Origin: an uncultured Burkholderiales bacterium
GTDB taxonomy: Bacteria > Pseudomonadota > Gammaproteobacteria > Burkholderiales > Thiobacillaceae
Direction of reading: 5' to 3'
Assembly (NCBI GenBank): GCA_937949525.1
Contig: CALEDT010000029.1
Span: 62,001-126,000, forward strand
DNA length: 64,000 nt
Below the pieces are notes generated by a model. It did not search any database. It was not told the origin of the DNA and was given only the letters and a program-made list of their open reading frames with translations. This document shows, one piece after another, positions 1-64,000 of this stretch (the first letter of the stretch is position 1; each line of letters begins with the position of its first letter). Both the position numbers and the translations under genes were made by a program.

Positions 1-3104
<3,104 letters not shown>

Positions 3105-3246
3105 GGCGGCGCACATGCCGTCCGTTGGGCAGCACCGGATGCCATCGATCGGCCGCGAGGTCAACGTCCGACCGGCTGCCGAGACGGCCTCGTCCTGATG
3201 ATTCGGTGGCTGTTCGAGGTCTGAAGCGTACCGCACAGGAGGCATC

Positions 3247-4881
3247 ATGGCGCGCATCGTTCCCGACGGCTGGAAGGAACTGGCGGCGACCGGCGCGGCC
3301 GCGCGCGAGATCGAGACGCTGACGCTGCTCGCCGCTGCCCTGCCCGATGTTTATACCGTCTACCACGCCGTGCACTGGACCAATCTGGAGCACGGTTTTT
3401 CGGTCTACGGTGAAATCGATTTCGTGGTGGTGAACCGCGCCGGCGACCTGCTGCTCATCGAGCAGAAGAGCGGTTTTCTGGAAGAATCGGCCGAGGGTCT
3501 GGTGAAGCGTTACGCCGACAAGGTCAAGAGCGTACCCGCGCAGCTCGCGCGTACCGTGGCGGCGATGCAGGTGAAGTTGGCGCGACGTCCCGGCTGCAAA
3601 GGCGTGCGCGTCGATTACCTGCTCTATTGCCCGGATTTTCGGGTCAGGCAACTGGAGAGCGCCGGCATTTCCATAGGGCGCATCGTCGACGCCCGACGTC
3701 GGGATCAACTGGCCGCCACCATCGAGGCGGCGCTGCCGCCGGGCGAAATCGACGACCGGGCGGTCGAGGTGCATCGCTTCCTGCGCGACGTGGTCCAGTT
3801 GGACACCGACGTCAGCGCGTTGGTCGGCCGCGCCGGCGCGCTGGTCACCCGCGTTTCCGGCGGGCTGGCCCATTGGGCGAGGCAGCTCGATTTCCAGCCG
3901 TTCCGCCTCCGGGTCCAGGGTACGGCCGGTTCGGGCAAGACTCAGCTCGCGCTGGCCGAGTACCGCGACACCCTGGCGCGCGGCGGCCGGCCGCTGTTCG
4001 TCTGCTTCAACCGGCCGTTGGCCGATCATTTCCGCGCCATCGCTCCGGCCGGCGGTTGGGTGGGCACGCTGCATACCTTGTGCGACCAGCGTTTGCGCGC
4101 CACCGGCGAACTGCCGGATTTTTCCCGGCCGGACGCCTTCGACCGCCTGGTCGAGCGGGCGGCCGAGTTGCCGGTGGGCGACGACTGGCTGTTCGATACG
4201 TTGATCGTCGATGAGGGCCAGGACTTCTCCGAGGTCTGGCGGGATATGGCGCTTCGGCATCTGAGGCCGGACGGCCGCGCGCTATGGCTGGAGGACCCGC
4301 TGCAGAACCTGTATGGCCGGCCGCCGTTGACCCTGCCCGGCTGGGTGGTGCTGCATGCCCGCGGCAACTACCGCAGCCCGCGTCCCGTGGTACGCATGCT
4401 GCAAGCCCTGCTGCCGCAGGGGGCCGCCATCGAAGCGGTGGGGCCGTTGCACGACGCGGGCCTGGAGATACTGACCTACCGCGATACGGCGCAGTTGCCG
4501 GCACAAGTCAAGGAGGGCGTCCGCTTGTGTCTGGCGGCGGGCTATCGCAAATCGGACATGGCGCTGATCAGCTTTCGCGGGCGAGAGCAGTCGGCGCTGT
4601 TCCGCTATACCCAGCTCGGCCCGCATACGCTGAAAACGTTCACCGGCGACTACGACCTGCTCGGACATCCCCTCTACGGCGAAGGCGATCTGCTGCTGGA
4701 AACGGTGTACCGGTTCAAGGGTCAGGCCGCCGCCGCCGTGGTGTTTGCGGAAATCGACTTCGATGTGCTGGACGACAAGGCGGTGCGCAAGCTGTTCGTC
4801 GGTGCCACGCGGGCGATGATGAAGCTGGTGCTGGTGATCTCCGAGCGCTCGGCAGCCCTGCTGATGGAGCGTTTGCCCTGA
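3247..4881 (+). CDS. NERD-domain protein fused to an SF1 helicase-like ATPase
   Basis: A 544 aa protein with two parts. Residues about 15-120 look like a NERD (nuclease-related) domain: GEIDF at 55-59 and EQKSG at 72-76 match its D...(E/Q)xK core. Residues about 215-540 carry superfamily 1 helicase motifs: P-loop GTAGSGKT (225-232), Walker B VDEGQD (321-326), a motif III-like LEDPLQ, and C-terminal RFKGQ and VGATRA. Such fusions are thought to act on DNA in repair or defence, but no specific role is established. An AGGAGG Shine-Dalgarno sits just before the ATG. It stands alone between gyrB and a cupin gene. Confidence 0.85.
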   Translation: MARIVPDGWKELAATGAAAREIETLTLLAAALPDVYTVYHAVHWTNLEHGFSVYGEIDFVVVNRAGDLLLIEQKSGFLEESAEGLVKRYADKVKSVPAQLARTVAAMQVKLARRPGCKGVRVDYLLYCPDFRVRQLESAGISIGRIVDARRRDQLAATIEAALPPGEIDDRAVEVHRFLRDVVQLDTDVSALVGRAGALVTRVSGGLAHWARQLDFQPFRLRVQGTAGSGKTQLALAEYRDTLARGGRPLFVCFNRPLADHFRAIAPAGGWVGTLHTLCDQRLRATGELPDFSRPDAFDRLVERAAELPVGDDWLFDTLIVDEGQDFSEVWRDMALRHLRPDGRALWLEDPLQNLYGRPPLTLPGWVVLHARGNYRSPRPVVRMLQALLPQGAAIEAVGPLHDAGLEILTYRDTAQLPAQVKEGVRLCLAAGYRKSDMALISFRGREQSALFRYTQLGPHTLKTFTGDYDLLGHPLYGEGDLLLETVYRFKGQAAAAVVFAEIDFDVLDDKAVRKLFVGATRAMMKLVLVISERSAALLMERLP

Positions 4882-4942
4882 TACGGCGTGTTCGCCCGTA
4901 CACTGTCAGCCGATCCGAGCGCATCGACATTTGCGCCAGGCC

Positions 4943-6040
4943 ATGATCCATACCCGTCATGCCGAAGTCGAGCCGGCGCTCACTCTGGACGGCAGCGAGA
5001 TACGCGAACTGATGCACCCAAGCCGGCATGGCAACCGGGCGCAGAGTCTGGCCGAGGCCACGGTCGCGCCGGGCGCGACCACGCATTTGCACCGGCACCG
5101 GGTCAGCGAGGAGATCGATCATGTGGTCGCCGGCTGCGGTCGCATGACCCTGGGCGAAGCCAGCCTGACCCTGGCGGTGGGCGATACGGTGCTGATTCCG
5201 CCGGGTACGCCGCACTGTCTGGACAACACTGGCGACGCACCGCTGCGCGTGCTGTGTTGTTGCCGTCCGCCCTACGCGCACGCCGATACCGATTTGCTCG
5301 GACGGCGGCGCGTGTCAGCCGACGGCGCGCAGGTCGAGCGCGTGCCGCACGCGCGCGGCCAGCGCTTCCGGTGTCGACGAGATGATCTCCTCGGGGATGC
5401 CGAACTTGCCGGTCAGCCGGGCGTGGCTCTCGAAGCCATAGGCGGCGATGAAGGCGTGCATGCCGGCGGCGACGGCGGCGGCGAAATCCTTGTGTTCATC
5501 GCCACAGGCATACGCTCTGGCCGGGTTCACGCCCAGCCGCTCGCGTTCGGCACGGAAATAGGGCGTCTTCTCCTGCCGCAACGGGATGTGATGAAAGAAA
5601 TCCAACCGATCGATTTCGACGCCGTGGCGGCGAAACAGCCGGGCGAGCGTGTGTACCGGTTCCAGCGTGACGTTGCGCGTGACGATGCCGACATGCAGTT
5701 CGGGTGCCGCCATCAGATCGCGCAACAGTTCCGGCATCTGCGGATAGAGTCGGGCTTCTTCGCGGTAGACCTCGGTCAGCGTCGCCAGGATCTCGCGGCG
5801 CACGCCCCGACCGAAATGCTTGGCCAGATTGCGCGGAAATTCCTTGATGCCGCCCAGGTACTTGAACAGATTGCGACGTTTCTGGAAGCGCTCGAGGTCG
5901 CCCAGATCCATGCCGTGCCGAGCGAACGCGATGCCCATGGCGCTGAACGCATCGATCAGCGTGCCGTCGGCATCGATGACGATCATGCGCGCATGGCCCC
6001 GATACGGCACGGTCATCGTTTGGCGCCCACGAACAGGTAG
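4943..6040 (+). CDS. cupin-domain protein with an open frame running antisense through the next gene
   Basis: Only the first part, about 4943-5311, looks like a real protein: a small cupin with HLHRHRVSEEIDHVV (metal-binding H-x-H...E pattern) and IPPGTPHCLDN (second cupin motif with His). Related single-domain cupins are about 110-130 aa and end near this point. Here the expected stop is absent and the frame stays open to 6040, fully antisense to the HAD gene. The extra 240 residues are low-complexity and look like an antisense translation. I chose ATG 4943; a TTG at 4931 is an alternative. Either the stop was lost, or there is a sequencing or frameshift error near 5311. The substrate is unknown. 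Confidence 0.55.
   Translation: MIHTRHAEVEPALTLDGSEIRELMHPSRHGNRAQSLAEATVAPGATTHLHRHRVSEEIDHVVAGCGRMTLGEASLTLAVGDTVLIPPGTPHCLDNTGDAPLRVLCCCRPPYAHADTDLLGRRRVSADGAQVERVPHARGQRFRCRRDDLLGDAELAGQPGVALEAIGGDEGVHAGGDGGGEILVFIATGIRSGRVHAQPLAFGTEIGRLLLPQRDVMKEIQPIDFDAVAAKQPGERVYRFQRDVARDDADMQFGCRHQIAQQFRHLRIESGFFAVDLGQRRQDLAAHAPTEMLGQIARKFLDAAQVLEQIATFLEALEVAQIHAVPSERDAHGAERIDQRAVGIDDDHARMAPIRHGHRLAPTNR
5315..6016 (-). CDS. HAD-superfamily hydrolase, third gene of the betaine-lipid operon
   Basis: A 233 aa HAD phosphatase-like protein. Motif I is DADGTLID near the N-terminus. A helical cap region with many aromatic and basic residues follows. The Lys of motif III is in QEKTPYF and the acidic motif IV is CGDEHKD. 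Its ATG overlaps the TGA of the methyltransferase gene by ATGA, so translation is probably coupled to btaB. The substrate is unknown. Position after btaA-btaB suggests a phosphorylated lipid or head-group precursor, which is inference only. The cupin frame on the other strand covers the whole gene. Confidence 0.85.
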   Translation of the reverse strand: MTVPYRGHARMIVIDADGTLIDAFSAMGIAFARHGMDLGDLERFQKRRNLFKYLGGIKEFPRNLAKHFGRGVRREILATLTEVYREEARLYPQMPELLRDLMAAPELHVGIVTRNVTLEPVHTLARLFRRHGVEIDRLDFFHHIPLRQEKTPYFRAERERLGVNPARAYACGDEHKDFAAAVAAGMHAFIAAYGFESHARLTGKFGIPEEIISSTPEALAARVRHALDLRAVG

Positions 6041-6723
6041 TACGGCACGCGCAGCCCCGGCAGGTAGGGCACGGGCGCGCGCAGGCAGTCGAAGCGCAAG
6101 GTCTGGCAGTCATTGAGCAATGTCGTGGTGTGCGCGTCGCTCAGGTGCACGCCATCGTGCGCGAACCAGCGCCGCCAGCAGGCGTTGCCCAGACGGCTGC
6201 CGTCCTGCGGCAGGTGGAAGTCGACCACGCCGATGCGGCCGCCGGGCGCCAGCATGGCCAGCGCATTGGCCAGCGTCGCGCGCCAGTCCGGCATCATGGT
6301 CAGCGCGTAGGACAGCAGTACCCGGTCGACCGGCTCGAGCGGTCGCCAGGTCGTGGCATCGGCTTCGACCACTTCGACGTTGACGTGCTCGGCCGCGCGG
6401 GCGCGCGCCAGCGCGAGCAGCGGCGGACACAGATCGACCAGCGTGATCGACGTCAGGCTGGACAGCGGCCGGGTGCGCGCGAGCAGCTCCAGGTTCGCGC
6501 CGGTGCCGCAACCCAGCTCGACGAAACGCGCGCCCGGCGGCACGGCCAGGGCCTCGACCACTTCGCCGCGGCCGTGCAGCAGGCGCGCGCGGAACTGGTC
6601 ATAGCGCGCGGCCTGCGGGCCGTAGAACGCGTTCAGCCGGTCGGCGTGCGAACCGCGCTTGGACTGGCCGCGCGCGAGCTGCCACAGCACGCGCAGGTCG
6701 GCGGCGAACTCAGACGGCGACAT
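6013..6723 (-). CDS. btaB: SAM-dependent methyltransferase, BtaB-like (betaine lipid N-methylation)
   Basis: A class I methyltransferase of 236 aa with the SAM-binding motif FVELGCGTGANLE and the later APGGRIGVVDF segment. BtaB converts the diacylglyceryl-homoserine head group to trimethylated DGTS by three methylations. Assignment rests on the family signature plus the gene directly upstream, which is clearly BtaA-like. The chosen ATG at 6723 overlaps the end of btaA by 14 bp. The open frame upstream of it is shadow sequence inside btaA. Its TGA overlaps the ATG of the HAD gene. Confidence 0.8.
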   Translation of the reverse strand: MSPSEFAADLRVLWQLARGQSKRGSHADRLNAFYGPQAARYDQFRARLLHGRGEVVEALAVPPGARFVELGCGTGANLELLARTRPLSSLTSITLVDLCPPLLALARARAAEHVNVEVVEADATTWRPLEPVDRVLLSYALTMMPDWRATLANALAMLAPGGRIGVVDFHLPQDGSRLGNACWRRWFAHDGVHLSDAHTTTLLNDCQTLRFDCLRAPVPYLPGLRVPYYLFVGAKR

Positions 6724-7936
6724 CGGCGATCTTGAAGCCGGCGTAGGTATGCACGCGGTCGCGCACGTGCAGGTCGCGCGCCAGCGCATCGTCGAAGCGC
6801 AGCACGTCGCGCAGCCGCGTGCGTTCAGGCCCCAGCCGCACGTGATCGAGAAAACCTGGATCAGCGTGCGCGCTGCGCAGCAGGATGCGCGCGCCCGGCA
6901 TCGCGCGTGCGAGGATGGCCTCCCACTCCTCGCGCAGCGCGGCGGGGTGATAGACGCTCATCCAATCCATGTGGTCGAGCAGCACCAGGCGCGACAAGGG
7001 CGCGGGATGGCGGTGCAGGAACTCGGTGACCGTGGCGGTATGGGCGTGCACGCGCTCGACCAGGCCGGCCTTCAGCGAGGCGAAATGGTGCGCCTTGAGA
7101 TACTCGGGGCAGCACTCGCGGGTGTAGCGGCCATGCACGTAGACGCGCCAGAAATAGTTGTCGGCCACCGGCAGTTCGCGGAACACGTATTCGATCGCGG
7201 CGCGGATGAAGCCGGCCACGCCGTCGGCATGCTGCGCCTGCACCAGACGGCGCTGCGGATGGGGCACGCCCAGCAGACTCAGGGTCAACTGGCGGCTCAG
7301 CGCCCATTTCATGGCCGGCGTCCACAGCATGGGGGCGATGTGGCGATCATGGATGTGCCGCTGGGTGTCCAGATCGGGCGCGGCGAACAGATCGCACACG
7401 TGGCCCCACAGCTTAGGGCGCAGCCGGAAATAGGCGCGGAATCCGCGCGCCACCCAGCCGGCCAGACCGTGATAATAGAAGCTGCCAAGCGGGCTGGTGA
7501 ACCAGTGAACATGACGGTCCCACCAGTGCCGCGCGAAGTCGCTCAGCCCGGAACGCAGGTGTTTGCGATACAGATCGTGGAAACGCGCATGGTAACCATC
7601 GCCGAACACGGCAAAGAAGTCGTCGTAGTCCAGATGGCGGATGCCGGCGATCTTCAGTTCGAGCAGCGCGATCTGGCGCGGATTGGCATCCACGGCGTGG
7701 ATGGCCGCCGGTCCTTCCAGCGCATAGTCGAGCGCGTTGCAGCCGGCGCTGGCGATGACCATGACGGTATCGTGCGCGCTCAGCGCCAGCGCGCGGCGAT
7801 CCACCGCCGGATCCTCCCAGCAGGTGTTGTAGACCAGGGAACGGGCGTACAGGGCATTGAACACCTTCTGGTCGATGTGATCACGCAGGGTGAGGGAGGG
7901 GGCGGCGAATTCTCGCGGATCGGCGGGCGCGTTCAT
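6710..7936 (-). CDS. btaA: BtaA: SAM:diacylglycerol 3-amino-3-carboxypropyl transferase (DUF3419 family)
   Basis: A 408 aa protein matching the BtaA/DUF3419 family: N-terminal LVYNTCWEDP, a SAM-binding-like IASAGCNALDYAL, HAVDANPRQIALLELK, and the C-terminal half with LLDHMDWMS and RSA. BtaA transfers the aminocarboxypropyl group of SAM to diacylglycerol, the first step to betaine lipids, which replace phospholipids under phosphate limitation in some bacteria. The ATG at 7936 gives the normal N-terminus; an ATG at 7978 is also in frame. It is the first gene of a btaA-btaB-HAD operon. The upstream region is short and AT-rich; I see no convincing Pho box. Confidence 0.85.
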   Translation of the reverse strand: MNAPADPREFAAPSLTLRDHIDQKVFNALYARSLVYNTCWEDPAVDRRALALSAHDTVMVIASAGCNALDYALEGPAAIHAVDANPRQIALLELKIAGIRHLDYDDFFAVFGDGYHARFHDLYRKHLRSGLSDFARHWWDRHVHWFTSPLGSFYYHGLAGWVARGFRAYFRLRPKLWGHVCDLFAAPDLDTQRHIHDRHIAPMLWTPAMKWALSRQLTLSLLGVPHPQRRLVQAQHADGVAGFIRAAIEYVFRELPVADNYFWRVYVHGRYTRECCPEYLKAHHFASLKAGLVERVHAHTATVTEFLHRHPAPLSRLVLLDHMDWMSVYHPAALREEWEAILARAMPGARILLRSAHADPGFLDHVRLGPERTRLRDVLRFDDALARDLHVRDRVHTYAGFKIADVAV

Positions 7937-8025
7937 CGATGAATTTTTTGTGTAATCACGATTGCGAGCGTAATGCATCCGTTTGACAACCATATTTCCG
8001 TGCACGCGTGCACCACTTGGCCAGG

Positions 8026-8559
8026 ATGACGCGCATCTACCTGTTGCGGCATGGCGAGAGCGAGGCCAACGTCGCCGGCGTCATCAACGATGATCCGGCG
8101 CGCGTGGTGGCGCTGACGCCCCGCGGGCGCGCGCAGGCGGCGGCCGCGGCGCGCGCGCTGGCGCCGGTGCGTTTCAGCCACGCTTACGCATCCCAGTTTG
8201 CGCGCGCCCACGAGACGGCCGCCATCGTCCTGGCCGGGCGCGGTCTGGACATCGTCGTCGATGCCCGCCTGAACGAACGACGCTCCGGCCTGGATGGTCA
8301 GCCGGTGGAGGCGTTCAACGACTTGGTGCGACCCGATCCGGTGCGCATCCGCCCGGCGCGCGGCGAATCCTTCGAGCAGCAGATGGCACGCGTCGGCGCC
8401 TTTCTGGATGAGGTCGCGCGTCTGCACGCCGGCGGCATCGTGCTGGCGGTATCGCACGAGAACCCCATCCTGGCGGCGGCCGCCCATGCCGGGCGCGACC
8501 CCGAGGACGCGGCGCGCGGCAGCGTGGGCAACTGCCAATGGTTGTGCATCGACTGGTAG
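8026..8559 (+). CDS. histidine phosphatase family protein (phosphoglycerate mutase-like)
   Basis: A 177 aa member of the histidine phosphatase superfamily: the RHGESEAN motif at the N-terminus holds the phospho-accepting His, HAYASQFARAHETA the Arg/His segment, LNERRSG the Glu, and VSHENP the second catalytic His. Such proteins dephosphorylate small metabolites, so the name 'mutase' is not implied. It is divergently oriented to btaA, with about 90 bp between them. ATG 8026 was chosen because it directly precedes the conserved TRIYLLRHGE; a GTG at 8008 is also possible. Confidence 0.85.
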   Translation: MTRIYLLRHGESEANVAGVINDDPARVVALTPRGRAQAAAAARALAPVRFSHAYASQFARAHETAAIVLAGRGLDIVVDARLNERRSGLDGQPVEAFNDLVRPDPVRIRPARGESFEQQMARVGAFLDEVARLHAGGIVLAVSHENPILAAAAHAGRDPEDAARGSVGNCQWLCIDW

Positions 8560-8584
8560 GGTGCAGGGTACGCCGAACCGACCC

Positions 8585-8854
8585 TCATCGATGTCGGATC
8601 TTCAGGATCAGCACCATGCCGGCAAGCACCAGCGTGATGGCGTTGGCGGCGACCACCGGCCAACTGCCGATGAACAGGCCATACAGCAGCCACAGCGCCA
8701 CGCCCAGCGTGAACAGCCCGTACATGCCCAGGGAAATACCGGACAGATCGCGCGTGCTCCAGGATTTGACCGCCTGCGGTATGAACGCGGCGGTGGTCAG
8801 CAGCGCGGCACCGTAGCCGATCCAGTCGGCGTTGGGCATGGGGCTATCGTGCAT
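8585..8854 (-). CDS. SemiSWEET-type sugar transporter (PQ-loop/MtN3 repeat)
   Basis: An 89 aa, three-helix membrane protein with the FIPQ motif of the PQ-loop at residues 24-27, and the WIGYGAALLTTAAF and GMYGLFTLGVALWLLYG stretches typical of bacterial SemiSWEETs. These dimerise to form a bidirectional sugar channel. A second ATG at 8839 (MPNADWIG) would give an 84 aa protein and is also plausible. It converges with the histidine phosphatase gene, 25 bp away. The substrate cannot be told from sequence. Confidence 0.85.
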   Translation of the reverse strand: MHDSPMPNADWIGYGAALLTTAAFIPQAVKSWSTRDLSGISLGMYGLFTLGVALWLLYGLFIGSWPVVAANAITLVLAGMVLILKIRHR

Positions 8855-8922
8855 GGCGGATCGGGCGGAAAATCACGCGGGCGGGGGTGAGCCAACGGCC
8901 CCGCACGATACGGAATTTCGCC

Positions 8923-10539
8923 ATGCTGCGCATCACCGAAATCAAACTGCCGCTCGATCACGACGCCGAGGCGTTGCGCCGGGCGGTGATCGAACGGCTC
9001 GGCATCGCCGCGGACGATCTGCACGCGCTCGACGTGCATCGGCGCGGCTATGACGCGCGCAAGCGCGGCCACATCCAATGGGTCTACACCGTGGATGTGA
9101 AGGTGCGCGACGAGGCCGCGGTCGCGCGCCGTTTGCGTGGCGACCGGCATGTCTCGGCCACGCCGGACATGCGCTATCACTTCGTCGCGCGCGCGCCGGC
9201 GTCACTGCGCCATCGCCCGCTGATCATCGGCACCGGACCGTGCGGCATGCTGGCCGGGTTGGTGCTGGCGCAGATGGGCTTTCGTCCCATCCTGCTGGAG
9301 CGCGGAAAGGCCGTGCGCGAGCGCACGCGCGACACCTGGGGGCTGTGGCGCAAGGGGCGGCTCGATCCGGAATCCAACGTGCAGTTCGGCGAGGGCGGCG
9401 CCGGCACCTTTTCCGACGGCAAGCTGTACAGCCAGATCAAGGATCCGCGCCATCACGGCCGCAAGGTGCTGGAAGAGTTCGTCGCGGCGGGCGCGCCGGC
9501 GGAGATCCTGTACGTCAGCAAACCGCACATCGGCACGTTCAAGCTGGTGGCCATGGTCGAGCACATGCGCGCGAGCATCACCGCGTTGGGCGGCGAGGTG
9601 CGTTTCAACAGCCGCGTGGTCGATTTGGACATCGAGTCGGAACGGGTGCGCGGCGTGGTGCTGGCGGACGGCGAGCGCCTGGCCAGCGACCACGTAGTGA
9701 TGGCAGTGGGACACAGCGCGCGCGACACCTTCGCCATGCTGCACCGGCGCGGTGTTTACATCGAACCCAAGCCGTTCTCCATCGGTGTGCGCATCGAGCA
9801 TCCGCAATCGCTGATCGACCGCTGCCGCTTCGGTGACCAGGCGGGCCACCCGCTGCTCGGTGCGGCCGATTACCGGCTGGTGCACCATTGCGGCAACGGC
9901 CGCTCGGTGTACAGCTTCTGCATGTGCCCGGGCGGCACCGTGGTGGCAGCGACTTCCGAGCCGGGGCACGTGGTGACCAACGGCATGAGCCAGTATTCGC
10001 GCAACGAGCGCAATGCCAACGCCGCCTTGGTGGTGGGGGTTACGCCGGCGGATTTCCCGGGCGATGTCGACGCCAACCCGTTGGCCGGCATCGATTTCCA
10101 GCGGCACTGGGAAGCCGCGGCGTTCCGCGCCGGTGGCCAGGACTACCGCGCGCCGGCGCAGCGCGTGGGCGATTTTCTCGCCGGCCGGGCGTCGAGCGGG
10201 CCCGGTGCGGTGATCCCGTCCTACACCCCCGGCGTGCACTGGACCGACCTGGCGCAATGCCTACCGGATTACGTCGTGGCCGCGTTGCGCGAGGCGCTGC
10301 CGGCGTTCGACCGGCAGATCCGCGGCTTCGCCATGGACGACGCGGTGATGACCGGCGTGGAGACACGCACCTCGTCGCCCATCCGCATCCGCCGCGGCGA
10401 CGACTACCAGAGCATCAACACGCGCGGCCTGTACCCGGCCGGCGAGGGGGCGGGTTACGCCGGCGGCATCCTGTCGGCGGCGGTGGACGGCATCGAGGTC
10501 GCCGAGGCGGTTGCCTTGAGCATGGTGGCGGCGGGCTGA
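8923..10539 (+). CDS. FAD-dependent dehydrogenase, COG2509-type (uncharacterised)
   Basis: A 538 aa flavoprotein. The first 95 residues form an extra N-terminal domain, followed by a Rossmann motif IIGTGPCGMLAGL, then QFGEGGAGTFSDGKL and VMAVGHSARDTF, and a C-terminal GLYPAGEGAGYAGGI that closes the FAD site. This arrangement is the conserved but functionally unassigned COG2509 family. A Cys-rich FCMCPGG segment lies in the middle. ATG 8923 matches the family start; an upstream GTG at 8887 is also in frame. Its 3' end overlaps rsuA on the other strand by 85 bp. Confidence 0.85.
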   Translation: MLRITEIKLPLDHDAEALRRAVIERLGIAADDLHALDVHRRGYDARKRGHIQWVYTVDVKVRDEAAVARRLRGDRHVSATPDMRYHFVARAPASLRHRPLIIGTGPCGMLAGLVLAQMGFRPILLERGKAVRERTRDTWGLWRKGRLDPESNVQFGEGGAGTFSDGKLYSQIKDPRHHGRKVLEEFVAAGAPAEILYVSKPHIGTFKLVAMVEHMRASITALGGEVRFNSRVVDLDIESERVRGVVLADGERLASDHVVMAVGHSARDTFAMLHRRGVYIEPKPFSIGVRIEHPQSLIDRCRFGDQAGHPLLGAADYRLVHHCGNGRSVYSFCMCPGGTVVAATSEPGHVVTNGMSQYSRNERNANAALVVGVTPADFPGDVDANPLAGIDFQRHWEAAAFRAGGQDYRAPAQRVGDFLAGRASSGPGAVIPSYTPGVHWTDLAQCLPDYVVAALREALPAFDRQIRGFAMDDAVMTGVETRTSSPIRIRRGDDYQSINTRGLYPAGEGAGYAGGILSAAVDGIEVAEAVALSMVAAG

Positions 10540-11246
10540 ACCAGCACGTCCAGCGTATCGTCGTCCAGCAGGCGCCACTGACCCGGCGCCAGATCGTCCG
10601 GCAACGGGTAGGCGCCGATGGCCCGGCGGTGCAGCGCTTCGACGCGGTTGCCGACAGCCGCCAGCATGCGCTTGACCTGATGGTAGCGGCCGCTGTCCAG
10701 CGTCAGACGCAGCGCATGGCTGTCGAGCCGGATGCAGGCATGCGCCGCCACCGGCGCCGGATCGTCGCGCAGCACCACGCCGGTACGCAGTGCCGCCAGC
10801 ATGGCGTCGCTGACCTCATGCCGGCAATACACGTCATAGGTCTTGTCGACATGGTGTCTGGGCGAGGTCAGGCGGTGCAGCAACGCGCCATCGTCGCTGA
10901 ACAGCAACAGGCCGGTGGTGTCCTGGTCGAGCCGGCCGACGCATTGCACGCCGCGCCGCACCAGGTGCGCCGGCAGTAGCGCATAGACGCTGGGGTGATC
11001 GCGTGGCGTGCGCGAACATTCATAACCCGCAGGCTTATGCAGCGCGACATGGACGCGGCTGCGACAGCGCCAGTCGATACCGGCGACGTTCACGGCCAGC
11101 CCCTCCAGCGGGTACAGCCGCTCGGCATCCAGCACGGCGTCGCCGGCGATACGGATCTGCCCGGCGCCGATCAGTGCGCGGCATTCGCGGCGGCTGCCGA
11201 AGCCCTGCGACTGCAGGATGCGATACAACGGCGCCGCGCCGGCCAT
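10455..11246 (-). CDS. rsuA: 16S rRNA pseudouridine synthase (RsuA/RluE type)
   Basis: A 263 aa protein with an N-terminal S4 RNA-binding domain (RILQSQGFGSRRECRALI) and the pseudouridine synthase catalytic motif GRLDQDTTGLLLF with the catalytic Asp. A C-terminal GRYHQVKRMLAAVGN segment is as in RsuA, which modifies U516 of 16S rRNA. The rRNA target is inferred from the subfamily. It is the last gene of the operon that begins with the two-component regulator, 16 bp after the membrane protein gene. The final 28 codons lie antisense to the COG2509 gene. Confidence 0.85.
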   Translation of the reverse strand: MAGAAPLYRILQSQGFGSRRECRALIGAGQIRIAGDAVLDAERLYPLEGLAVNVAGIDWRCRSRVHVALHKPAGYECSRTPRDHPSVYALLPAHLVRRGVQCVGRLDQDTTGLLLFSDDGALLHRLTSPRHHVDKTYDVYCRHEVSDAMLAALRTGVVLRDDPAPVAAHACIRLDSHALRLTLDSGRYHQVKRMLAAVGNRVEALHRRAIGAYPLPDDLAPGQWRLLDDDTLDVLVQPAATMLKATASATSMPSTAADRMPPA

Positions 11247-11262
11247 GTTCGAGCCGGGCTGG

Positions 11263-11796
11263 TCAGAGCGCGACCAGCCCCAGTATGCCCAGCACCAGCA
11301 GCACGATGCCGGTGATCACCACCCGGTTGTCCGGCTCGCTCAGATTGCGGCGCACTTCCAGCAGCATGCGGTCGTGATGGATGCGCGGTTCGGTCATCGG
11401 CATGACTTCGAGGTGGTATTCGCCTGCCGTGACCTTGTTCATCAACACCAGGTGTTCCTTGAATACCGGGTTGGACTCGCTGATGTTCTTGGCGCTCAGC
11501 GTGAAGGTCAGCGGTTGCGCGGCCACGCCGTCGCGATACAGCGTGGCGACATAGCGATCCGCCGGCGGGTCGCTTTCGTGCATGTTCGGCGCAAAGCTGC
11601 CCTGGGTGGACAGGATCAGACCGAGCGGCGCCATGTCCGACTCGACCCGGAACACCGGTGAACGCCAGCCGCCGCCATCGATGCGGCCGAGGGCCAGCAG
11701 CGCCGCCTGTTCGCCGGTGTAGAACTTGGAATAGATCCAGTAGGCGGGGGCCAGCAGCAGGCCGGCGACGAGCAGCAACAGTGACAGCGTTTTCAT
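11263..11796 (-). CDS. hypothetical membrane protein linked to the two-component system
   Basis: Not recognised. The 177 aa protein has an N-terminal hydrophobic helix (residues 3-20, signal anchor), a soluble domain of about 130 residues that probably faces the periplasm, and a C-terminal helix (about 158-177). So it is anchored at both ends. The ATG overlaps the TGA of the hybrid kinase gene by four bases, so the two are likely translated together. It may modulate the sensor or be its output, but neither is shown. Confidence 0.75.
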   Translation of the reverse strand: MKTLSLLLLVAGLLLAPAYWIYSKFYTGEQAALLALGRIDGGGWRSPVFRVESDMAPLGLILSTQGSFAPNMHESDPPADRYVATLYRDGVAAQPLTFTLSAKNISESNPVFKEHLVLMNKVTAGEYHLEVMPMTEPRIHHDRMLLEVRRNLSEPDNRVVITGIVLLVLGILGLVAL

Positions 11797-13739
11797 GGAG
11801 TGGGTCTCGGCGGAACGGGGTTGCCGGACGCGCCGGCAAGCAGGTGGGAAAGCAGGGCGCGCAGCATGGCGGGCTTGATCGGTTTGTGCAATACCGGCAG
11901 GCCGCTGGCGCGGATGGCCTGAATGGTATCCGACGCGGTATCGCCGGTCAGCAATGCCGCCGGAATGCCGACGCCGAACGTGGCGCGCAGCATCGCGATC
12001 GCCTCGATGCCGGTGTGCCCGGAGCGCAGCCGATAATCGGACAGGATCACGTCCGGGGCGCGCCCCAGCCCGAGCAGTTCGTCGCGCAACTGCGCACCAT
12101 CCTCGCCTGCCGCCAGGCGGATGCCCCACTGGTCGAACAGCGCGAGCATGGCCTCGAGGATGTCGGCGTCGTCGTCGATGAAGGCCACCAGCGCGCCCTC
12201 CAGCCCAGGCGCCAGCGTCAGCGCCGGGGCGCGCGGCAAAGCAGCCTGCGCTTCACGCGGCGGACAACGAACCATGCGGAAGTCGAAACAGGCGCCCTGG
12301 CCGGGTTGCGAACGAACGCGCACCTCCCCCCCCAGCAGGTGCGCCAGGCGAGCGACGATGGCCAGCCCGAGACCGAGGCCCTTATCCCGGTGGCGCTCCG
12401 GATTCTCCAACTGGAAATACTCCTCGAAGATGCGGGTCTGGAACTCGGTCGGGATACCAGGGCCGTCATCCCGTACCTCGACGCGGATCCAGTCGGTACC
12501 AAGTCGACGTGCGCCCACCAGGACGTGACCGCCCTGGGCGTGGCGCAGCGCGTTCGATACCAGATTGGCGAGTATCCGCTCCAGCAGCAGCGGGTCGGTA
12601 AACACCCAAACCGTGCAGGGCACGATACGCAGCCGCGTGCCATGTTCGCGCGCCAGCGGCGCGAACTGATCGCTCAGCCGGCCCAGCACCTGCTGCAGCG
12701 GAAAACAGGTGGGAGCCGCCTCGACCGCGCCGGCGTCCAGCTTGGACAGGTCGAGCAGGGCGTTGAGCAGGGTGGCCATTGCGGTCGCCGAAGCCTCGAT
12801 GTGTTGGGCCAATCGGTGGGCTTCATCGTCACGCACGCGTTCCTTCAGTGCCGAAACCAGCAGGGTCAGGGCATGCAGGGGTTGGCGCAGATCGTGGCTG
12901 GCCGCCGCCAGGAATCGGGATTTCGCGCGCATCGCCGCTTCCGCCGCGAGCTTCTGCTCGAGCAACCCGGCCGTGGCCGCGTGCACGCGGTTTTCGAGTT
13001 CGCGCTGGTTGCGCTCCAGTGCTTCCGCCATGCTGTTGATGCCGCGTTCGAGCTGGCCGAGTTCACCCAACGAGGACGTGGTGCAACGTTCCTGCAACTG
13101 ACCGTCGGCGAGCCGGGCGACGGTGTCGGTGATGCGCCGCAACGGCAGGCTGACGCCGCCGGCCAGCCGCCACGCCAGTATCAGCGCAAGCAGGATGCTG
13201 ACGGTGCTCATGCCGATCGCGGCCAAGCCGACACGAGACCGGGTCAGCGCCACGGGCGTGCGTGCGATGGCAACGATCAGGTGGTTCGGCCGATCCGCCG
13301 CGGCCAGACTGTCCAGATAGGGATCGTGTTCCGTGGTGGGCGCCAGAATCACCGGGTGAGCGAAGAAGATCAGGTCGTGCCGGCGCCAGCGCTCCGGCGG
13401 GGCAGCGCCGTCGAGCTGCGGCAGCAACGCGCCACGGCCGCTGAACAGCAGCCATCGCTCGCCGTCGGTGACCGCGAGGCTTTCGACGCCACGGATGGTG
13501 AGCTCATAGTCGAGCAGGCGCTTGACCTGCGTCAGGTTGCCGGTGAGCAGGTCCGGCGCGATCGCTTGTGCAAGGTGGCGCGACACGTCGCGGCCGCGTC
13601 GCTCCAGGGCGTCCTCTACTTCGCGCACGCTGCGGTGCGCGAAATAGATGGCGAACAGGCCCACCGCCAGCAGCAGCGGAATCAACGCCACCGCCAGGAT
13701 GCGCAGGCGCAGATCGAGGGCCGGCCGGAAGCTGCTCAC
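11793..13739 (-). CDS. hybrid sensor histidine kinase
   Basis: A 648 aa kinase. Helix 1 is at 13-33, a periplasmic sensor region at about 34-170, helix 2 at about 172-192 and HAMP at about 195-250. The dimerisation domain carries the phospho-accepting His282 (SHDLRQPLHA), the ATPase domain has Asn396, DDGPGIP and GLGLGL, and a C-terminal receiver has D522-D524, phospho-accepting D568 and K619. The SHDLRQPLHA H-box is typical of hybrid kinases that work with LuxR-type regulators. It sits 15 bp downstream of the response regulator gene and is surely its partner. The signal is unknown. Confidence 0.9.
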   Translation of the reverse strand: MSSFRPALDLRLRILAVALIPLLLAVGLFAIYFAHRSVREVEDALERRGRDVSRHLAQAIAPDLLTGNLTQVKRLLDYELTIRGVESLAVTDGERWLLFSGRGALLPQLDGAAPPERWRRHDLIFFAHPVILAPTTEHDPYLDSLAAADRPNHLIVAIARTPVALTRSRVGLAAIGMSTVSILLALILAWRLAGGVSLPLRRITDTVARLADGQLQERCTTSSLGELGQLERGINSMAEALERNQRELENRVHAATAGLLEQKLAAEAAMRAKSRFLAAASHDLRQPLHALTLLVSALKERVRDDEAHRLAQHIEASATAMATLLNALLDLSKLDAGAVEAAPTCFPLQQVLGRLSDQFAPLAREHGTRLRIVPCTVWVFTDPLLLERILANLVSNALRHAQGGHVLVGARRLGTDWIRVEVRDDGPGIPTEFQTRIFEEYFQLENPERHRDKGLGLGLAIVARLAHLLGGEVRVRSQPGQGACFDFRMVRCPPREAQAALPRAPALTLAPGLEGALVAFIDDDADILEAMLALFDQWGIRLAAGEDGAQLRDELLGLGRAPDVILSDYRLRSGHTGIEAIAMLRATFGVGIPAALLTGDTASDTIQAIRASGLPVLHKPIKPAMLRALLSHLLAGASGNPVPPRPTP

Positions 13740-13754
13740 GGTCCCGATGGCGGC

Positions 13755-14393
13755 TCAGTTGCCGCGGTCCAGCCCCATCTTCTGCGCGATCAATACGGCC
13801 TCGGTGCGGTTGCTGACCTTGAGGATGCGGAAAATGGCGGCGACGTGGATCTTCACCGTACCCTCGGTGACCGCCAGCGCGGCGCCAATCTGGCGGTTGC
13901 TCAAACCCTTGGCGAGTTGCCGCAACACTTCGATGTGACGCGAGGTCAGTGTCGGGTAGCGGGCGCGCAGGCGCTCGGCGCCGGCTTCGGACGCCTCCAC
14001 CGGACCCAACTGTGCAGGCGCGTAGGGCAGGCCCCGAAGGATCTGGCGCAGGGCGGCGAGGATCAGCTCACTCGACGACGACTTGCAGATGAAACCCATG
14101 GCGCCGTACTGGAACAACGCGCGCATGTCCTCGATCTGCTCCGAGGCTGACAGCACCGCGAGCGGGACGGTGGGAAACGCCGCGCGGAAGCGGCGCACGC
14201 CGTCGAGCGCCTCCATCCCTGGCATGTACAGGTCCAACAGCGCCAGATCGACTTCGCCGTGACGGCGCATGACCTCGAACGCACTCGGATAATCGACCGC
14301 CTCGAAGATCTCGGGCGGTGGATCCAGCTTGCGCAGCACGGGTTTGACGCCCTCACGAAACAGCGGGTGATCATCGGCTAGCAGGATGCGCAT
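13755..14393 (-). CDS. LuxR/NarL-family response regulator
   Basis: A 212 aa regulator. The receiver domain has acidic DD at residues 7-8, phospho-accepting Asp54 (LLDLYMPGM) and Lys104. The C-terminal LuxR-type HTH has LTSRHIEVLRQLAKGLSNRQI and TVKIHVAAIF. It is the first gene of the regulator-kinase-membrane protein-rsuA operon. The 196 bp upstream of its start contain a plus-strand terminator hairpin (see 14528-14554) that cannot belong to this operon. Targets are unknown. Confidence 0.92.
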   Translation of the reverse strand: MRILLADDHPLFREGVKPVLRKLDPPPEIFEAVDYPSAFEVMRRHGEVDLALLDLYMPGMEALDGVRRFRAAFPTVPLAVLSASEQIEDMRALFQYGAMGFICKSSSSELILAALRQILRGLPYAPAQLGPVEASEAGAERLRARYPTLTSRHIEVLRQLAKGLSNRQIGAALAVTEGTVKIHVAAIFRILKVSNRTEAVLIAQKMGLDRGN

Positions 14394-14527
14394 GGTGGAC
14401 TCCCGTCAATGTCGATGTCTTTCGTCCAATTCCATTCTTCCGTGATGGCTATTATTCTTCCCGCCGGGCGCGTGGCCCAACGCATCGAGCCAGGGTCAGG
14501 GAGAAGATAACGAGGTTTCCAGTGCTG

Positions 14528-14554
14528 TCCGGGCGTCATGCCCGGATTTTTTTT
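14528..14554 (+). terminator. intrinsic terminator with no annotated gene upstream; marks a candidate plus-strand small RNA
   Basis: A perfect 7-bp stem TCCGGGC/GCCCGGA (14528-14534 with 14540-14546) with a 5-nt loop is followed by eight T residues (14547-14554) on the plus strand. Both flanking genes are on the minus strand and the minus strand has no T-run after the hairpin, so it is oriented to end plus-strand transcripts. A TATTAT box at 14450-14455 could start an RNA of about 90 nt, which also contains a GGGC/GCCC hairpin (14466-14478). I see no good -35 and no ORF. Confidence 0.6.
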
Positions 14555-14589
14555 CGCTGTTCGCCGGACACCGGTGGTTGGGCGCGTGT

Positions 14590-15420
14590 TCACAAACCCA
14601 GCCGATGCCAGATCGTGGTGGTCAGTTCGGCCTGGTTCAGGGTGTAGAAGTGCAGGCCGGGCGCGCCACGGGACAGCAGCCGCTCGCACAGGCTGGTGAC
14701 GACATCGAGGCCGAAGGCGCGTATCGAAGCGTTGTCGTCCAGGTAACTTTCCATCTTACGTGCCAGCCAGCGCGGAATCTCGGCGCCGCAGGCGGCGGAA
14801 AACCGTGACAACTGCGCGTAGTTGGCGATCGGCATGATGCCCGGCACGATGGGAAGCGTGATCCCCAGCCGGGTGCAATCGTCGACGAAATTGAAATAGG
14901 CGTCGGCGTTGAAGAAATACTGGGTGATGGCGGCGTCGGCGCCGGCTTCGCACTTGCGTTTGAAATTGGCCAGATCCTCGCCGTAACTGCGTGCCTGCGG
15001 ATGGGTTTCCGGGTAGGCGGCGACTTCGATGTCGAACCAGTCGCCGGTTTCCGCGCGGATGAAGGCCACCAGTTCGTTGGCATAGCGAAACTCGCCGGGC
15101 GCGGCCATGCCGGACGGCAGGTCACCACGCAGCGCGACGATGTGGCGGATGCCATGGGCGCGATAGGTGGCGAGAATGTCGCGGATGTTGTCGCGCGTCG
15201 AGCCGATGCACGACAGATGCGGCGCGGCGGCCAGGCCTTCGCCCTGGATCTCCAGCACGGTCTCCAGCGTGTGGTCGCGCGTGGAGCCGCCGGCGCCGAA
15301 CGTGACCGAGAAAAACTTGGGCTCGAGCAGGGCAAGCCGGCGCCGCGTCTCGCGCAGCTTGAGCGCGCCCTCCGGCGTGCGCGGTGGGAAAAACTCGATG
15401 CTGAAGGTCCGTTCGGTCAT
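14590..15420 (-). CDS. metF: 5,10-methylenetetrahydrofolate reductase
   Basis: A 276 aa flavoenzyme that makes 5-methyl-THF for methionine synthesis. Seen: the N-terminal FSIEFFPPRTPEG with the catalytic Glu, FSVTFGAGGST, HLSCIGSTRDNI, VALRGDLP, and a C-terminal GLHFYTLNQ. The length matches bacterial MetF. It is transcribed away from the VIT1-type gene, with 37 bp between them, so there is no room for a riboswitch directly upstream. A supply of methyl-THF for SAM would fit the SAM-consuming bta and cfa enzymes nearby, but there is no operon link. Confidence 0.95.
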   Translation of the reverse strand: MTERTFSIEFFPPRTPEGALKLRETRRRLALLEPKFFSVTFGAGGSTRDHTLETVLEIQGEGLAAAPHLSCIGSTRDNIRDILATYRAHGIRHIVALRGDLPSGMAAPGEFRYANELVAFIRAETGDWFDIEVAAYPETHPQARSYGEDLANFKRKCEAGADAAITQYFFNADAYFNFVDDCTRLGITLPIVPGIMPIANYAQLSRFSAACGAEIPRWLARKMESYLDDNASIRAFGLDVVTSLCERLLSRGAPGLHFYTLNQAELTTTIWHRLGL

Positions 15421-15457
15421 GGTCGCGGCGGCGAGGCAGTGGCAGTGAGCGCCGATT

Positions 15458-16489
15458 CTATCCCAGCGTCACGCCCAGCCCGTTGCCGATCAGCCAGGTG
15501 GCCAGTCCGGCCGCGCCGCCGATGGCCAGCATGCGCAGGCCGCCGGCCATGGCATGTCGGCCGGTGAACAGGCTGAGCGCGGCGCCGACGCCGAACAGGC
15601 TGATGCCGGTGGCCAGCACGGTGCCGGTGAACGCGAGCGCCGGTGACAGCAGCAGGTAGGGCAGCAGCGGGATCAGCGCGCCGGCGCAGAATGCCAGGAA
15701 CGAGGCCAGCGCGGCGCCCAGCGGCGCACCCAGCTCGTCGGGATTGAGCCCCAGTTCCTCGCGCGCCAGCGTGTCCAGCGCGCGGTCGGGGTCGGCGATC
15801 AGACGTTCGGCCAGGCGGCGCGCCTCGGTTTCGTCGACCCCCTTGGCCTGATAGATGAGCGCCAGTTCCGCTGCTTCCTCGCGCGGATACTGCGCCAGTT
15901 CCTCGCGCTCCAGGCCGATCTGGTATTCGTGAAACTCGCGCTGCGAGCGCATCGACACGTACTCGCCCGCGGCCATGGAGAATGCCCCGGCGAGCAGGCC
16001 GGCCACCCCGGACAGCACGATCATGTCGTTGCCGACCCCGGCGCCAGCCACGCCCAGGATCAGCGCGGCGTTGGAGACCAGGCCGTCGTTGACGCCGAAC
16101 ACCGCCGCGCGCAACCGGCCGCTGCCGGCGGAACGGTGGCGTTCGCCGCGCAACTGCTGCAGATCCGTGGGCATGCCGTGCGGCGGCGGCGCGTGGTACA
16201 GGCTCATGCCGCGCACCTTCATGGCCGCCAGCACGCCGCGCAGCGGCCGCACGCCCAGGCGCGGGATCAGCCAAGCCACCAGGCGCGCGCGCGCGTCGGG
16301 CCGAAACACCGGCGTGGGCCTGCCCTCGGCGTGCAATGCCGCCTCCCAGTAGGCCGCCTGCGCGTCGGCGGCGCGCGCCAATTCCAGAAACAGCACCTGG
16401 CGCGGCGTGCCGCACTCGGCGTCGGACACCACCCGGTACAGCCAGGCGGAACGCTTCTCTTCGGTCCAGTTGTGCAGTGCTTGCGTCAT
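15458..16489 (-). CDS. VIT1/CCC1-family iron/manganese transporter with degenerate ferritin-like N-terminus
   Basis: A 343 aa protein. The C-terminal about 230 residues are the VIT1/CCC1 membrane domain: AAVFGVNDGLVSNAALILGV, GAFSMAAGEYVSMRSQRE, then three more helices including LPYLLLSPALAFTGTVLATG. The N-terminal about 110 residues resemble the rubrerythrin-like domain found on bacterial erythrin-VIT1 proteins. But where the second metal-binding helix usually has an E-x-x-H pair, this one reads ARAADAQAAYWE, so the ligands seem lost. Transport of Fe or Mn out of the cytoplasm is expected from the family. The ATG at 16489 gives a normal start. Confidence 0.85.
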   Translation of the reverse strand: MTQALHNWTEEKRSAWLYRVVSDAECGTPRQVLFLELARAADAQAAYWEAALHAEGRPTPVFRPDARARLVAWLIPRLGVRPLRGVLAAMKVRGMSLYHAPPPHGMPTDLQQLRGERHRSAGSGRLRAAVFGVNDGLVSNAALILGVAGAGVGNDMIVLSGVAGLLAGAFSMAAGEYVSMRSQREFHEYQIGLEREELAQYPREEAAELALIYQAKGVDETEARRLAERLIADPDRALDTLAREELGLNPDELGAPLGAALASFLAFCAGALIPLLPYLLLSPALAFTGTVLATGISLFGVGAALSLFTGRHAMAGGLRMLAIGGAAGLATWLIGNGLGVTLG

Positions 16490-16509
16490 CGCCTTCGTTC
16501 GACCCGGCC

Positions 16510-18003
16510 TCAGCCGCCTGCGCCGCGCCGGTATTGCACCGCCTCGGCGACATGGCCGGCGCCGATGTGCGCGCAGCCGGCCAGATCGGCGACGCTGCGC
16601 GCCACGCGCAGCACGCGGTGATAGGCGCGCGCGGACAGATCGAGGCGGGCGATGGCGTGCTTCAACAGGTCGAGCGCGTCGGCGTCGGGCCTGCAATGCG
16701 CCTCGATCTCGCCGCCGGTCAGCGCGGCATTGGCCTTGCCCTGACGCGCCAGTTGTCGCTCGCGCGCAGCGATCACGCGCGCGCGCACCGTGGCCGAGGG
16801 CTCTCCGGCCGCGGCGGCGGTGAGCTCCTGCTGGTTCAGCGCCGGCACCTCGACATGCAGATCGATGCGGTCCAAAAGCGGCCCGGACAGGCGCGCGCGG
16901 TAGCGTGCCACCTGCTCCGGCGTGCAGCGGCAACGGCCGCCGGGATGGCCGAGATAGCCGCAGGGGCAGGGATTCATCGCCGCCACCAACTGGAACCGTG
17001 CGGGAAAGTCGGCCTGGTGCGCGGCGCGCGAGATGGTGATGCGCCCCGCCTCCAGGGGCTCGCGCAGCACTTCCAGGGCGGCACGGGAAAATTCCGGCAG
17101 TTCATCGAGGAATAGTACGCCATGTGTGGCCTGACTGACCTCGCCGGGACGCGGCGGATTGCCGCCACCGACCAGCGCGATGCCGGAGGCGCTGTGATGC
17201 GGCGCGCGATAGGGACGCACGGCCCACGCATCCGGGCGAAACGCACCACTCAGCGACAGCAGCGCGGCCGATTCCAATGCTTCCTGCTCGGTCATGGGCG
17301 GCAGGATGCCGGGCAGACGGCTGGCGAGCATCGACTTGCCGGTGCCAGGGGGCCCGGACAGCAGCAGCGAGTGGCCGCCGGCCGCCGCCACCTCGAGCGC
17401 GCGCCGAGCCGCGGCCTGGCCGCGCACATCGGCGAGATCGGGGACGGCCGCGGGCTGGCTGGGCGCGCGCGCGCTGGCGGGCGCGAGCGGTGTCATGCCA
17501 CGCAGATGCGCGCACACCGCGGCCAGCGAGTCGGCGGCCAGCACCCGCGCGCGCGCTACACGCGCGGCCTCCTCGGCGCTGGCGCGCGGCAGGATGAAAC
17601 TGCGGCCGCCGGCAGCGGCACCCAGCACCATGGCCAGGGCGCCGCGGATCGGCCGCAGCTCGCCGGTCAGCGCCAGCTCACCGGCGAACTCGTAGGCGTC
17701 CAACGACGCGCCCGGCAACTGGCCCGAGGCGGCGAGCAGACCCAGCGCGATGGGCAGATCGAAGCGGCCGGACTCCTTGGGCAGATCGGCAGGCGCCAGA
17801 TTGACGGTGATGCGCCGCTGCGGGAACTCGAAACCGCTTTGCTGCAATGCGGCACGCACGCGGTCGCGCGCCTCGCGCACTTCGGCTTCGGCCAGGCCGA
17901 CCAGCGTGAACGCCGGCAGGCCGTTGGCCAGATGCGCCTCGACCAGCACCTCCGGTGCGTCCATGCCGGTCAGCGCGCGGCTGCGCAATACGGCGAGTCC
18001 CAT
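16510..18003 (-). CDS. comM: ComM/YifB-family Mg-chelatase-like AAA+ ATPase
   Basis: A 497 aa AAA+ protein: an N-terminal ComM domain (VEAHLANGLPAFTLVGL, ITVNLAPADLPKES), Walker A GPPGTGKS, Walker B GVLFLDELPEF, sensor motifs around MNPCPCGYLGHP, and a C-terminal DLSARAYHRVLRVARSVADL. ComM is a helicase that drives branch migration during integration of transformed DNA; the family is also called YifB. The start ATG at 18003 precedes the invariant 'VLRSRAL' segment. The upstream open frame is shadow sequence. Confidence 0.93.
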   Translation of the reverse strand: MGLAVLRSRALTGMDAPEVLVEAHLANGLPAFTLVGLAEAEVREARDRVRAALQQSGFEFPQRRITVNLAPADLPKESGRFDLPIALGLLAASGQLPGASLDAYEFAGELALTGELRPIRGALAMVLGAAAGGRSFILPRASAEEAARVARARVLAADSLAAVCAHLRGMTPLAPASARAPSQPAAVPDLADVRGQAAARRALEVAAAGGHSLLLSGPPGTGKSMLASRLPGILPPMTEQEALESAALLSLSGAFRPDAWAVRPYRAPHHSASGIALVGGGNPPRPGEVSQATHGVLFLDELPEFSRAALEVLREPLEAGRITISRAAHQADFPARFQLVAAMNPCPCGYLGHPGGRCRCTPEQVARYRARLSGPLLDRIDLHVEVPALNQQELTAAAAGEPSATVRARVIAARERQLARQGKANAALTGGEIEAHCRPDADALDLLKHAIARLDLSARAYHRVLRVARSVADLAGCAHIGAGHVAEAVQYRRGAGG

Positions 18004-18049
18004 GCGTATCCCCCCGATCCATCGTGCACCCGCCGCGACGCGCGTCAGG

Positions 18050-18979
18050 TCATGCGGTGCGGCGCTTGCGCGCCAATCCCCGTCGGCCCACCCAGTCGCG
18101 CGCGAACTGTTGCGCGACCCGTCCGGACCGGCCGCCGCGTTCGATCGCCCAACGCAACGCCTCGCCGCGCCAGTCGGCTTCGACCCGGCCGCCCAGCGCC
18201 TCGACCCAGGCGGCGACGATAGCCAGATAGGCATCCTGGTCGAACGGGTAAAAGGTCAGCGTCAGGCCGAAGCGGTCGGACAACGAAATCTTCTCCTCGA
18301 CGCTCTCGCCCGGCCGTACTTCGCCGTCCACGTGCGCCGTCTCGCGGTTCTCGGAGAAATACTCCGGCATCAGATGGCGCCGGTTGGAGGTGGCGCAGAT
18401 CAGCACGTTGTCTGGCAGACCGGCGATGGAGCCGTCCAGCGCCGCCTTCAGCGGCTTGTACGCGGACTCGTCGGCGGCGAACGACAGATCGTCGGCGAAC
18501 AGCAGGAATCGCCATGGTTGCCCGGCCAGGCGGGCGCACAGCTCGGGCAGATCGGTGAGCTCGTCGCGTTCGACCTCCACCAGGCGCAGGCCGCGGCGCG
18601 CGTGGCGCGCCAGCAGCGCCTTGACCAGCGACGACTTGCCGCAGCCACGGCTGCCCGCCAGCAGCACGTGGTTGGCCGGCAGGCCGCGCAGGAACTGGCG
18701 GGCATTGCGTTCGAACGCCGCCTTCTGAGCGTCGATGCCGCGCAGCGCCTCCCAAGGTGGGCAGTTCAGCGTGGTCACCGGCGCCAGATAGCCGCTGGAC
18801 AGGCGTCGGCGCCAGCGGCAGGCCAGCGTGACGCCCCAGTCCACCCGCGGCGGCGGCGGGGGCAGCCAGGCGTCGACGCGCGCCAACAGGTCGTTGGCAC
18901 GCGCGATCAGCAGCGCCAGCTCGGGACTGACCTGGTAAGCAGGCTGCTCGCCGCCGAGCAGCGCGTCCTCGTCGTTCAC
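18050..18979 (-). CDS. DUF815-family AAA+ ATPase
   Basis: A 309 aa ATPase. Walker A is GSRGCGKSS in the middle, followed by [10 protein letters not shown] (Walker B-like) and [13 protein letters not shown] with a sensor Asn, and late [17 protein letters not shown] with an Arg finger. This is the conserved DUF815 family, often next to argJ in proteobacteria; the function is unknown. The GTG start at 18979 overlaps the TGA of argJ by four bases, so it is translationally coupled to it. No ATG gives a full-length alternative. Confidence 0.88.
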
Positions 18980-20205
18980 GTGCGGTATTCGGCGTTGATC
19001 TTGACGTAGTCGTAGGAAAAATCGCAGGTCCACACCGTGGTGGCGGCATGGCCGCGCGCCAGGTCCACGCGCACCCGGATGTCGGCCTCGGCCATCACGC
19101 GCGCGCCGTCCGCTTCGCGGTAATCCGGCGCCCGGCCGCCGCGCTCGGCCACCAGCACGTCGCCCAGCCACAGACGCACGCCGTCGACCTCCAGATCGTC
19201 GATACCGGCATAGCCGATGGCAGCCAGGATGCGGCCGAGGTTGGGATCGGAGGCGAAGAACGCGGTTTTCACCAGGGGCGAGCGGGCAATGGCATAGGCC
19301 ACGCGCTTCGCTTCGTCCTCATCGCGGCCGCCTTCGACCGCGATCTCGATGAACTTGGTGGCGCCCTCGCCGTCGCGCGCGATGGCCTGGGCGAGCTGCA
19401 CCATCAGGTCGGTGACGGCGTCGCGCAATGGCGCGAAACGCGCGTCGTCGTCATCCATCACCACCGGCGCGGCGGTGGCGCCGGTGGCGATCAGCAGGCA
19501 GGAATCGTTGGTCGAGGTGTCGCCATCGACGGTCACGCGGTTGAACGACCGGTTGACCGCGTGGCGCAGGATGGCCTCCAGCGCCTCGCAGGACACCGGC
19601 GCGTCGGTGGCGACGAAGGCCAGCATGGTCGCCATGTTGGGGTGGATCATGCCGGAGCCCTTGGCGATGCCGGTGACGACGAACTCCACGCCATCGAGCG
19701 TCAGCCGCCGGCTCGCCGCCTTGGCGACGATGTCCGTGGTCATGATCGCCTCGGCGGCGGCGGCCCAGTTGTCCGGCCGCAGATCGGCGACCGCATTCGG
19801 CAGCGCGTCGATGATCCGGTCGTCGGGCAGCGGCTCCAGGATCACCCCGGTGGAGAACGGCAGCACCTGCTCCGGCTGTATGCCCATCAGCCCCGCCAGT
19901 GCCGCGCAGGTCCGTGCCGCCCGGCGCAGGCCGTCGGCGCCGGTTCCGGCGTTGGCGTTGCCGGTGTTGACCAGCAGCGCGCGCACGCCGGACTCCAGGT
20001 GCAGGCGCTCGCGGCACAGGGTGACCGGCGCCGCGCAGAAGCGGTTCTGCGTGAACACGCCGACGACTTCACTGTCCGGCGCAATGCGCATCACCAACAG
20101 GTCACGCCGGCCGGGTTTCCTGATGCCGGCTCGGGCGATGCCCAGCTCCACGCCGGCGACCGGCAGCAGACTGGCGGGATCGGGAGGGGGGAGGTTGACG
20201 GGCAT
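18976..20205 (-). CDS. argJ: bifunctional glutamate N-acetyltransferase/amino-acid acetyltransferase
   Basis: A 409 aa protein of arginine synthesis that moves the acetyl group from N-acetylornithine to glutamate. Seen: the autocleavage site in [14 protein letters not shown], where the precursor is cut before Thr to give alpha and beta chains, and [13 protein letters not shown] near the N-terminus. Length fits. Whether it is mono- or bifunctional cannot be read from sequence. The gene is followed by a coupled DUF815 ATPase. Confidence 0.95.
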
Positions 20206-20320
20206 GTTCCACCTGCGGGCAAAGTCGGGCGCGCGCCGATTCTAACCGTTCACGGCGCGCACGCCGCGTCGGTTGCTGAAGGCGCGTGCCCGTGCCTCGC
20301 GCGAATGCCCGAACCGACGC

Positions 20321-21322
20321 TCAGGCGTCCTCGTCCTTCAGTTCCCTGGCCAGCAGCCCGGCCACGGCTTCGCGCGGTGGCAGTTCCTGGCGCAGGATGG
20401 CCGCGACCGCCTGGCTGATGGGCATCTCGACGTCATGATCCTGCGCCAGATGCACGATCTCCAGCGCGGTGGTGGCGCCTTCGGCGATGTGCCCGAGCTG
20501 GCGCAGCGCGCCCTCCAGGCTCTCGCCGGCGGCCAGGCGCAGGCCGAGCTGGCGGTTGCGCGACAGGTCGCCGGTGCAGGTAAGGATCAGATCGCCCATG
20601 CCGGACAGGCCCATGAAGGTTTCCTGGCGGCCGCCCAGCGCCAGCCCCAGCCGGGTCAGTTCGGCCAGACCGCGGGTGATCAGCGCCGCGCGCGCGTTCA
20701 GGCCGAAGCCCAGACCGTCGGCGATGCCGGCAGCGATGGCGATCACGTTCTTGGCGGCGCCGCCCAGTTCGACGCCGACCACGTCGGTGGATGAGTACAG
20801 GCGCAGCATGGGGTCGTGCAGGATGTGCGCAGTCTGCCGCGCGAAACCGGCGTCCGAGCTGGCCACGGTCAGCGCGGCCGGCAGGCCACGCGCGACTTCA
20901 CGCGCAAAACTGGGACCGGACAGCACCGCGGCGGGGGGGTGCCCGGGCCACACTTCGTGCAGCACGGCATGCGGCAACTTGCGGCTGCCCGTCTCCAGAC
21001 CCTTGCACAGCCACACCAGGGGCAGTTCGTGCACGCGTGCGCGCAGGTCGGCGAGCAGCGCGCGCAGCGCGTTGCTGGGCACGGCCAGGATCAGCAGGTG
21101 CGCGTCGCGCAGCACGGCGTCCAGGTCGTGCGTGACCGCGAGCGTCGCGGGCAGCGGCTCACCCGGCAGATAACGCCCGTTCTCGCGCGCCGCGGCCAGC
21201 GCCTCGGCATGCGCCGGCGAGCGCGTCCACAGGCGCACGCGGTGTTGCGCGCACAGGCGGATGGCCAGCGCCGTGCCCCAGGCGCCGGCACCCAGCACGC
21301 TGATGTCCACGGCGGCCGTCAC
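20321..21322 (-). CDS. gpsA: NAD(P)-dependent glycerol-3-phosphate dehydrogenase
   Basis: A 333 aa enzyme that reduces dihydroxyacetone phosphate to sn-glycerol-3-phosphate, the start of phospholipid synthesis. Seen: Rossmann motif VLGAGAWGTALA, LSGPSFAREVARGLPAA, GAAKNVIAIAAGI with the catalytic Lys, and GMGDLILTCTGDLSRNR. It lies 13 bp after secB in the same direction, the same secB-gpsA pairing as in E. coli. Confidence 0.96.
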   Translation of the reverse strand: MTAAVDISVLGAGAWGTALAIRLCAQHRVRLWTRSPAHAEALAAARENGRYLPGEPLPATLAVTHDLDAVLRDAHLLILAVPSNALRALLADLRARVHELPLVWLCKGLETGSRKLPHAVLHEVWPGHPPAAVLSGPSFAREVARGLPAALTVASSDAGFARQTAHILHDPMLRLYSSTDVVGVELGGAAKNVIAIAAGIADGLGFGLNARAALITRGLAELTRLGLALGGRQETFMGLSGMGDLILTCTGDLSRNRQLGLRLAAGESLEGALRQLGHIAEGATTALEIVHLAQDHDVEMPISQAVAAILRQELPPREAVAGLLARELKDEDA

Positions 21323-21335
21323 GCGACCGGGGCGG

Positions 21336-21800
21336 TCAGTTGGGCTTGACGCCAGCGGCCTGCGCCTGTTGCTGTTGCAGGTACAGCAGTTCGAAGTTGA
21401 CCGGTTGCAGCATCAGCGGCGGGAAACCGGCCTTGAGCACGGCGTCGGATACGGCTTCACGTGCGTAGGGAAACAGGATGTTGGGGCAGCCGACGCCCAG
21501 CGCGGGTTCCATGGCTTCCGGCGGCAGGTTCTCGATGCGGAAGATGCCGGCCTGTTGCAGCTCGACCATGAACGCGGTCTTGTCGTTGACCTTGGCGGTG
21601 ATGGTCAGCGTCAGCACGGTCTGGTAGATGTTGTTCTCCACCTGCGTGCTCTGGGTGTTGAGCTGCATGTCCATCTGCGGTTGGTCGCGCTCCAGGAAGA
21701 TGGTGGGCGCATTGGGCACTTCCACCGAGAAATCCTTGACGTAGATCTTCTCGATGTTGAACACGGGCAGGGCTTGTTGTTGCGGTTGCTGGTCGGTCAT
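21336..21800 (-). CDS. secB: protein-export chaperone SecB
   Basis: A 154 aa cytosolic chaperone that keeps preproteins unfolded for SecA. Seen: FNIEKIYVKDFSVEVPNAP at the N-terminus, VYQTVLTLTITAK-like strand (here IYQTVLTLTITAK), GIFRIENLP, and the characteristic NILFPYAREAVSDAV with PPLMLQPVNFE. The ATG at 21800 was chosen; the upstream in-frame sequence lacks homology. It is followed by gpsA. In E. coli the same operon begins with a rhodanese (yibN) and grxC; here those two lie about 13 kb away. Confidence 0.97.
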   Translation of the reverse strand: MTDQQPQQQALPVFNIEKIYVKDFSVEVPNAPTIFLERDQPQMDMQLNTQSTQVENNIYQTVLTLTITAKVNDKTAFMVELQQAGIFRIENLPPEAMEPALGVGCPNILFPYAREAVSDAVLKAGFPPLMLQPVNFELLYLQQQQAQAAGVKPN

Positions 21801-21896
21801 GGCGGCGGCGTCCTGAGGGGGATCAAAGGCGCGGATTATAGCCGCAGCGGCATGACGGTTTGGTGATCGCCGCCGTGTCACGGCGGGCCCGGCGGA

Positions 21897-22328
21897 TCAA
21901 CGCGCGGCCGTTGCGCGCAGCCACTCCAGGTAGCCGCCCTGCAGCACGCGCACGTTGTCCCACCCGGCTACGCGCAGCGCGAATGCCGCCTGCGCCGACA
22001 GCATGCCGGTGTGGCAGTAGATCAGAACCGGACGCTCGCGCGGGATTTCGTGGCGTCGTGCCAGCGCCTGGCGCCATTCGATGTTCATCGCACCGGGCAG
22101 CGCGCCCGCCTCGAACTGTGACGCCTGGCGCGCGTCGATGATGAAGAAGCGCGGATAGTCCACCGGCTCGATCTGCCCGCTCAAGATCACGCCGCCGCCA
22201 TAGTCGGCGAAATCGAGATAGGCTTCCATGGCTTGCACCGCGGCGTCGTCGGCGTGCAGCGGCGCGGGGGCCGTCGCGGCGAGGGTACAGGCGAGCAGGA
22301 CGGCGCGCGTGCAGGCGGGCAGGGTCAT
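21897..22328 (-). CDS. exported rhodanese-domain protein
   Basis: A 143 aa protein with an N-terminal signal peptide (hydrophobic core at about 8-22, AxA-like cut near residue 26) and a single rhodanese domain. The active-site Cys is in LIYCHTGMLSAQAAF, with FFIIDARQASQFEAG before it and GGYLEWLRA at the end. It should move sulfane sulfur or act in thiol chemistry in the periplasm; the substrate is unknown. It is 96 bp upstream of secB, same strand. Confidence 0.85.
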   Translation of the reverse strand: MTLPACTRAVLLACTLAATAPAPLHADDAAVQAMEAYLDFADYGGGVILSGQIEPVDYPRFFIIDARQASQFEAGALPGAMNIEWRQALARRHEIPRERPVLIYCHTGMLSAQAAFALRVAGWDNVRVLQGGYLEWLRATAAR

Positions 22329-22407
22329 GGCGTTTCCTGAAAACCGGGGCGCAGCATGCTGCGCCAAACGCGCGCGCCGGGAAATGGTACAAGCGTTCGT
22401 CCGCCGG

Positions 22408-22833
22408 TCATGGCGCAGCCGGCCCGGGCTCCGTTGCGACGCGCGCCAGCCAGCGCAACCACACGCGCAGCCGGCGGAAATCCTCGGGCGGCAGGCTGTC
22501 GGCGAGGATGACGATGGCGCGGCGGCGACCGCCGTCGCGCACATGCAGCACGGTCAGCACGGGCAGCACCATGGTCGACGGCAGCAGCGTGAGCGGCTGC
22601 CAGTCGTCGCCGTCGCGCACGTGCAGGGCACCGTCGCGGCCGCAACGCAGCATGCGCACCGGCGGCGCACGCCGATGCCATGCGGCGCTGATCAGCAGCG
22701 CTGCGCCGCCGCCGATCAGCACCGGCAGCGGCAGGTCGGCCCAGGCCAGGGCCAGGACGGCCAGCGCGTGCAGGGCGAGCGTCGCCACGCGCAGGCGGCG
22801 GGACGGCGCCGGCGCAACCAGCAGCGGCAACAT
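22408..22833 (-). CDS. YgfX-like (DUF1434) membrane protein
   Basis: A 141 aa protein with two N-terminal membrane helices (about 15-50), a soluble middle part, and a C-terminal LPPEDFRRLRVWLRWLAR that matches the YgfX/CptA family. In E. coli YgfX is paired with SdhE and affects cell shape and flavoprotein assembly. No sdhE or sdh gene lies here; instead it starts 5 bp after a trypsin-like protease gene. Assignment is by pattern recognition and moderately sure. Confidence 0.65.
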   Translation of the reverse strand: MLPLLVAPAPSRRLRVATLALHALAVLALAWADLPLPVLIGGGAALLISAAWHRRAPPVRMLRCGRDGALHVRDGDDWQPLTLLPSTMVLPVLTVLHVRDGGRRRAIVILADSLPPEDFRRLRVWLRWLARVATEPGPAAP

Positions 22834-22838
22834 TTCGC

Positions 22839-23630
22839 TCAGCGACCGGTGGCCTGTGCCGCCAGGCCGGCACTGCGCAGCAGGTCGTGCACGTAGCCGG
22901 CGGGAATGGCATAGGCGATGCCGCTGGGATCCTTGATGGCATGCTCCTTGCCGCCCTTGACGAACACCGAGTTGATCACGCCGATGACTTCGCCGCTGAC
23001 GCCGTCGTACAGCGGGCTGCCGCTGTTGCCCGGATAGGCGATGGCGTCGAGTTGGAACATCAGGAACGGATTCTCGGCGCGCCGGATCAGTTGTGGTGTC
23101 AGGCCGCGCACGCTGGTGGGCGGCGCGAACACCGGCGCGATGGCAGCCAGCCCGGCGCGGTGGGTGGCCGGATAGAGGCCGAGGATGGCGCCGATGGGGT
23201 AGCCGGTGAACCAGTAGCTCTGGCCTTCGCGCACCCGCGTCGCATCGCCGATGCGCAGTGCCGGCAGCGCGCCGCCGTCGATGCGCAGCAGCATCAGGTC
23301 ATGCTCGCGGTCGACGGCGCGGGTCTCCGCACGGCGCGCCTCGATGCCGTCCGGTCCGCGCACGAATACCGCCAGGTGCTCGCCCTTTTCCGGCTCCAGC
23401 ACCGGCGGTGGCACGTGCGCGTTGGTGACCACGTGGCGGCCGTCGGCGACCACGAAACCGGTGCCGGCCAACTGGATGCGCGGCGCGCGCAACGGGTGCA
23501 GCGTGCCCACCCCGACCACGGACGGCTTGATGCGCGGCAGCAGTTCGACGATGTCGGCACGCGCGGCGGGGACGGCGCTCAATGACAGGCACAGGGCTGC
23601 CGTTATTGCTCGGGCGGTGAGGCCGGACAT
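22839..23630 (-). CDS. trypsin-like serine protease, exported (S1C-like, no PDZ)
   Basis: A 263 aa protein with a signal peptide (cleavage after ARA near residue 25) and a chymotrypsin-fold domain. The triad is visible: His in VVTNAHV, Asp in DREHDLMLL, Ser in YPGNSGSPLYD. It resembles Deg proteases but lacks a PDZ domain. It should act in the periplasm, perhaps in envelope quality control. A Shine-Dalgarno-like AGGT precedes the ATG. It is followed closely by the ygfX-like gene, and is divergent from the sugar dehydrogenase gene. Confidence 0.85.
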   Translation of the reverse strand: MSGLTARAITAALCLSLSAVPAARADIVELLPRIKPSVVGVGTLHPLRAPRIQLAGTGFVVADGRHVVTNAHVPPPVLEPEKGEHLAVFVRGPDGIEARRAETRAVDREHDLMLLRIDGGALPALRIGDATRVREGQSYWFTGYPIGAILGLYPATHRAGLAAIAPVFAPPTSVRGLTPQLIRRAENPFLMFQLDAIAYPGNSGSPLYDGVSGEVIGVINSVFVKGGKEHAIKDPSGIAYAIPAGYVHDLLRSAGLAAQATGR

Positions 23631-23792
23631 GCACTTACCTCGCTGGGGTGATGACAAGGGCATCCTACAGGGATCGTGGCGGTTCGGTAGAATCCGCACG
23701 TTGCATCGACGCGGGACGACGCGCAGAGTCTCTCTTGTGGGTTGACGCACGCCCCGTTCACTTCATCCAGCCATCCTTCTCCGGGAGAGAAC

Positions 23793-25076
<1,284 letters not shown>

Positions 25077-25146
25077 TCCGACCGTCCCGAGCCTGGCGGT
25101 GTACCGATATGCCGCCGGGCCCTTCCGCACCGCCACCGCACCCGTC

Positions 25147-26181
25147 ATGACCGCTTACGCCGATCTGCTCGCCCGGCTGCCCGCCGAACCGAAAACCTGG
25201 CTGATCACCGGTGTCGCCGGCTTCATCGGCTGCAATCTGCTGGAGACGCTGCTCCGGCTGGACCAGCACGTGGTCGGCCTGGACAACTTCGCCACCGGCC
25301 ATCGCCATAACCTGCACGAGATCCAGCAGGCGGTGACGCCGCAACAGTGGTCGCGTTTCCGTTTCATCGAGGGCGACATCCGCGTGCCGGGCGACTGTCG
25401 CACGGCTTGCGCCGGTGTCGACTACGTATTGCATCAGGCCGCGCTGGGCTCGGTGCCCCGCTCGCTGGAAGACCCGATCACCACCAACGGTGCCAACATC
25501 GACGGTTTCCTGAACATGCTGGTGGCGGCGCGCGACGCCGGCGTCGCGCGCTTCGTCTACGCCGCATCCAGCTCCACCTATGGCGATCATCCGGCGCTGC
25601 CCAAGGTCGAGGCGGTGATCGGCAAGCCGCTGTCCCCGTATGCCGTGACCAAGCTGGTCAACGAGCAGTACGCCGAGGTGTTCGCGCGCGCCTACGGCTT
25701 CAGGAGCATCGGCCTGCGCTACTTCAATATCTTCGGCGCGCGCCAGGATCCCAACGGCGCCTATGCCGCGGTGGTGCCCAAGTGGACCGCGGCGATGATC
25801 CGCGGCGAAACCGTGTACATCAACGGCGATGGCGAGACCAGCCGAGACTTCTGCTACATCGACAACGCCGTGCAGGCCAACCTGCTGGCCGCCGCCACCA
25901 CACGCGAGGACGCGGTGGATCAGGTGTACAACGTCGCGGTGGGCGAGCGCACCACGCTGAACGAGCTGTTCGAGGCGATCCGGACGTTGCTGGCGCCGCG
26001 CTTTCCGCATCTGGAGCATTGCCGTCCCAGCTACCGTGACTTCCGCGCCGGTGACGTGCGCCATTCGCTCGCCGACATCGGCAAGGCGCAGCGATTGCTC
26101 GGCTACGCCCCCAGTCATCGCATCCGCGAGGGTTTGGCGCAGGCCATGGACTGGTACGTGCGCGCGCTGAGCCCACGTTGA
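25147..26181 (+). CDS. tviC: UDP-N-acetylglucosamine 4-epimerase-like SDR (WbpP/TviC type)
   Basis: A 344 aa extended SDR. Seen: the NAD-binding [12 protein letters not shown], the active-site region with [10 protein letters not shown], and the YxxxK catalytic pair in SPYAVTK. Also [16 protein letters not shown] and the late [14 protein letters not shown] are typical of this group. It interconverts UDP-GlcNAc and UDP-GalNAc (or the uronic acids). It follows the dehydrogenase by 70 bp. No glycosyltransferase or export genes lie nearby, so the polysaccharide locus must be elsewhere. Confidence 0.88.
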
Positions 26182-27614
26182 AGCACCTGCGCGCGCGCGC
26201 GATCGGCCTGCTGTGCGCGCTGGCGCTGGCGTTGCCGGCGCGCGCCGAGCTGCCGCCGGACGTGGCGCGGGCATTGGCGCGGGCCGGTATCGCCGACGGC
26301 GATGTCGGCATCGTCGTGCGCGCGCTCGGTGCACCCCGCCCTTTGCTCAGCCATGGCGCCGAGCGGGCGTTCAATCCGGCGTCGCTGACCAAGCTGCTCA
26401 CCACGCTGGCCGCACTCGACACCCTGGGACCGGCGCACACCTTCAGCACCGACGTGCTGGTCGAGGGCGCCCTCGTCGACGGCGTGCTGCGCGGCCGATT
26501 GATCCTGCGCGGCGGCGGCGACCCCGCGCTGACCCTGGAGCGCTTCTGGCTGTTGTTGCGTGAGCTGCGCGCGCGCGGCATCCACGACATCGAGGGCGAC
26601 GTGCTGCTCGACAACGGGTGGTATGCGCTGGCGCCGATCGATCCCGGCGCCTTCGACCAGCGACCGCTGCGCCCGTACAACGCACCGCCGGCCGCGCTGC
26701 TGGTCAACTTCAATACCGTACTACTGCGCCTCGGTGCCGGCCCCAACGGCATCGAGGCGCGCCTGGATCCGGATCCGTCGCCGCCGCTGGCGCTGGTCAA
26801 CCGTCTGCAGGCTTTGGCGGGCCCGTGCGGCGATGCACCACTGCGCATCGAGCCCCGCCTGGAAAACGGCGCACTGGTGCTGGACGGTGCGTATGCGCCG
26901 GCCTGCGGTGAGCGCGCCATCGCGCTCAACCTGCTGGCGCCGGAGGCAACGGTGGCCAGCACCTTCACGACGTTGTGGCGGGAACTGGGCGGTCGCCATG
27001 TCGGCGCCGTGCGGCCCGGCAGGGCCCAAGCGGATGCGCGCCTGCTGCTGGAATTTCGTTCGCCGCCGCTGGCCGTGATCGTGCGCGACATCAACAAGCA
27101 CAGCAACAACGTCATGGCCAAGATGCTCTATCTCAACCTGGGTGCGCTGGCCGAGGGCCCGCCCGCCACCTGGGACAAGGGCGCGCGTGCGCTGCACGCC
27201 TGGCTGGCGCGGGTTGGACTGGACATGCCGGAGCTGGTGCTGGAGAACGGTTCCGGTCTGTCGCGCGTCGAGCGGCTGTCGGCTGCCTCGCTCGAACACC
27301 TGTTGCAGTTCGCGGCGACACGCCCGGCTTACCACGATTTCGCCGCCAGCCTGCCTGCGCTGGGCGTGGAAGGCACGCAGCGCCATCGACCCGACGACAC
27401 GCCGGGCTACGCGCGCGCCTGGCTCAAGTCCGGCACGTTGAATGGCGCGCGCAATCTCGCCGGTTACGTGCTGGGCGAGAATGGCGAGCGCTGGACGGTG
27501 GTGCTGCTGGTCAACCATGAGCGCGCCCATGCCGCCGCCCCGGTGCAGGACGCGCTGCTGCGGTGGACGCTGCGCACGGGCGGGCAGACCACCGATTCGG
27601 CAATTCAGCAATAA
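26178..27614 (+). CDS. dacB: D-alanyl-D-alanine carboxypeptidase/endopeptidase (PBP4, DacB)
   Basis: A 478 aa penicillin-binding protein with a signal peptide ending near PARA. Catalytic motifs: SLTK (Ser nucleophile, in [11 protein letters not shown]), SNN in KHSNNVMAK, and KSG in LKSGTLNGA. It trims or opens cross-links in peptidoglycan from the periplasm. The start is a TTG that overlaps the TGA of the epimerase gene (TTGA), with no ATG that would keep the signal peptide, so it is probably coupled to the sugar genes. Confidence 0.92.
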
Positions 27615-27892
27615 CTTATACACAGTTCGGGACTTGACATGGACGTATCGGCGTGTTCCCCGACGGACGCGGATGCCATCACGTAACCCATTGATTATAA
27701 TGGTGTAATGAGCTGCACAAAATTTGCGCCCGGGAGCTAAACCGGCGTTTCGTAAGGGTTTTTGACGGTTTTGCGACGGCTTGTCCACATCGTTATCCAC
27801 AGGTATCGTGGACAACCGAAAAACCCCTTGTCGCGCGCCGCGTTCGTCATGACTCCTGCGGTATCACTTTAACTTCCGCTGGCAAACGCGAT
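27615..27892. other. intergenic DnaA-box cluster inside nested inverted repeats, upstream of priA
   Basis: 278 bp without a gene. DnaA-box-like sites: TTATACACA (27616-27624), TTGTCCACA (27781-27789), TTATCCACA (27793-27801, perfect consensus) and the reverse-strand TTGTCCACG (27807-27815). TTGTCCAC and GTGGACAA form an 8-bp inverted repeat around the perfect box. A second pair, AAGGGTTTTT (27754-27763) and AAAAACCCCTT (27819-27829, one extra C), encloses it all. The upstream part is AT-rich with a perfect TATAAT at 27696-27701. It could be a DnaA-regulated region, a primosome-type loading site or an origin element. Confidence 0.5.
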
Positions 27893-30097
27893 TTGTCGAT
27901 CGACTCTCCCCACCCGTCTGCAACCATCGCCCGCGTCGCGCTCGACGTGCCGCTCGCACGCCTGTTCGACTATCTCGCCGCGGATGCCACGCATGCCGAC
28001 ATCGGCCGGCGCGTGGAGGTGCCGTTCGGACCGCGCCGCCGGGTCGGCGTGCTACTGGAGCTGGCCGAGGCGTCCGACTGCGCATGGTCGGAGCTGAAAC
28101 CCGTGCGCCGCATCGACCGCGCCACGCCGCCGCTGCCGCAGGAATTGCTGGTGCTGGCGCGGTTCGCCGCCGACTACTACCAGTATCCGCTCGGTGCCGT
28201 GCTGGCGGCGTTGCTTCCGCCGGCGTTGCGGCGGGCGACCGGTGACCGGGTTGCGCCGATGACCGCGTCGGTGGCGCATGCCCCGACCGAGGCTGGCCTG
28301 GCGGCGATGGCCACTCTCGGCCCGCGCGCGCATGCGCAGCGCGCGCTGGCGGAACGCCTGCGCGCCGGCGCGTTGCCGCTGGCGCAGACCACGCCGCGTG
28401 AGCGGGCGCTGCTGCGCGCATGGTTGAACAAAGGCTGGGTGGTGCCGATGGCCGACGCGCCCCCGTCCGGGCCGGCCGACGCGCCGCCGCAGGCCACGGC
28501 CGAACAGGCCGAAGCCGTCGCCCGCGTGCAGCATGCTGGCAGCGGTTTCAACGCCTTTCTGTTGCACGGCGTCACCGGCAGCGGCAAGACCGAGGTCTAC
28601 CTGCGCCTGATCGACCAGGTGCTCGAACGCGGCTTGCAGGCGCTGGTGCTGGTGCCGGAGATTCATCTGGTGCCCCAGTTCGCCGACCGCCTGGCGCGGC
28701 GTTTTCCGGAGCGCACGCGGGTGCAGTTGCACAGCGCGCTGGCCGACGGCGAGCGGCGCGCCGCATGGCTGGCGGCGCTCTCCGGCGACGCCGACATCGT
28801 ACTCGGCACCCGTCTGGCGGTGTTTGCGCCGTTGCCGCGTCTGGGCCTGATCGTCGTCGACGAGGAGCATGACGCCGCCTACAAGCAGATGGAGGGCATG
28901 CGCTATTCGGCCCGGGACGTTGCGGTGTGGCGCGCGCAGGCGCGCGGCGTGGCCATCGTGCTCGGCTCCGCCACGCCTTCGCTGGAGAGCTGGCGCAACG
29001 CGCAGGCGGGCCGCTATCGGCTGCTCACGCTCAGTCAACGCGCCCGCACCAGCTCCGATCTGCCGCCGGTGCGTCTGATCGACAGCCGCATCGACCGCCC
29101 GCGCCAGGGCCTCAGTTCAGCCCTCGCCGATGCCCTGCGCGAACGCCTGCAACGCGGCGAGCAGAGTCTGGTGTTCATCAACCGGCGCGGCTATGCGCCG
29201 ACGCTGCTGTGCAACGGCTGCGGTCATGTGTTTCCGTGTCCGCGTTGTTCCGCCCACCTGGTGCTGCATCGCGCACGCGGCGGCTACCGCTTGGTGTGTC
29301 ACCACTGCGGCTTGACGGCGCGTCCGCCGGAAGTCTGCCCGCAGTGCGGCAACCCGGACTTGCGTCCGGCCGGCCAGGGCACGCAGCGGCTCGAGGAAAG
29401 TCTGGCCGAACGCTTTCCGGAGGCGCGCATCCTGCGCATCGACCGCGACACCGCGGCGCGCAAGGGGGCGTTCGCCGCCATGCGCGAACAGGTGGAAGCG
29501 CGCGCGGTGGACATCCTGGTGGGCACGCAGATCGTCGCCAAAGGCCACGATTTCCCGCATCTCACGCTGGTCGGCGTAATCGGCGCCGATCAGGCGCTGG
29601 TATCGCCCGACTACCGAGCCGGCGAGCGTCTGTTCGCGCAGCTCATGCAGGTGGCCGGCCGTGCCGGGCGCGCCGAACACGCCGGCGAAGTGTTGATCCA
29701 GACCGCCTATCCGCGCCATCCGCTGTATCAGGCGGTGATCCGCCACGACTATGCGGCGTTCGCCGCTGCGACGCTGCGCGAACGGCGCGGTGCCGACCTG
29801 CCGCCGTTCGTCAGCCAGGCGCTGCTGCGCGCCGAAGCGCGCGAGGAGGACGCCGCCCTGGCGTTCCTGCTGGCGGCGCGCGCGGCCGGGCTCGGTCTGG
29901 CCGCCGAGGTGCGCCTGTTCGATCCGGTGGCAGCGCTGATGGCGCGCATCGCCGGGCGCCATCGCCTGCAACTGTTGGTGCAGGCCGCCAGGCGCGTGCG
30001 CCTGCGCGATTTCCTGCGCCGTTGGTTGCCTTTGCTCGAAGCACTGCCGGCGCGCGGCGTCAAATGGTCGCTGGACGTCGATCCGGTCGACTACTGA
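27893..30097 (+). CDS. priA: primosomal protein N' (PriA replication-restart helicase)
   Basis: A 734 aa SF2 helicase that reloads the replisome at collapsed forks. Seen: N-terminal 3'-DNA-binding domain (about 1-100), P-loop GVTGSGKTEVY, Walker B VVDEEHD, LGSATPS, and the zinc-binding insertion with CNGCGHVFPCPRC and CHHCG...CPQCG. The C-terminal end is intact. The start appears to be TTG 27893, because no in-frame ATG or GTG gives the conserved N-terminus. Its upstream region carries the DnaA-box cluster. Confidence 0.93.
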   Translation: MSIDSPHPSATIARVALDVPLARLFDYLAADATHADIGRRVEVPFGPRRRVGVLLELAEASDCAWSELKPVRRIDRATPPLPQELLVLARFAADYYQYPLGAVLAALLPPALRRATGDRVAPMTASVAHAPTEAGLAAMATLGPRAHAQRALAERLRAGALPLAQTTPRERALLRAWLNKGWVVPMADAPPSGPADAPPQATAEQAEAVARVQHAGSGFNAFLLHGVTGSGKTEVYLRLIDQVLERGLQALVLVPEIHLVPQFADRLARRFPERTRVQLHSALADGERRAAWLAALSGDADIVLGTRLAVFAPLPRLGLIVVDEEHDAAYKQMEGMRYSARDVAVWRAQARGVAIVLGSATPSLESWRNAQAGRYRLLTLSQRARTSSDLPPVRLIDSRIDRPRQGLSSALADALRERLQRGEQSLVFINRRGYAPTLLCNGCGHVFPCPRCSAHLVLHRARGGYRLVCHHCGLTARPPEVCPQCGNPDLRPAGQGTQRLEESLAERFPEARILRIDRDTAARKGAFAAMREQVEARAVDILVGTQIVAKGHDFPHLTLVGVIGADQALVSPDYRAGERLFAQLMQVAGRAGRAEHAGEVLIQTAYPRHPLYQAVIRHDYAAFAAATLRERRGADLPPFVSQALLRAEAREEDAALAFLLAARAAGLGLAAEVRLFDPVAALMARIAGRHRLQLLVQAARRVRLRDFLRRWLPLLEALPARGVKWSLDVDPVDY

Positions 30098-30121
30098 CGA
30101 GCTGCGCCGGTCCGGGCCGAT

Positions 30122-30694
30122 TCAGCCCTTCGAACCCATCTCCTCCAGCATGCTGGCGAGGTCGTCGGCATGCTCCTCCTCCATGGCCAGGATGCCTTCC
30201 AGCATGCGCCGCGTGGTGATGTCCTTGTCGCCGATGTACTGGATCATCTCGCCGTAGCTTTCGATGGCGATGCGTTCGGCCACCAGATCCTCCTTGATCA
30301 TGTCGATCAGGTTCTCGCCTTCCACGTATTCCGCATGACTGCGCGTGGCCAGGCCCTCCGGGTTGAAATCCGGCTCGCCCTTGAGCTGGACGATGCGCGC
30401 GGCGATCTGGTCGGCGTGCATCTGCTCCTCGTTGGCATGCACCAGGAACTCGGCGGCCACCGCGTCGGCGTTGATGCCGCTGGCCATGAAGTGATGGCGG
30501 CGGTAGCGCAGGATGCACACCAGCTCGGTGGCCAACGCCTCGTTCAACAACTTGATCACGGTTTCACGGTCGGCACGGTAGGCGGCCGTGATGGCGCCGT
30601 CCTCGATGTGCTTGCGCGCGCGTGCGCGCAGGGTCTTGATGTCGGTGAGGAAGGGGTGCGCGGGTTGCTTGGTCTTGGCTGGGGTTTTGGCCAT
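30122..30694 (-). CDS. bacterioferritin-like ferritin-fold protein
   Basis: A 190 aa four-helix-bundle protein. Iron-ligand-like residues: the first helix E in LLNEALATE, E-x-x-H in HANEEQMHADQI, then ESYGEMIQYIGD, and EEEHADDLAS. The N-terminal 30 residues are a basic, Lys-rich extension that may bind DNA, as in some Dps proteins. It could store iron or protect DNA against peroxide. An AGGAG Shine-Dalgarno precedes the ATG at 30694. It lies on the opposite strand to priA, and next to a ZIP-type gene. Confidence 0.85.
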   Translation of the reverse strand: MAKTPAKTKQPAHPFLTDIKTLRARARKHIEDGAITAAYRADRETVIKLLNEALATELVCILRYRRHHFMASGINADAVAAEFLVHANEEQMHADQIAARIVQLKGEPDFNPEGLATRSHAEYVEGENLIDMIKEDLVAERIAIESYGEMIQYIGDKDITTRRMLEGILAMEEEHADDLASMLEEMGSKG

Positions 30695-30830
30695 CGGCTC
30701 GCTCCTGGGTGGTGGTGGGGTGTTCGATCCGTGTAGGCGCGGCGGCTGCGTGTGCCGAGCCGCGTGGGCGCACAATACCGCGCGGACGGCGTTTTCCGTG
30801 GGCCGGGGCGGTGGGCGGGTCATGGTCGCT

Positions 30831-31280
30831 TCAGCCCAACGTGGTGTCCAGCACCATCATCAGCGCGAAACCGCCCATCAGGCCTAACGTGGCCGGCGTC
30901 TGGTGGCCGTTGCGGTGGGTCTCGGGGATGACCTCGTGCGACACCACGAAGATCATGGCGCCGGCGGCCAGGCCAAGGCCGATGGGATAGGCGAGCGCGA
31001 TGCCGCTGGTGACGCCGGCGCCGAGCAGCGCGCCCAAGGGTTCCATCAGGCCGGTGGCGGCGGCGATCAGGAAGGCGCGCAGGGCCATGGCCACGGCCAG
31101 CCCCAGACGCAGCACGGTCTCGGCTTCACCCAATGCCACACGCAGCAGACTCATGGCCAGCAGCCAGAACAGCGCCAGCAGCGCCACGGCCAGACCGAAC
31201 GCGGTGAACCGATGGCCGCGCGCATGCGCCAGCCAGTCGGCGCGCAACGTCGCTGCGGGCGCGGTGCGGGTGAGTTCCAT
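30831..31280 (-). CDS. ZIP-family metal transporter, shortened and lacking the metal-binding motif
   Basis: A 149 aa protein. Its C-terminal half matches the end of ZIP transporters: GLMEPLGALLGA, then LAAGAMIFVVSHEVIPETHRNG and GLMGGFALMMVLD. But the usual 260-270 aa is cut to 149. The conserved H-N-x-P-E-G and (Q/E)N-x-P-E-G metal-binding helices are missing: where the second should be, the sequence goes straight from LRLGLAVAMAL to RAFLIAAATG. It may be a decayed gene, or a half-size protein with a different role. It starts 5 bp after the 26-codon ORF. Confidence 0.55.
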   Translation of the reverse strand: MELTRTAPAATLRADWLAHARGHRFTAFGLAVALLALFWLLAMSLLRVALGEAETVLRLGLAVAMALRAFLIAAATGLMEPLGALLGAGVTSGIALAYPIGLGLAAGAMIFVVSHEVIPETHRNGHQTPATLGLMGGFALMMVLDTTLG

Positions 31281-31285
31281 GGCGG

Positions 31286-31366
31286 TCAGCGTCCGGCCAG
31301 GCCCAGCCCGAACAGGGCCATGGCGTAGTAGATGCGTTGTACGAGAGTGAGGCGGGTGTCGTTCAT
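31286..31366 (-). CDS. short 26-codon ORF (leader peptide or small membrane protein)
   Basis: An ATG at 31366 with a well-placed GGAG encodes 26 residues: a basic N-terminal part (MNDTRLTLVQR) and a hydrophobic stretch IYYAMALFGLGLAG. It ends 5 bp before the start of the ZIP-type gene. A promoter fitting consensus lies just upstream (31397-31425), so the ORF begins the transcript. It may be a small membrane protein or a leader that regulates the gene below. It was found by its signals, not by homology. Confidence 0.5.
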   Translation of the reverse strand: MNDTRLTLVQRIYYAMALFGLGLAGR

Positions 31367-31396
31367 CGTGGCGCTCCGCTGCGGATTACGGTCTTC

Positions 31397-31425
31397 ATTA
31401 AAGGCCGCATTGCCGCGTCTGTGAA
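31397..31425 (-). promoter_or_regulatory. sigma-70-type promoter upstream of the 26-codon ORF
   Basis: On the minus strand a TTCACA (-35, at 31420-31425, five of six matches) and TTTAAT (-10, at 31397-31402, five of six) are separated by exactly 17 bp. Transcription would begin at about 31390 and run into the 26-codon ORF (ATG 31366) and the ZIP-type gene. Confidence 0.55.
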
Positions 31426-31461
31426 ATGGAAACGTTCGACGAACCCGATCGATGGAATCGA

Positions 31462-32619
31462 TCAACGCACCGAGCGGTACACGCTGCCGCGCGCGCGCTT
31501 GCTCAACACCAGTTGCCACAACTGGCCCTGACGGGCGCGGAAGAAGCCGGCGCTGCACATCAGGTAGTATCGCCACATGCGGCGGAAACGTTCGTCGTAC
31601 TTGCCGGCCAGTTGCGGCCAGGCGGCGTCGAAACGCGCCCACCAGGCCATCAGCGTGCGGTCGTAATCCTGGCCGAAGTTGTGCCAGTCCTCGATCAGGA
31701 AGCGGCCCTCCAGGCTGTCCGTCAGTTGCCGTGCGGAAGGCAGCCGGCCATTGGGGAAGATGTAGCGGTCGATCCAGGGATCACAACGGGTCGCGGTGAC
31801 GTGATTGCCGATGGTGTGCAGCAGGAACAGGCCCTCGTCGGTCAGCACGCGGTGCACCGTGTCGAAGTAGACGTCGTAGTTCTTCGGGCCGACATGCTCG
31901 AACATGCCCACCGACACCACCTTGTCATAACGCCCGTCGATCTCGCGGTAGTCCATCAGCTCGATGCGCACCGGCAGACCGCGGCAGCGTTCCAGCGCCA
32001 GCGCGCGCTGTTCGCGCGACACCGTGATGCCGGTGACCTCGACGCCGTAATGCTGCGCGGCATGACGCGCCAGACCGCCCCAGCCGCAACCGATCTCGAG
32101 CAGGCGTTCGCCCGGTCTCAGGTCGAGCTTGCGGCAGATCAGGTCCAGCTTGTCGCGCTGAGCCTGCTCCAGATCATCGGCATGCGCCCACCAGCCACAG
32201 GAATAGCTCATGCTGGAATCGAGCATCGCGGTGAACACGTCGTTGCCGATGTCGTAATGACGCTCACCGACCTGGAACGCGCGCCTGACGCTCTGCAAAT
32301 TGAACACCCGGTGGCGCAGCGATTCGCCGATCAGACGCAGCCGCGCCAGGCCGACGAAACGCTCCTCGGCATCGATGCGCAGCAGCCGGTGGAAGAATTC
32401 GTCCAGCCGCTCCACCTCCCACAGGCCATCCATGTAAGCTTCGCCGAAGCCGAGCGAGCCGGACACCATGACCCGCCGGTAAACCGCCGGATCGAGGATG
32501 CGGATATCCCAGGGCGCTTCGCCGTTGATGCGGATGCCGGCCAGGTCCAGCAATTCGCGTATCGCCGCCGGCGGCTCCTCGGCCGCCGGTGGCAACAGGA
32601 TGGGGTCGGTATCGGTCAT
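31462..32619 (-). CDS. cfa: cyclopropane-fatty-acyl-phospholipid synthase
   Basis: A 385 aa SAM-dependent enzyme that converts unsaturated acyl chains of membrane lipids to cyclopropane rings, usually in stationary phase or under acid or oxidative stress. Seen: an N-terminal lipid-binding region, LGFGEAYMDGLWEV, the SAM motif LLEIGCGWGGLARHA, and HYDIGNDVFTAMLD, as well as the late FIFPNG-like YIFPNGRLPS. It is close in length to E. coli Cfa (382). Divergent from oxyR, with 167 bp between the starts. Confidence 0.94.
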   Translation of the reverse strand: MTDTDPILLPPAAEEPPAAIRELLDLAGIRINGEAPWDIRILDPAVYRRVMVSGSLGFGEAYMDGLWEVERLDEFFHRLLRIDAEERFVGLARLRLIGESLRHRVFNLQSVRRAFQVGERHYDIGNDVFTAMLDSSMSYSCGWWAHADDLEQAQRDKLDLICRKLDLRPGERLLEIGCGWGGLARHAAQHYGVEVTGITVSREQRALALERCRGLPVRIELMDYREIDGRYDKVVSVGMFEHVGPKNYDVYFDTVHRVLTDEGLFLLHTIGNHVTATRCDPWIDRYIFPNGRLPSARQLTDSLEGRFLIEDWHNFGQDYDRTLMAWWARFDAAWPQLAGKYDERFRRMWRYYLMCSAGFFRARQGQLWQLVLSKRARGSVYRSVR

Positions 32620-32786
32620 ATCGCGACATCGCCTCCGTACAGCAGAGTCCCACGGCGATATTTTTGCACCGTGCCGCGCACCTGCAAATGCGCACAACGG
32701 CGCCATTGCAGCGCAGTCGGGCAAGATAGGCCAATGAATTGTCTAGAATCCACCCATCGATGGTTTCGATGGAGGACCGGACGGCG

Positions 32787-33704
32787 ATGACCCTGCAGGA
32801 ATTGCGTTATCTGGTGGCGCTGGCGGATACCGGCCATTTCGGCCATGCCGCCGAGGCATGCTTCGTCAGTCAGTCCACGTTGTCCACCGGCCTGAAGAAG
32901 CTGGAGGACTATCTCGGCGTGGTGTTGTTCGACCGTTCGCTCAAACGCGTGACGCCGACGCCGATCGGCCGCGAGATCGTCGATTCCGCGCGGCGCATCG
33001 TCGAGGAAGCGGCGCGCATTCGCGAGCTGGCCGGCTACGCCAAGGATCCCATGGACCGCACCGCCCACCTGGGCGTGATTCCGACGTTGGGACCGTACTA
33101 TCTGCCGCATGTGCTGACCCAGGTGCGCCAGGCGCATCCCCGGCTGCGCCTGCTGCTGCGCGAGGAGATGACGCCGCACATGCTGACGCACCTGGGTGAA
33201 GGCAAACTGGATGCCGGCCTGTTGGCCCTGCCGGTGAACGACCCGTCGCTGGAGGTCGCGCCGCTGTTCGTCGAGCCCTTCCTGGCAGCCGTGCCGGCCG
33301 AGCACGCGCTGGCGGGCGCCGAGCGCGTGCGGCTCGACCAACTCGCCTCGGCAGGGCTGTTGCTGTTGGAGGAAGGCCACTGCCTGCGCGATCAGGCGCT
33401 GGAAGCCTGCCATCTGCAGGGAATCCGGAGCGAGGAGATCCGCGCCACCAGCCTGGAGACCCTGCGCCAGATGGTGGCCATGGGCTTGGGCGTGACGTTG
33501 ATCCCCACGCTGGCCGGTGGCGCCGGCGTCGGCGCCGACGCCGGCGTGGTGCTCAAGCCTTTGGCGGAACCGGCCTCGCGCACCATCGGCCTGGTCTGGC
33601 GCCGCCGCTCTCCGCTTGCCCACACCCTGGGGCGGCTGGCGCAAACACTGGCGTCGAGGCTGCCGCCGGGTACGTCGGCTGGCGGATGGAACACGGTGCG
33701 CTGA
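32787..33704 (+). CDS. oxyR: OxyR peroxide-sensing LysR-type regulator
   Basis: A 305 aa LysR-type activator. The N-terminal HTH reads MTLQELRYLVALADTGHFG...CFVSQSTLSTGLKKLE. The redox pair lies in EEGHCLRDQALEAC: two Cys nine residues apart, as Cys199 and Cys208 of E. coli OxyR, which form a disulfide upon peroxide. ATG 32787 gives the canonical start. Its position between cfa and the trxC-grxC redox cluster is consistent, since trxC and grx genes are OxyR targets in E. coli. Confidence 0.93.
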   Translation: MTLQELRYLVALADTGHFGHAAEACFVSQSTLSTGLKKLEDYLGVVLFDRSLKRVTPTPIGREIVDSARRIVEEAARIRELAGYAKDPMDRTAHLGVIPTLGPYYLPHVLTQVRQAHPRLRLLLREEMTPHMLTHLGEGKLDAGLLALPVNDPSLEVAPLFVEPFLAAVPAEHALAGAERVRLDQLASAGLLLLEEGHCLRDQALEACHLQGIRSEEIRATSLETLRQMVAMGLGVTLIPTLAGGAGVGADAGVVLKPLAEPASRTIGLVWRRRSPLAHTLGRLAQTLASRLPPGTSAGGWNTVR

Positions 33705-33751
33705 CCATCGTCAGTCGAACGTCACGACAGCACGCCGCGCGCTGGCCTGCG

Positions 33752-34174
33752 TTACAGAAAGCGCGCCAGCCAGGCCTGCAACTGCGCTGGCGGCAAGGCG
33801 CCGGCCACCCGGTCGATCTCGCGCCCGCCCTCAAACAGGGCCAGCGTGGGGATGCTGCGGATGCCGTGGCGCGCGGCTAGAGCCTGCTCCGCCTCGGTGT
33901 CGACCTTGGCGAAGCGCACCCGGTCACGATATTGCGCGGCGAGTTGGGCGAAGGTCGGCGCGAACATCTTGCATGGCCCGCACCAAGGCGCCCAGAAGTC
34001 GACCAGTACCGGCAGTTGGTTGCGCGTGACGAAGCGGTCGAAGCTCTGCGCGGTCAATTCGACCGGGTGATCGGGCAGCACCTGCGCGCCGCATTTGCCG
34101 CACTTGGGCGCTTCGCGCAGGCGTTGTTCGGGTACGCGGTTGACCGCGCCGCACTGGGGACAGACGAGTTCCAT
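33752..34174 (-). CDS. trxC: thioredoxin 2 (TrxC)
   Basis: A 140 aa thioredoxin with an N-terminal zinc ribbon (CPQCG and CGKCG, four cysteines) followed by a thioredoxin domain with the WCGPC active site and IRSIPTLALF with the cis-Pro. The zinc ribbon defines the TrxC type, which helps keep the cytosol reduced under oxidative stress. Convergent with oxyR, 47 bp away, and followed on the same strand by grxC. Confidence 0.94.
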   Translation of the reverse strand: MELVCPQCGAVNRVPEQRLREAPKCGKCGAQVLPDHPVELTAQSFDRFVTRNQLPVLVDFWAPWCGPCKMFAPTFAQLAAQYRDRVRFAKVDTEAEQALAARHGIRSIPTLALFEGGREIDRVAGALPPAQLQAWLARFL

Positions 34175-34254
34175 GTTCCGGGCTCCATGAGCATAGCTGA
34201 CAGAGCCCAGATGGCGGCGCGCCGCGCCGAAATCAAGCGGCGCGCGGGCGTCGA

Positions 34255-34512
34255 TCAGCCGGCCAGCAGCGGATCCAGTTCGCCGCCCGCGTCCAGCGCG
34301 GACAGGTCGTCGAAGCCGCCGACATGGCGCTCGCCGATGTAGATCTGCGGCACGGTGCGGCGCCCGGTGATGCGCATCATCTCCTCGCGCTGCGCGGGGT
34401 CGAGGTCGACGCGGATCTTCTCGATCTCGGTGACGCCCTTCTTGTTCAGCAGCTTTTCCGCCATGACGCAGTAAGGGCAGACGGCGGTGCAGTACATCTT
34501 GACGTGGGGCAT
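34255..34512 (-). CDS. grxC: glutaredoxin 3
   Basis: An 85 aa glutaredoxin with the CPYC active site (VCPYCVMAEKLL), TVPQIYIGE with the cis-Pro, and GGFDDLSALD. It is a GrxC-type thiol reductase with glutathione. It lies 34 bp downstream of a membrane-anchored rhodanese gene, the yibN-grxC order of E. coli. Confidence 0.95.
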   Translation of the reverse strand: MPHVKMYCTAVCPYCVMAEKLLNKKGVTEIEKIRVDLDPAQREEMMRITGRRTVPQIYIGERHVGGFDDLSALDAGGELDPLLAG

Positions 34513-34546
34513 GGCATTCCTTTGTCGGTCGGTGCGGCCGGACAGT

Positions 34547-34960
34547 CTATTTGCGTTCCTTGGGCAGGCCGGCCTGCTCCCAGGCCTGCATGCCGCCGGC
34601 GAGATTGTGCAGATTCTGGAAGCCGGCGCGTTTCAACACACCGCAGGCGTGGCTGGAACGGTTGCCGCTGCGGCACACGGCGATGATCGGCTTGTCCTTG
34701 TACTTCTCCAGCTCGCCGAGCTTGTCCTTGAGCTGGCGCAGCGGGATGTGGCGGGCCTTGGCGATGTGGCCGTCGGCCCATTCCGAGGGCTCGCGCACAT
34801 CCAGCACCAGCGCGTCGTCATGATTGAACAGCAGCACGGCTTCCTGCGGGCCGATCTGCTTGACGCCGGACAGGCGGCCGCGTAGGCCGCCGCCGAACAG
34901 CATGAAGCCGGAGATGACGGCGAGCAGGATGAGCCAGATGTTTTGCTGGACGAAATCCAT
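34547..34960 (-). CDS. membrane-anchored rhodanese (YibN type)
   Basis: A 137 aa protein: one N-terminal transmembrane helix (about 7-24), then a rhodanese domain with the active-site Cys in IIAVCRSGNRSSHA. The domain faces the cytosol in E. coli YibN. Upstream neighbour of grxC, as in E. coli, but secB-gpsA, which follow there, lie 13 kb away here. Confidence 0.9.
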   Translation of the reverse strand: MDFVQQNIWLILLAVISGFMLFGGGLRGRLSGVKQIGPQEAVLLFNHDDALVLDVREPSEWADGHIAKARHIPLRQLKDKLGELEKYKDKPIIAVCRSGNRSSHACGVLKRAGFQNLHNLAGGMQAWEQAGLPKERK

Positions 34961-34966
34961 GGTGGC

Positions 34967-35539
34967 TTACTCGGGAAAAAGGGCGAAGTCTATGGTGACG
35001 TCGGCCAGCACGCCAATGGGCACCGCGCCCTGCATCTCCCGGATCTCGGGACGGCCGTAGCGGCCCGCCTCCAGCCGGTAGACGGTGAGTACGCGGTCGG
35101 TCGGGTGCAGCAGCCAGTATTCCGGTACCCCGGCCTGCTCGTAGGCGGCCAGTTTGGTGATCTGATCGTGCCCCGCAGTGGCCGGGGAGAGCACCTCCGC
35201 CACCCAGTCGGGCGCGCCGCGCACGCCGCGCTCGTCCACCTTGGCCGGGTCGCAGACGACCAGCACGTCCGGCTGCACCACCGTGTCCACCGCCTCGTCG
35301 GCCTCGCCGGCGCGCGGCAGGCGCACGTCGAAGGGCGCGACGAAGCTCTGGCAGGGTTTGCCCTGCAAAGCGTTGGCCACCTGACGGAACAATTCCCCGA
35401 CCACCCGCTGATGGATCCGCGTGGGTGCCGGCGCCATGGCGTAGGCCACGCCGTCGATCAGCTCATAGCGTACGTCCTCCGGCCCGGCCAGATAGTCGGC
35501 GTAGGTGTAGTGCTCGCTGTGTTGCTGGGCGTGCCCCAT
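34967..35539 (-). CDS. Uma2-family (DUF820) putative restriction endonuclease-fold protein
   Basis: A 190 aa protein of the Uma2/DUF820 family: YADYLAGPEDVRYELIDGV at the N-terminus, then VQPDVLVVCD and VAEVLSPATA, which carry the D...(E/D)xS pattern of the PD-(D/E)xK fold. Such proteins are numerous in cyanobacteria and some other lineages; the function is unknown and they have been treated as mobile. It is not linked to a methylase here. The ATG at 35539 was chosen; the upstream extension overlaps the next gene's end. Confidence 0.85.
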   Translation of the reverse strand: MGHAQQHSEHYTYADYLAGPEDVRYELIDGVAYAMAPAPTRIHQRVVGELFRQVANALQGKPCQSFVAPFDVRLPRAGEADEAVDTVVQPDVLVVCDPAKVDERGVRGAPDWVAEVLSPATAGHDQITKLAAYEQAGVPEYWLLHPTDRVLTVYRLEAGRYGRPEIREMQGAVPIGVLADVTIDFALFPE

Positions 35540-35577
35540 GGTTCGGCTCTCCCGACGGATGACGGGGGGATTATCCC

Positions 35578-35805
35578 TCAGCCGGCACAGGAGGCGCCGG
35601 CTTCCTTGAAGCCCAGTTTCTTCAGGATGGACACCAGCGGGCAGAAGTTGGTGAAGCCGGACTGGAACAGGTTGAGGCCGACGAAGGCGGTGAACCACAG
35701 CCAGCTCACCTGGGTGAGGTTCACCGTGCCGCCGAAGTGGGCCAGGGCCAGCGACAGCAGGATGAAGAAACCGGCGACGATACGGACGATGTTTTCGATG
35801 CTCAT
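35578..35805 (-). CDS. DUF2892-family membrane protein
   Basis: A 75 aa membrane protein with two helices: MSIENIVRIVAGFFILLSLAL and a second around SWLWFTAFVGLNLFQSGFTNFCPL, with the family's FCPL motif. DUF2892 domains often sit next to or fused with rhodanese domains (YgaP). Here a rhodanese gene lies about 600 bp downstream with a Uma2 gene between. Located at the end of the RND locus on the same strand (28 bp after the RND gene end on the coordinate axis). Confidence 0.8.
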   Translation of the reverse strand: MSIENIVRIVAGFFILLSLALAHFGGTVNLTQVSWLWFTAFVGLNLFQSGFTNFCPLVSILKKLGFKEAGASCAG

Positions 35806-35833
35806 GGGATGCTCCTTGCAGTTGAGTGGAAGG

Positions 35834-38800
35834 TTACGGATGGGCGGGTTGCAGGCGCCGCTGCCATAGCAGGTACAGCAGCGGGATCACCACCAGGGTC
35901 AGCGCGGTGGAGGCGAAGGTGCCGAAGATCAGCGACACGGCGAGCCCGCCGAACACCGGATCGGTGACCATGATCGCCGAGGCAGCGATGATCGCCAGCG
36001 CGGTGAGCAGGATGGGGCGGAAGCGCACGGCGCCGGCCTCCATCACCGCTTCCTCCAGCGTGTAGCCGTGGCGGCGGTAGTCGAGGATGAAATCGATCAA
36101 CAACAGCGAGTTGCGCACCACCACCCCGGCCAGCGCGATGACGCCGATCATCGACGTGGCGGTGAACGCCTGGCCCATGGCCCAGTGGCCGGGGAACACG
36201 CCGACCAGGGTGAGCGGAATGGCGCCCATGACGATGATGGGCAGCATGAACGATTTGTAGTAAGCGGTGAGCGTCAGGTAGATCAGCACCAGCGCGACGA
36301 TGAAGGCGGAACCCAGGTCGCGGAACACGTCCAGGGTCAGCCGCATCTCGCCGCCCCACAGCAGCGTGTAGTCGACCACGTCCTTGGGCTGCGCCTGGGT
36401 GAAGCCGAGGTTGCCGGTGGTGAAGGTCACCCCGCTGGGCAGGGGCTTGCCGTCCAGCATCCGGTCCAGCGCGAGCACCGCGTACACCGGGCTGGACTTG
36501 AGCATCTCGCCGCCGACCATGACGTTGGCGTGCAGGTCGCGCGCGTGGATCGGCTTGGGTTCCAGCGCTTGCTCGACCGTGGCAATGGCGGACAGCGGAA
36601 TCTGCACGCCCTGTGCATTGGCGATGCGCAGGTTGAGCAGCGCGGCCGGATCGGCGCGCAGCTCGCGCGGCAGGCGCACGCTGATGTCGATCGGCTCGCG
36701 CGCGTCGACCGCGTGCAGGGTGCCGATCTTGAAGCCGGACACGTAGTCGCGCAGCAGCTTGGCGACCTGCGCCGGCGCGACGCCGGCGAGCATGGCCTGC
36801 TCGGCATCGACACGCACGCGGAAGCTCTCGACGTCGGCGGTGACGCTGTCGTCGACGTTGATCAGGCCGTAGATCTGCGCGAACGCGGCGCGCACGTCGC
36901 CGGCGGCGGCGCGCAGCGTGTCGTAGTCGGGGCCGTACAGCTCGGCCAGCACCTGCGAGGGCACCGGCGGGCCGGGCGGTGTCTCGTAAATCTTGATGCG
37001 CGCCTCGGGGAAGGCGGCACGCACGTCAGCCAGCGCGCCGTCGAACTGTTCGGCGATGGCGTGCGAGGACAGCGCGCGATGATGCTTGTCGCTCAGGTTG
37101 ACGCGGATCTGCGCCAGGTGCTCGCCGCGCTTGAGCATGTCGCCGCGCACCAGCGCGGCGAAATCGATGGGTGCGGCCAGCCCCAGGAAAGTCTGGTAGT
37201 TGGCCACCTCGGGATGCGTGGCCAGCGCCTCGCCCACCGCCCGCGCCACCCGGTCGGTGGCGGCCAGCGCGGTGCCGGCCGGCATGTCCACCTGCAACAA
37301 CATGGTGTTGGTGTTGTCGTTGGGCAGCATCTTCAGCTCCACTCCCAGCGGTGACAGCGGACCATTCATGCCGCTCGGACGCACGAACTGCCAGGCCGGC
37401 ATGAGCATGGCGCCGATCAGCAGGATCACCACCACCAGAAAGAACAGGTTGCGCTTGGCGGCACTTTCCATCAGCGGTCGCGCTACCGCCAGATACATGC
37501 GGCGTAGCGGGTCTTCCTTAGCGTGACCGTGGTCCTCCAGAGTTTCGCGCGTGGCCATGTCGCGCATGGCCTTGCCGCGCAGCACGCGGCGCGCCGCCCA
37601 CGGCACCACGGAATAGGCGATCAGCAGCGAGGCGAGCATGGCCACCGGCACGTTGATCGGGATCGGCCGCATGAACGGGCCCATCATGCCGGTGACGAAG
37701 GCCATCGGGATGAAGGCGAGGATCACCGCCAGCGTGGCGACGTTGGTCGGGTTGCCGATCTCGTTGGTGGCGTTGACCAGCGTGCGGCCGAATTCCTCCA
37801 TCTTCACCTTGCCGTGATGCAGGTGGCGGTGGATGTTCTCGATCACCACGATGGAGTCGTCCACCAGCAGACCCAGCGCCAGGATCAGCGCGAACAGCGT
37901 GATGCGGTTGATGGTCTGGCCGAGCATCAGGCCTACCGCCAGCACGATGAACAGGATCAGCGGGATGGTCATGGTGACGATGCCCGCCTCGCGCCAGCCG
38001 AGGAACCACCACATCAGCAGGATGACCGAGACGATGGCGATGCCCAGGTGCTCGACCAGCACGTTGACCGCGTCGTTGGCGCGCTCGCCGTCGTCGCGGG
38101 TGACGGTGATGTCGATGCCCTCGGGCACGGCCTGGCGCTTCAGTTCGGCGAGCTTGGCCTGCACCGCGGCGGCGACGTCCACCGCATTGGTGCCGGCCTT
38201 CTTGGCGATGGCCAGGGTCACCGCGCTGGCCGTGCCGGCGTGCGGCGCAGCCTTGGCGGCGGGACCGAAACCGATCCAGCTCGCCTCCTCGACCTCGGCC
38301 GCGCCCTGCTCGATGCGCGCGATGTCGCGCAGATACACTGGGCGGCCCTGGGAGACGCCGACGACGATGGCGCCCACCTCTTCGGCGTTGCCCAGGAAAC
38401 CCTCCAAGCGCAGCGGTGTCGCGCGGTTGTCATGGGTCAGCGTGCCCAGCGGCGCCGACACGTTGGCGCCACGCAGCGCCTGATCGACGCGATCCAGACC
38501 GAGACCGGCGGCGGCCACCCGCTGCGGATCGATCCACACGTTGAGCGCCGGCGCACGGCCGCCCACCAGTTGCGTGAACGACACGCCCGGCGCGTTGCGC
38601 AGATGCTCCAGCAGGCGCGCGCCGACCTCGCGCAACGTGCGGTCGTCGTGTACGCGCGAGCTCAGCGTGATGGTGAGGATGGGCACGTCATCGACGTTGA
38701 TCGGTTTGACGATGGGATCAAAGGCACCGGGCGGGATGCGGTCCATGTTCTGCACGAGCTGGTTGTACAGCTTCACCAGGCTCTGCTCCTGATCCTCGCC

Positions 38801-39121
38801 CACTTCGAACTGCACGGTGACCACGCCGTAGTCGTTGGTGGCGTAGCCGTAGGTGTGATCGACGCCGGACTGGGCGTGCATGATCGCCTGCAGGGGCTTG
38901 ACGATGAGGTTGTTCACCTCCTCGGCGGACGCCCCCGGTTTGGTGACGATGATGTTGGCGGCCGGCACCACGATCTGCGGGTTGTACTCGCGCGGCGTCA
39001 GCATCAGCGCGAGCAGGCCGAGCAGGAACAGGCCGAGGATGATCAGCGGTGTGATCTTCGATTCGAGGAAGGCGCCGGCGAGCTTGCCGGCGATGTTGAT
39101 GGGCGCGTCTGAAGCGGACAT
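35834..39121 (-). CDS. RND efflux transporter, inner-membrane pump
   Basis: A 1095 aa AcrB/HAE1-like pump. Twelve membrane helices with the two big periplasmic loops are expected; visible markers include the N-terminal helix, TKPGASAEEVNNLIVKPL, a TM4 with LLVDDSIVVIENIHRHL (the proton-relay Asp pair), and the C-terminal half repeating the pattern with GVVVRNSLLLIDFI. Forms a tripartite system with the adaptor and TolC-type genes upstream, all minus strand. The substrate cannot be told from sequence. Confidence 0.93.
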   Translation of the reverse strand: MSASDAPINIAGKLAGAFLESKITPLIILGLFLLGLLALMLTPREYNPQIVVPAANIIVTKPGASAEEVNNLIVKPLQAIMHAQSGVDHTYGYATNDYGVVTVQFEVGEDQEQSLVKLYNQLVQNMDRIPPGAFDPIVKPINVDDVPILTITLSSRVHDDRTLREVGARLLEHLRNAPGVSFTQLVGGRAPALNVWIDPQRVAAAGLGLDRVDQALRGANVSAPLGTLTHDNRATPLRLEGFLGNAEEVGAIVVGVSQGRPVYLRDIARIEQGAAEVEEASWIGFGPAAKAAPHAGTASAVTLAIAKKAGTNAVDVAAAVQAKLAELKRQAVPEGIDITVTRDDGERANDAVNVLVEHLGIAIVSVILLMWWFLGWREAGIVTMTIPLILFIVLAVGLMLGQTINRITLFALILALGLLVDDSIVVIENIHRHLHHGKVKMEEFGRTLVNATNEIGNPTNVATLAVILAFIPMAFVTGMMGPFMRPIPINVPVAMLASLLIAYSVVPWAARRVLRGKAMRDMATRETLEDHGHAKEDPLRRMYLAVARPLMESAAKRNLFFLVVVILLIGAMLMPAWQFVRPSGMNGPLSPLGVELKMLPNDNTNTMLLQVDMPAGTALAATDRVARAVGEALATHPEVANYQTFLGLAAPIDFAALVRGDMLKRGEHLAQIRVNLSDKHHRALSSHAIAEQFDGALADVRAAFPEARIKIYETPPGPPVPSQVLAELYGPDYDTLRAAAGDVRAAFAQIYGLINVDDSVTADVESFRVRVDAEQAMLAGVAPAQVAKLLRDYVSGFKIGTLHAVDAREPIDISVRLPRELRADPAALLNLRIANAQGVQIPLSAIATVEQALEPKPIHARDLHANVMVGGEMLKSSPVYAVLALDRMLDGKPLPSGVTFTTGNLGFTQAQPKDVVDYTLLWGGEMRLTLDVFRDLGSAFIVALVLIYLTLTAYYKSFMLPIIVMGAIPLTLVGVFPGHWAMGQAFTATSMIGVIALAGVVVRNSLLLIDFILDYRRHGYTLEEAVMEAGAVRFRPILLTALAIIAASAIMVTDPVFGGLAVSLIFGTFASTALTLVVIPLLYLLWQRRLQPAHP

Positions 39122-39149
39122 GCTGGTGCTCCCGTGTCGTCGCGCGCGC

Positions 39150-40238
39150 TCAGGCGCCGACCTTGTCGCCGGATTCCAGGCGGTCGAGCTCGCCGCCGCT
39201 CACCACGCGTTCGCCCGCCACCAGGCCCGCCTGCACCTCGACGCGGCCACCGCGGCGCTCGCCGAAACGCACCATGCGGAAGCGGGCGACGTTGTCGGCG
39301 TCGACCACGAATACCCCGTCGATGCCGGCGCGCCGTATCCACGCCGTTTCCGGCACGGTCAGGGCTTCGCGTGCCCCCAGTGGGAACAGCGCACGCGCGA
39401 ACAGGCCACTTCTCAAGCCCGGCGCAGTGACGTCGAGCTTGACCAGGAAGGTGCGGCTGACCGGATCGGCCGCCGGCGACAGGCGCGCGACCCGCGCCGT
39501 CAGCGTGCCTTCGATGCCGTCCACTTCGACCGGCACCTCGTTGCCCAGCTTGAGCGTCTTCAGCAGGTGCTCCGGCACCTGCGTCTCGATCTGCAGGCGA
39601 TCCGGATTTTCCAGCACCAGCACCGGCTGACCCGGCGCCGCCAGATCCCCGGCGCGCGCCAGTTTGGCGGTGACCACGCCGGCGATGGGCGCGGTGACCG
39701 TGGCATAGCGCAACTGGTTGCCGGCGCTGGCCAGCGCCGCCTTGGCCTGGGCCACGCGCGACTCGGCGATGTCGGCCTGCAATTTGACCTTGTCGTATTG
39801 CTGGCGGGTCACTGCCTCTTCCTTGAGCAGCGCGGCGAAACGCTGGTACTCCAAGCGGGCGTCGGCATGCGCATCCTCGGCCTGACGCAATGCCGCGCGC
39901 GCCTGGTCGACCTGGCCCTGCACGTCCACCGGGTCGATGCTGAACAGGCGCTGACCGACCGCCACACGCTGGCCCTCGGTGACGTCGATGTCGCGGATGT
40001 AGCCCATCAGGCGCGACGCCATGCGCACCTGGGTTTCCGCCACCACACTGGCGGGAGTGGCCTCGAACGAAGGCATGCGCGTCGCTTCGACCGTGGCCAG
40101 TTCGGCGCGCACGGCCTTGCCCTCGGCAGCGGCTTGGCGGGCATCTTCGCCGCCGCAACCGGCCAGGCCGGCAGCGAGCAACGCGGACAACAGCAGGGCG
40201 GAAAAGTTGGGGCGGGTCATGTGCGGAGTCCTCGTCAC
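39150..40238 (-). CDS. RND efflux periplasmic adaptor, lipoprotein
   Basis: A 362 aa membrane-fusion protein. It has a lipobox LAGC in the N-terminal signal, a biotinyl-lipoyl-like hairpin around YIRDIDVTEGQRVAVGQRLF, a coiled-coil arm (about 85-150) and beta-barrel strands after it. It joins the inner-membrane pump to the outer-membrane channel. Its ATG overlaps the TolC-type gene's end by four bases (40235-40238). Confidence 0.93.
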   Translation of the reverse strand: MTRTPHMTRPNFSALLLSALLAAGLAGCGGEDARQAAAEGKAVRAELATVEATRMPSFEATPASVVAETQVRMASRLMGYIRDIDVTEGQRVAVGQRLFSIDPVDVQGQVDQARAALRQAEDAHADARLEYQRFAALLKEEAVTRQQYDKVKLQADIAESRVAQAKAALASAGNQLRYATVTAPIAGVVTAKLARAGDLAAPGQPVLVLENPDRLQIETQVPEHLLKTLKLGNEVPVEVDGIEGTLTARVARLSPAADPVSRTFLVKLDVTAPGLRSGLFARALFPLGAREALTVPETAWIRRAGIDGVFVVDADNVARFRMVRFGERRGGRVEVQAGLVAGERVVSGGELDRLESGDKVGA

Positions 40239-41587
40239 AGTTGTTCCAGCGTCAGCATGCCGGCGGCGCGCAGCACCTCGCCGCGGCTCACGGCGCGTTC
40301 GTGCTGCGCCTGCGCCAGGTCGGCGCGGCTCTTGTCCAGTTGGGCCTGCGCCGACAACAGGTCGACCAGCGTCGTGACACCGTTCTCGTAGCGCCGTTTG
40401 GTCAGGCGTTGCGCCTCCTCGGCTTCCTGTACGGCGGCTTCGCGCACCTGGACGCGCTCCTCCGCCTCCAGCGCGCGTCGGCGCGCCTCGGTGACTTGGT
40501 AGGCGATGGCATCCTCGGCCTGGCGCAGGCGGGCCGCCTGTTCCATGCGCGCCGCCTGCGCCCGGTCGATCGCCGCATCGTTCAGTCCGCCGTCGAAGGC
40601 GGTCCAGGACAGCATGCCGGCGATGGTGTAGGAAGCGGCACCGAAGCCCAGGCCCCGGTCGTTCCAGTCGTGCCGGGCCATCACGTTGACCTGCGGCTTC
40701 TTCGCGCCGCGCGCCGCGCCGAGCGCCGCCTGCGCGGCATCGCCCTGACCACGCAGCGCTTTCAGTGTCGGATGCTCGGCACGCGCCTGCGCGCGCAACG
40801 CGCCGGCATCCAGCGTCGGCAGCGCCGGCAGGTGGGGTGCGCCCACGTCCAGCGCATCGGCCAGGTCACGTGCCAGCAACCGTTTCAGGCCGTCCAGCGC
40901 ATCCGCCTCCATGCGCTGCGCCTGCATCAGGCGCAGGCGCGCATCGTCCAGGTTGACGCGCGCCGACAGCACGTCGGCACGCACCGCCATGCCCTGCTTG
41001 TGCAGATTCTCGGCGACGCGCAGGTATTCGGTGGCGGCGGCGCGCGCCTGCTCGGCGACGCGGATGTGGGCGCGCGCCAGATGCACGCCCTGGTAGGCGC
41101 GCAGCACCTCCAGCAGCAACTGCTGGCGCGCGGACTCGTCGCCATCGCGCGCGGCGCGCGCCCAGGCGCGCGCCTCATCCTGGCGCGCGGCGATCTGGCC
41201 GCCGGTGTACAACGGCGCCTGCACTTCGACGCGGGTATTCAGGTTATTGATGGCATCGGGATCGTTCAGCTTGGCCGGCGCGAAATCGGCGTTGCCGATG
41301 CGCTCCTGGCCAAGCTTCAGGCCGAATGCCGACAGCGCATCGTTGGTGTGCGTCGCGCCCAGCGACAAGGTCACGCGCGGCAGGCGCGCGCCATCGGCCT
41401 GGCGCAGGCCGGCCTCGGCCTGGTCGATGCGCGCCTTGCTCAGGGCCAACTCGGGATTCTGCGCCAGCGCGGTCTCGGCTGCCTGGCGCAGCGTCAGGGT
41501 CTCCGCCGAGGCGTTCCAGCTCAGCGCCAAGGCGATCGTCAGGGCGCGCAAGGGCGCCTTCGGTATCCACATCATTGCACCTCGCAT
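40235..41587 (-). CDS. TolC-family outer-membrane channel
   Basis: A 450 aa outer-membrane factor with a signal peptide, TLRQAAETALAQNPEL, two long helical repeats each ending in a beta-hairpin, and YENGVTTLVDLLSAQAQL, typical of the family. First gene of the RND operon (TolC-type, adaptor, pump). The promoter region just upstream is AT-rich with an inverted repeat (see 41629-41687). The ATG at 41587 could instead be at 41575 or 41572 (MMWIPK). Confidence 0.9.
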   Translation of the reverse strand: MRGAMMWIPKAPLRALTIALALSWNASAETLTLRQAAETALAQNPELALSKARIDQAEAGLRQADGARLPRVTLSLGATHTNDALSAFGLKLGQERIGNADFAPAKLNDPDAINNLNTRVEVQAPLYTGGQIAARQDEARAWARAARDGDESARQQLLLEVLRAYQGVHLARAHIRVAEQARAAATEYLRVAENLHKQGMAVRADVLSARVNLDDARLRLMQAQRMEADALDGLKRLLARDLADALDVGAPHLPALPTLDAGALRAQARAEHPTLKALRGQGDAAQAALGAARGAKKPQVNVMARHDWNDRGLGFGAASYTIAGMLSWTAFDGGLNDAAIDRAQAARMEQAARLRQAEDAIAYQVTEARRRALEAEERVQVREAAVQEAEEAQRLTKRRYENGVTTLVDLLSAQAQLDKSRADLAQAQHERAVSRGEVLRAAGMLTLEQL

Positions 41588-41628
41588 GTCGCGACCGCCT
41601 GGACTGAGGCGGTGGAAAATCAGGATTC

Positions 41629-41687
41629 GCTTATATTAAACATAAAAATTGCTTATGGCAATATAAGCCTGATTCGCGGCTTTGCAA
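41629..41687 (-). promoter_or_regulatory. promoter and inverted-repeat operator of the RND operon
   Basis: A perfect 9-bp inverted repeat GCTTATATT (41629-41637) and AATATAAGC (41660-41668) lies in an otherwise very AT-rich stretch for this GC-rich genome. A second internal pair, GCTTAT/ATAAGC, is nested in it (41651-41668). On the minus strand a -35 TTGCAA (41682-41687) and a -10 TATATT (41660-41665), 16 bp apart, overlap the right half, so a repressor bound here would block transcription of the efflux genes. The adjacent arsR-like gene is the likely regulator. Confidence 0.6.
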
Positions 41688-41783
41688 GATATAGGGGCAA
41701 GGCGGCGGCGAAGCAACGGGGGGGCCATGTCGCATGGCCTCGCGGATGCCGACTCGAGCCGGCCGGCGCGTGTGCGGGCCGCG

Positions 41784-42101
41784 CTACTTGGCGAAGCCGC
41801 AGAACACGTCGCGCATCATGCCGATCAACTGCAAGGTACGCGTATCGCCCACGCGGTAATAGACGCGGTTGGCATCCTTGCGCGTGCGCAGCACGCCCTT
41901 GTCGCGCAGTATGGCTAGGTGCTGCGAGATGTTGCTCTGCGAGGTGCCGACACTCTCGACGATGTCCTGCACGCTGACCTCCTTGTCACCCAGCACGCAC
42001 AGGATCTTCAGGCGCAGCGGGTGCGACATCGCCTTCAGCGCGCGCGATGCCTGTTCGATGTGTTCGTCCTTGTCGATGAGTTCGGTGGACTCGGTGATCA
42101 T
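41784..42101 (-). CDS. ArsR-family regulator with two cysteines, persulfide- or redox-sensor-like
   Basis: A 105 aa winged-helix repressor. HTH: GTSQSNISQHLAILRDKGVLRTRKDA. It has two cysteines, Cys35 (RLKILCVLG) and Cys101 (RDVFC), 66 residues apart. In the persulfide sensors SqrR and BigR, as I recall them, the two sensing cysteines are also 66 apart (41/107 and 42/108). Typical ArsR metal ligands (ELCVCDL) are absent. It probably controls the RND operon (start 197 bp downstream on the same strand) and itself. The inducer is inferred to be sulfane sulfur, disulfide stress or electrophiles. Confidence 0.85.
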   Translation of the reverse strand: MITESTELIDKDEHIEQASRALKAMSHPLRLKILCVLGDKEVSVQDIVESVGTSQSNISQHLAILRDKGVLRTRKDANRVYYRVGDTRTLQLIGMMRDVFCGFAK

Positions 42102-42187
42102 GGGTTTGGGCTCCAGCGGTTGTATGATGGCGCGACCCGGCGGCCCGCCGCGAACGCCGTGGCCAACGTTAACAGGACCGTCATGTC

Positions 42188-42217
42188 AGTATATCTCGTT
42201 AAGTATTCAAATATACT
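42188..42217. promoter_or_regulatory. second AT-rich inverted repeat, between arsR-like gene and gpmI
   Basis: A perfect 7-bp inverted repeat AGTATAT (42188-42194) and ATATACT (42211-42217), with a nested pair AGTAT/ATACT (42202-42217). It lies upstream of the arsR-like gene and about 45 bp before gpmI. Composition and layout resemble the site before the efflux genes (41629-41668), which fits autoregulation by the ArsR protein. It could also affect gpmI. Confidence 0.5.
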
Positions 42218-42262
42218 AAAATGCATGACGAAAAAGATTGCCCCAACCGATAAAATCGTCTG

Positions 42263-43810
42263 ATGCCACCGACCAGCGTCACGCCCGTCCTGCTCATCAT
42301 CCTCGATGGTTTCGGTTGTCGGCCCGCCGACGACTTCAATGCCATCACCCGCGCGCGCAAGCCCAACTTCGACCGTTACTGGCATGAATTCCCGCATACG
42401 CTGATCCAGGCATCGGAGGCGGCGGTCGGTCTGCCCGCCGGCCAGATGGGCAATTCGGAGGTCGGCCACCTCAACATCGGCGCCGGTCGCGTGGTCTACC
42501 AGGAATATTCGCGCATCGACCGCGCCATCCAGAACGGCCATTTCACCTCCAACCTGGCCTTGCTGGACGTGATCGAACAGGTCAAGGCCAACGACTCGGC
42601 CTTACACATCTTCGGCCTGCTGTCCGATGGCGGCGTGCACAGTCACGAGAACCACATCCACGCCATGCTGGAGATGGGCGCGGCGCAGGGGCTGCGCAAG
42701 ATCTACATGCATGCCTTCCTGGACGGGCGCGACACGCCGCCGAAGAGCGCGGATGCCTATCTGCGCTGTCTGCAGGACAAGCTCGATCATCTGCGCGTCG
42801 GCCGCATCGCCTCCATCGTCGGCCGCTATTACGCCATGGACCGGGATCGTCGCTGGCCGCGCGTCAAGGTCGCCTACGACCTGGTGACGCTGGGGCGGGC
42901 CGAGTTCCAGGCGGCCGACGCCATGCGGGCGTTGGAAGCGGCCTATGCGCGCGGCGAGACCGACGAGTTCGTCAAGCCCACCGCCATCGTCGGCGAGGGC
43001 GAGACGCCGGTGCGCATGCACGATGGCGACGCGGTGGTGTTCATGAACTTCCGGTCCGACCGCGCCCGCCAGCTCACGCGCGCCTTCATCGCGCCGGATT
43101 TCGCCGAGTTCCAGCGCGATTATGTGCCCAAGCTGTGCCGCTACTGCACACTCACCAGCTATAGCGAGGAATTCGATACGCCCGTGGCGTTCCCGCCGGA
43201 ACACGTGCGCAACGGGTTCGGCGAGTACATCGCCAACCTCGGCCTGCGCCAGTTGCGCATCGCGGAAACCGAGAAGTATCCGCACGTGACCTATTTCTTC
43301 AACGGCGGCGAGGAAACGGTCTATCCCGGCGAGGATCGCATCATGGTGCGTTCGCCGGATGTCGCCACCTATGATCTCAAGCCGGAGATGAGCGCGCCCG
43401 AGGTCACCGACAAGCTGGTCGAGGCGATCGAGTCCGGCCGTTACGACGCAATCATCTGTAACTACGCCAACTGTGACATGGTCGGCCACAGCGGCATCAT
43501 GGAAGCCGCGATCCAGGCCGTGGAAGCTGTCGACGTGTGCCTGGGCCGGGTGGTCGAGGCGATGCGTCGTGCCGGCGGCGAAGTGCTGATCACCGCCGAT
43601 CACGGCAATGCCGAGACCATGCGCGACCCGCTCACCGAACAGCCGCACACCGCGCACACCATCAATCTGGTGCCGCTGATCTACGTCGGCCGCGCTGCCA
43701 GCATGCATCACAGCGGCGCGCTGGAGGACATCGCGCCGACGCTGCTGAAGATGATGGGCCTGCCGCAGCCGCTGGAAATGACCGGGCGCCCGCTGCTCGA
43801 TTTCACCTGA
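42263..43810 (+). CDS. gpmI: 2,3-bisphosphoglycerate-independent phosphoglycerate mutase
   Basis: A 515 aa two-domain enzyme of glycolysis that interconverts 3- and 2-phosphoglycerate. Seen: VLLIILDGFG with Asp, MGNSEVGHLNIGAGR with the phospho-accepting Ser, HAFLDGRDTPP, and late ITADHGNAE. The stop TGA is immediately followed by the envC start ATG, so the two genes are joined as in many gammaproteobacteria. Confidence 0.96.
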   Translation: MPPTSVTPVLLIILDGFGCRPADDFNAITRARKPNFDRYWHEFPHTLIQASEAAVGLPAGQMGNSEVGHLNIGAGRVVYQEYSRIDRAIQNGHFTSNLALLDVIEQVKANDSALHIFGLLSDGGVHSHENHIHAMLEMGAAQGLRKIYMHAFLDGRDTPPKSADAYLRCLQDKLDHLRVGRIASIVGRYYAMDRDRRWPRVKVAYDLVTLGRAEFQAADAMRALEAAYARGETDEFVKPTAIVGEGETPVRMHDGDAVVFMNFRSDRARQLTRAFIAPDFAEFQRDYVPKLCRYCTLTSYSEEFDTPVAFPPEHVRNGFGEYIANLGLRQLRIAETEKYPHVTYFFNGGEETVYPGEDRIMVRSPDVATYDLKPEMSAPEVTDKLVEAIESGRYDAIICNYANCDMVGHSGIMEAAIQAVEAVDVCLGRVVEAMRRAGGEVLITADHGNAETMRDPLTEQPHTAHTINLVPLIYVGRAASMHHSGALEDIAPTLLKMMGLPQPLEMTGRPLLDFT

Positions 43811-45013
43811 ATGTGGCGCGCGCTGATCTGCGCGATGCTCCTGGCCGTCGCCGCGCCGGTGGTGGCCGATCCCGCGCGGCAGCAGGAGTTGCGCGAGCTG
43901 CGCAGCCGCATCCAGGCGTTGCAGGCGGAACTGGAGCAGGCGACCGAAGGCCGCACCGAGGCGGCCGATGCGCTCAGGCACTCGGAACGACGCATCTCCG
44001 ATGTGAACCGCGATCTGCGCCGGCTGGCCGCGCGTCAGCGCGAACTCGCCGAAAATCTGCGTCGGCTCGCCGCTGACACGCGCACCACCCAGGCCGAAAT
44101 CGCCCACCAGCAGGCGCTGCTGGCCGATCTGCTGCGCGAACGTTATGCACGCGGCGAGGCGGAAGCGCTGCGGCTGCTGCTCAACGGTCAGAATCCGGGC
44201 GAAGTCGCGCGCAATCTTGAATACTACGGCTACATTGCGCGTGCGCGCGCCGAACTGATCCGTCAGCACCGTGACGCGCTGACCCGTCTGACCGAACTGC
44301 AGACGCGCACGCGCGAACAGAACGAGCAGCTCGAACGCGTGCGCCAGGAGCAGGTGGCGCAGAAAAAGGCGCTGGAAGCCGAGAAACAGGCGCGCCAGCA
44401 GGTGCTGTATGCGCTGTCCGAGCAGATCCGTAAGCAGCGGCGGGAGATCAGCACGCTGGAGCGCGACGAAAAGCGCCTCACCCAGCTCATCGCACGGCTG
44501 GCGCGCCTGGCGGCGCAGCGTGCCAAGGCGCCGCCGCCCGCGCCGGCCGGGCCGGCTGCGCCGCCGCCGCGTCCCGGCCAACCGGTCGAGCTTGTGGCCG
44601 ATGCCAGTCTGGCGGGCGAGCAGTTCGCGCGTCTGAAGGGGCGGCTGGCGCTGCCCGTCGCCGGCGAGATCGTCGGCCGCTACGGCCAGCCGCGCGAGGG
44701 CGGCGGGCCGGCATGGAAGGGACTGTTCATCCGCGCCCGCCAGGGCAACGAGGTGCGCGCGGTGGGCGGCGGCGAGGTCGTGTTCGCCGACTGGCTGCGC
44801 GGCTTCGGCAACCTGATCATCATCGACCATGGCGCCGGCTTCCTCAGCCTGTACAGCAACAACGAAAGTCTGTATAAACAGCCGGGCGAGCGCGCGCGCG
44901 CCGGGGATGTCATCGCCAGCGTCGGCGCCACCGGCGGCCAGGACGAGCCCGGCCTGTACTTCGAATTGCGCCACGAGGGCAAACCCTTCGATCCGCTGAC
45001 CTGGGTGCGCTGA
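43811..45013 (+). CDS. envC: EnvC-like murein hydrolase activator (coiled coil plus degenerate LytM)
   Basis: A 400 aa exported protein: signal peptide (cut near VVADP), a long coiled coil (about 22-240) with heptad-like LRELRSRIQALQAELEQA, a Pro/Ala-rich linker (about 240-260), and a C-terminal LytM domain. In the LytM domain the usual catalytic His in G-x-D-I reads GLFIRARQG, so it is an activator, as E. coli EnvC, and not an active peptidase. It activates cell-division amidases. Begins at the base after the gpmI stop. Confidence 0.92.
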   Translation: MWRALICAMLLAVAAPVVADPARQQELRELRSRIQALQAELEQATEGRTEAADALRHSERRISDVNRDLRRLAARQRELAENLRRLAADTRTTQAEIAHQQALLADLLRERYARGEAEALRLLLNGQNPGEVARNLEYYGYIARARAELIRQHRDALTRLTELQTRTREQNEQLERVRQEQVAQKKALEAEKQARQQVLYALSEQIRKQRREISTLERDEKRLTQLIARLARLAAQRAKAPPPAPAGPAAPPPRPGQPVELVADASLAGEQFARLKGRLALPVAGEIVGRYGQPREGGGPAWKGLFIRARQGNEVRAVGGGEVVFADWLRGFGNLIIIDHGAGFLSLYSNNESLYKQPGERARAGDVIASVGATGGQDEPGLYFELRHEGKPFDPLTWVR

Positions 45014-45092
45014 CCGCACCCCTTATCTCCGGGAATTCTTCCGCGCCTCGGACATCCAATCCACGCCACGCATCACACACCCTAGAGGCATC

Positions 45093-46466
45093 ATGGCAGG
45101 CAAGTTCAAACAGCTCGGACTCATCGCGATCGGCGTTTTTTTCGGCGCCGCGCTGACGCTCAATTATTCCGCCACCGCCTCGCGCGAGCCGGAGCCTTTG
45201 CCGATCGAGGATCTGCGCGTGTTCAGCGAGATCTTCGGGCGCATCAAGAGCGATTACGTCGAGCCGGTGGAGGACAAGCGCCTGATCACCGAGGCCATCA
45301 ACGGCATGCTCTCGGGTCTCGACCCTCATTCCGCTTACCTCGACGCGGAAGCCTTCAAGGAACTTCAGGTCGGCACCCAGGGCGAATTCGGCGGCCTCGG
45401 CATTGAGGTCGGCATGGAGGATGGTTTCGTCAAGGTGGTGGCGCCGATCGAGGACACCCCGGCATTCAAGGCGGGCATCAAGAGCGGCGACCTGATCATC
45501 CGTCTGGACGACACGCCGGTGAAGGGCATGACGCTCAACGACGCGGTCAAGCGCATGCGCGGCAAGCCCGGCACGGACATCGTGCTGACCATCGTGCGCA
45601 AGGGCGAGGCCAAGCCGTTGACCGTACGCCTGACGCGCGCGGTGATCAAGATCCGCAGCGTCAAGCACCAGATCGTCGAACCCGGCTTCGGCTATGTGCG
45701 CATCACCCAGTTCCAGGAGCAGACCGGCGAGAATCTGGTGGCGGCGTTGCGCGATCTGCAGGCCAAGAACGGCGAGCTCAAGGGCCTGATCCTCGATCTG
45801 CGCAACAATCCGGGCGGCCTGCTGAACAGCGCCGTGTCGGTTTCCGGCGCGTTCATCCGGCCCGGCGAGCTGGTGGTATACACCGATGGCCGTACCGAGG
45901 ATGCGCGCATGCGCCTTCATAACGCGCGCGAAAGCTATCTGCGCCCGGGCGAGCGGGATGCGCTGAAGAACCTGCCGGCGTGGACGCGCGAGGTGCCGAT
46001 GGTGGTGCTGGTGAACGGCGGTTCCGCGTCCGCCTCCGAGATCGTCGCCGGCGCGTTGCAGGATCACAAGCGCGCGCTGGTGGTCGGTACCCAGACCTTC
46101 GGCAAGGGCTCGGTGCAGACCATCCTGCCACTCAACAACGGCACCGCCATCAAGCTCACCACGGCGCGCTACTTCACGCCCAGCGGCCGCAGCATCCAGG
46201 CCAAGGGTATCACCCCGGACATCGTGGTCGAGGAGGCCACCGTGTCCAACAGCGCGACGCCGCGGCTGGAGGTACGAGAGGCGGATCTCAACAAGCATCT
46301 GGAGAACGGGCAAAGCGAGACACCGGCGCCGCAGGATCGTCCGAAGGGCGACGCGGATGCGCAGAGCCCGAGCACGGCCGGTGAAGTGATCAAGCGGGAC
46401 GATTACCAGCTCAACCAGGCCCTGATCCTGTTGAAAGGGCTGGCCCTGCTGCGCGACCGCAAGTAA
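45093..46466 (+). CDS. ctpA: C-terminal processing protease (S41, CtpA type)
   Basis: A 457 aa periplasmic serine protease. Signal anchor at 7-24, N-terminal helical part, PDZ domain (about 90-170) with GGLGIEVG, and the S41 core with the nucleophile Ser in GSASASEIV and general-base Lys in TFGKGSVQ. It cuts protein C-termini and often controls murein hydrolases, which fits the envC neighbour. AGAGG Shine-Dalgarno. Confidence 0.95.
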   Translation: MAGKFKQLGLIAIGVFFGAALTLNYSATASREPEPLPIEDLRVFSEIFGRIKSDYVEPVEDKRLITEAINGMLSGLDPHSAYLDAEAFKELQVGTQGEFGGLGIEVGMEDGFVKVVAPIEDTPAFKAGIKSGDLIIRLDDTPVKGMTLNDAVKRMRGKPGTDIVLTIVRKGEAKPLTVRLTRAVIKIRSVKHQIVEPGFGYVRITQFQEQTGENLVAALRDLQAKNGELKGLILDLRNNPGGLLNSAVSVSGAFIRPGELVVYTDGRTEDARMRLHNARESYLRPGERDALKNLPAWTREVPMVVLVNGGSASASEIVAGALQDHKRALVVGTQTFGKGSVQTILPLNNGTAIKLTTARYFTPSGRSIQAKGITPDIVVEEATVSNSATPRLEVREADLNKHLENGQSETPAPQDRPKGDADAQSPSTAGEVIKRDDYQLNQALILLKGLALLRDRK

Positions 46467-46484
46467 GGTGGCGGGGCGGCAGGC

Positions 46485-46880
46485 ATGACGCCCGCGAGCG
46501 ACACCCGCAAGCGGCGCGAGATCGCCTTCCATCCTCTGCCGCCGGAGCAGCAGGCGCGTGCCCTCGCGCTGCTGGGTGGGCTTGACGGTCTGCGGGTCGA
46601 ACCGATCGGTGCGCTGACGCTGGCGGTGGACTACCACATCGCCGAGTACAGCCTGCGCGAGCTGGAGTCCCTGTTGCTGGCGCACGGCTTCCATCTGGAG
46701 AACACGCTGCTGATCCGCCTCAAGCGCAGCCTGGCCTACTATGCCGAACGCGTGCAGCGGGAGAATCTGGACAAGCCGGAGCCGCGCGCCAAGCAGTATC
46801 CGGCGCACATCGAGTCGTGGGCCAGGCGGCCGCACGGCGACCATGACGACACCCCCGTGGAGTGGCGGCAGTACAAGTAG
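46485..46880 (+). CDS. conserved small protein of unknown function
   Basis: Not recognised. A 131 aa soluble protein between ctpA and moeB, same strand, gaps of 18 and 6 bp, so in an operon. The first 75 residues could fold as a ferredoxin-like beta-alpha-beta unit (heavy-metal-associated-like, but without the CxxC metal site). The C-terminal 50 residues are charged, with an Arg/Glu/Lys-rich tail ending VEWRQYK. No signal peptide. The ATG 46485 is a reasonable start. Confidence 0.75.
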   Translation: MTPASDTRKRREIAFHPLPPEQQARALALLGGLDGLRVEPIGALTLAVDYHIAEYSLRELESLLLAHGFHLENTLLIRLKRSLAYYAERVQRENLDKPEPRAKQYPAHIESWARRPHGDHDDTPVEWRQYK

Positions 46881-46886
46881 CCGACC

Positions 46887-47636
46887 ATGGACGACCGGCA
46901 ACTGCTGCGCTATTCGCGCCACATCCTGCTCGACGAGATCGGCATCGACGGCCAGGCGCGCCTGCTCGCCGCGCGCGTGCTGATCGTCGGCGCCGGCGGT
47001 CTCGGGTCACCGGCGGCGCTGTATCTCGCGGCGGCCGGCGTCGGCCACATCACGTTGGCCGATGGCGACGAAGTGGATGCCACCAACCTGCAACGCCAGA
47101 TCGCGCACGACATGAGCAGCCTCGGCGTCAACAAGGCGGAATCCGCATCGCGCCGCATGCATGCGATGAATCCCGACATCGCCGTCGCCACGTTGCCGGA
47201 GCGCCTGCAGGATGCTGCGCTGGCGCGGGCGGTCGGGGATGCCGACCTGGTACTCGATTGCAGCGACAACTTCCCCACCCGCCACGCCATCAACCGTGCT
47301 TGCGTGGCGCAGCGCAAACCGCTGGTATCGGGCGCGGCGGTACGCTTCGATGGCCAGATCGCGGTGTTCGACCTGCGTGTGCCCGAGGCGCCGTGCTACG
47401 CCTGCCTGTTCCCGCCGCAGGCGCGCGACGCCGAGATGCGCTGCGCCGAGTTCGGCGTGTTCGCGCCCTTGGTCGGCGTGGTCGGCGCGCTGCAGGCGGC
47501 CGAGGCGTTGAAGCTGCTGCTCGGCGCCGGCACCAGCCTGTCCGGCCGCCTGCTGCTGTATGACGCGCTGCGCGCCGACTGGCGCGCGCTGCGCCTGACC
47601 AGGGATCACGGCTGCGAGGTGTGCGGCGGGCGTTGA
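46887..47636 (+). CDS. moeB: MoeB/ThiF-family adenylyltransferase
   Basis: A 249 aa E1-like enzyme that adenylates the C-terminus of a sulfur-carrier protein such as MoaD or ThiS. Seen: VLIVGAGGLGSPAALYLA, the DGDEVDATNLQRQI Arg/Asp-rich segment, and zinc-binding Cys pairs CYAC and CEVC. It follows the small gene by 6 bp. Which carrier it serves cannot be told here. The end overlaps glcF by 31 bp, tail to tail. Confidence 0.93.
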   Translation: MDDRQLLRYSRHILLDEIGIDGQARLLAARVLIVGAGGLGSPAALYLAAAGVGHITLADGDEVDATNLQRQIAHDMSSLGVNKAESASRRMHAMNPDIAVATLPERLQDAALARAVGDADLVLDCSDNFPTRHAINRACVAQRKPLVSGAAVRFDGQIAVFDLRVPEAPCYACLFPPQARDAEMRCAEFGVFAPLVGVVGALQAAEALKLLLGAGTSLSGRLLLYDALRADWRALRLTRDHGCEVCGGR

Positions 47637-48862
47637 TCCGCCCCGGCGGTGTCCAGCAGACGGATCCAGTGCACCACCGGTACGTCGCTGGCGGCGGCGA
47701 GGTGGCTCTGGCAACCGATGTTGGCGGTGGCGATCCGTTCCGGACCGCGCGCGTTGAGGTTGGCCAGCTTGCGCGCGCGCAGCCGACCCGCCAGTTCCGG
47801 TTGCAACAGGGAATAGGTGCCGGCCGAGCCGCAGCACAGGTGCGCTTCGTCCACCGGCAGCAGTTCGTGTCCCAATCCGGCCAGGATGCCCTCGATCACG
47901 CCGCGCACCCGCTGGCCATGTTGCAGGCTGCACGGCGGGTGGAAGGCGATCCGGCGCGGCGGGCCGGCGCGCAGGCCGGAGAGATCCTCGCGCGCGAGGA
48001 TCTCGCCCAGGTCGCGGGTCAGGGCCGACACGCGCGCGGCTTTTTCCGCGTAGGCGAGGTCGTCGCGCAGGTGGTGGCCGTAGTCCTTGACCAGACTGCC
48101 GCAGCCGCTGGCGGTCATGACGATGGCTTCCACGCCCGCCTCGACATACGGCCACCAGGCGTCGATGTTGCGGCGCATGGCGGCGCGCGCGGCCTCCGCC
48201 GCGGCCAGGTGCTGGTCGATGGCGCCGCAGCAGCCGGCGCCGGGCGCGGCGACCAGCTCGATGCCCAGCCGCGCCAGCACGCGCGTGGCGGCGGCATTGG
48301 TTTCCGGTGCCAGCGCCGGCTGCACGCAGCCTTGCAGCACCAGCATGCGGCGGTCGAGCCTGCCTTCGCCGGTGGTGGCGGGCTGGACGCGCGACGGCAT
48401 GGACGGCGGGATGTGCGTGCGCAAGGCGCCGGGCAACACCCCGCGCACGCTCTGCCCCAGTTGGAGCAGCGGCCGGAACACCCCCGGCGCGCTCAGCGTC
48501 CGCCGCAATGCCGCGCGCGCCAGGCGCTCGGGCAGCGGCCGCGGGCTCAACCGTTCCAGCAGGTCGCGGCCGATGTCGATCAGCCGGCCGTACTGCACAC
48601 CCGACGGGCAGGTGGTTTCGCAATTGCGGCAGGTCAGACAGCGGTCCAGGTGCCGGCGGGTGATCGCGCCGGCCGGCTGGCCTTCCAGCATCTGCTTGAT
48701 CAGGTAGATACGGCCGCGCGGGCCGTCCAGTTCATCGCCGAGCAGTTGATAGGTCGGGCAGGTGGCATTGCAGAAGCCGCAGTGCACGCAGCTCCTCAGA
48801 ATGGCGTCGGCTTCCTCGCCGTGTGGCGTGTCGCGCACGAAATCGGCCAGTCGGGTCTGCAT
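47606..48862 (-). CDS. glcF: glycolate oxidase iron-sulfur subunit (GlcF type)
   Basis: A 418 aa protein. N-terminal two 4Fe-4S sites with CVHCGFCNATCP and CLTCRNCETTCPSG, then two CCG-domain repeats (GCVQPA...GCCG and GCCGS-type LCCGSAGTY). It passes electrons from the flavin subunits to the quinone pool. The start ATG shares one base with the glcE stop (TGATG). Last gene of the operon; its end overlaps moeB by 31 bp. Confidence 0.92.
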   Translation of the reverse strand: MQTRLADFVRDTPHGEEADAILRSCVHCGFCNATCPTYQLLGDELDGPRGRIYLIKQMLEGQPAGAITRRHLDRCLTCRNCETTCPSGVQYGRLIDIGRDLLERLSPRPLPERLARAALRRTLSAPGVFRPLLQLGQSVRGVLPGALRTHIPPSMPSRVQPATTGEGRLDRRMLVLQGCVQPALAPETNAAATRVLARLGIELVAAPGAGCCGAIDQHLAAAEAARAAMRRNIDAWWPYVEAGVEAIVMTASGCGSLVKDYGHHLRDDLAYAEKAARVSALTRDLGEILAREDLSGLRAGPPRRIAFHPPCSLQHGQRVRGVIEGILAGLGHELLPVDEAHLCCGSAGTYSLLQPELAGRLRARKLANLNARGPERIATANIGCQSHLAAASDVPVVHWIRLLDTAGADQRPPHTSQP

Positions 48863-49905
48863 CACAGCCCCTCGTACATGCGGCCGGGGTTGAACAGGCC
48901 GTGCGGGTCCAGCGCCTGTTTGACGCGCCGGTGCAGCGCGAACAGCGGCGGCGCCAGCGGCTGGAAGACTTCGCCCCGACCGTCGTGATGGCGGAACAGC
49001 GTGGCATGGCCGCCCGCCGCGGTGACTCTTCGACGCAATGCCTCCCCAGCCAGATCGCTCGCCAGCCAGCGCAACGCTCCACCCCATTCGCTCAGTTGCT
49101 CGCCCGGCAGATTCAGATCGGGCGCGGCCGGCGGCAGGCTGATGCGCCACAGCGGGCGCGGGGTCTGGAAGAAGGCCAGGGTGTGTTCGCGCACGTCCTG
49201 CCAGATCGCAGCGTCGCTTGGCTCGCCGCCCAGCATCTGCCGCGCCGCGCGCACGCCCTGGGCGCTGCCGGACAGGCGCAGGTGCAGGCGGCCGGCGTGG
49301 ATCAGCGTGGCCGACACCGGCAGCGGCTGCCGCCCCCATTGCCGCAGGCGCGCGGCGGCGCGCTCGGCATCCAGCTCGAACGCCAGCGTGAGCTCCTCGG
49401 CAGGACGCGGCAGCACCTTCAGCGAGACCTCCAGCAGCACGCCCAAGGTGCCGAGCGCGCCGGCCATCAGGCGGGACAGATCGTAGCCGGCGACGTTCTT
49501 CATGACCTGGCCGCCCAGGCGCAGCACCTCGCCGCGCCCGTTGAGCAGTTTGATGCCCAGCACCGCATCGCGCACCGACCCAACCCATGGCCGGCGCGGA
49601 CCGGACAGGCCGGCGGCGACCATGCCGCCCAGCGTCGCTCGCGAGGAGAAATGCGGCGGCTCGAACGGCAGCATCTGGCCGTCATCCGCCAACAGGGACT
49701 CGATCTCGGCCAGCGGCGTGCCGGCGCGCGCAGTGATCACCAGTTCGGCAGGATCGTAGGCGATGACGCCGCGATGCGCGCTCAGGTCGAGCGCAGCACC
49801 ATCGCAATGGCGGCCGTAAAAGGCTTTGCTGCCGCCACCCCGGATGCGCAAGGGCATGCCATCGGCGATGGCCTGGCGCACGCGCCCGATCAATACGTCT
49901 TCCAT
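48862..49905 (-). CDS. glcE: glycolate oxidase FAD-binding subunit (GlcE type)
   Basis: A 347 aa FAD-linked subunit. N-terminal PCMH-type FAD domain: RIRGGGSKAFYGR and ELVITARAGTPLAEIE, then FEPPHFSSRATLGGMVAAGLSGPRRPWVGSVRD (in parts), and a C-terminal ALDPHGLFNPGRM. GlcE pairs with GlcD. The start 5 bp after the glcD stop, and TGATG overlap with glcF, show tight coupling. A long spurious frame continues upstream of the ATG through glcD. Confidence 0.9.
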   Translation of the reverse strand: MEDVLIGRVRQAIADGMPLRIRGGGSKAFYGRHCDGAALDLSAHRGVIAYDPAELVITARAGTPLAEIESLLADDGQMLPFEPPHFSSRATLGGMVAAGLSGPRRPWVGSVRDAVLGIKLLNGRGEVLRLGGQVMKNVAGYDLSRLMAGALGTLGVLLEVSLKVLPRPAEELTLAFELDAERAAARLRQWGRQPLPVSATLIHAGRLHLRLSGSAQGVRAARQMLGGEPSDAAIWQDVREHTLAFFQTPRPLWRISLPPAAPDLNLPGEQLSEWGGALRWLASDLAGEALRRRVTAAGGHATLFRHHDGRGEVFQPLAPPLFALHRRVKQALDPHGLFNPGRMYEGL

Positions 49906-49910
49906 GGCAC

Positions 49911-51374
49911 TCAGAACCTCGGCAGCTCGGGAAACGGCAGTGCGCCGCCATGCACATGCATGCGTCCCAGCTCCGCGCAACGGTGCAGCGTCGGCACCGC
50001 CTTGCCGGGGTTGAGCAGGCCGTCCGGATCGAAGGCGGCCTTGATGGCGTGGAACTGCGCCAGCTCCTCGGGGCTGAACTGGCTGCAACTGGCGTCCAGC
50101 TTTTCCACGCCGATGCCGTGTTCGCCGGTGACGGTGCCGCCGACCTCCACGCACAACTTGAGGATGTCGGTGCCGAAGGCCTCCGCGTGTTCCAGCTCGC
50201 CCGCACGGTTTGCGTCGAACAGGATCAGCGGATGCAGGTTGCCGTCGCCGGCATGGAACACGTTGGCGACGCGCAGGCCGTAGCGTTCGGACAGTTCGGC
50301 GATGCGCTTCAACACGAAGGCGAGTTGGCGGCGCGGGATGGTGCCGTCCATGCAGTAGTAGTCCGGACTGATGCGGCCGACGGCGGGAAAGGCACCCTTG
50401 CGTCCCGCCCAGAACTTCATGCGCTGCGCATCGTCCTCGGCGGTGCGTACCTCGCGCGCGCCGGCTTCCACCAGCACCGCGCGTACCGCCATGATCTGCT
50501 CGGACACCTCGGCGTTGGTGCCGTCCAGCTCGCACAGCAGGATGGCCGCTGCGTCGACCGGATAACCGGCGTGCACGAAATCCTCGGCGGCGCGGATGGC
50601 CGGGTTGTCCATCATCTCCAGCCCGGCGGGCAGGATGCCGGCGCCGATCACCGCCGCCACCGCCGCGCCCGCCGCCTCGACGCTGTCGAACGCGGCCAGC
50701 ACCACCTGCGCGCGTTCGGGCCTGACCAGCAGGCGCACCGCGACCTCGACGACGATGCCGAGCAGACCCTCGGAGCCGGTCATCAGCGCCAGCAGGTCGT
50801 AGCCGGGCGCGTCCAGGGCGCCGGGCCGGGTGCAATCGCCGAGTTCGAGCAACTCGCCGTCCAGGGTCAGCACTTTCAGCGCCAGCAGGTTGTGCACGGT
50901 GAGGCCGTATTTCAGGCAATGCACGCCGCCGGAGTTCTCGGCGACGTTGCCGCCGATGGAGCAGGCGATCTGCGAGGAGGGATCGGGCGCGTAATACAGG
51001 CCGTAGGGGGCCGCCGCCTCGGAGATGGCCAGGTTGCGCACACCCGGCTGCACGCGCGCGACACGGTTGTCGGGGTCGATCGCGACGATGCGGTCGAAGC
51101 GAGCCAGCGACAGGATCACGCCGTCCGCCAGCGGCAGCGCGCCGCCGGACAGACCGGTGCCGGCGCCGCGCGCGACCACCGGCACGCGATGCGCGCGGCA
51201 GGCGCGCAACACCGCCTGCGCCTGTTCCAGGGTTTCCGGCAGACACACCGCCAGCGGCACCTGGCGATAGGCGGACAGGCCGTCGCATTCGTAGGGGCGC
51301 AGCGCTTCCGCTTCGACCAGCAAAGCATGCGCCGGCAGGGCGGCGCGCAGGTCGGCGAGGAAGGTGGGCTTCAT
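49911..51374 (-). CDS. glcD: glycolate/D-2-hydroxyacid dehydrogenase FAD subunit (GlcD type)
   Basis: A 487 aa flavoprotein. FAD domain: VVARGAGTGLSGGALPL, CSIGGNVAENSGGVHCLKYG, MTGSEGLLGIV, and C-terminal cap with NVFHAGDGNLHPLILFD and VGGTVTGEHGIG. GlcD oxidises glycolate and related 2-hydroxy acids; the substrate here is not fixed by sequence and the operon partners suggest a sugar acid. It starts 7 bp after the kinase gene end. Confidence 0.9.
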   Translation of the reverse strand: MKPTFLADLRAALPAHALLVEAEALRPYECDGLSAYRQVPLAVCLPETLEQAQAVLRACRAHRVPVVARGAGTGLSGGALPLADGVILSLARFDRIVAIDPDNRVARVQPGVRNLAISEAAAPYGLYYAPDPSSQIACSIGGNVAENSGGVHCLKYGLTVHNLLALKVLTLDGELLELGDCTRPGALDAPGYDLLALMTGSEGLLGIVVEVAVRLLVRPERAQVVLAAFDSVEAAGAAVAAVIGAGILPAGLEMMDNPAIRAAEDFVHAGYPVDAAAILLCELDGTNAEVSEQIMAVRAVLVEAGAREVRTAEDDAQRMKFWAGRKGAFPAVGRISPDYYCMDGTIPRRQLAFVLKRIAELSERYGLRVANVFHAGDGNLHPLILFDANRAGELEHAEAFGTDILKLCVEVGGTVTGEHGIGVEKLDASCSQFSPEELAQFHAIKAAFDPDGLLNPGKAVPTLHRCAELGRMHVHGGALPFPELPRF

Positions 51375-51381
51375 GCCCCGA

Positions 51382-52698
51382 TTATGCCGAAAGCCGCCGC
51401 CAGGTCGTGACCAGTGCGTCATCGTCGCCGACGTTGCCGGGGAAGATCACCACCGGCAGGCCGGCGAAGCGGGCATGATCGTCCGGGCAGCGCACCACCG
51501 AGCAGCCCGGCAGGATCTGGCCGAGCACGCGCGCGGCGCGCAGCGCCAGGCCGTCGGCGAGCACGTCGTTGGAGGTGATGCCGCCCTTGCTGATCAGAAA
51601 ACCCAGGCTGTCCGGCAGGCCGCGTACCAGATCCATCAGCAATGCCGATACCGTCTCGCCGAAGGCCAGACGGGCGGCGGCGTCCGCGAACCGGCGTTCG
51701 CCGCGGCTGGTGTACAGCACCGGCGTCAGCCCCCGTGCATGCGCCGCCGTTGCGCGCGCGCGCAGGTCTGCGAGCAATGCGTCGCGCTCGCCGGCGATGC
51801 GGTCCACCTCCACTTCCAGCGCCGCCACGCCGTCCTGCGCCAGCAGCCGGTCCAGTTGCGCGGTGGTTCTGTGCACATGCGAGCCGACCAGCACCGCGCC
51901 GGGCCTGCCGGCGCGCACGAACGCGCGCATGGCCTCGGGCGGCACGGGTTGCGGCGGCAGTCGTGCCAGCGCGGTGAGCAGGCTGGCGGCGGAACGGAAC
52001 AGGAAGCGCTTGCCGCGCAACGTGGCGACGCGCACCTCTTCGGCGAAACGGTTCAGGTCGGCCTGGCTCTCCGCGTCCACCACGCAGCAGCGGTTGTCGG
52101 CCATTGCCATCAGGCGTTCGCCGATGTCGCCACGCACGTCGGCCAGGGAAAAGTGCTCCACCGCGGACGCGCGGATGCGGCCGGCGGTCTTCTCCTCAAC
52201 GTAATCCGGCAGGAAGCTGTGGCGATAGCCGAACACCGAGTCGCGCGCGAATTCCGTCTCCGCCACCGGCATAGGCCGGCCCTCGACCATCAGGTAATGG
52301 ATGCCGTCGCGGGTGAAACGGCCGCCCTCGAAGAAGGCCGGGATCAGGAAATGGGCGTCGAAGGGCCCCAGTTCTTCCGCCATCACGTCGGTTTCCACCG
52401 GGTAGTGACCGCGCAGCGTGGAATCGGACCGGCTGACGAGGATCGGCTGGAACGTCCGGCCCAGCGCGGCGAGATCGGCCAGCGTCCGCCGCAGATTGCC
52501 GCACACCTCGCGCGTGACCGCGGCGGCGCGCGCCGCGTCCATGCCGCGGGTGTTGGTCAGCACGAAGAACAGCGGCGCGTCATCGAGCAGCGCCTGGCGC
52601 AACGTCGCGCTGTCCCAGCGAGTCAGCAGCAGGCAGGAATGCACGGTCTGCGAGCCGGTCGGGTCGTCGTCGAGTACGATGATCTTGGTTTCGCTCAT
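51382..52698 (-). CDS. four-carbon acid sugar kinase-family protein (DUF1537, OtnK/YgbK type)
   Basis: A 438 aa kinase: N-terminal DUF1537 domain with IIVLDDDPTGSQTVHSC and VLTNTRGM and SRSDSTLRGHYPVE, linker, and the C-terminal nucleotide-binding domain with FLISKGGITSNDVL and VIFPGNVGDDDALV. Family members phosphorylate threonate, erythronate and related four-carbon acids. It lies between the phosphoketolase-like gene and glcD in a five-gene operon. The usual partners (pdxA2, NAD dehydrogenase, aldolase or isomerase) are missing, which leaves the exact substrate open. Confidence 0.87.
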   Translation of the reverse strand: MSETKIIVLDDDPTGSQTVHSCLLLTRWDSATLRQALLDDAPLFFVLTNTRGMDAARAAAVTREVCGNLRRTLADLAALGRTFQPILVSRSDSTLRGHYPVETDVMAEELGPFDAHFLIPAFFEGGRFTRDGIHYLMVEGRPMPVAETEFARDSVFGYRHSFLPDYVEEKTAGRIRASAVEHFSLADVRGDIGERLMAMADNRCCVVDAESQADLNRFAEEVRVATLRGKRFLFRSAASLLTALARLPPQPVPPEAMRAFVRAGRPGAVLVGSHVHRTTAQLDRLLAQDGVAALEVEVDRIAGERDALLADLRARATAAHARGLTPVLYTSRGERRFADAAARLAFGETVSALLMDLVRGLPDSLGFLISKGGITSNDVLADGLALRAARVLGQILPGCSVVRCPDDHARFAGLPVVIFPGNVGDDDALVTTWRRLSA

Positions 52699-52737
52699 GT
52701 CGGATCGCGGACGTCGGTTCGGGATGGGGTGATCCGG

Positions 52738-52799
52738 GCGCGTGGGTGGCAACCGCCTGTTCCCACGCGCACCCTCCCCCGCTTGCGCGGGCGGGGAGG
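52738..52799. repeat. two consecutive hairpin-forming repeats inside the operon
   Basis: In the 108 bp between the phosphoketolase-like gene and the kinase gene: a perfect 9-bp inverted repeat GCGCGTGGG (52738-52746) and CCCACGCGC (52762-52770), followed by CCTCCCC (52773-52779) and GGGGAGG (52793-52799) with an inner CCGC/GCGG. No T-run follows on either strand, so not a plain terminator. They may be processing or mRNA-stability elements that set unequal expression of the genes. Confidence 0.55.
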
Positions 52800-52806
52800 A
52801 AGGCCG

Positions 52807-55023
52807 TCAGGCCAGCAAGGTCAGCGCGCGCGCCGCCATCGCCTCGGCGGTCAAGCCGTTGAAAGCCATGATCTCGCCCGGGCTGGCGGTGGTCTCGCCG
52901 CGCTTCCATGCCATCACGTCGCGGCGCGGCGCGCGCGCGCGCAGCAGGATCGGTTCCAGCGGGCCGGCGGGACCGCCGGACACCCCGATCAGCGCTTCGG
53001 CGTCAAACAACGCATTGAACCGGTCGTCGTCCATGAACGCGCCGTCCGGCTCGGACACCGTGTCCCAGGCGACGTCGGTCGGGCGGTACAGGCGGCGCGG
53101 ATTGGCGGCGCTGACGATGCGCACCCGGCAGCCGGCGGCTTCCAGCCGGTCCTTGGCCTCGAATACCGGCAGCAGCACCATGTCGCCGGTCACTGCGAAC
53201 ACCACGGTCTTGCCGCCCGCAACGGACTCGTACAGCGTCACCGCGCCGCGCTCGATGCCCGCGCGCGCCTGTTCCAGCGTGGTGTAAACCGGCAGCGGCG
53301 ACTTCGAGGCGATGATGGCGATGCCTTTGTTGCAGGTGCCCAGCGCCCATTCGTAGGCGACCTGGATCTGGTTGGCATCGCACGGGAACAGCGCATAGAC
53401 GTTGCCGTTGCGCATCTGCGCGGCGAAGTAGCTCTCGATCTCCGGGCGCTGGTGGGTCCAGCCGTTGCGTCCCTGTTCCAGCGCGCCGGCGGTGAACATG
53501 CAGACGAAGGACGGCGTCTTGCGGCGCAGTTCGGCCATGGCCTGGGTCACGGTCTGCACGATCGGCCAGCCGTTGATGGCGAAGCTCTCGTAGGACAGCC
53601 ACAGCGACCGGCCGCCGAACAGCGCCAGGCCGGCGGCCAGGCCGGCGCAGGCGTCTTCGTTGAGCGGCTCGTAGACCTGCCCGCTCGGCCCCTGGTGATA
53701 GAGGCCGTCCTCCACCGGATGGCGGATCTTCAGCGCGACGTTGATGTTGGCCATGGCGCTGGCCTCGTTGCCGTCGGCGTTGGTCACCACGAAGCGCGGG
53801 TCATGCCGGCCGACGAAGGCCGCCAGCGCGCCGAAGGCCGTGGCCGGCACCTGTTTGTCGCCGGCCTGGAACGCCTGGATCGGCAGCGGCGGCAGCGGCG
53901 CCAGCGCCAGCTCGCGTTCGGTCACCACCGTGCGCGCGGCCGGGCCACCGCCGGCTCGGCGGAAGTTTTCGCGCACGATGTGCCAGGCCTCAGGCGGCAG
54001 CGCGCGGCGCTTCAGACCATCGACGATGTGCTCGGCATCCAGCGTGTCGGCGGGATACAGGTTGTGTGCCTTGGCGCCCAACTTGTGCACGCCGGCCCCC
54101 TTGAGCTGCTTGACGATCAGCACCGCGCGCCGGCCGCCCAGCGCCGCCCGCGCGGCCTGGTCCGCCGCCTGCAGCACCGCGGCGGCGAAAGCCAGTCGGC
54201 GGTCGAAAGAGAAGCGGCTGGAATCGACGTAGGCGCCGGGCTGGTCCTTGTCGTCGAAATGGCGTGCGTCCACCAGGAACACGCTGTCGAAGCCGTGTCC
54301 CTTCCAGTATGCGGTCATCTCGGCGTTGCTCCAGGTCGCGCACATGGCGTGGTGTTCCTGGCTGTAGCCGTTCCAGATCAGCACCGGCAGGTAGTTGGTC
54401 ACCGTCGGATAGGCGGTGTTGAAGTGCATCATCGAATTCAGCACGTAGGGCTCGCCCATGCCGCCGTCGCCGATGGTCACCGGAAACAGGATGCCCGGAT
54501 GCAACAGCGCGCCGGCCATGGCGAAATGCTGGCCCTGACCGAGCGGTCCGGCCGGCGCCAACAGGCCGGGAATGGCGCCGGACAGGTGACCGAGCAAACC
54601 GTGGCGTTCGCGGAAGCGGGCGCGCATGTCCTCGACCGTGCGGATGCCCATGTCTTCCAGCGAACCGTCGAGGAACATTGCCGCGTAGAACCCCGGCGCG
54701 TGATGGCCCACCTCGGTGACGATGTGGGTGTGGCCCAACATCACCAGCGCCGCGTAGGCCTCGGCGCTGGAGGCGAAGCCTCCGGGATGGCCGGAGGCCT
54801 TGGCGCCGCACACCTGCAGGGTCAGGTAGCGCAGCGCGTCGGCCGCCAGCAGGGTCTGATAGGCGGCGGCCATGTCGTTGGCGCGGGCGATCGCGCCCGC
54901 GCCTTCGGCGATCACCGGCAACGCCGCGTGCTCGGAAAAGCCCGGCCAGGCGGAGCCGAAATAGTCGATGCCTGCGCAAAAATCGGGGATCAGGTCGCTG
55001 GCGCGGCGGGTTGGGGCATTCAT
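52807..55023 (-). CDS. ThDP-dependent enzyme, phosphoketolase/transketolase-like
   Basis: A 738 aa protein with transketolase-type layout. The ThDP motif is seen as GDG at 185-187 followed by Asn218 (LIWNG), similar to GDG...LHLNG of phosphoketolase; SGHPGGFASSAEAY at 77-90 is like the N-terminal His segment. The middle domain has VVTNADGNEASAMAN and a second pyrimidine-binding part (PSGQVYEPLNEDA). Overall it is closer to phosphoketolase than to transketolase but clearly divergent. First gene of the operon with the DUF1537 kinase and glcDEF; preceded by an IclR operator. Confidence 0.75.
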   Translation of the reverse strand: MNAPTRRASDLIPDFCAGIDYFGSAWPGFSEHAALPVIAEGAGAIARANDMAAAYQTLLAADALRYLTLQVCGAKASGHPGGFASSAEAYAALVMLGHTHIVTEVGHHAPGFYAAMFLDGSLEDMGIRTVEDMRARFRERHGLLGHLSGAIPGLLAPAGPLGQGQHFAMAGALLHPGILFPVTIGDGGMGEPYVLNSMMHFNTAYPTVTNYLPVLIWNGYSQEHHAMCATWSNAEMTAYWKGHGFDSVFLVDARHFDDKDQPGAYVDSSRFSFDRRLAFAAAVLQAADQAARAALGGRRAVLIVKQLKGAGVHKLGAKAHNLYPADTLDAEHIVDGLKRRALPPEAWHIVRENFRRAGGGPAARTVVTERELALAPLPPLPIQAFQAGDKQVPATAFGALAAFVGRHDPRFVVTNADGNEASAMANINVALKIRHPVEDGLYHQGPSGQVYEPLNEDACAGLAAGLALFGGRSLWLSYESFAINGWPIVQTVTQAMAELRRKTPSFVCMFTAGALEQGRNGWTHQRPEIESYFAAQMRNGNVYALFPCDANQIQVAYEWALGTCNKGIAIIASKSPLPVYTTLEQARAGIERGAVTLYESVAGGKTVVFAVTGDMVLLPVFEAKDRLEAAGCRVRIVSAANPRRLYRPTDVAWDTVSEPDGAFMDDDRFNALFDAEALIGVSGGPAGPLEPILLRARAPRRDVMAWKRGETTASPGEIMAFNGLTAEAMAARALTLLA

Positions 55024-55060
55024 GACGACTCCTGGCGATGTGGTGGACGACGATACTCTA

Positions 55061-55110
55061 GTGAAATGATCAAGTTTTCACAATGCAGTATTTGTTTCAC
55101 AATGTGAAAC
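55061..55110. promoter_or_regulatory. IclR operator between the operon and its regulator
   Basis: A perfect 17-bp palindrome GTTTCACAATGTGAAAC (55094-55110) ends at the base before the iclR ATG. The same core recurs 19 bp upstream as TTTCACAATG (55076-55085). A further GTGAAA at 55061-55066 pairs with TTTCAC at 55076-55081. So three or four half-sites fill the 87 bp divergent region. This is the expected layout for repression of both the operon and the regulator by the IclR protein. Confidence 0.75.
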
Positions 55111-55887
55111 ATGCATGGCGACAATGCCTCATCCATCCAGGTCATCGACCGCATGAACGCGCTGTTCGATGCGCTGGCCGAAACGCGCGACGGCGCCACG
55201 CTGAAAGTGCTGGCCGCGCATACCGGGCTGCATGCCTCCACCGCACACCGCATCCTCAACGCGCTGGCCAAGCACGCACTGGTCGAACGGGACGCGCACG
55301 GCCATTACCACCTGGGGCCGCGCCTGCTGGCTCTGGCGGCGCAGGCGCGGGCGCGACTGGACGTGCGCGCGGTGGCGCGCCCGGAAATGGAGCGCCTGCG
55401 CGACGCCTTGGGCGAGACCGTCAACCTGACCGTGCGTGAGGGCGATGAAGTGGTGTACGTGGAGCGCGCCATCGCCCGGCGCATGATGCGCGTGGAACAG
55501 GTCATCGGCAGCCGCGCGCCGCTGCACGTCACCGCGGTCGGCAAGCTGATGCTGGGCGAGGCTGGTGACACGGCGGTCGTCGATTACGCGCGGCGGCAGG
55601 GCCTGACCGCGTTCACACCCAACACGCTGACGCGCCTGGCAGCGCTGCGCCGTGACATCGCCGCCGGTATGGCACGTGGTTACGCGCTCGACGACGAGGA
55701 GGCGGAACTGGGGGTGGGGTGCATCGGTGCCCTGGTGCGTGATGCGACCGGCGCCGTGGTCGCCGGCCTGTCGGTGTCGGCACCGATGGAGCGGCGCCAG
55801 TTGGCCTGGGCCGGGCAGGTTTGTGCGGCGGCAGCGCGCATCTCCGCGCGCCTGGGCTACCGGGGTGGTGTGGCGGGCGAGGCGTAG
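55111..55887 (+). CDS. IclR-family transcriptional regulator
   Basis: A 258 aa regulator. N-terminal winged HTH at 10-70 (VLAAHTGLHASTAHRILNALAKHALVERD in parts), then the IclR effector domain at about 80-250, including RSAPLHVTAVGK-like SRAPLHVTAVGKLML and GVGCIGALVRD. IclR regulators sense small acids such as glyoxylate or pyruvate. It is divergent from the phosphoketolase-like/kinase/glcDEF operon and very likely controls it. Confidence 0.92.
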   Translation: MHGDNASSIQVIDRMNALFDALAETRDGATLKVLAAHTGLHASTAHRILNALAKHALVERDAHGHYHLGPRLLALAAQARARLDVRAVARPEMERLRDALGETVNLTVREGDEVVYVERAIARRMMRVEQVIGSRAPLHVTAVGKLMLGEAGDTAVVDYARRQGLTAFTPNTLTRLAALRRDIAAGMARGYALDDEEAELGVGCIGALVRDATGAVVAGLSVSAPMERRQLAWAGQVCAAAARISARLGYRGGVAGEA

Positions 55888-55918
55888 GTCCGCAGCGAGA
55901 CGGCGCGAGCGCCGCGCG

Positions 55919-56368
55919 TCACGGCATCCACAGTAACTGGCGCGCGATCCAGCCTTCGTCGAATACCTCGTCGCTGACCTTGACCCAGTCGCCGCGCTCT
56001 TCCAGCACGCGGAAAGAGTAATACTTCTCAACCGGCGACAGCGGTGAGGTGACGAAATGCGTGCCGGGGCCGGTGCGCACGTTGACTTTGGCGCCCCGCA
56101 CCACGGCGCAGCGCAAGCGATCGGACACCAGGGTGTGGAAGATCCAGTGACGGTCGCCGTCCACGTCCTCGACGTGCAGCCAGTTGCCGCGCTGTTCGAT
56201 CTTGCGGAATGGCATGTAGCGGTAGACCTCCCAGCTCTTCTCGAACTGAGTGCCGGGGCCTTGACGCAGGTTGGCTTTCGGCACATCGACGCACAGCGCT
56301 AAGGCATGGGCACTGGCGAGCAGCGCGATCAGACTCAGGGTGAGCGGAACGAGGGTTTTCGAGGTCAT
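55919..56368 (-). CDS. exported protein with two SH3b domains
   Basis: A 149 aa protein. A signal peptide with cut near AHA-LA is followed by two bacterial SH3 domains: the first contains NLRQGPGTQFEKSWEVYRYMPF, the second contains NVRTGPGTHF and ends DEGWIARQLLW. Such domains bind peptidoglycan or act in envelope signalling. Two Cys (one in each) could pair. AGGAG Shine-Dalgarno before the ATG. Convergent with the iclR gene. Confidence 0.82.
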   Translation of the reverse strand: MTSKTLVPLTLSLIALLASAHALALCVDVPKANLRQGPGTQFEKSWEVYRYMPFRKIEQRGNWLHVEDVDGDRHWIFHTLVSDRLRCAVVRGAKVNVRTGPGTHFVTSPLSPVEKYYSFRVLEERGDWVKVSDEVFDEGWIARQLLWMP

Positions 56369-56479
56369 GCGCGACAACTCCTGCTGAAAAGAAAGGACGG
56401 ACTCGGCAGCTCCGGCGGCGGGAGCCACCCGATGGCGGACGGCACAAGCGATGCGAAGTTCCCCGGCGTGGCGTGCCAA

Positions 56480-56782
56480 TCAACCGTGCGCGCAGCGCGC
56501 GGCGGCGTCGCCGTCGGCGACGAAGCATTCGATGTGACGCCTGCCGTCGATGAACATGTCGATGTCACGGACGGCGGCTTCCGCGTCCAACGCACGGGTG
56601 AACGCCGCGTCGTCGTCGATGCCGGCATAGCATTCCATCCACAGCCGCGCGTCGTCGTGACGTCTGAGCAGGCGCGCATTGGCGCCGGTGCGGCAGGCGA
56701 CGCGCGCCATCAGCGTGCGCACGGCGGTTTCGGTGTCGCGGTCATCGTGCTGCACGCGATACCAGACGTACACCTCGAACAC
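56480..56782 (-). CDS. DUF4936-family small protein
   Basis: A 100 aa protein that begins FEVYVWYRV and includes RTGANARLLRRHDD and WMECYAGI. This matches DUF4936, whose members often follow ygfZ. The GTG start at 56782 lies one base after the ygfZ TGA, so the two genes are coupled. Fold is probably an alpha-beta dimeric barrel (NIPSNAP/ABM-like), inferred from the pattern. Function unknown. Confidence 0.75.
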   Translation of the reverse strand: MFEVYVWYRVQHDDRDTETAVRTLMARVACRTGANARLLRRHDDARLWMECYAGIDDDAAFTRALDAEAAVRDIDMFIDGRRHIECFVADGDAAARCAHG

Positions 56783-56783
56783 C

Positions 56784-57806
56784 TCAGGCGACCGGGTAAG
56801 GCAGCGGCAGGAAGCGCAGGACGGCACCGTCGCGCGCGCGCAGGCGGACATCGCCGAGTTCGACACTGGCGCTCAGTGCCACGGCCAGCACGTCGTGGCC
56901 GCCACCCGGCGCCGGCGCGGCGTTGGCGATGTGGCCGGCGGCCTGATCGACGGGTTCGGGTGCGTACACTTCGTCGCCGGGATGTGCTTCCGCGTCGACA
57001 TGGGCGAGATACAGGCGGCGTTTGACCTTGCCCAGGTATTGGCTGCGCGCGACGATTTCCTGGCCGGGGTAGCAGCCCTTGTTGAAGCTGACGCCGCCCA
57101 ACAGTTCCATGTTGGCCATCTGCGGCACGAACAGATCCTGCGTCGCCGGCAGCACCACCGGCACGCCGGCGCGCACCAGCAGCCAGTCCCAGGCGGGCGT
57201 GCCCACCGGCCGGCAGTGCGCGCGCAGGCGCTGCCACAGCGCGGGTGCGGCGTCGGCGGCGACGAACACGTCCAGGCGCTGTGCGCCCAGACGCAGCGCG
57301 AACGCCTGTTCGCCGTGGGTTACGGCCATCAGTGCCTGCGGCAGCGCGAAGCCGAGCGCGTCGGCCAACGCGGCGTCGGCACCGTTGACGCCCAGGCGTA
57401 CCCAGTCCGCGCCGGCGTCGCGCAGTCGGACCTTGGCACGCAGCACGAACATGCCCAGACGCTTCTGTATGGACTCGCGCAGCGCTTCCGGCAACAGCAC
57501 CAGCAGCGCGTCGCCCCGCTTGAGCACGATGAAGTTGGCGAGCATGCGGCCTTTGGCCGACAGGTAGCCGGCGAACACGGCCCTTTCGGCGCCGAGTCCG
57601 CGCAGGTCGTTGGTGATCTGGCCGTGCAGGAAGGTCTGGGCGTCTTCACCCTTGAGTTCGATCAGGCCGTAATGCGACAGATCGGCGACGATGGGCTCGC
57701 CCGCGCCGGTGGCGGCCAGTTCGGCGGCGGCATCGCCGAAATGCGCGACGGCGGTGCCGTCGAAACGGGCGCCTTGCGCGCCGAGGAAGTCGGTCCAGGC
57801 AGTCAT
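56784..57806 (-). CDS. ygfZ: folate-binding protein YgfZ/GcvT-like
   Basis: A 340 aa protein with the YgfZ signature KGCYPGQEIVAR around Cys, the GcvT-like aminomethyltransferase fold, LSHYGLIELKGEDAQTFLHGQ at the N-terminal. It helps repair or assembly of some Fe-S enzymes such as MiaB, which lies in the next operon. Followed by DUF4936. Confidence 0.93.
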   Translation of the reverse strand: MTAWTDFLGAQGARFDGTAVAHFGDAAAELAATGAGEPIVADLSHYGLIELKGEDAQTFLHGQITNDLRGLGAERAVFAGYLSAKGRMLANFIVLKRGDALLVLLPEALRESIQKRLGMFVLRAKVRLRDAGADWVRLGVNGADAALADALGFALPQALMAVTHGEQAFALRLGAQRLDVFVAADAAPALWQRLRAHCRPVGTPAWDWLLVRAGVPVVLPATQDLFVPQMANMELLGGVSFNKGCYPGQEIVARSQYLGKVKRRLYLAHVDAEAHPGDEVYAPEPVDQAAGHIANAAPAPGGGHDVLAVALSASVELGDVRLRARDGAVLRFLPLPYPVA

Positions 57807-57873
57807 GACAGGTCCTGTGGCAATGACATGCCGGGCACATGGGGCACGGCATGGGAAAAACAAGGGTGGGACT

Positions 57874-58116
57874 TCAGCGGCCCGTGCCCGGCTCCGGGCC
57901 GGCGCGCGGTGGTTGTATCGGGGACGGACAGTGTCGGCAGCCGAGCACCGAGAAATGGCGCAGCCACAGCCAGGCCAACAGCGGAAAAGCGAGCACGCCG
58001 GCCCATTCCAGCCAGCCCAGCGTGGCGCCCTGCCACCAGCGCGCCACGCTGGCGGCCGCCGGAAACAGCAGCAACAGCAGCAGGAACAGCAGCAGCGGAC
58101 GTGCGCGCGGGCTCAT
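57874..58116 (-). CDS. hypothetical small membrane protein
   Basis: An 80 aa protein, not recognised. Two hydrophobic helices (about 7-24, 35-53), then HCPSP with a CxxC (GCRHC) and a Pro/Gly-rich tail. The ATG overlaps the end of corC by four bases, so it is coupled to it. No known domain. It could be a genuine small protein because of this coupling, but I cannot exclude a spurious ORF. Confidence 0.5.
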   Translation of the reverse strand: MSPRARPLLLFLLLLLLFPAAASVARWWQGATLGWLEWAGVLAFPLLAWLWLRHFSVLGCRHCPSPIQPPRAGPEPGTGR

Positions 58117-58961
58117 GCCGGTGCGGCGCGGTCGATGCGCTCGACGTGCAGCGTGTGCAGACGGCGGCTGTCGGCACGCAGCACCTGGAAGCGGTAGTCA
58201 CCGATGTCCACCTGTTCGCCGCGTTTCGGCACACGGCCGAACGCGTGCGTGACCAGGCCGCCGACCGTGTCGAACTCCTCGTCGGAGAAGCTGGCACCCA
58301 GGATCTGGTTGAAATCGCCGATCTCGGTCTGTGCCTTGACGCGGAAGCTGTGCGCATCCTCCTGCAGGATGTTGTCCTCGGCTTCGTCGTAGTCGTACTC
58401 GTCCTCGATGTCGCCGACGATCTGTTCCAGCACGTCCTCGATGGTCACCAGGCCGGCCACGCCGCCGTATTCGTCGACGACGATGGCGATGTGGTTGCGC
58501 GACACGCGGAATTCGCGCAGCAGCACGTTGAGACGCTTGGATTCGGGGATGAATACCGCTGGACGCAACTGGTCGCGCAGATTCACGTCCTCCTCCGTGC
58601 ACAGCCGCAGCAGATCCTTGGCCAGCAGGATGCCGATCACGTTGTCGCGTTCGCCGTCGACCGCCGGGAAACGCGAGTGCGCGGTCTCGATCACGTAGGG
58701 CAGCAGTTCTTCGCGCGGCGTGTGGATGTCGACCACGTCCATCTGCGCGCGCGGGATCATGATCTCGCGCACCTGCATCTCGGACACCTGCATGACGCCC
58801 TCGATCATCGACAGGGCATCGGCATCCAGCAGGTTCTTCTCGTAGGCGGCATGCAGGAAGTCGAGCAGCTCTTCGCGATTGTCCGGCTCGCGCGAGAGCC
58901 AGGAGGTGAGGCGTTCGAGAAAACCGGGGCGGTGGCGCTGACTAGGGTGACTGTCGTCCAT
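58113..58961 (-). CDS. corC: CorC/HlyC family CBS-domain protein
   Basis: A 282 aa soluble protein: two CBS domains (about 65-185, EIMIPRAQMDVVDI and IAIVVDEYGGVAGLVTIEDVLEQIVGDIEDE), then the C-terminal CorC/HlyC domain (about 200-275). It is linked to Mg/Co resistance. The ATG at 58961 overlaps the end of ybeY by 20 bp. Another ATG at 58973 is possible. In the miaB-phoH-ybeY-corC operon, as in E. coli. Confidence 0.93.
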   Translation of the reverse strand: MDDSHPSQRHRPGFLERLTSWLSREPDNREELLDFLHAAYEKNLLDADALSMIEGVMQVSEMQVREIMIPRAQMDVVDIHTPREELLPYVIETAHSRFPAVDGERDNVIGILLAKDLLRLCTEEDVNLRDQLRPAVFIPESKRLNVLLREFRVSRNHIAIVVDEYGGVAGLVTIEDVLEQIVGDIEDEYDYDEAEDNILQEDAHSFRVKAQTEIGDFNQILGASFSDEEFDTVGGLVTHAFGRVPKRGEQVDIGDYRFQVLRADSRRLHTLHVERIDRAAPA

Positions 58962-59395
58962 CGATGGCTGCATACGGGTCGGGCAATCCCAACCGCCGCA
59001 TGATAAAGCTTTCCACGGCTTCCATGGTGACGGCGTCGGCGGCCTGCTCGTGATCATAGCCTTGCAGATGCAGCATGCCGTGCACCACCATGTGCGCGTA
59101 ATGCGCTTCGAGCGGCTTGCCCTGGGCCATCGCCTCGCGCGCGATCACCGGCGCGCACAGCACGATGTCACCGCTGGGCGGCGTGCCGCCGTAGGCGAAG
59201 GTGAGCACGTTGGTGGCATGATCCTTGCCGCGGTAGTCGCGGTTCAGTGTCCGGCCTTCGTCTTCGTCGACGATACGCAGCGTGGCGCTGGCGGGGCCCG
59301 CCAGGGCCGCGCGCGCCCAGCGCCGCAATTGCGCGCGGCCGGGCAGGCCGGCGCGCGCCAGTGCATACTGCACGGCCAGGTCCAGGGCGGGCCCG

Positions 59396-59406
<11 letters not shown>
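58942..59406 (-). CDS. ybeY: endoribonuclease YbeY
   Basis: A 154 aa zinc endoribonuclease for 16S rRNA 3' maturation and ribosome quality control. Zinc ligands: the H-x3-H-x5-H motif HGMLHLQGYDHE. Also LNRDYRGKDHATNVLTF. Overlaps phoH by 11 bp and corC by 20 bp. Confidence 0.96.
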
Positions 59407-60357
<951 letters not shown>

Positions 60358-60358
<1 letters not shown>

Positions 60359-61692
60359 CAGCCGGCGTGGGTGACGACCTCGCCGCGCAGGCTGTGTGGC
60401 AACGCAGCGGTGATGCGTACCTCGACCATCTGGCCGATCAGGCGCGCGGGCGCGGGGAAGTTGACCACGCGGTTGTTGCCGGTGCGTCCGCTCAGCTCGC
60501 TGGCGTTCTTGCGCGACGGCCCCTCTACCAGCACGGTCTGCACGCTGCCGACCATGGCAGCGCTGATCGCCCCGCCCAGGCAGTTGAGCCGTTCCTGCAG
60601 GCGGTACAGGCGATTCATTTTGACCGCATGCGGCGTATCGTCGGCCAGCGCGGCCGCCGGCGTGCCGGGACGGGCGCTGTAGACGAAGCTGAAAGAATGG
60701 TCGAAGCCGACCTCGTCCACCAGCCGCAGCGTGGCATCGAAATCGGCCTCGCTCTCACCCGGAAAGCCGACGATGAAATCGCTCGCCAAGCACAGATCCG
60801 GCCGTGCCTCGCGCAGCCTGCGCACGATGGACTTGTATTCCAGTGCGGTGTAGCCGCGTTTCATCGCCGCCAGCACCCGGTCCGAGCCGGATTGCACCGG
60901 CAGATGCAGATGCGGCACCAGCTTGGCCAGACGGGCATGCGCTTCGATCAGGCGGGGCGTGAACTCGCGCGGATGCGAGGTGGTGTAGCGCACGCGCTCG
61001 ATGCCCGGCAGCGCGCATACCAGTTCCAGCAGGAAGGCGAAATCGGCCGCCTCGCCATCCGCCATGGCGCCGCGCCAGGCGTTGACGTTCTGCCCCAGCA
61101 GCGTCACCTCGCGCACGCCCTGCGCGGCCAGCGCGGCCACCTCGGCGAGCACGTCGTCGAGCGGGCGCGAGACTTCCTCGCCGCGGGTGTACGGTACGAC
61201 GCAGAAGGTGCAGTACTTGCTGCAACCCTCCATGATGGACACGAAGGCGGTGGCGCCGTCGACGCGCGCGGGCGGCAGATGATCGAACTTCTCGATCTCG
61301 GGAAAGGAAATGTCGACCTGCGGCCGGCCGCTGCGCCGCCGCCGGTCCATCAGCTCCGGCAGGCGATGCAGGGTCTGCGGACCGAACACCAGATCGACGT
61401 AGGGCGCGCGCTGGACGATGGCCGCACCCTCCTGACTGGCCACGCAGCCGCCTACGCCGATCAACAGATCCGGATTGCGCTGCTTCAGGTGGCGCACCAT
61501 GCCCAGGTCGGTGAACACCTTCTCCTGCGCCTTTTCGCGTACCGAGCAGGTGTTGAACAGGATCAGATCGGCCTCCTCGGGGCGGTCCGTGCGCTGGAAA
61601 CCGCCATCCGCACCCAGCACGTCGGCCATCTTGTCCGAGTCGTACTCATTCATCTGGCAACCGAACGTGCGGATGAACACCTTGCGCGTCAT
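60358..61692 (-). CDS. miaB: tRNA-2-methylthio-N6-dimethylallyladenosine synthase
   Basis: A 444 aa radical-SAM methylthiotransferase that modifies A37 of tRNAs. Seen: N-terminal UPF0004 with [12 protein letters not shown] and [10 protein letters not shown] (three Cys for an auxiliary 4Fe-4S), radical [15 protein letters not shown], and C-terminal TRAM domain ending REVVTHAG-like. First gene of the miaB-ybeZ-ybeY-corC operon. Confidence 0.97.
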
Positions 61693-61713
61693 GTCTGCCT
61701 GCGGGGAGGGAGG

Positions 61714-61790
61714 TGGTGGTGATGGGCGGAATCGAACCGCCGACCTACGGGTTATGAATCCGTCGCTCTAACCGTCTGAGCTACATCACC
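61714..61790 (-). tRNA. tRNA-Met (CAT), elongator type
   Basis: A 77-nt tRNA on the minus strand including the encoded CCA (61714-61716). The acceptor GGTGATG pairs with CATCACC; the D-arm has AGCTCAGACGGTTAGAGC, and the T-arm GGCGGTTCGATTCCGCC. The anticodon loop reads TTCATAA, so anticodon CAT. No initiator features (the first base pair is normal G-C), so this is elongator Met; a lysidine-modified Ile2 is less likely. Located just upstream of miaB on the same strand. Confidence 0.9.
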
Positions 61791-61921
61791 GGGGCCGAAA
61801 GAGCCGGCGATTATCCGCGCGCGGAGCGGCCCTGTCAATGCGGCGGTGGGGCGAGACCGCGAGGCCATCCGCATCACCCCCCATACCGGATATACATAGA
61901 AAATTTTTATCCATGCAGCAC

Positions 61922-62011
61922 TTGAATTAATCCGAGTAAAACACTATGGTATTGCCCAAGGCGCATCGACAAGCGCCTTTGTCTGGCCCAACAACATCAG
62001 CATTTGCTGAT
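61922..62011 (+). promoter_or_regulatory. promoter and structured leader of the SOR-like gene
   Basis: A -35 TTGAAT (61922-61927) and -10 TATGGT (61945-61950), exactly 17 bp apart. Downstream in the leader lies a 7-bp hairpin AAGGCGC/GCGCCTT (61958-61964 with 61973-61979, loop 8) and a perfect palindrome ATCAGCATTTGCTGAT (61996-62011). The AT content is well above the rest of the window. A strong Shine-Dalgarno AAAGGAGAG follows. These suggest a highly expressed, regulated gene. Confidence 0.5.
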
Positions 62012-62029
62012 TTTCTAAAGGAGAGTGTG

Positions 62030-62485
62030 ATGTCTGCCCTGATCAATGGCTTCAACAGCGACGGTGTGGTGACCATCAACCGCGTGATCCTGCGTCCCGA
62101 GTACAGCACGGACGATCTGGAGATGCGTGTGGCCGAGCTGTGCGAGAACGTCAAGACCTACCACTCGGACACCGGTTTCGTCGGCGGTTTCGTGGCGATG
62201 AATTCCGGCCTGGTGTCGAACGAGGGCTCCACCGTCGGTCAGGCCGTGGACAGCCCGATGAAAGGCCGAGAAGCGCTGATCGTCACGTTCTGGCAGTCGT
62301 TCGAGGATCACGAGAAAAGCCACCGTTCCGAGACCTTCCAGCCGCTGTTCCAGCGCGTGCTGGAATTGTGCGAGAACGGCAACGAGGAGGTGGCCTACAA
62401 CATGCTCTGGTCGGGCAAGGCCTACAGCGCCGAGGAGGCGCGCGAGGCACGCGCCGCGAAAGAGCGTTACCTCAAGGCAGCCTGA
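62030..62485 (+). CDS. dimeric alpha/beta-barrel protein with sulfur-oxygenase-reductase-like His and Cys residues
   Basis: A 151 aa soluble protein of the antibiotic-biosynthesis-monooxygenase-like fold, not assigned to a described function. The best resemblance I recall is to sulfur oxygenase reductase: Cys38, GFVG at 49-52, TFWQSFEDHEKSH with His94 and His98 (H-x3-H) and LF at 106-107, with Glu119/120 and Cys114. In SOR the iron ligands are His86, His90 and Glu114 and the key cysteines Cys31, Cys101, Cys104, so spacing is close. SOR has about 310 aa; this is half that. Strong SD, own promoter. Alternative: a generic ABM-domain protein. Confidence 0.7.
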   Translation: MSALINGFNSDGVVTINRVILRPEYSTDDLEMRVAELCENVKTYHSDTGFVGGFVAMNSGLVSNEGSTVGQAVDSPMKGREALIVTFWQSFEDHEKSHRSETFQPLFQRVLELCENGNEEVAYNMLWSGKAYSAEEAREARAAKERYLKAA

Positions 62486-62489
62486 GCAC

Positions 62490-63242
62490 TCACGGCAGGC
62501 GCACCCGCGCCGCCATGCCGGGCACCACCCCGGCGGCGCGCGGCAGGCGCACGTCGAGCAGGTAGCTGCCGTCATCCAGCGCGCTGACGGCGTCGACCTG
62601 CCCGGCGTGGACCCGATCACCGATCTGCACCTCTGCGGCAGCATCGAGCGCGATGTTTGCCGCCGCTTCGGCGTCCAGCACCGCGCGCGCGCGCACCTGG
62701 TCGGCGCGCGCCACGGTGAGCAGCGCCGCCGGCTGGCATTGGGCGCTGGTCACCAGCCCGGGTTCGGCGTGGCGCGCCAGGATCACCGCATCGAACGGCG
62801 CCAGCAGTTCGCTCTGCGCCAGCAGCCGGCGGGCGCGTTCCACGCGCGCCTGGGCCGCGGCCAGTCCGGCGCTGGCGCGGGCATGGCGCAATTGCGCCGC
62901 TTCCATCTCGCTGGTCGGTGTGACCGTGCGCGCATACAGTTCACGCGCGCGTTCCAGCTCGCGTGCCGCATCGGCTTCCTCCTGGGTCATGCGGTCCAGC
63001 TCCGCGCGCGCTTCGGCGACCCCCGCCTTGTACAGCGTGGCTTCCAGCGCCGCCAGCGATTCGCCCTGGCGCACCCGTTGACCGGGGCGGACATCGATCC
63101 GCTCCAGCGTGCCGGATACCGCCAGACCGAGATCGACGCGCCCGGACCAGTCCAGGGTCGCCGGATACTCGGCGGCGGCGGCGCCACGCGCGGCGAGCAA
63201 CGCAAGGCAGGCGAGACTGACGAGGCGGGCGCTACGGTTCAC
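62490..63242 (-). CDS. efflux periplasmic adaptor (HlyD/RND type)
   Basis: A 250 aa membrane-fusion protein with a signal peptide (cut near GAAAAE), a lipoyl-like half LERIDVRPGQRVRQGESLAAL, a short coiled-coil hairpin (about 70-140) and barrel region. Shorter than the adaptor at 39150, and without a lipobox. Its ATG overlaps the TolC-type gene end by four bases. The pump gene is not in the window; it may lie beyond, or be absent. The end is 4 bp from the SOR-like gene end. Confidence 0.87.
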   Translation of the reverse strand: MNRSARLVSLACLALLAARGAAAAEYPATLDWSGRVDLGLAVSGTLERIDVRPGQRVRQGESLAALEATLYKAGVAEARAELDRMTQEEADAARELERARELYARTVTPTSEMEAAQLRHARASAGLAAAQARVERARRLLAQSELLAPFDAVILARHAEPGLVTSAQCQPAALLTVARADQVRARAVLDAEAAANIALDAAAEVQIGDRVHAGQVDAVSALDDGSYLLDVRLPRAAGVVPGMAARVRLP

Positions 63243-64000
63243 GGTTGCTGCTCCTTGTGGGTGGTGGTGGACGGCGCCAGCGCGGCCGGGTCGCCGCCCA
63301 GCATCGCCTCCAGGCGCGCCCAGGCGAGTGCCAGCCGGTATTCCACCGCGCGCCGGTTGAGGCGGGCCACCTGGGTTTCCGCCATGCTGTTGCCGATGTC
63401 GGTCTTCAGTTCCATTTCATACTCGGCGCGTGCGCGTTCCAGCGCCAAGTCACGATGGCGCTCGCGCAGTTCCGCGTCGCGTCGTGCGCTGCCGCGCAGC
63501 CATTGGATTTCTTCCCAGATTTCGCGCAGCGCCAGCTCCATGGCGTGCAGGTCGCGCTCATAACCGGCCTGCAGTTCATGCAGGCGCGCCTGTTCGCGCG
63601 CCACGTCGGCGTCGGCGCGGCCACCCTGCCAGAGGGGCCAGACGAAATGGATGCCGGCGCGCAGGTCGTCGCGCGCGGTGGCCTGGCGTTTCCAAGCCGC
63701 GGCCTCCGCCTCGAATTCCACGCTGGGCCGATACGCCATACGTGCGCCGTTGATGCGCTGGCGCGCGCCGGCCAGCAACTCCCGCTGCGCGCGCAGGCGC
63801 GGGCTGTGGTCGCGCACCGCTGCCAGCAGCACCTCCCAGTCCGGCAGTTTGCGGTCGTTGTCGCGCAGTGCGGGGTCGACCAGCTCGTCGAGCAGCATGC
63901 CGTCGCGATTCATGGCCTGTGCCAGTGCCAGGCGCTTCTCGCGCAGGCCCCGGCGTACTTCGTTGCGCTGCGCCAGCGCCTCCTGGAAGCGCGCCTCCAG
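63239..64000 (-). CDS. TolC-family outer-membrane protein, 5' end outside window
   Basis: The C-terminal 253 residues of an outer-membrane factor. It is open to the last base of the window, so the start is missing. Helical repeats with FQEALAQRNEVRRGL, LRAQRELLAGARQRINGARMAYRPSVEFEAEA and ending with a membrane hairpin region. Forms an operon with the adaptor. Confidence 0.85.
   Translation of the reverse strand: MEARFQEALAQRNEVRRGLREKRLALAQAMNRDGMLLDELVDPALRDNDRKLPDWEVLLAAVRDHSPRLRAQRELLAGARQRINGARMAYRPSVEFEAEAAAWKRQATARDDLRAGIHFVWPLWQGGRADADVAREQARLHELQAGYERDLHAMELALREIWEEIQWLRGSARRDAELRERHRDLALERARAEYEMELKTDIGNSMAETQVARLNRRAVEYRLALAWARLEAMLGGDPAALAPSTTTHKEQQP

Follow-up and report, generated by a model that had tools for sequence, protein, structure and literature searches.

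Sulfur oxygenase reductase (SOR) depends for its activity on a two-domain chain that is built into a hollow shell of 24 subunits. A second point of reference is the IscR regulon of Pseudomonas: the type-1 consensus, ATASYYGACTRWWWYAGTCRRSTAT, is in print, and the passages on individual Pseudomonas sites give them 68% and 76% identity to it (PMC3899308). Among the titles and abstract openings retrieved from the open PMC literature, we found no half-size SOR homologue. One published table reports that Alvin_1688, called an antibiotic biosynthesis monooxygenase, was lowered together with dsr genes, while iscR was raised in the same table (PMC11267869); Alvin_1688 may or may not be a member of the family described here. 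This family is represented by a 151-aa protein, which we refer to as half-SOR, encoded in the window, that is, the whole 64-kb stretch of DNA that was analysed.

Results

The gene and its surroundings

A preliminary description of this DNA had reported an ORF of 151 aa with Cys38, His94, His98, Glu119 and Glu120, and a spacing of 56 residues from the cysteine to the first histidine followed by H-x3-H; the translation bears out every one of these points (Table 1). The ribosome-binding signal is a family trait, since an ATG with GGAG within the preceding 20 nt was found in 84 of 88 distinct family genes, and AGGAG in 77. The gene is single-copy in the window's genome and solitary: upstream, on the opposite strand, lie tRNA-Met (61714-61790) and a MiaB-like gene, and an efflux-adaptor-like gene converges on it from the downstream side, MiaB-like and efflux-adaptor-like being our own reading of the ORFs with no family search behind the names. 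An Rfam search over 61700-62100 gave the tRNA itself and otherwise nothing beyond tRNA-like matches or matches at chance level. The tRNA-Met gene is faced by a near-perfect sigma-70 promoter (TTGACA-N17-GATAAT, 11/12; window 61838-61810, minus strand).

Table 1. Features of the half-SOR locus, in window coordinates
Feature	Position	Strand	Remarks
Promoter-like TTGAAT-N17-TATGGT	61922..61950	+	8/12 to the sigma-70 consensus; block conserved among 11 aligned relatives
IscR type-1-like operator TAATCCGAGTAAAACACTATGGTAT	61928..61952	.	18/25 to the published consensus; overlaps spacer and -10 box
Leader hairpin AAGGCGC-N8-GCGCCTT	61958..61979	+	7-bp stem; equalled by 2% of shuffles
Shine-Dalgarno AGGAG	62019..62023	+	From sequence; GGAG retained in the family
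Half-SOR gene	62030..62485	+	ATG start at 62030; 151 aa plus stop; translation, relatives, ABM fold model
Cys38 codon	62141..62143	+	Invariant in 51/51 family rows; in register with SOR Cys
His94 and His98 codons	62309..62323	+	Invariant in 51/51; in register with the SOR His pair
Cys114 codon	62369..62371	+	Cys in 48/51 rows; near SOR cysteines (mixed alignment)
Glu120 codon	62387..62389	+	Invariant in 51/51; in register with SOR Glu

Conserved operon partners were considered for the family and rejected, synteny being found at the level of lineages only. The most widespread neighbour cluster occurs at 24 of 80 loci, many of whose flanks end at contig ends. Several neighbours are kept in Thiobacillus-type loci, the nearest of which is an upstream gene, adjacent in 19 loci, for a 120-aa protein that we read as S24-peptidase-like and that has no apparent DNA-binding domain (for instance L059, 7429-7826; L072, 3500-3897).

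In several Thiobacillaceae genomes the 3′-terminal part of half-SOR, comprising roughly codons 114-151, recurs downstream in tandem copies together with the hairpin that follows it (L018, 8335-8883; L007, 8338-8523 and 8665-8850; L090, 1838-2129). The repeats have 67-100% DNA identity in these three loci and also occur in genomes G035 and G036; they may represent an attachment site or an element that restores the 3′ end.

Sequence and fold compared with SOR

No Pfam or NCBIfam model matches the half-SOR protein above its cut-off. The NCBIfam SulOxRed model (NF047630) was matched at E = 8.8e-5 with 21.7 bits against a curated cut-off of 400, over positions 5-109 of the 308 in the SOR profile, and the Pfam SOR model (PF07682) at E = 0.0014 with a score of 18 against a curated cut-off of 25, over the N-terminal third of SOR. 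Half-SOR is accordingly below both curated family cut-offs, and at 151 aa it is missing the C-terminal domain of the two-domain SOR chain (~300 aa). SOR was the best match in three sequence libraries; in two PDB sequence searches it came first, if weakly (E 0.014 and 0.002), the second of which had unrelated proteins close behind it, such as triosephosphate isomerase at 0.045. Comparison by hhalign with canonical SOR gave a probability of 30% (E 5.6e-4) over residues 44-117 only, and comparison with divergent SORs gave 70% (E 3.9e-5), with E119/E120 placed on the SOR Glu pair. At E < 1, an HMM of the SOR N-terminal domain matched 50 of 51 family rows, all 80 of the 80 family ORFs and 2 of 5000 shuffles, and none of the other ORFs at those family loci; no family row was matched at E < 1e-3, the best being 0.0017. 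In the reverse search, seven of nine SOR proteins (E 5.5e-4 to 0.48) outranked all 2000 shuffles, and the other two fell among them.

The residues of the SOR site were followed in a mixed alignment of 16 sequences, in which the SOR-type proteins were taken from ten genomes of the same class, none of them over the cut-off. The Cys, His, His and Glu of SOR are in register with C38, H94, H98 and E120 of half-SOR, the glutamate in question being E120 and not E119, and N17, C38, F50, G60, T86, W88, H94, E95, H98 and E120 are common to all sixteen sequences, family members and SOR-type proteins alike. We take C38, H94, H98 and E120 to be the counterparts of SOR Cys31, the persulfide cysteine, and of the iron ligands His86, His90 and Glu114. 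Since these four residues are also invariant in all 51 aligned family rows, phage copies included, they are not a chance pick. The resemblance to SOR proposed in the preliminary description thus appears to reflect genuine, if distant, homology with the N-terminal domain, the four catalytic positions being kept, but half-SOR is not SOR proper, as its scores and the missing domain make clear. Judged from these alignments, the homology is consistent but remote, and we regard homology together with a matching site as very likely.

The preliminary description had also named an outcome that would count against SOR, namely profile hits only to generic ABM proteins, and this did not occur: the best profile matches are to SOR, and PF03992 (ABM) was not among the matches at E up to 10 for half-SOR, in a search whose filters drop most matches above about 0.1. 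The window's whole genome likewise had no PF03992 match at E <= 0.001. Generic ABM monooxygenase was therefore rejected as a label for the family, PF03992 being absent from the matches, although the fold is common to both.

AlphaFold2 gave a model with pLDDT 91.6 and pTM 0.81 when 18 phage copies were added to the alignment, and with pLDDT 85.4 on the family alignment without them. In the model, helix 27-45 carries C38, helix 91-99 carries H94 and H98, and strand 119-124 carries E120, and there is an extra C-terminal helix at 134-150. Foldseek matched the model to 9lsd at E 3.8e-7, and the VIA fold search aligned 97 residues with SnoaB (3kg0) at Z 14.3 and rmsd 1.5, so that the predicted fold is that of the ABM proteins (ferredoxin-like alpha+beta). 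A viral fold search (BFVD) gave weak matches only. The fold searches place generic ABM proteins ahead of SOR, which appears at Z 11.3 and rmsd 2.2-3.1 with 123-128 residues aligned, the longest among the best 50 rows; these rows cover the C-terminal half of SOR (chain ranges from 125 to 308), not its iron-holding N-terminal half. Because the SOR alignments fall on the C-terminal half and ABM proteins come first, the placement with SOR rests on sequence. ABM oxygenases and cyclases as the top fold matches, together with the weak SOR sequence scores, are what would be expected if half-SOR were an ordinary ABM-fold enzyme acting on an unrelated substrate (a cofactor-free oxygenase, a cyclase or an enzyme of the haem-degrading type) that had come by its SOR-like His and Cys through convergence. 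This explanation is made very improbable by the unlisted PF03992 match, by SOR being the best match in the three sequence libraries, and by the whole set of residues, from N17 to E120, that is common to the alignment with SOR.

Distribution of the family

A scan of genome contigs confirmed 364 relatives, the best 80 of which are 75-95% identical. Their names are often those of sulfur oxidisers (Thiobacillus, Thioalkalivibrio, Sedimenticola, Halochromatium, Sulfuritalea), others being named merely Proteobacteria or after groups such as Gallionellaceae and Rhodocyclaceae. A member was present in 23 of 61 near genomes, and there is a second subfamily of ~130 aa that is some 35-42% identical. Family matches were found in 74 of 369 genomes of a class-wide draw and in 9 of 398 genomes of a phylum-wide draw, five of the nine lying outside the class; no match was found in plasmids. 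The family is strongly conserved.

Within the class-wide draw, dsrA was found in 119 of the 369 genomes (112 over the cut-off and 7 fragments below it), and soxB, counted as present at E <= 1e-100, in 150 (148 over the cut-off). The 74 family genomes include 65 with dsrA, 67 with soxB and 73 with at least one of the two, compared to 91 of the 295 others (Fisher p ~1e-29, with kinship ignored). Four of the 74 match half-SOR by a short piece (G127, G191, G256 and G278), and 69 of the 70 that are left without them carry dsrA and/or soxB. The sole family genome without strong dsrA or soxB, G396, shows a soxB-type match at E = 1.1e-31, its assembly being 75% complete. The window's genome carries both genes. 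These findings indicate that half-SOR occurs mainly in bacteria with sulfur-oxidation genes.

The dsrA match of the window's genome (G000:C17:14508-15761) has 500 bits, below most dsrA matches of the class draw (about 560-657), and may be of another dsr type. Near-full-length SOR matches were found in 10 of the 369 class-draw genomes, none over the cut-off, compared to the 74 with half-SOR. At four loci (L175-L178) a divergent near-full-length SOR-like family scores 166-180 bits to NF047630 (cut-off 400) with its catalytic residues kept; the genomes concerned (G075, G103, G186 and G191) all match half-SOR too, G191 by its short piece only.

The region upstream of the gene

The preliminary description had credited the gene with its own promoter, a structured leader and strong expression signals; the promoter and the leader stand in part. 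The promoter-like sequence reaches 8/12 and lies within a conserved block, but it is below the 9 that the promoter scanner demands and was not listed by it; the pattern at 8/12 or better is found in 48 of 88 upstream regions, a count that has no control. The leader hairpin has counterparts in relatives, where the arms have changed yet still pair, but folding of the entire leader is hardly more stable than that of shuffled sequences (z = -0.96). A stem of at least 6 bp just past the -10 box was found in 9 of 14 sequences, the window included, and 5 of these beat 95% of shuffles; in the per-sequence test, L086, L083, L087 and L022 (6 bp) remain above 5%, and the stems of L088, L097, L108, L055 and L076 were no better than chance. 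RNAalifold run on the MAFFT alignment of the leaders returned no consensus structure and no pairs, owing to the hairpin arms being out of register in the alignment. What was taken for expression signals is more plausibly an IscR-type operator that overlaps the promoter, and expression of the gene may be strong.

An alignment of the upstream regions of 11 relatives contains a palindrome-like block, conserved across the promoter, that resembles the IscR type-1 consensus. When 83 distinct family genes were scanned over their 160 nt of upstream sequence, 58 regions scored at least 19/25, 50 at least 20 and 37 at least 21, the regions being related among themselves and not independent, compared to frequencies of 0.0036, 0.0012 and 0, respectively, in dinucleotide shuffles. 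The iscR gene served as positive control: of 40 genomes with an iscR match, 30 loci were fetched, and every one of them scored 20-24. The remaining 25 of the 83 family loci are under 19/25; in 4 of them a site lies farther out, about 270 nt upstream, which leaves 21 loci without a site, the window included, of which 14 score 16 or less. Beyond the 200 nt upstream of the genes, the DNA of 80 loci (L001-L080) contains 22 sites scoring at least 20 in 1,043,492 positions. Ten of the 22 immediately precede the S24-like gene located upstream of half-SOR in Thiobacillus-type loci, and five are about 270 nt upstream of half-SOR in Sulfuritalea-type loci, ahead of a 65-aa ORF.

Two small genes share this setting. 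The S24-peptidase-like gene has an IscR type-1-like site of its own (20-21/25) in 10 of the 19 loci, and the 65-aa ORF, which is 85-100% identical among five loci (L013-L016 and L020), lies between a site scoring 21-22/25 and half-SOR.

At the window's own gene the operator score amounts to 72%, which, given the published Pseudomonas sites at 68% and 76%, is no disqualification; the same score is reached by 2.4% of pooled shuffles. At the same place, the operator scores 20-22 in L082, L083, L085, L088 and L095 and 18-19 in L086 and L087. Elsewhere in the window one place scores 20 and another 18, and the iscR of the window's genome has a site of its own that scores 21. The genus-level operator pattern was found nowhere else in the window's genome, iscR included, and another Rrf2-type regulator is possible at the window gene. 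The higher of the two other places in the window, at 55053-55077 (20/25), is a better match than that of half-SOR itself.

These data suggest that the half-SOR gene is probably an IscR target. Control by IscR appears likely for the family, whereas for the window gene we put it at about even odds, since elsewhere in the window two places equal or exceed its score. Repression by [2Fe-2S]-IscR would be expected by analogy with the published literature.

Copies in viral contigs

A scan of viral contigs found 28 that carry a half-SOR relative, 34-42% identical; the contigs are not independent, L144 and L163, for example, giving identical matches. All 18 viral rows in the alignment (A7) retain the four key residues. 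Around half-SOR, the phage genes include those for primase, NrdA, NrdB and a RuvC-like resolvase in L150, a tail tube and a gp59-like gene in L155, gp32 in L159 and a tail-fibre-like gene in L144, and no clear phage hallmark was found in the neighbourhood of L141. For two phage proteins tested, the closest relatives belong to Pelagibacter myophages. Searches by tblastn of 50,697 GenBank phage records did not find half-SOR, and two phage copies (L150 and L143) had no match in PHROGs at E <= 1e-4.

In seven of the 28 contigs, half-SOR is preceded, at a distance of 121 to 748 nt, by a dsrC/tusE-like gene, the product of which has only the final cysteine, and a single final cysteine is taken as TusE-like in the relevant passage of PMC8190135. 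A second DsrC-like gene in L165 is weaker (36%), lacks the final cysteine and is located at a distance of 3.4 kb. An IscU-like NifU_N gene adjoins half-SOR in four of the 28 contigs, as seen with Pfam for two and with tblastn for all four. The TusE-type single cysteine and the Pelagibacter phage relatives point to a phage link with sulfur transfer, not with sulfur oxidation as such.

The NifU_N neighbours, like the IscR-type operator, would fit a non-catalytic iron chaperone or persulfide carrier for ISC, in which Fe or S would be passed on to IscU by the 2-His-1-Glu site or by Cys38. For a general chaperone, however, the near-restriction to genomes with sulfur-oxidation genes would be unexpected, and conservation of the whole SOR-type site suggests chemistry, so that we consider this role unlikely. 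Another possibility is a minimal sulfur oxygenase, a homodimer that oxidises sulfur with O2 for energy or detoxification and whose control by IscR is secondary to its iron content. The complete set of SOR catalytic residues and the presence of dsrA and/or soxB in 73 of 74 family genomes are consistent with such an enzyme, yet the partner domain is missing from a type of protein that depends on its two-domain, 24-subunit organisation, no neighbour gene is common to more than 24 of the 80 loci, and 11 of the 28 viral contigs combine half-SOR with sulfur-transfer or IscU-like genes. A minimal sulfur oxygenase thus seems improbable as the role of the family, and true sulfur oxygenase activity of half-SOR is doubtful.

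Discussion

The SOR-type site, the distribution among sulfur oxidisers, the IscR-type operator and the phage neighbourhoods together point to the handling of sulfane sulfur, tied to Fe-S homeostasis. We propose, with a probability of roughly one half, that half-SOR would be a non-haem-iron, cysteine-persulfide protein for sulfane sulfur that is linked to Fe-S cluster homeostasis in sulfur oxidisers. According to this proposal, half-SOR would be a half-size, single-domain relative of SOR, two copies of which may pair as ABM proteins do, the homodimer rebuilding what a single two-domain SOR chain has. Each chain would hold one mononuclear iron, with His94, His98 and Glu120 as ligands, and Cys38 would take up sulfane sulfur as a persulfide beside the iron; binding of iron as such appears reasonably probable from the predicted site. 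The gene would be repressed by [2Fe-2S]-IscR through the type-1-like operator, and loss of the cluster through iron shortage, oxidants or reactive sulfur would release it from repression. The task of the protein would then most likely be the processing of sulfane sulfur, whether by oxygenation, disproportionation or hand-over, which could support the building or protection of Fe-S clusters in cells where Fe-S enzymes carry large sulfur fluxes.

A more far-reaching version is rather unlikely when taken as a whole. It would have a dedicated, IscR-controlled, mononuclear-iron half-SOR homodimer convert persulfide or polysulfide and thereby keep Fe-S clusters supplied or protected in sulfur-oxidising Proteobacteria; marine T4-like phages would carry a version beside sulfur-transfer and Fe-S scaffold genes, and SOR itself would have arisen by duplication of a half-size ancestor, with the second site lost.

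Half-SOR makes it possible to test for a connection of sulfur oxidation with Fe-S cluster homeostasis, two processes that both use sulfane sulfur but are mostly investigated separately. The protein may represent the minimal equipment for SOR-type chemistry, and it is a possible single-domain ancestor of SOR. It is also a further candidate auxiliary metabolic gene of marine phages, outside the gene list in the abstract of PMC8190135.

The sulfur auxiliary genes of phages in that list (dsrA, dsrC/tusE, soxC, soxD and soxYZ; PMC8190135) likewise represent phage-borne sulfur metabolism, whereas half-SOR is missing from it, and the main text of the article has no word beginning with "oxygenase". 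With the ABM or dimeric alpha-beta barrel proteins (SnoaB, 3kg0; FasU, 9lsd; IsdG/IsdI), half-SOR has in common its predicted fold and domain size, and it differs from them in having no listed PF03992 match, in the added C-terminal helix and in the invariant Cys/His/His/Glu. With SOR (PF07682, NF047630; PDB 2cb2, 6qpa and 6m35), it shares N-terminal homology, the Cys/His-x3-His/Glu residues in register and an ABM-type fold, in contrast to which stand its half length without a C-terminal domain, scores below the cut-offs, an IscR-type operator and a wider distribution. Finally, the type-1-like operator overlapping the promoter is as in the IscR regulon, which in Pseudomonas includes the isc operon (PMC3899308) as well as fprB and nfuA, while the target would here be an SOR-like protein and not a known Fe-S assembly factor.
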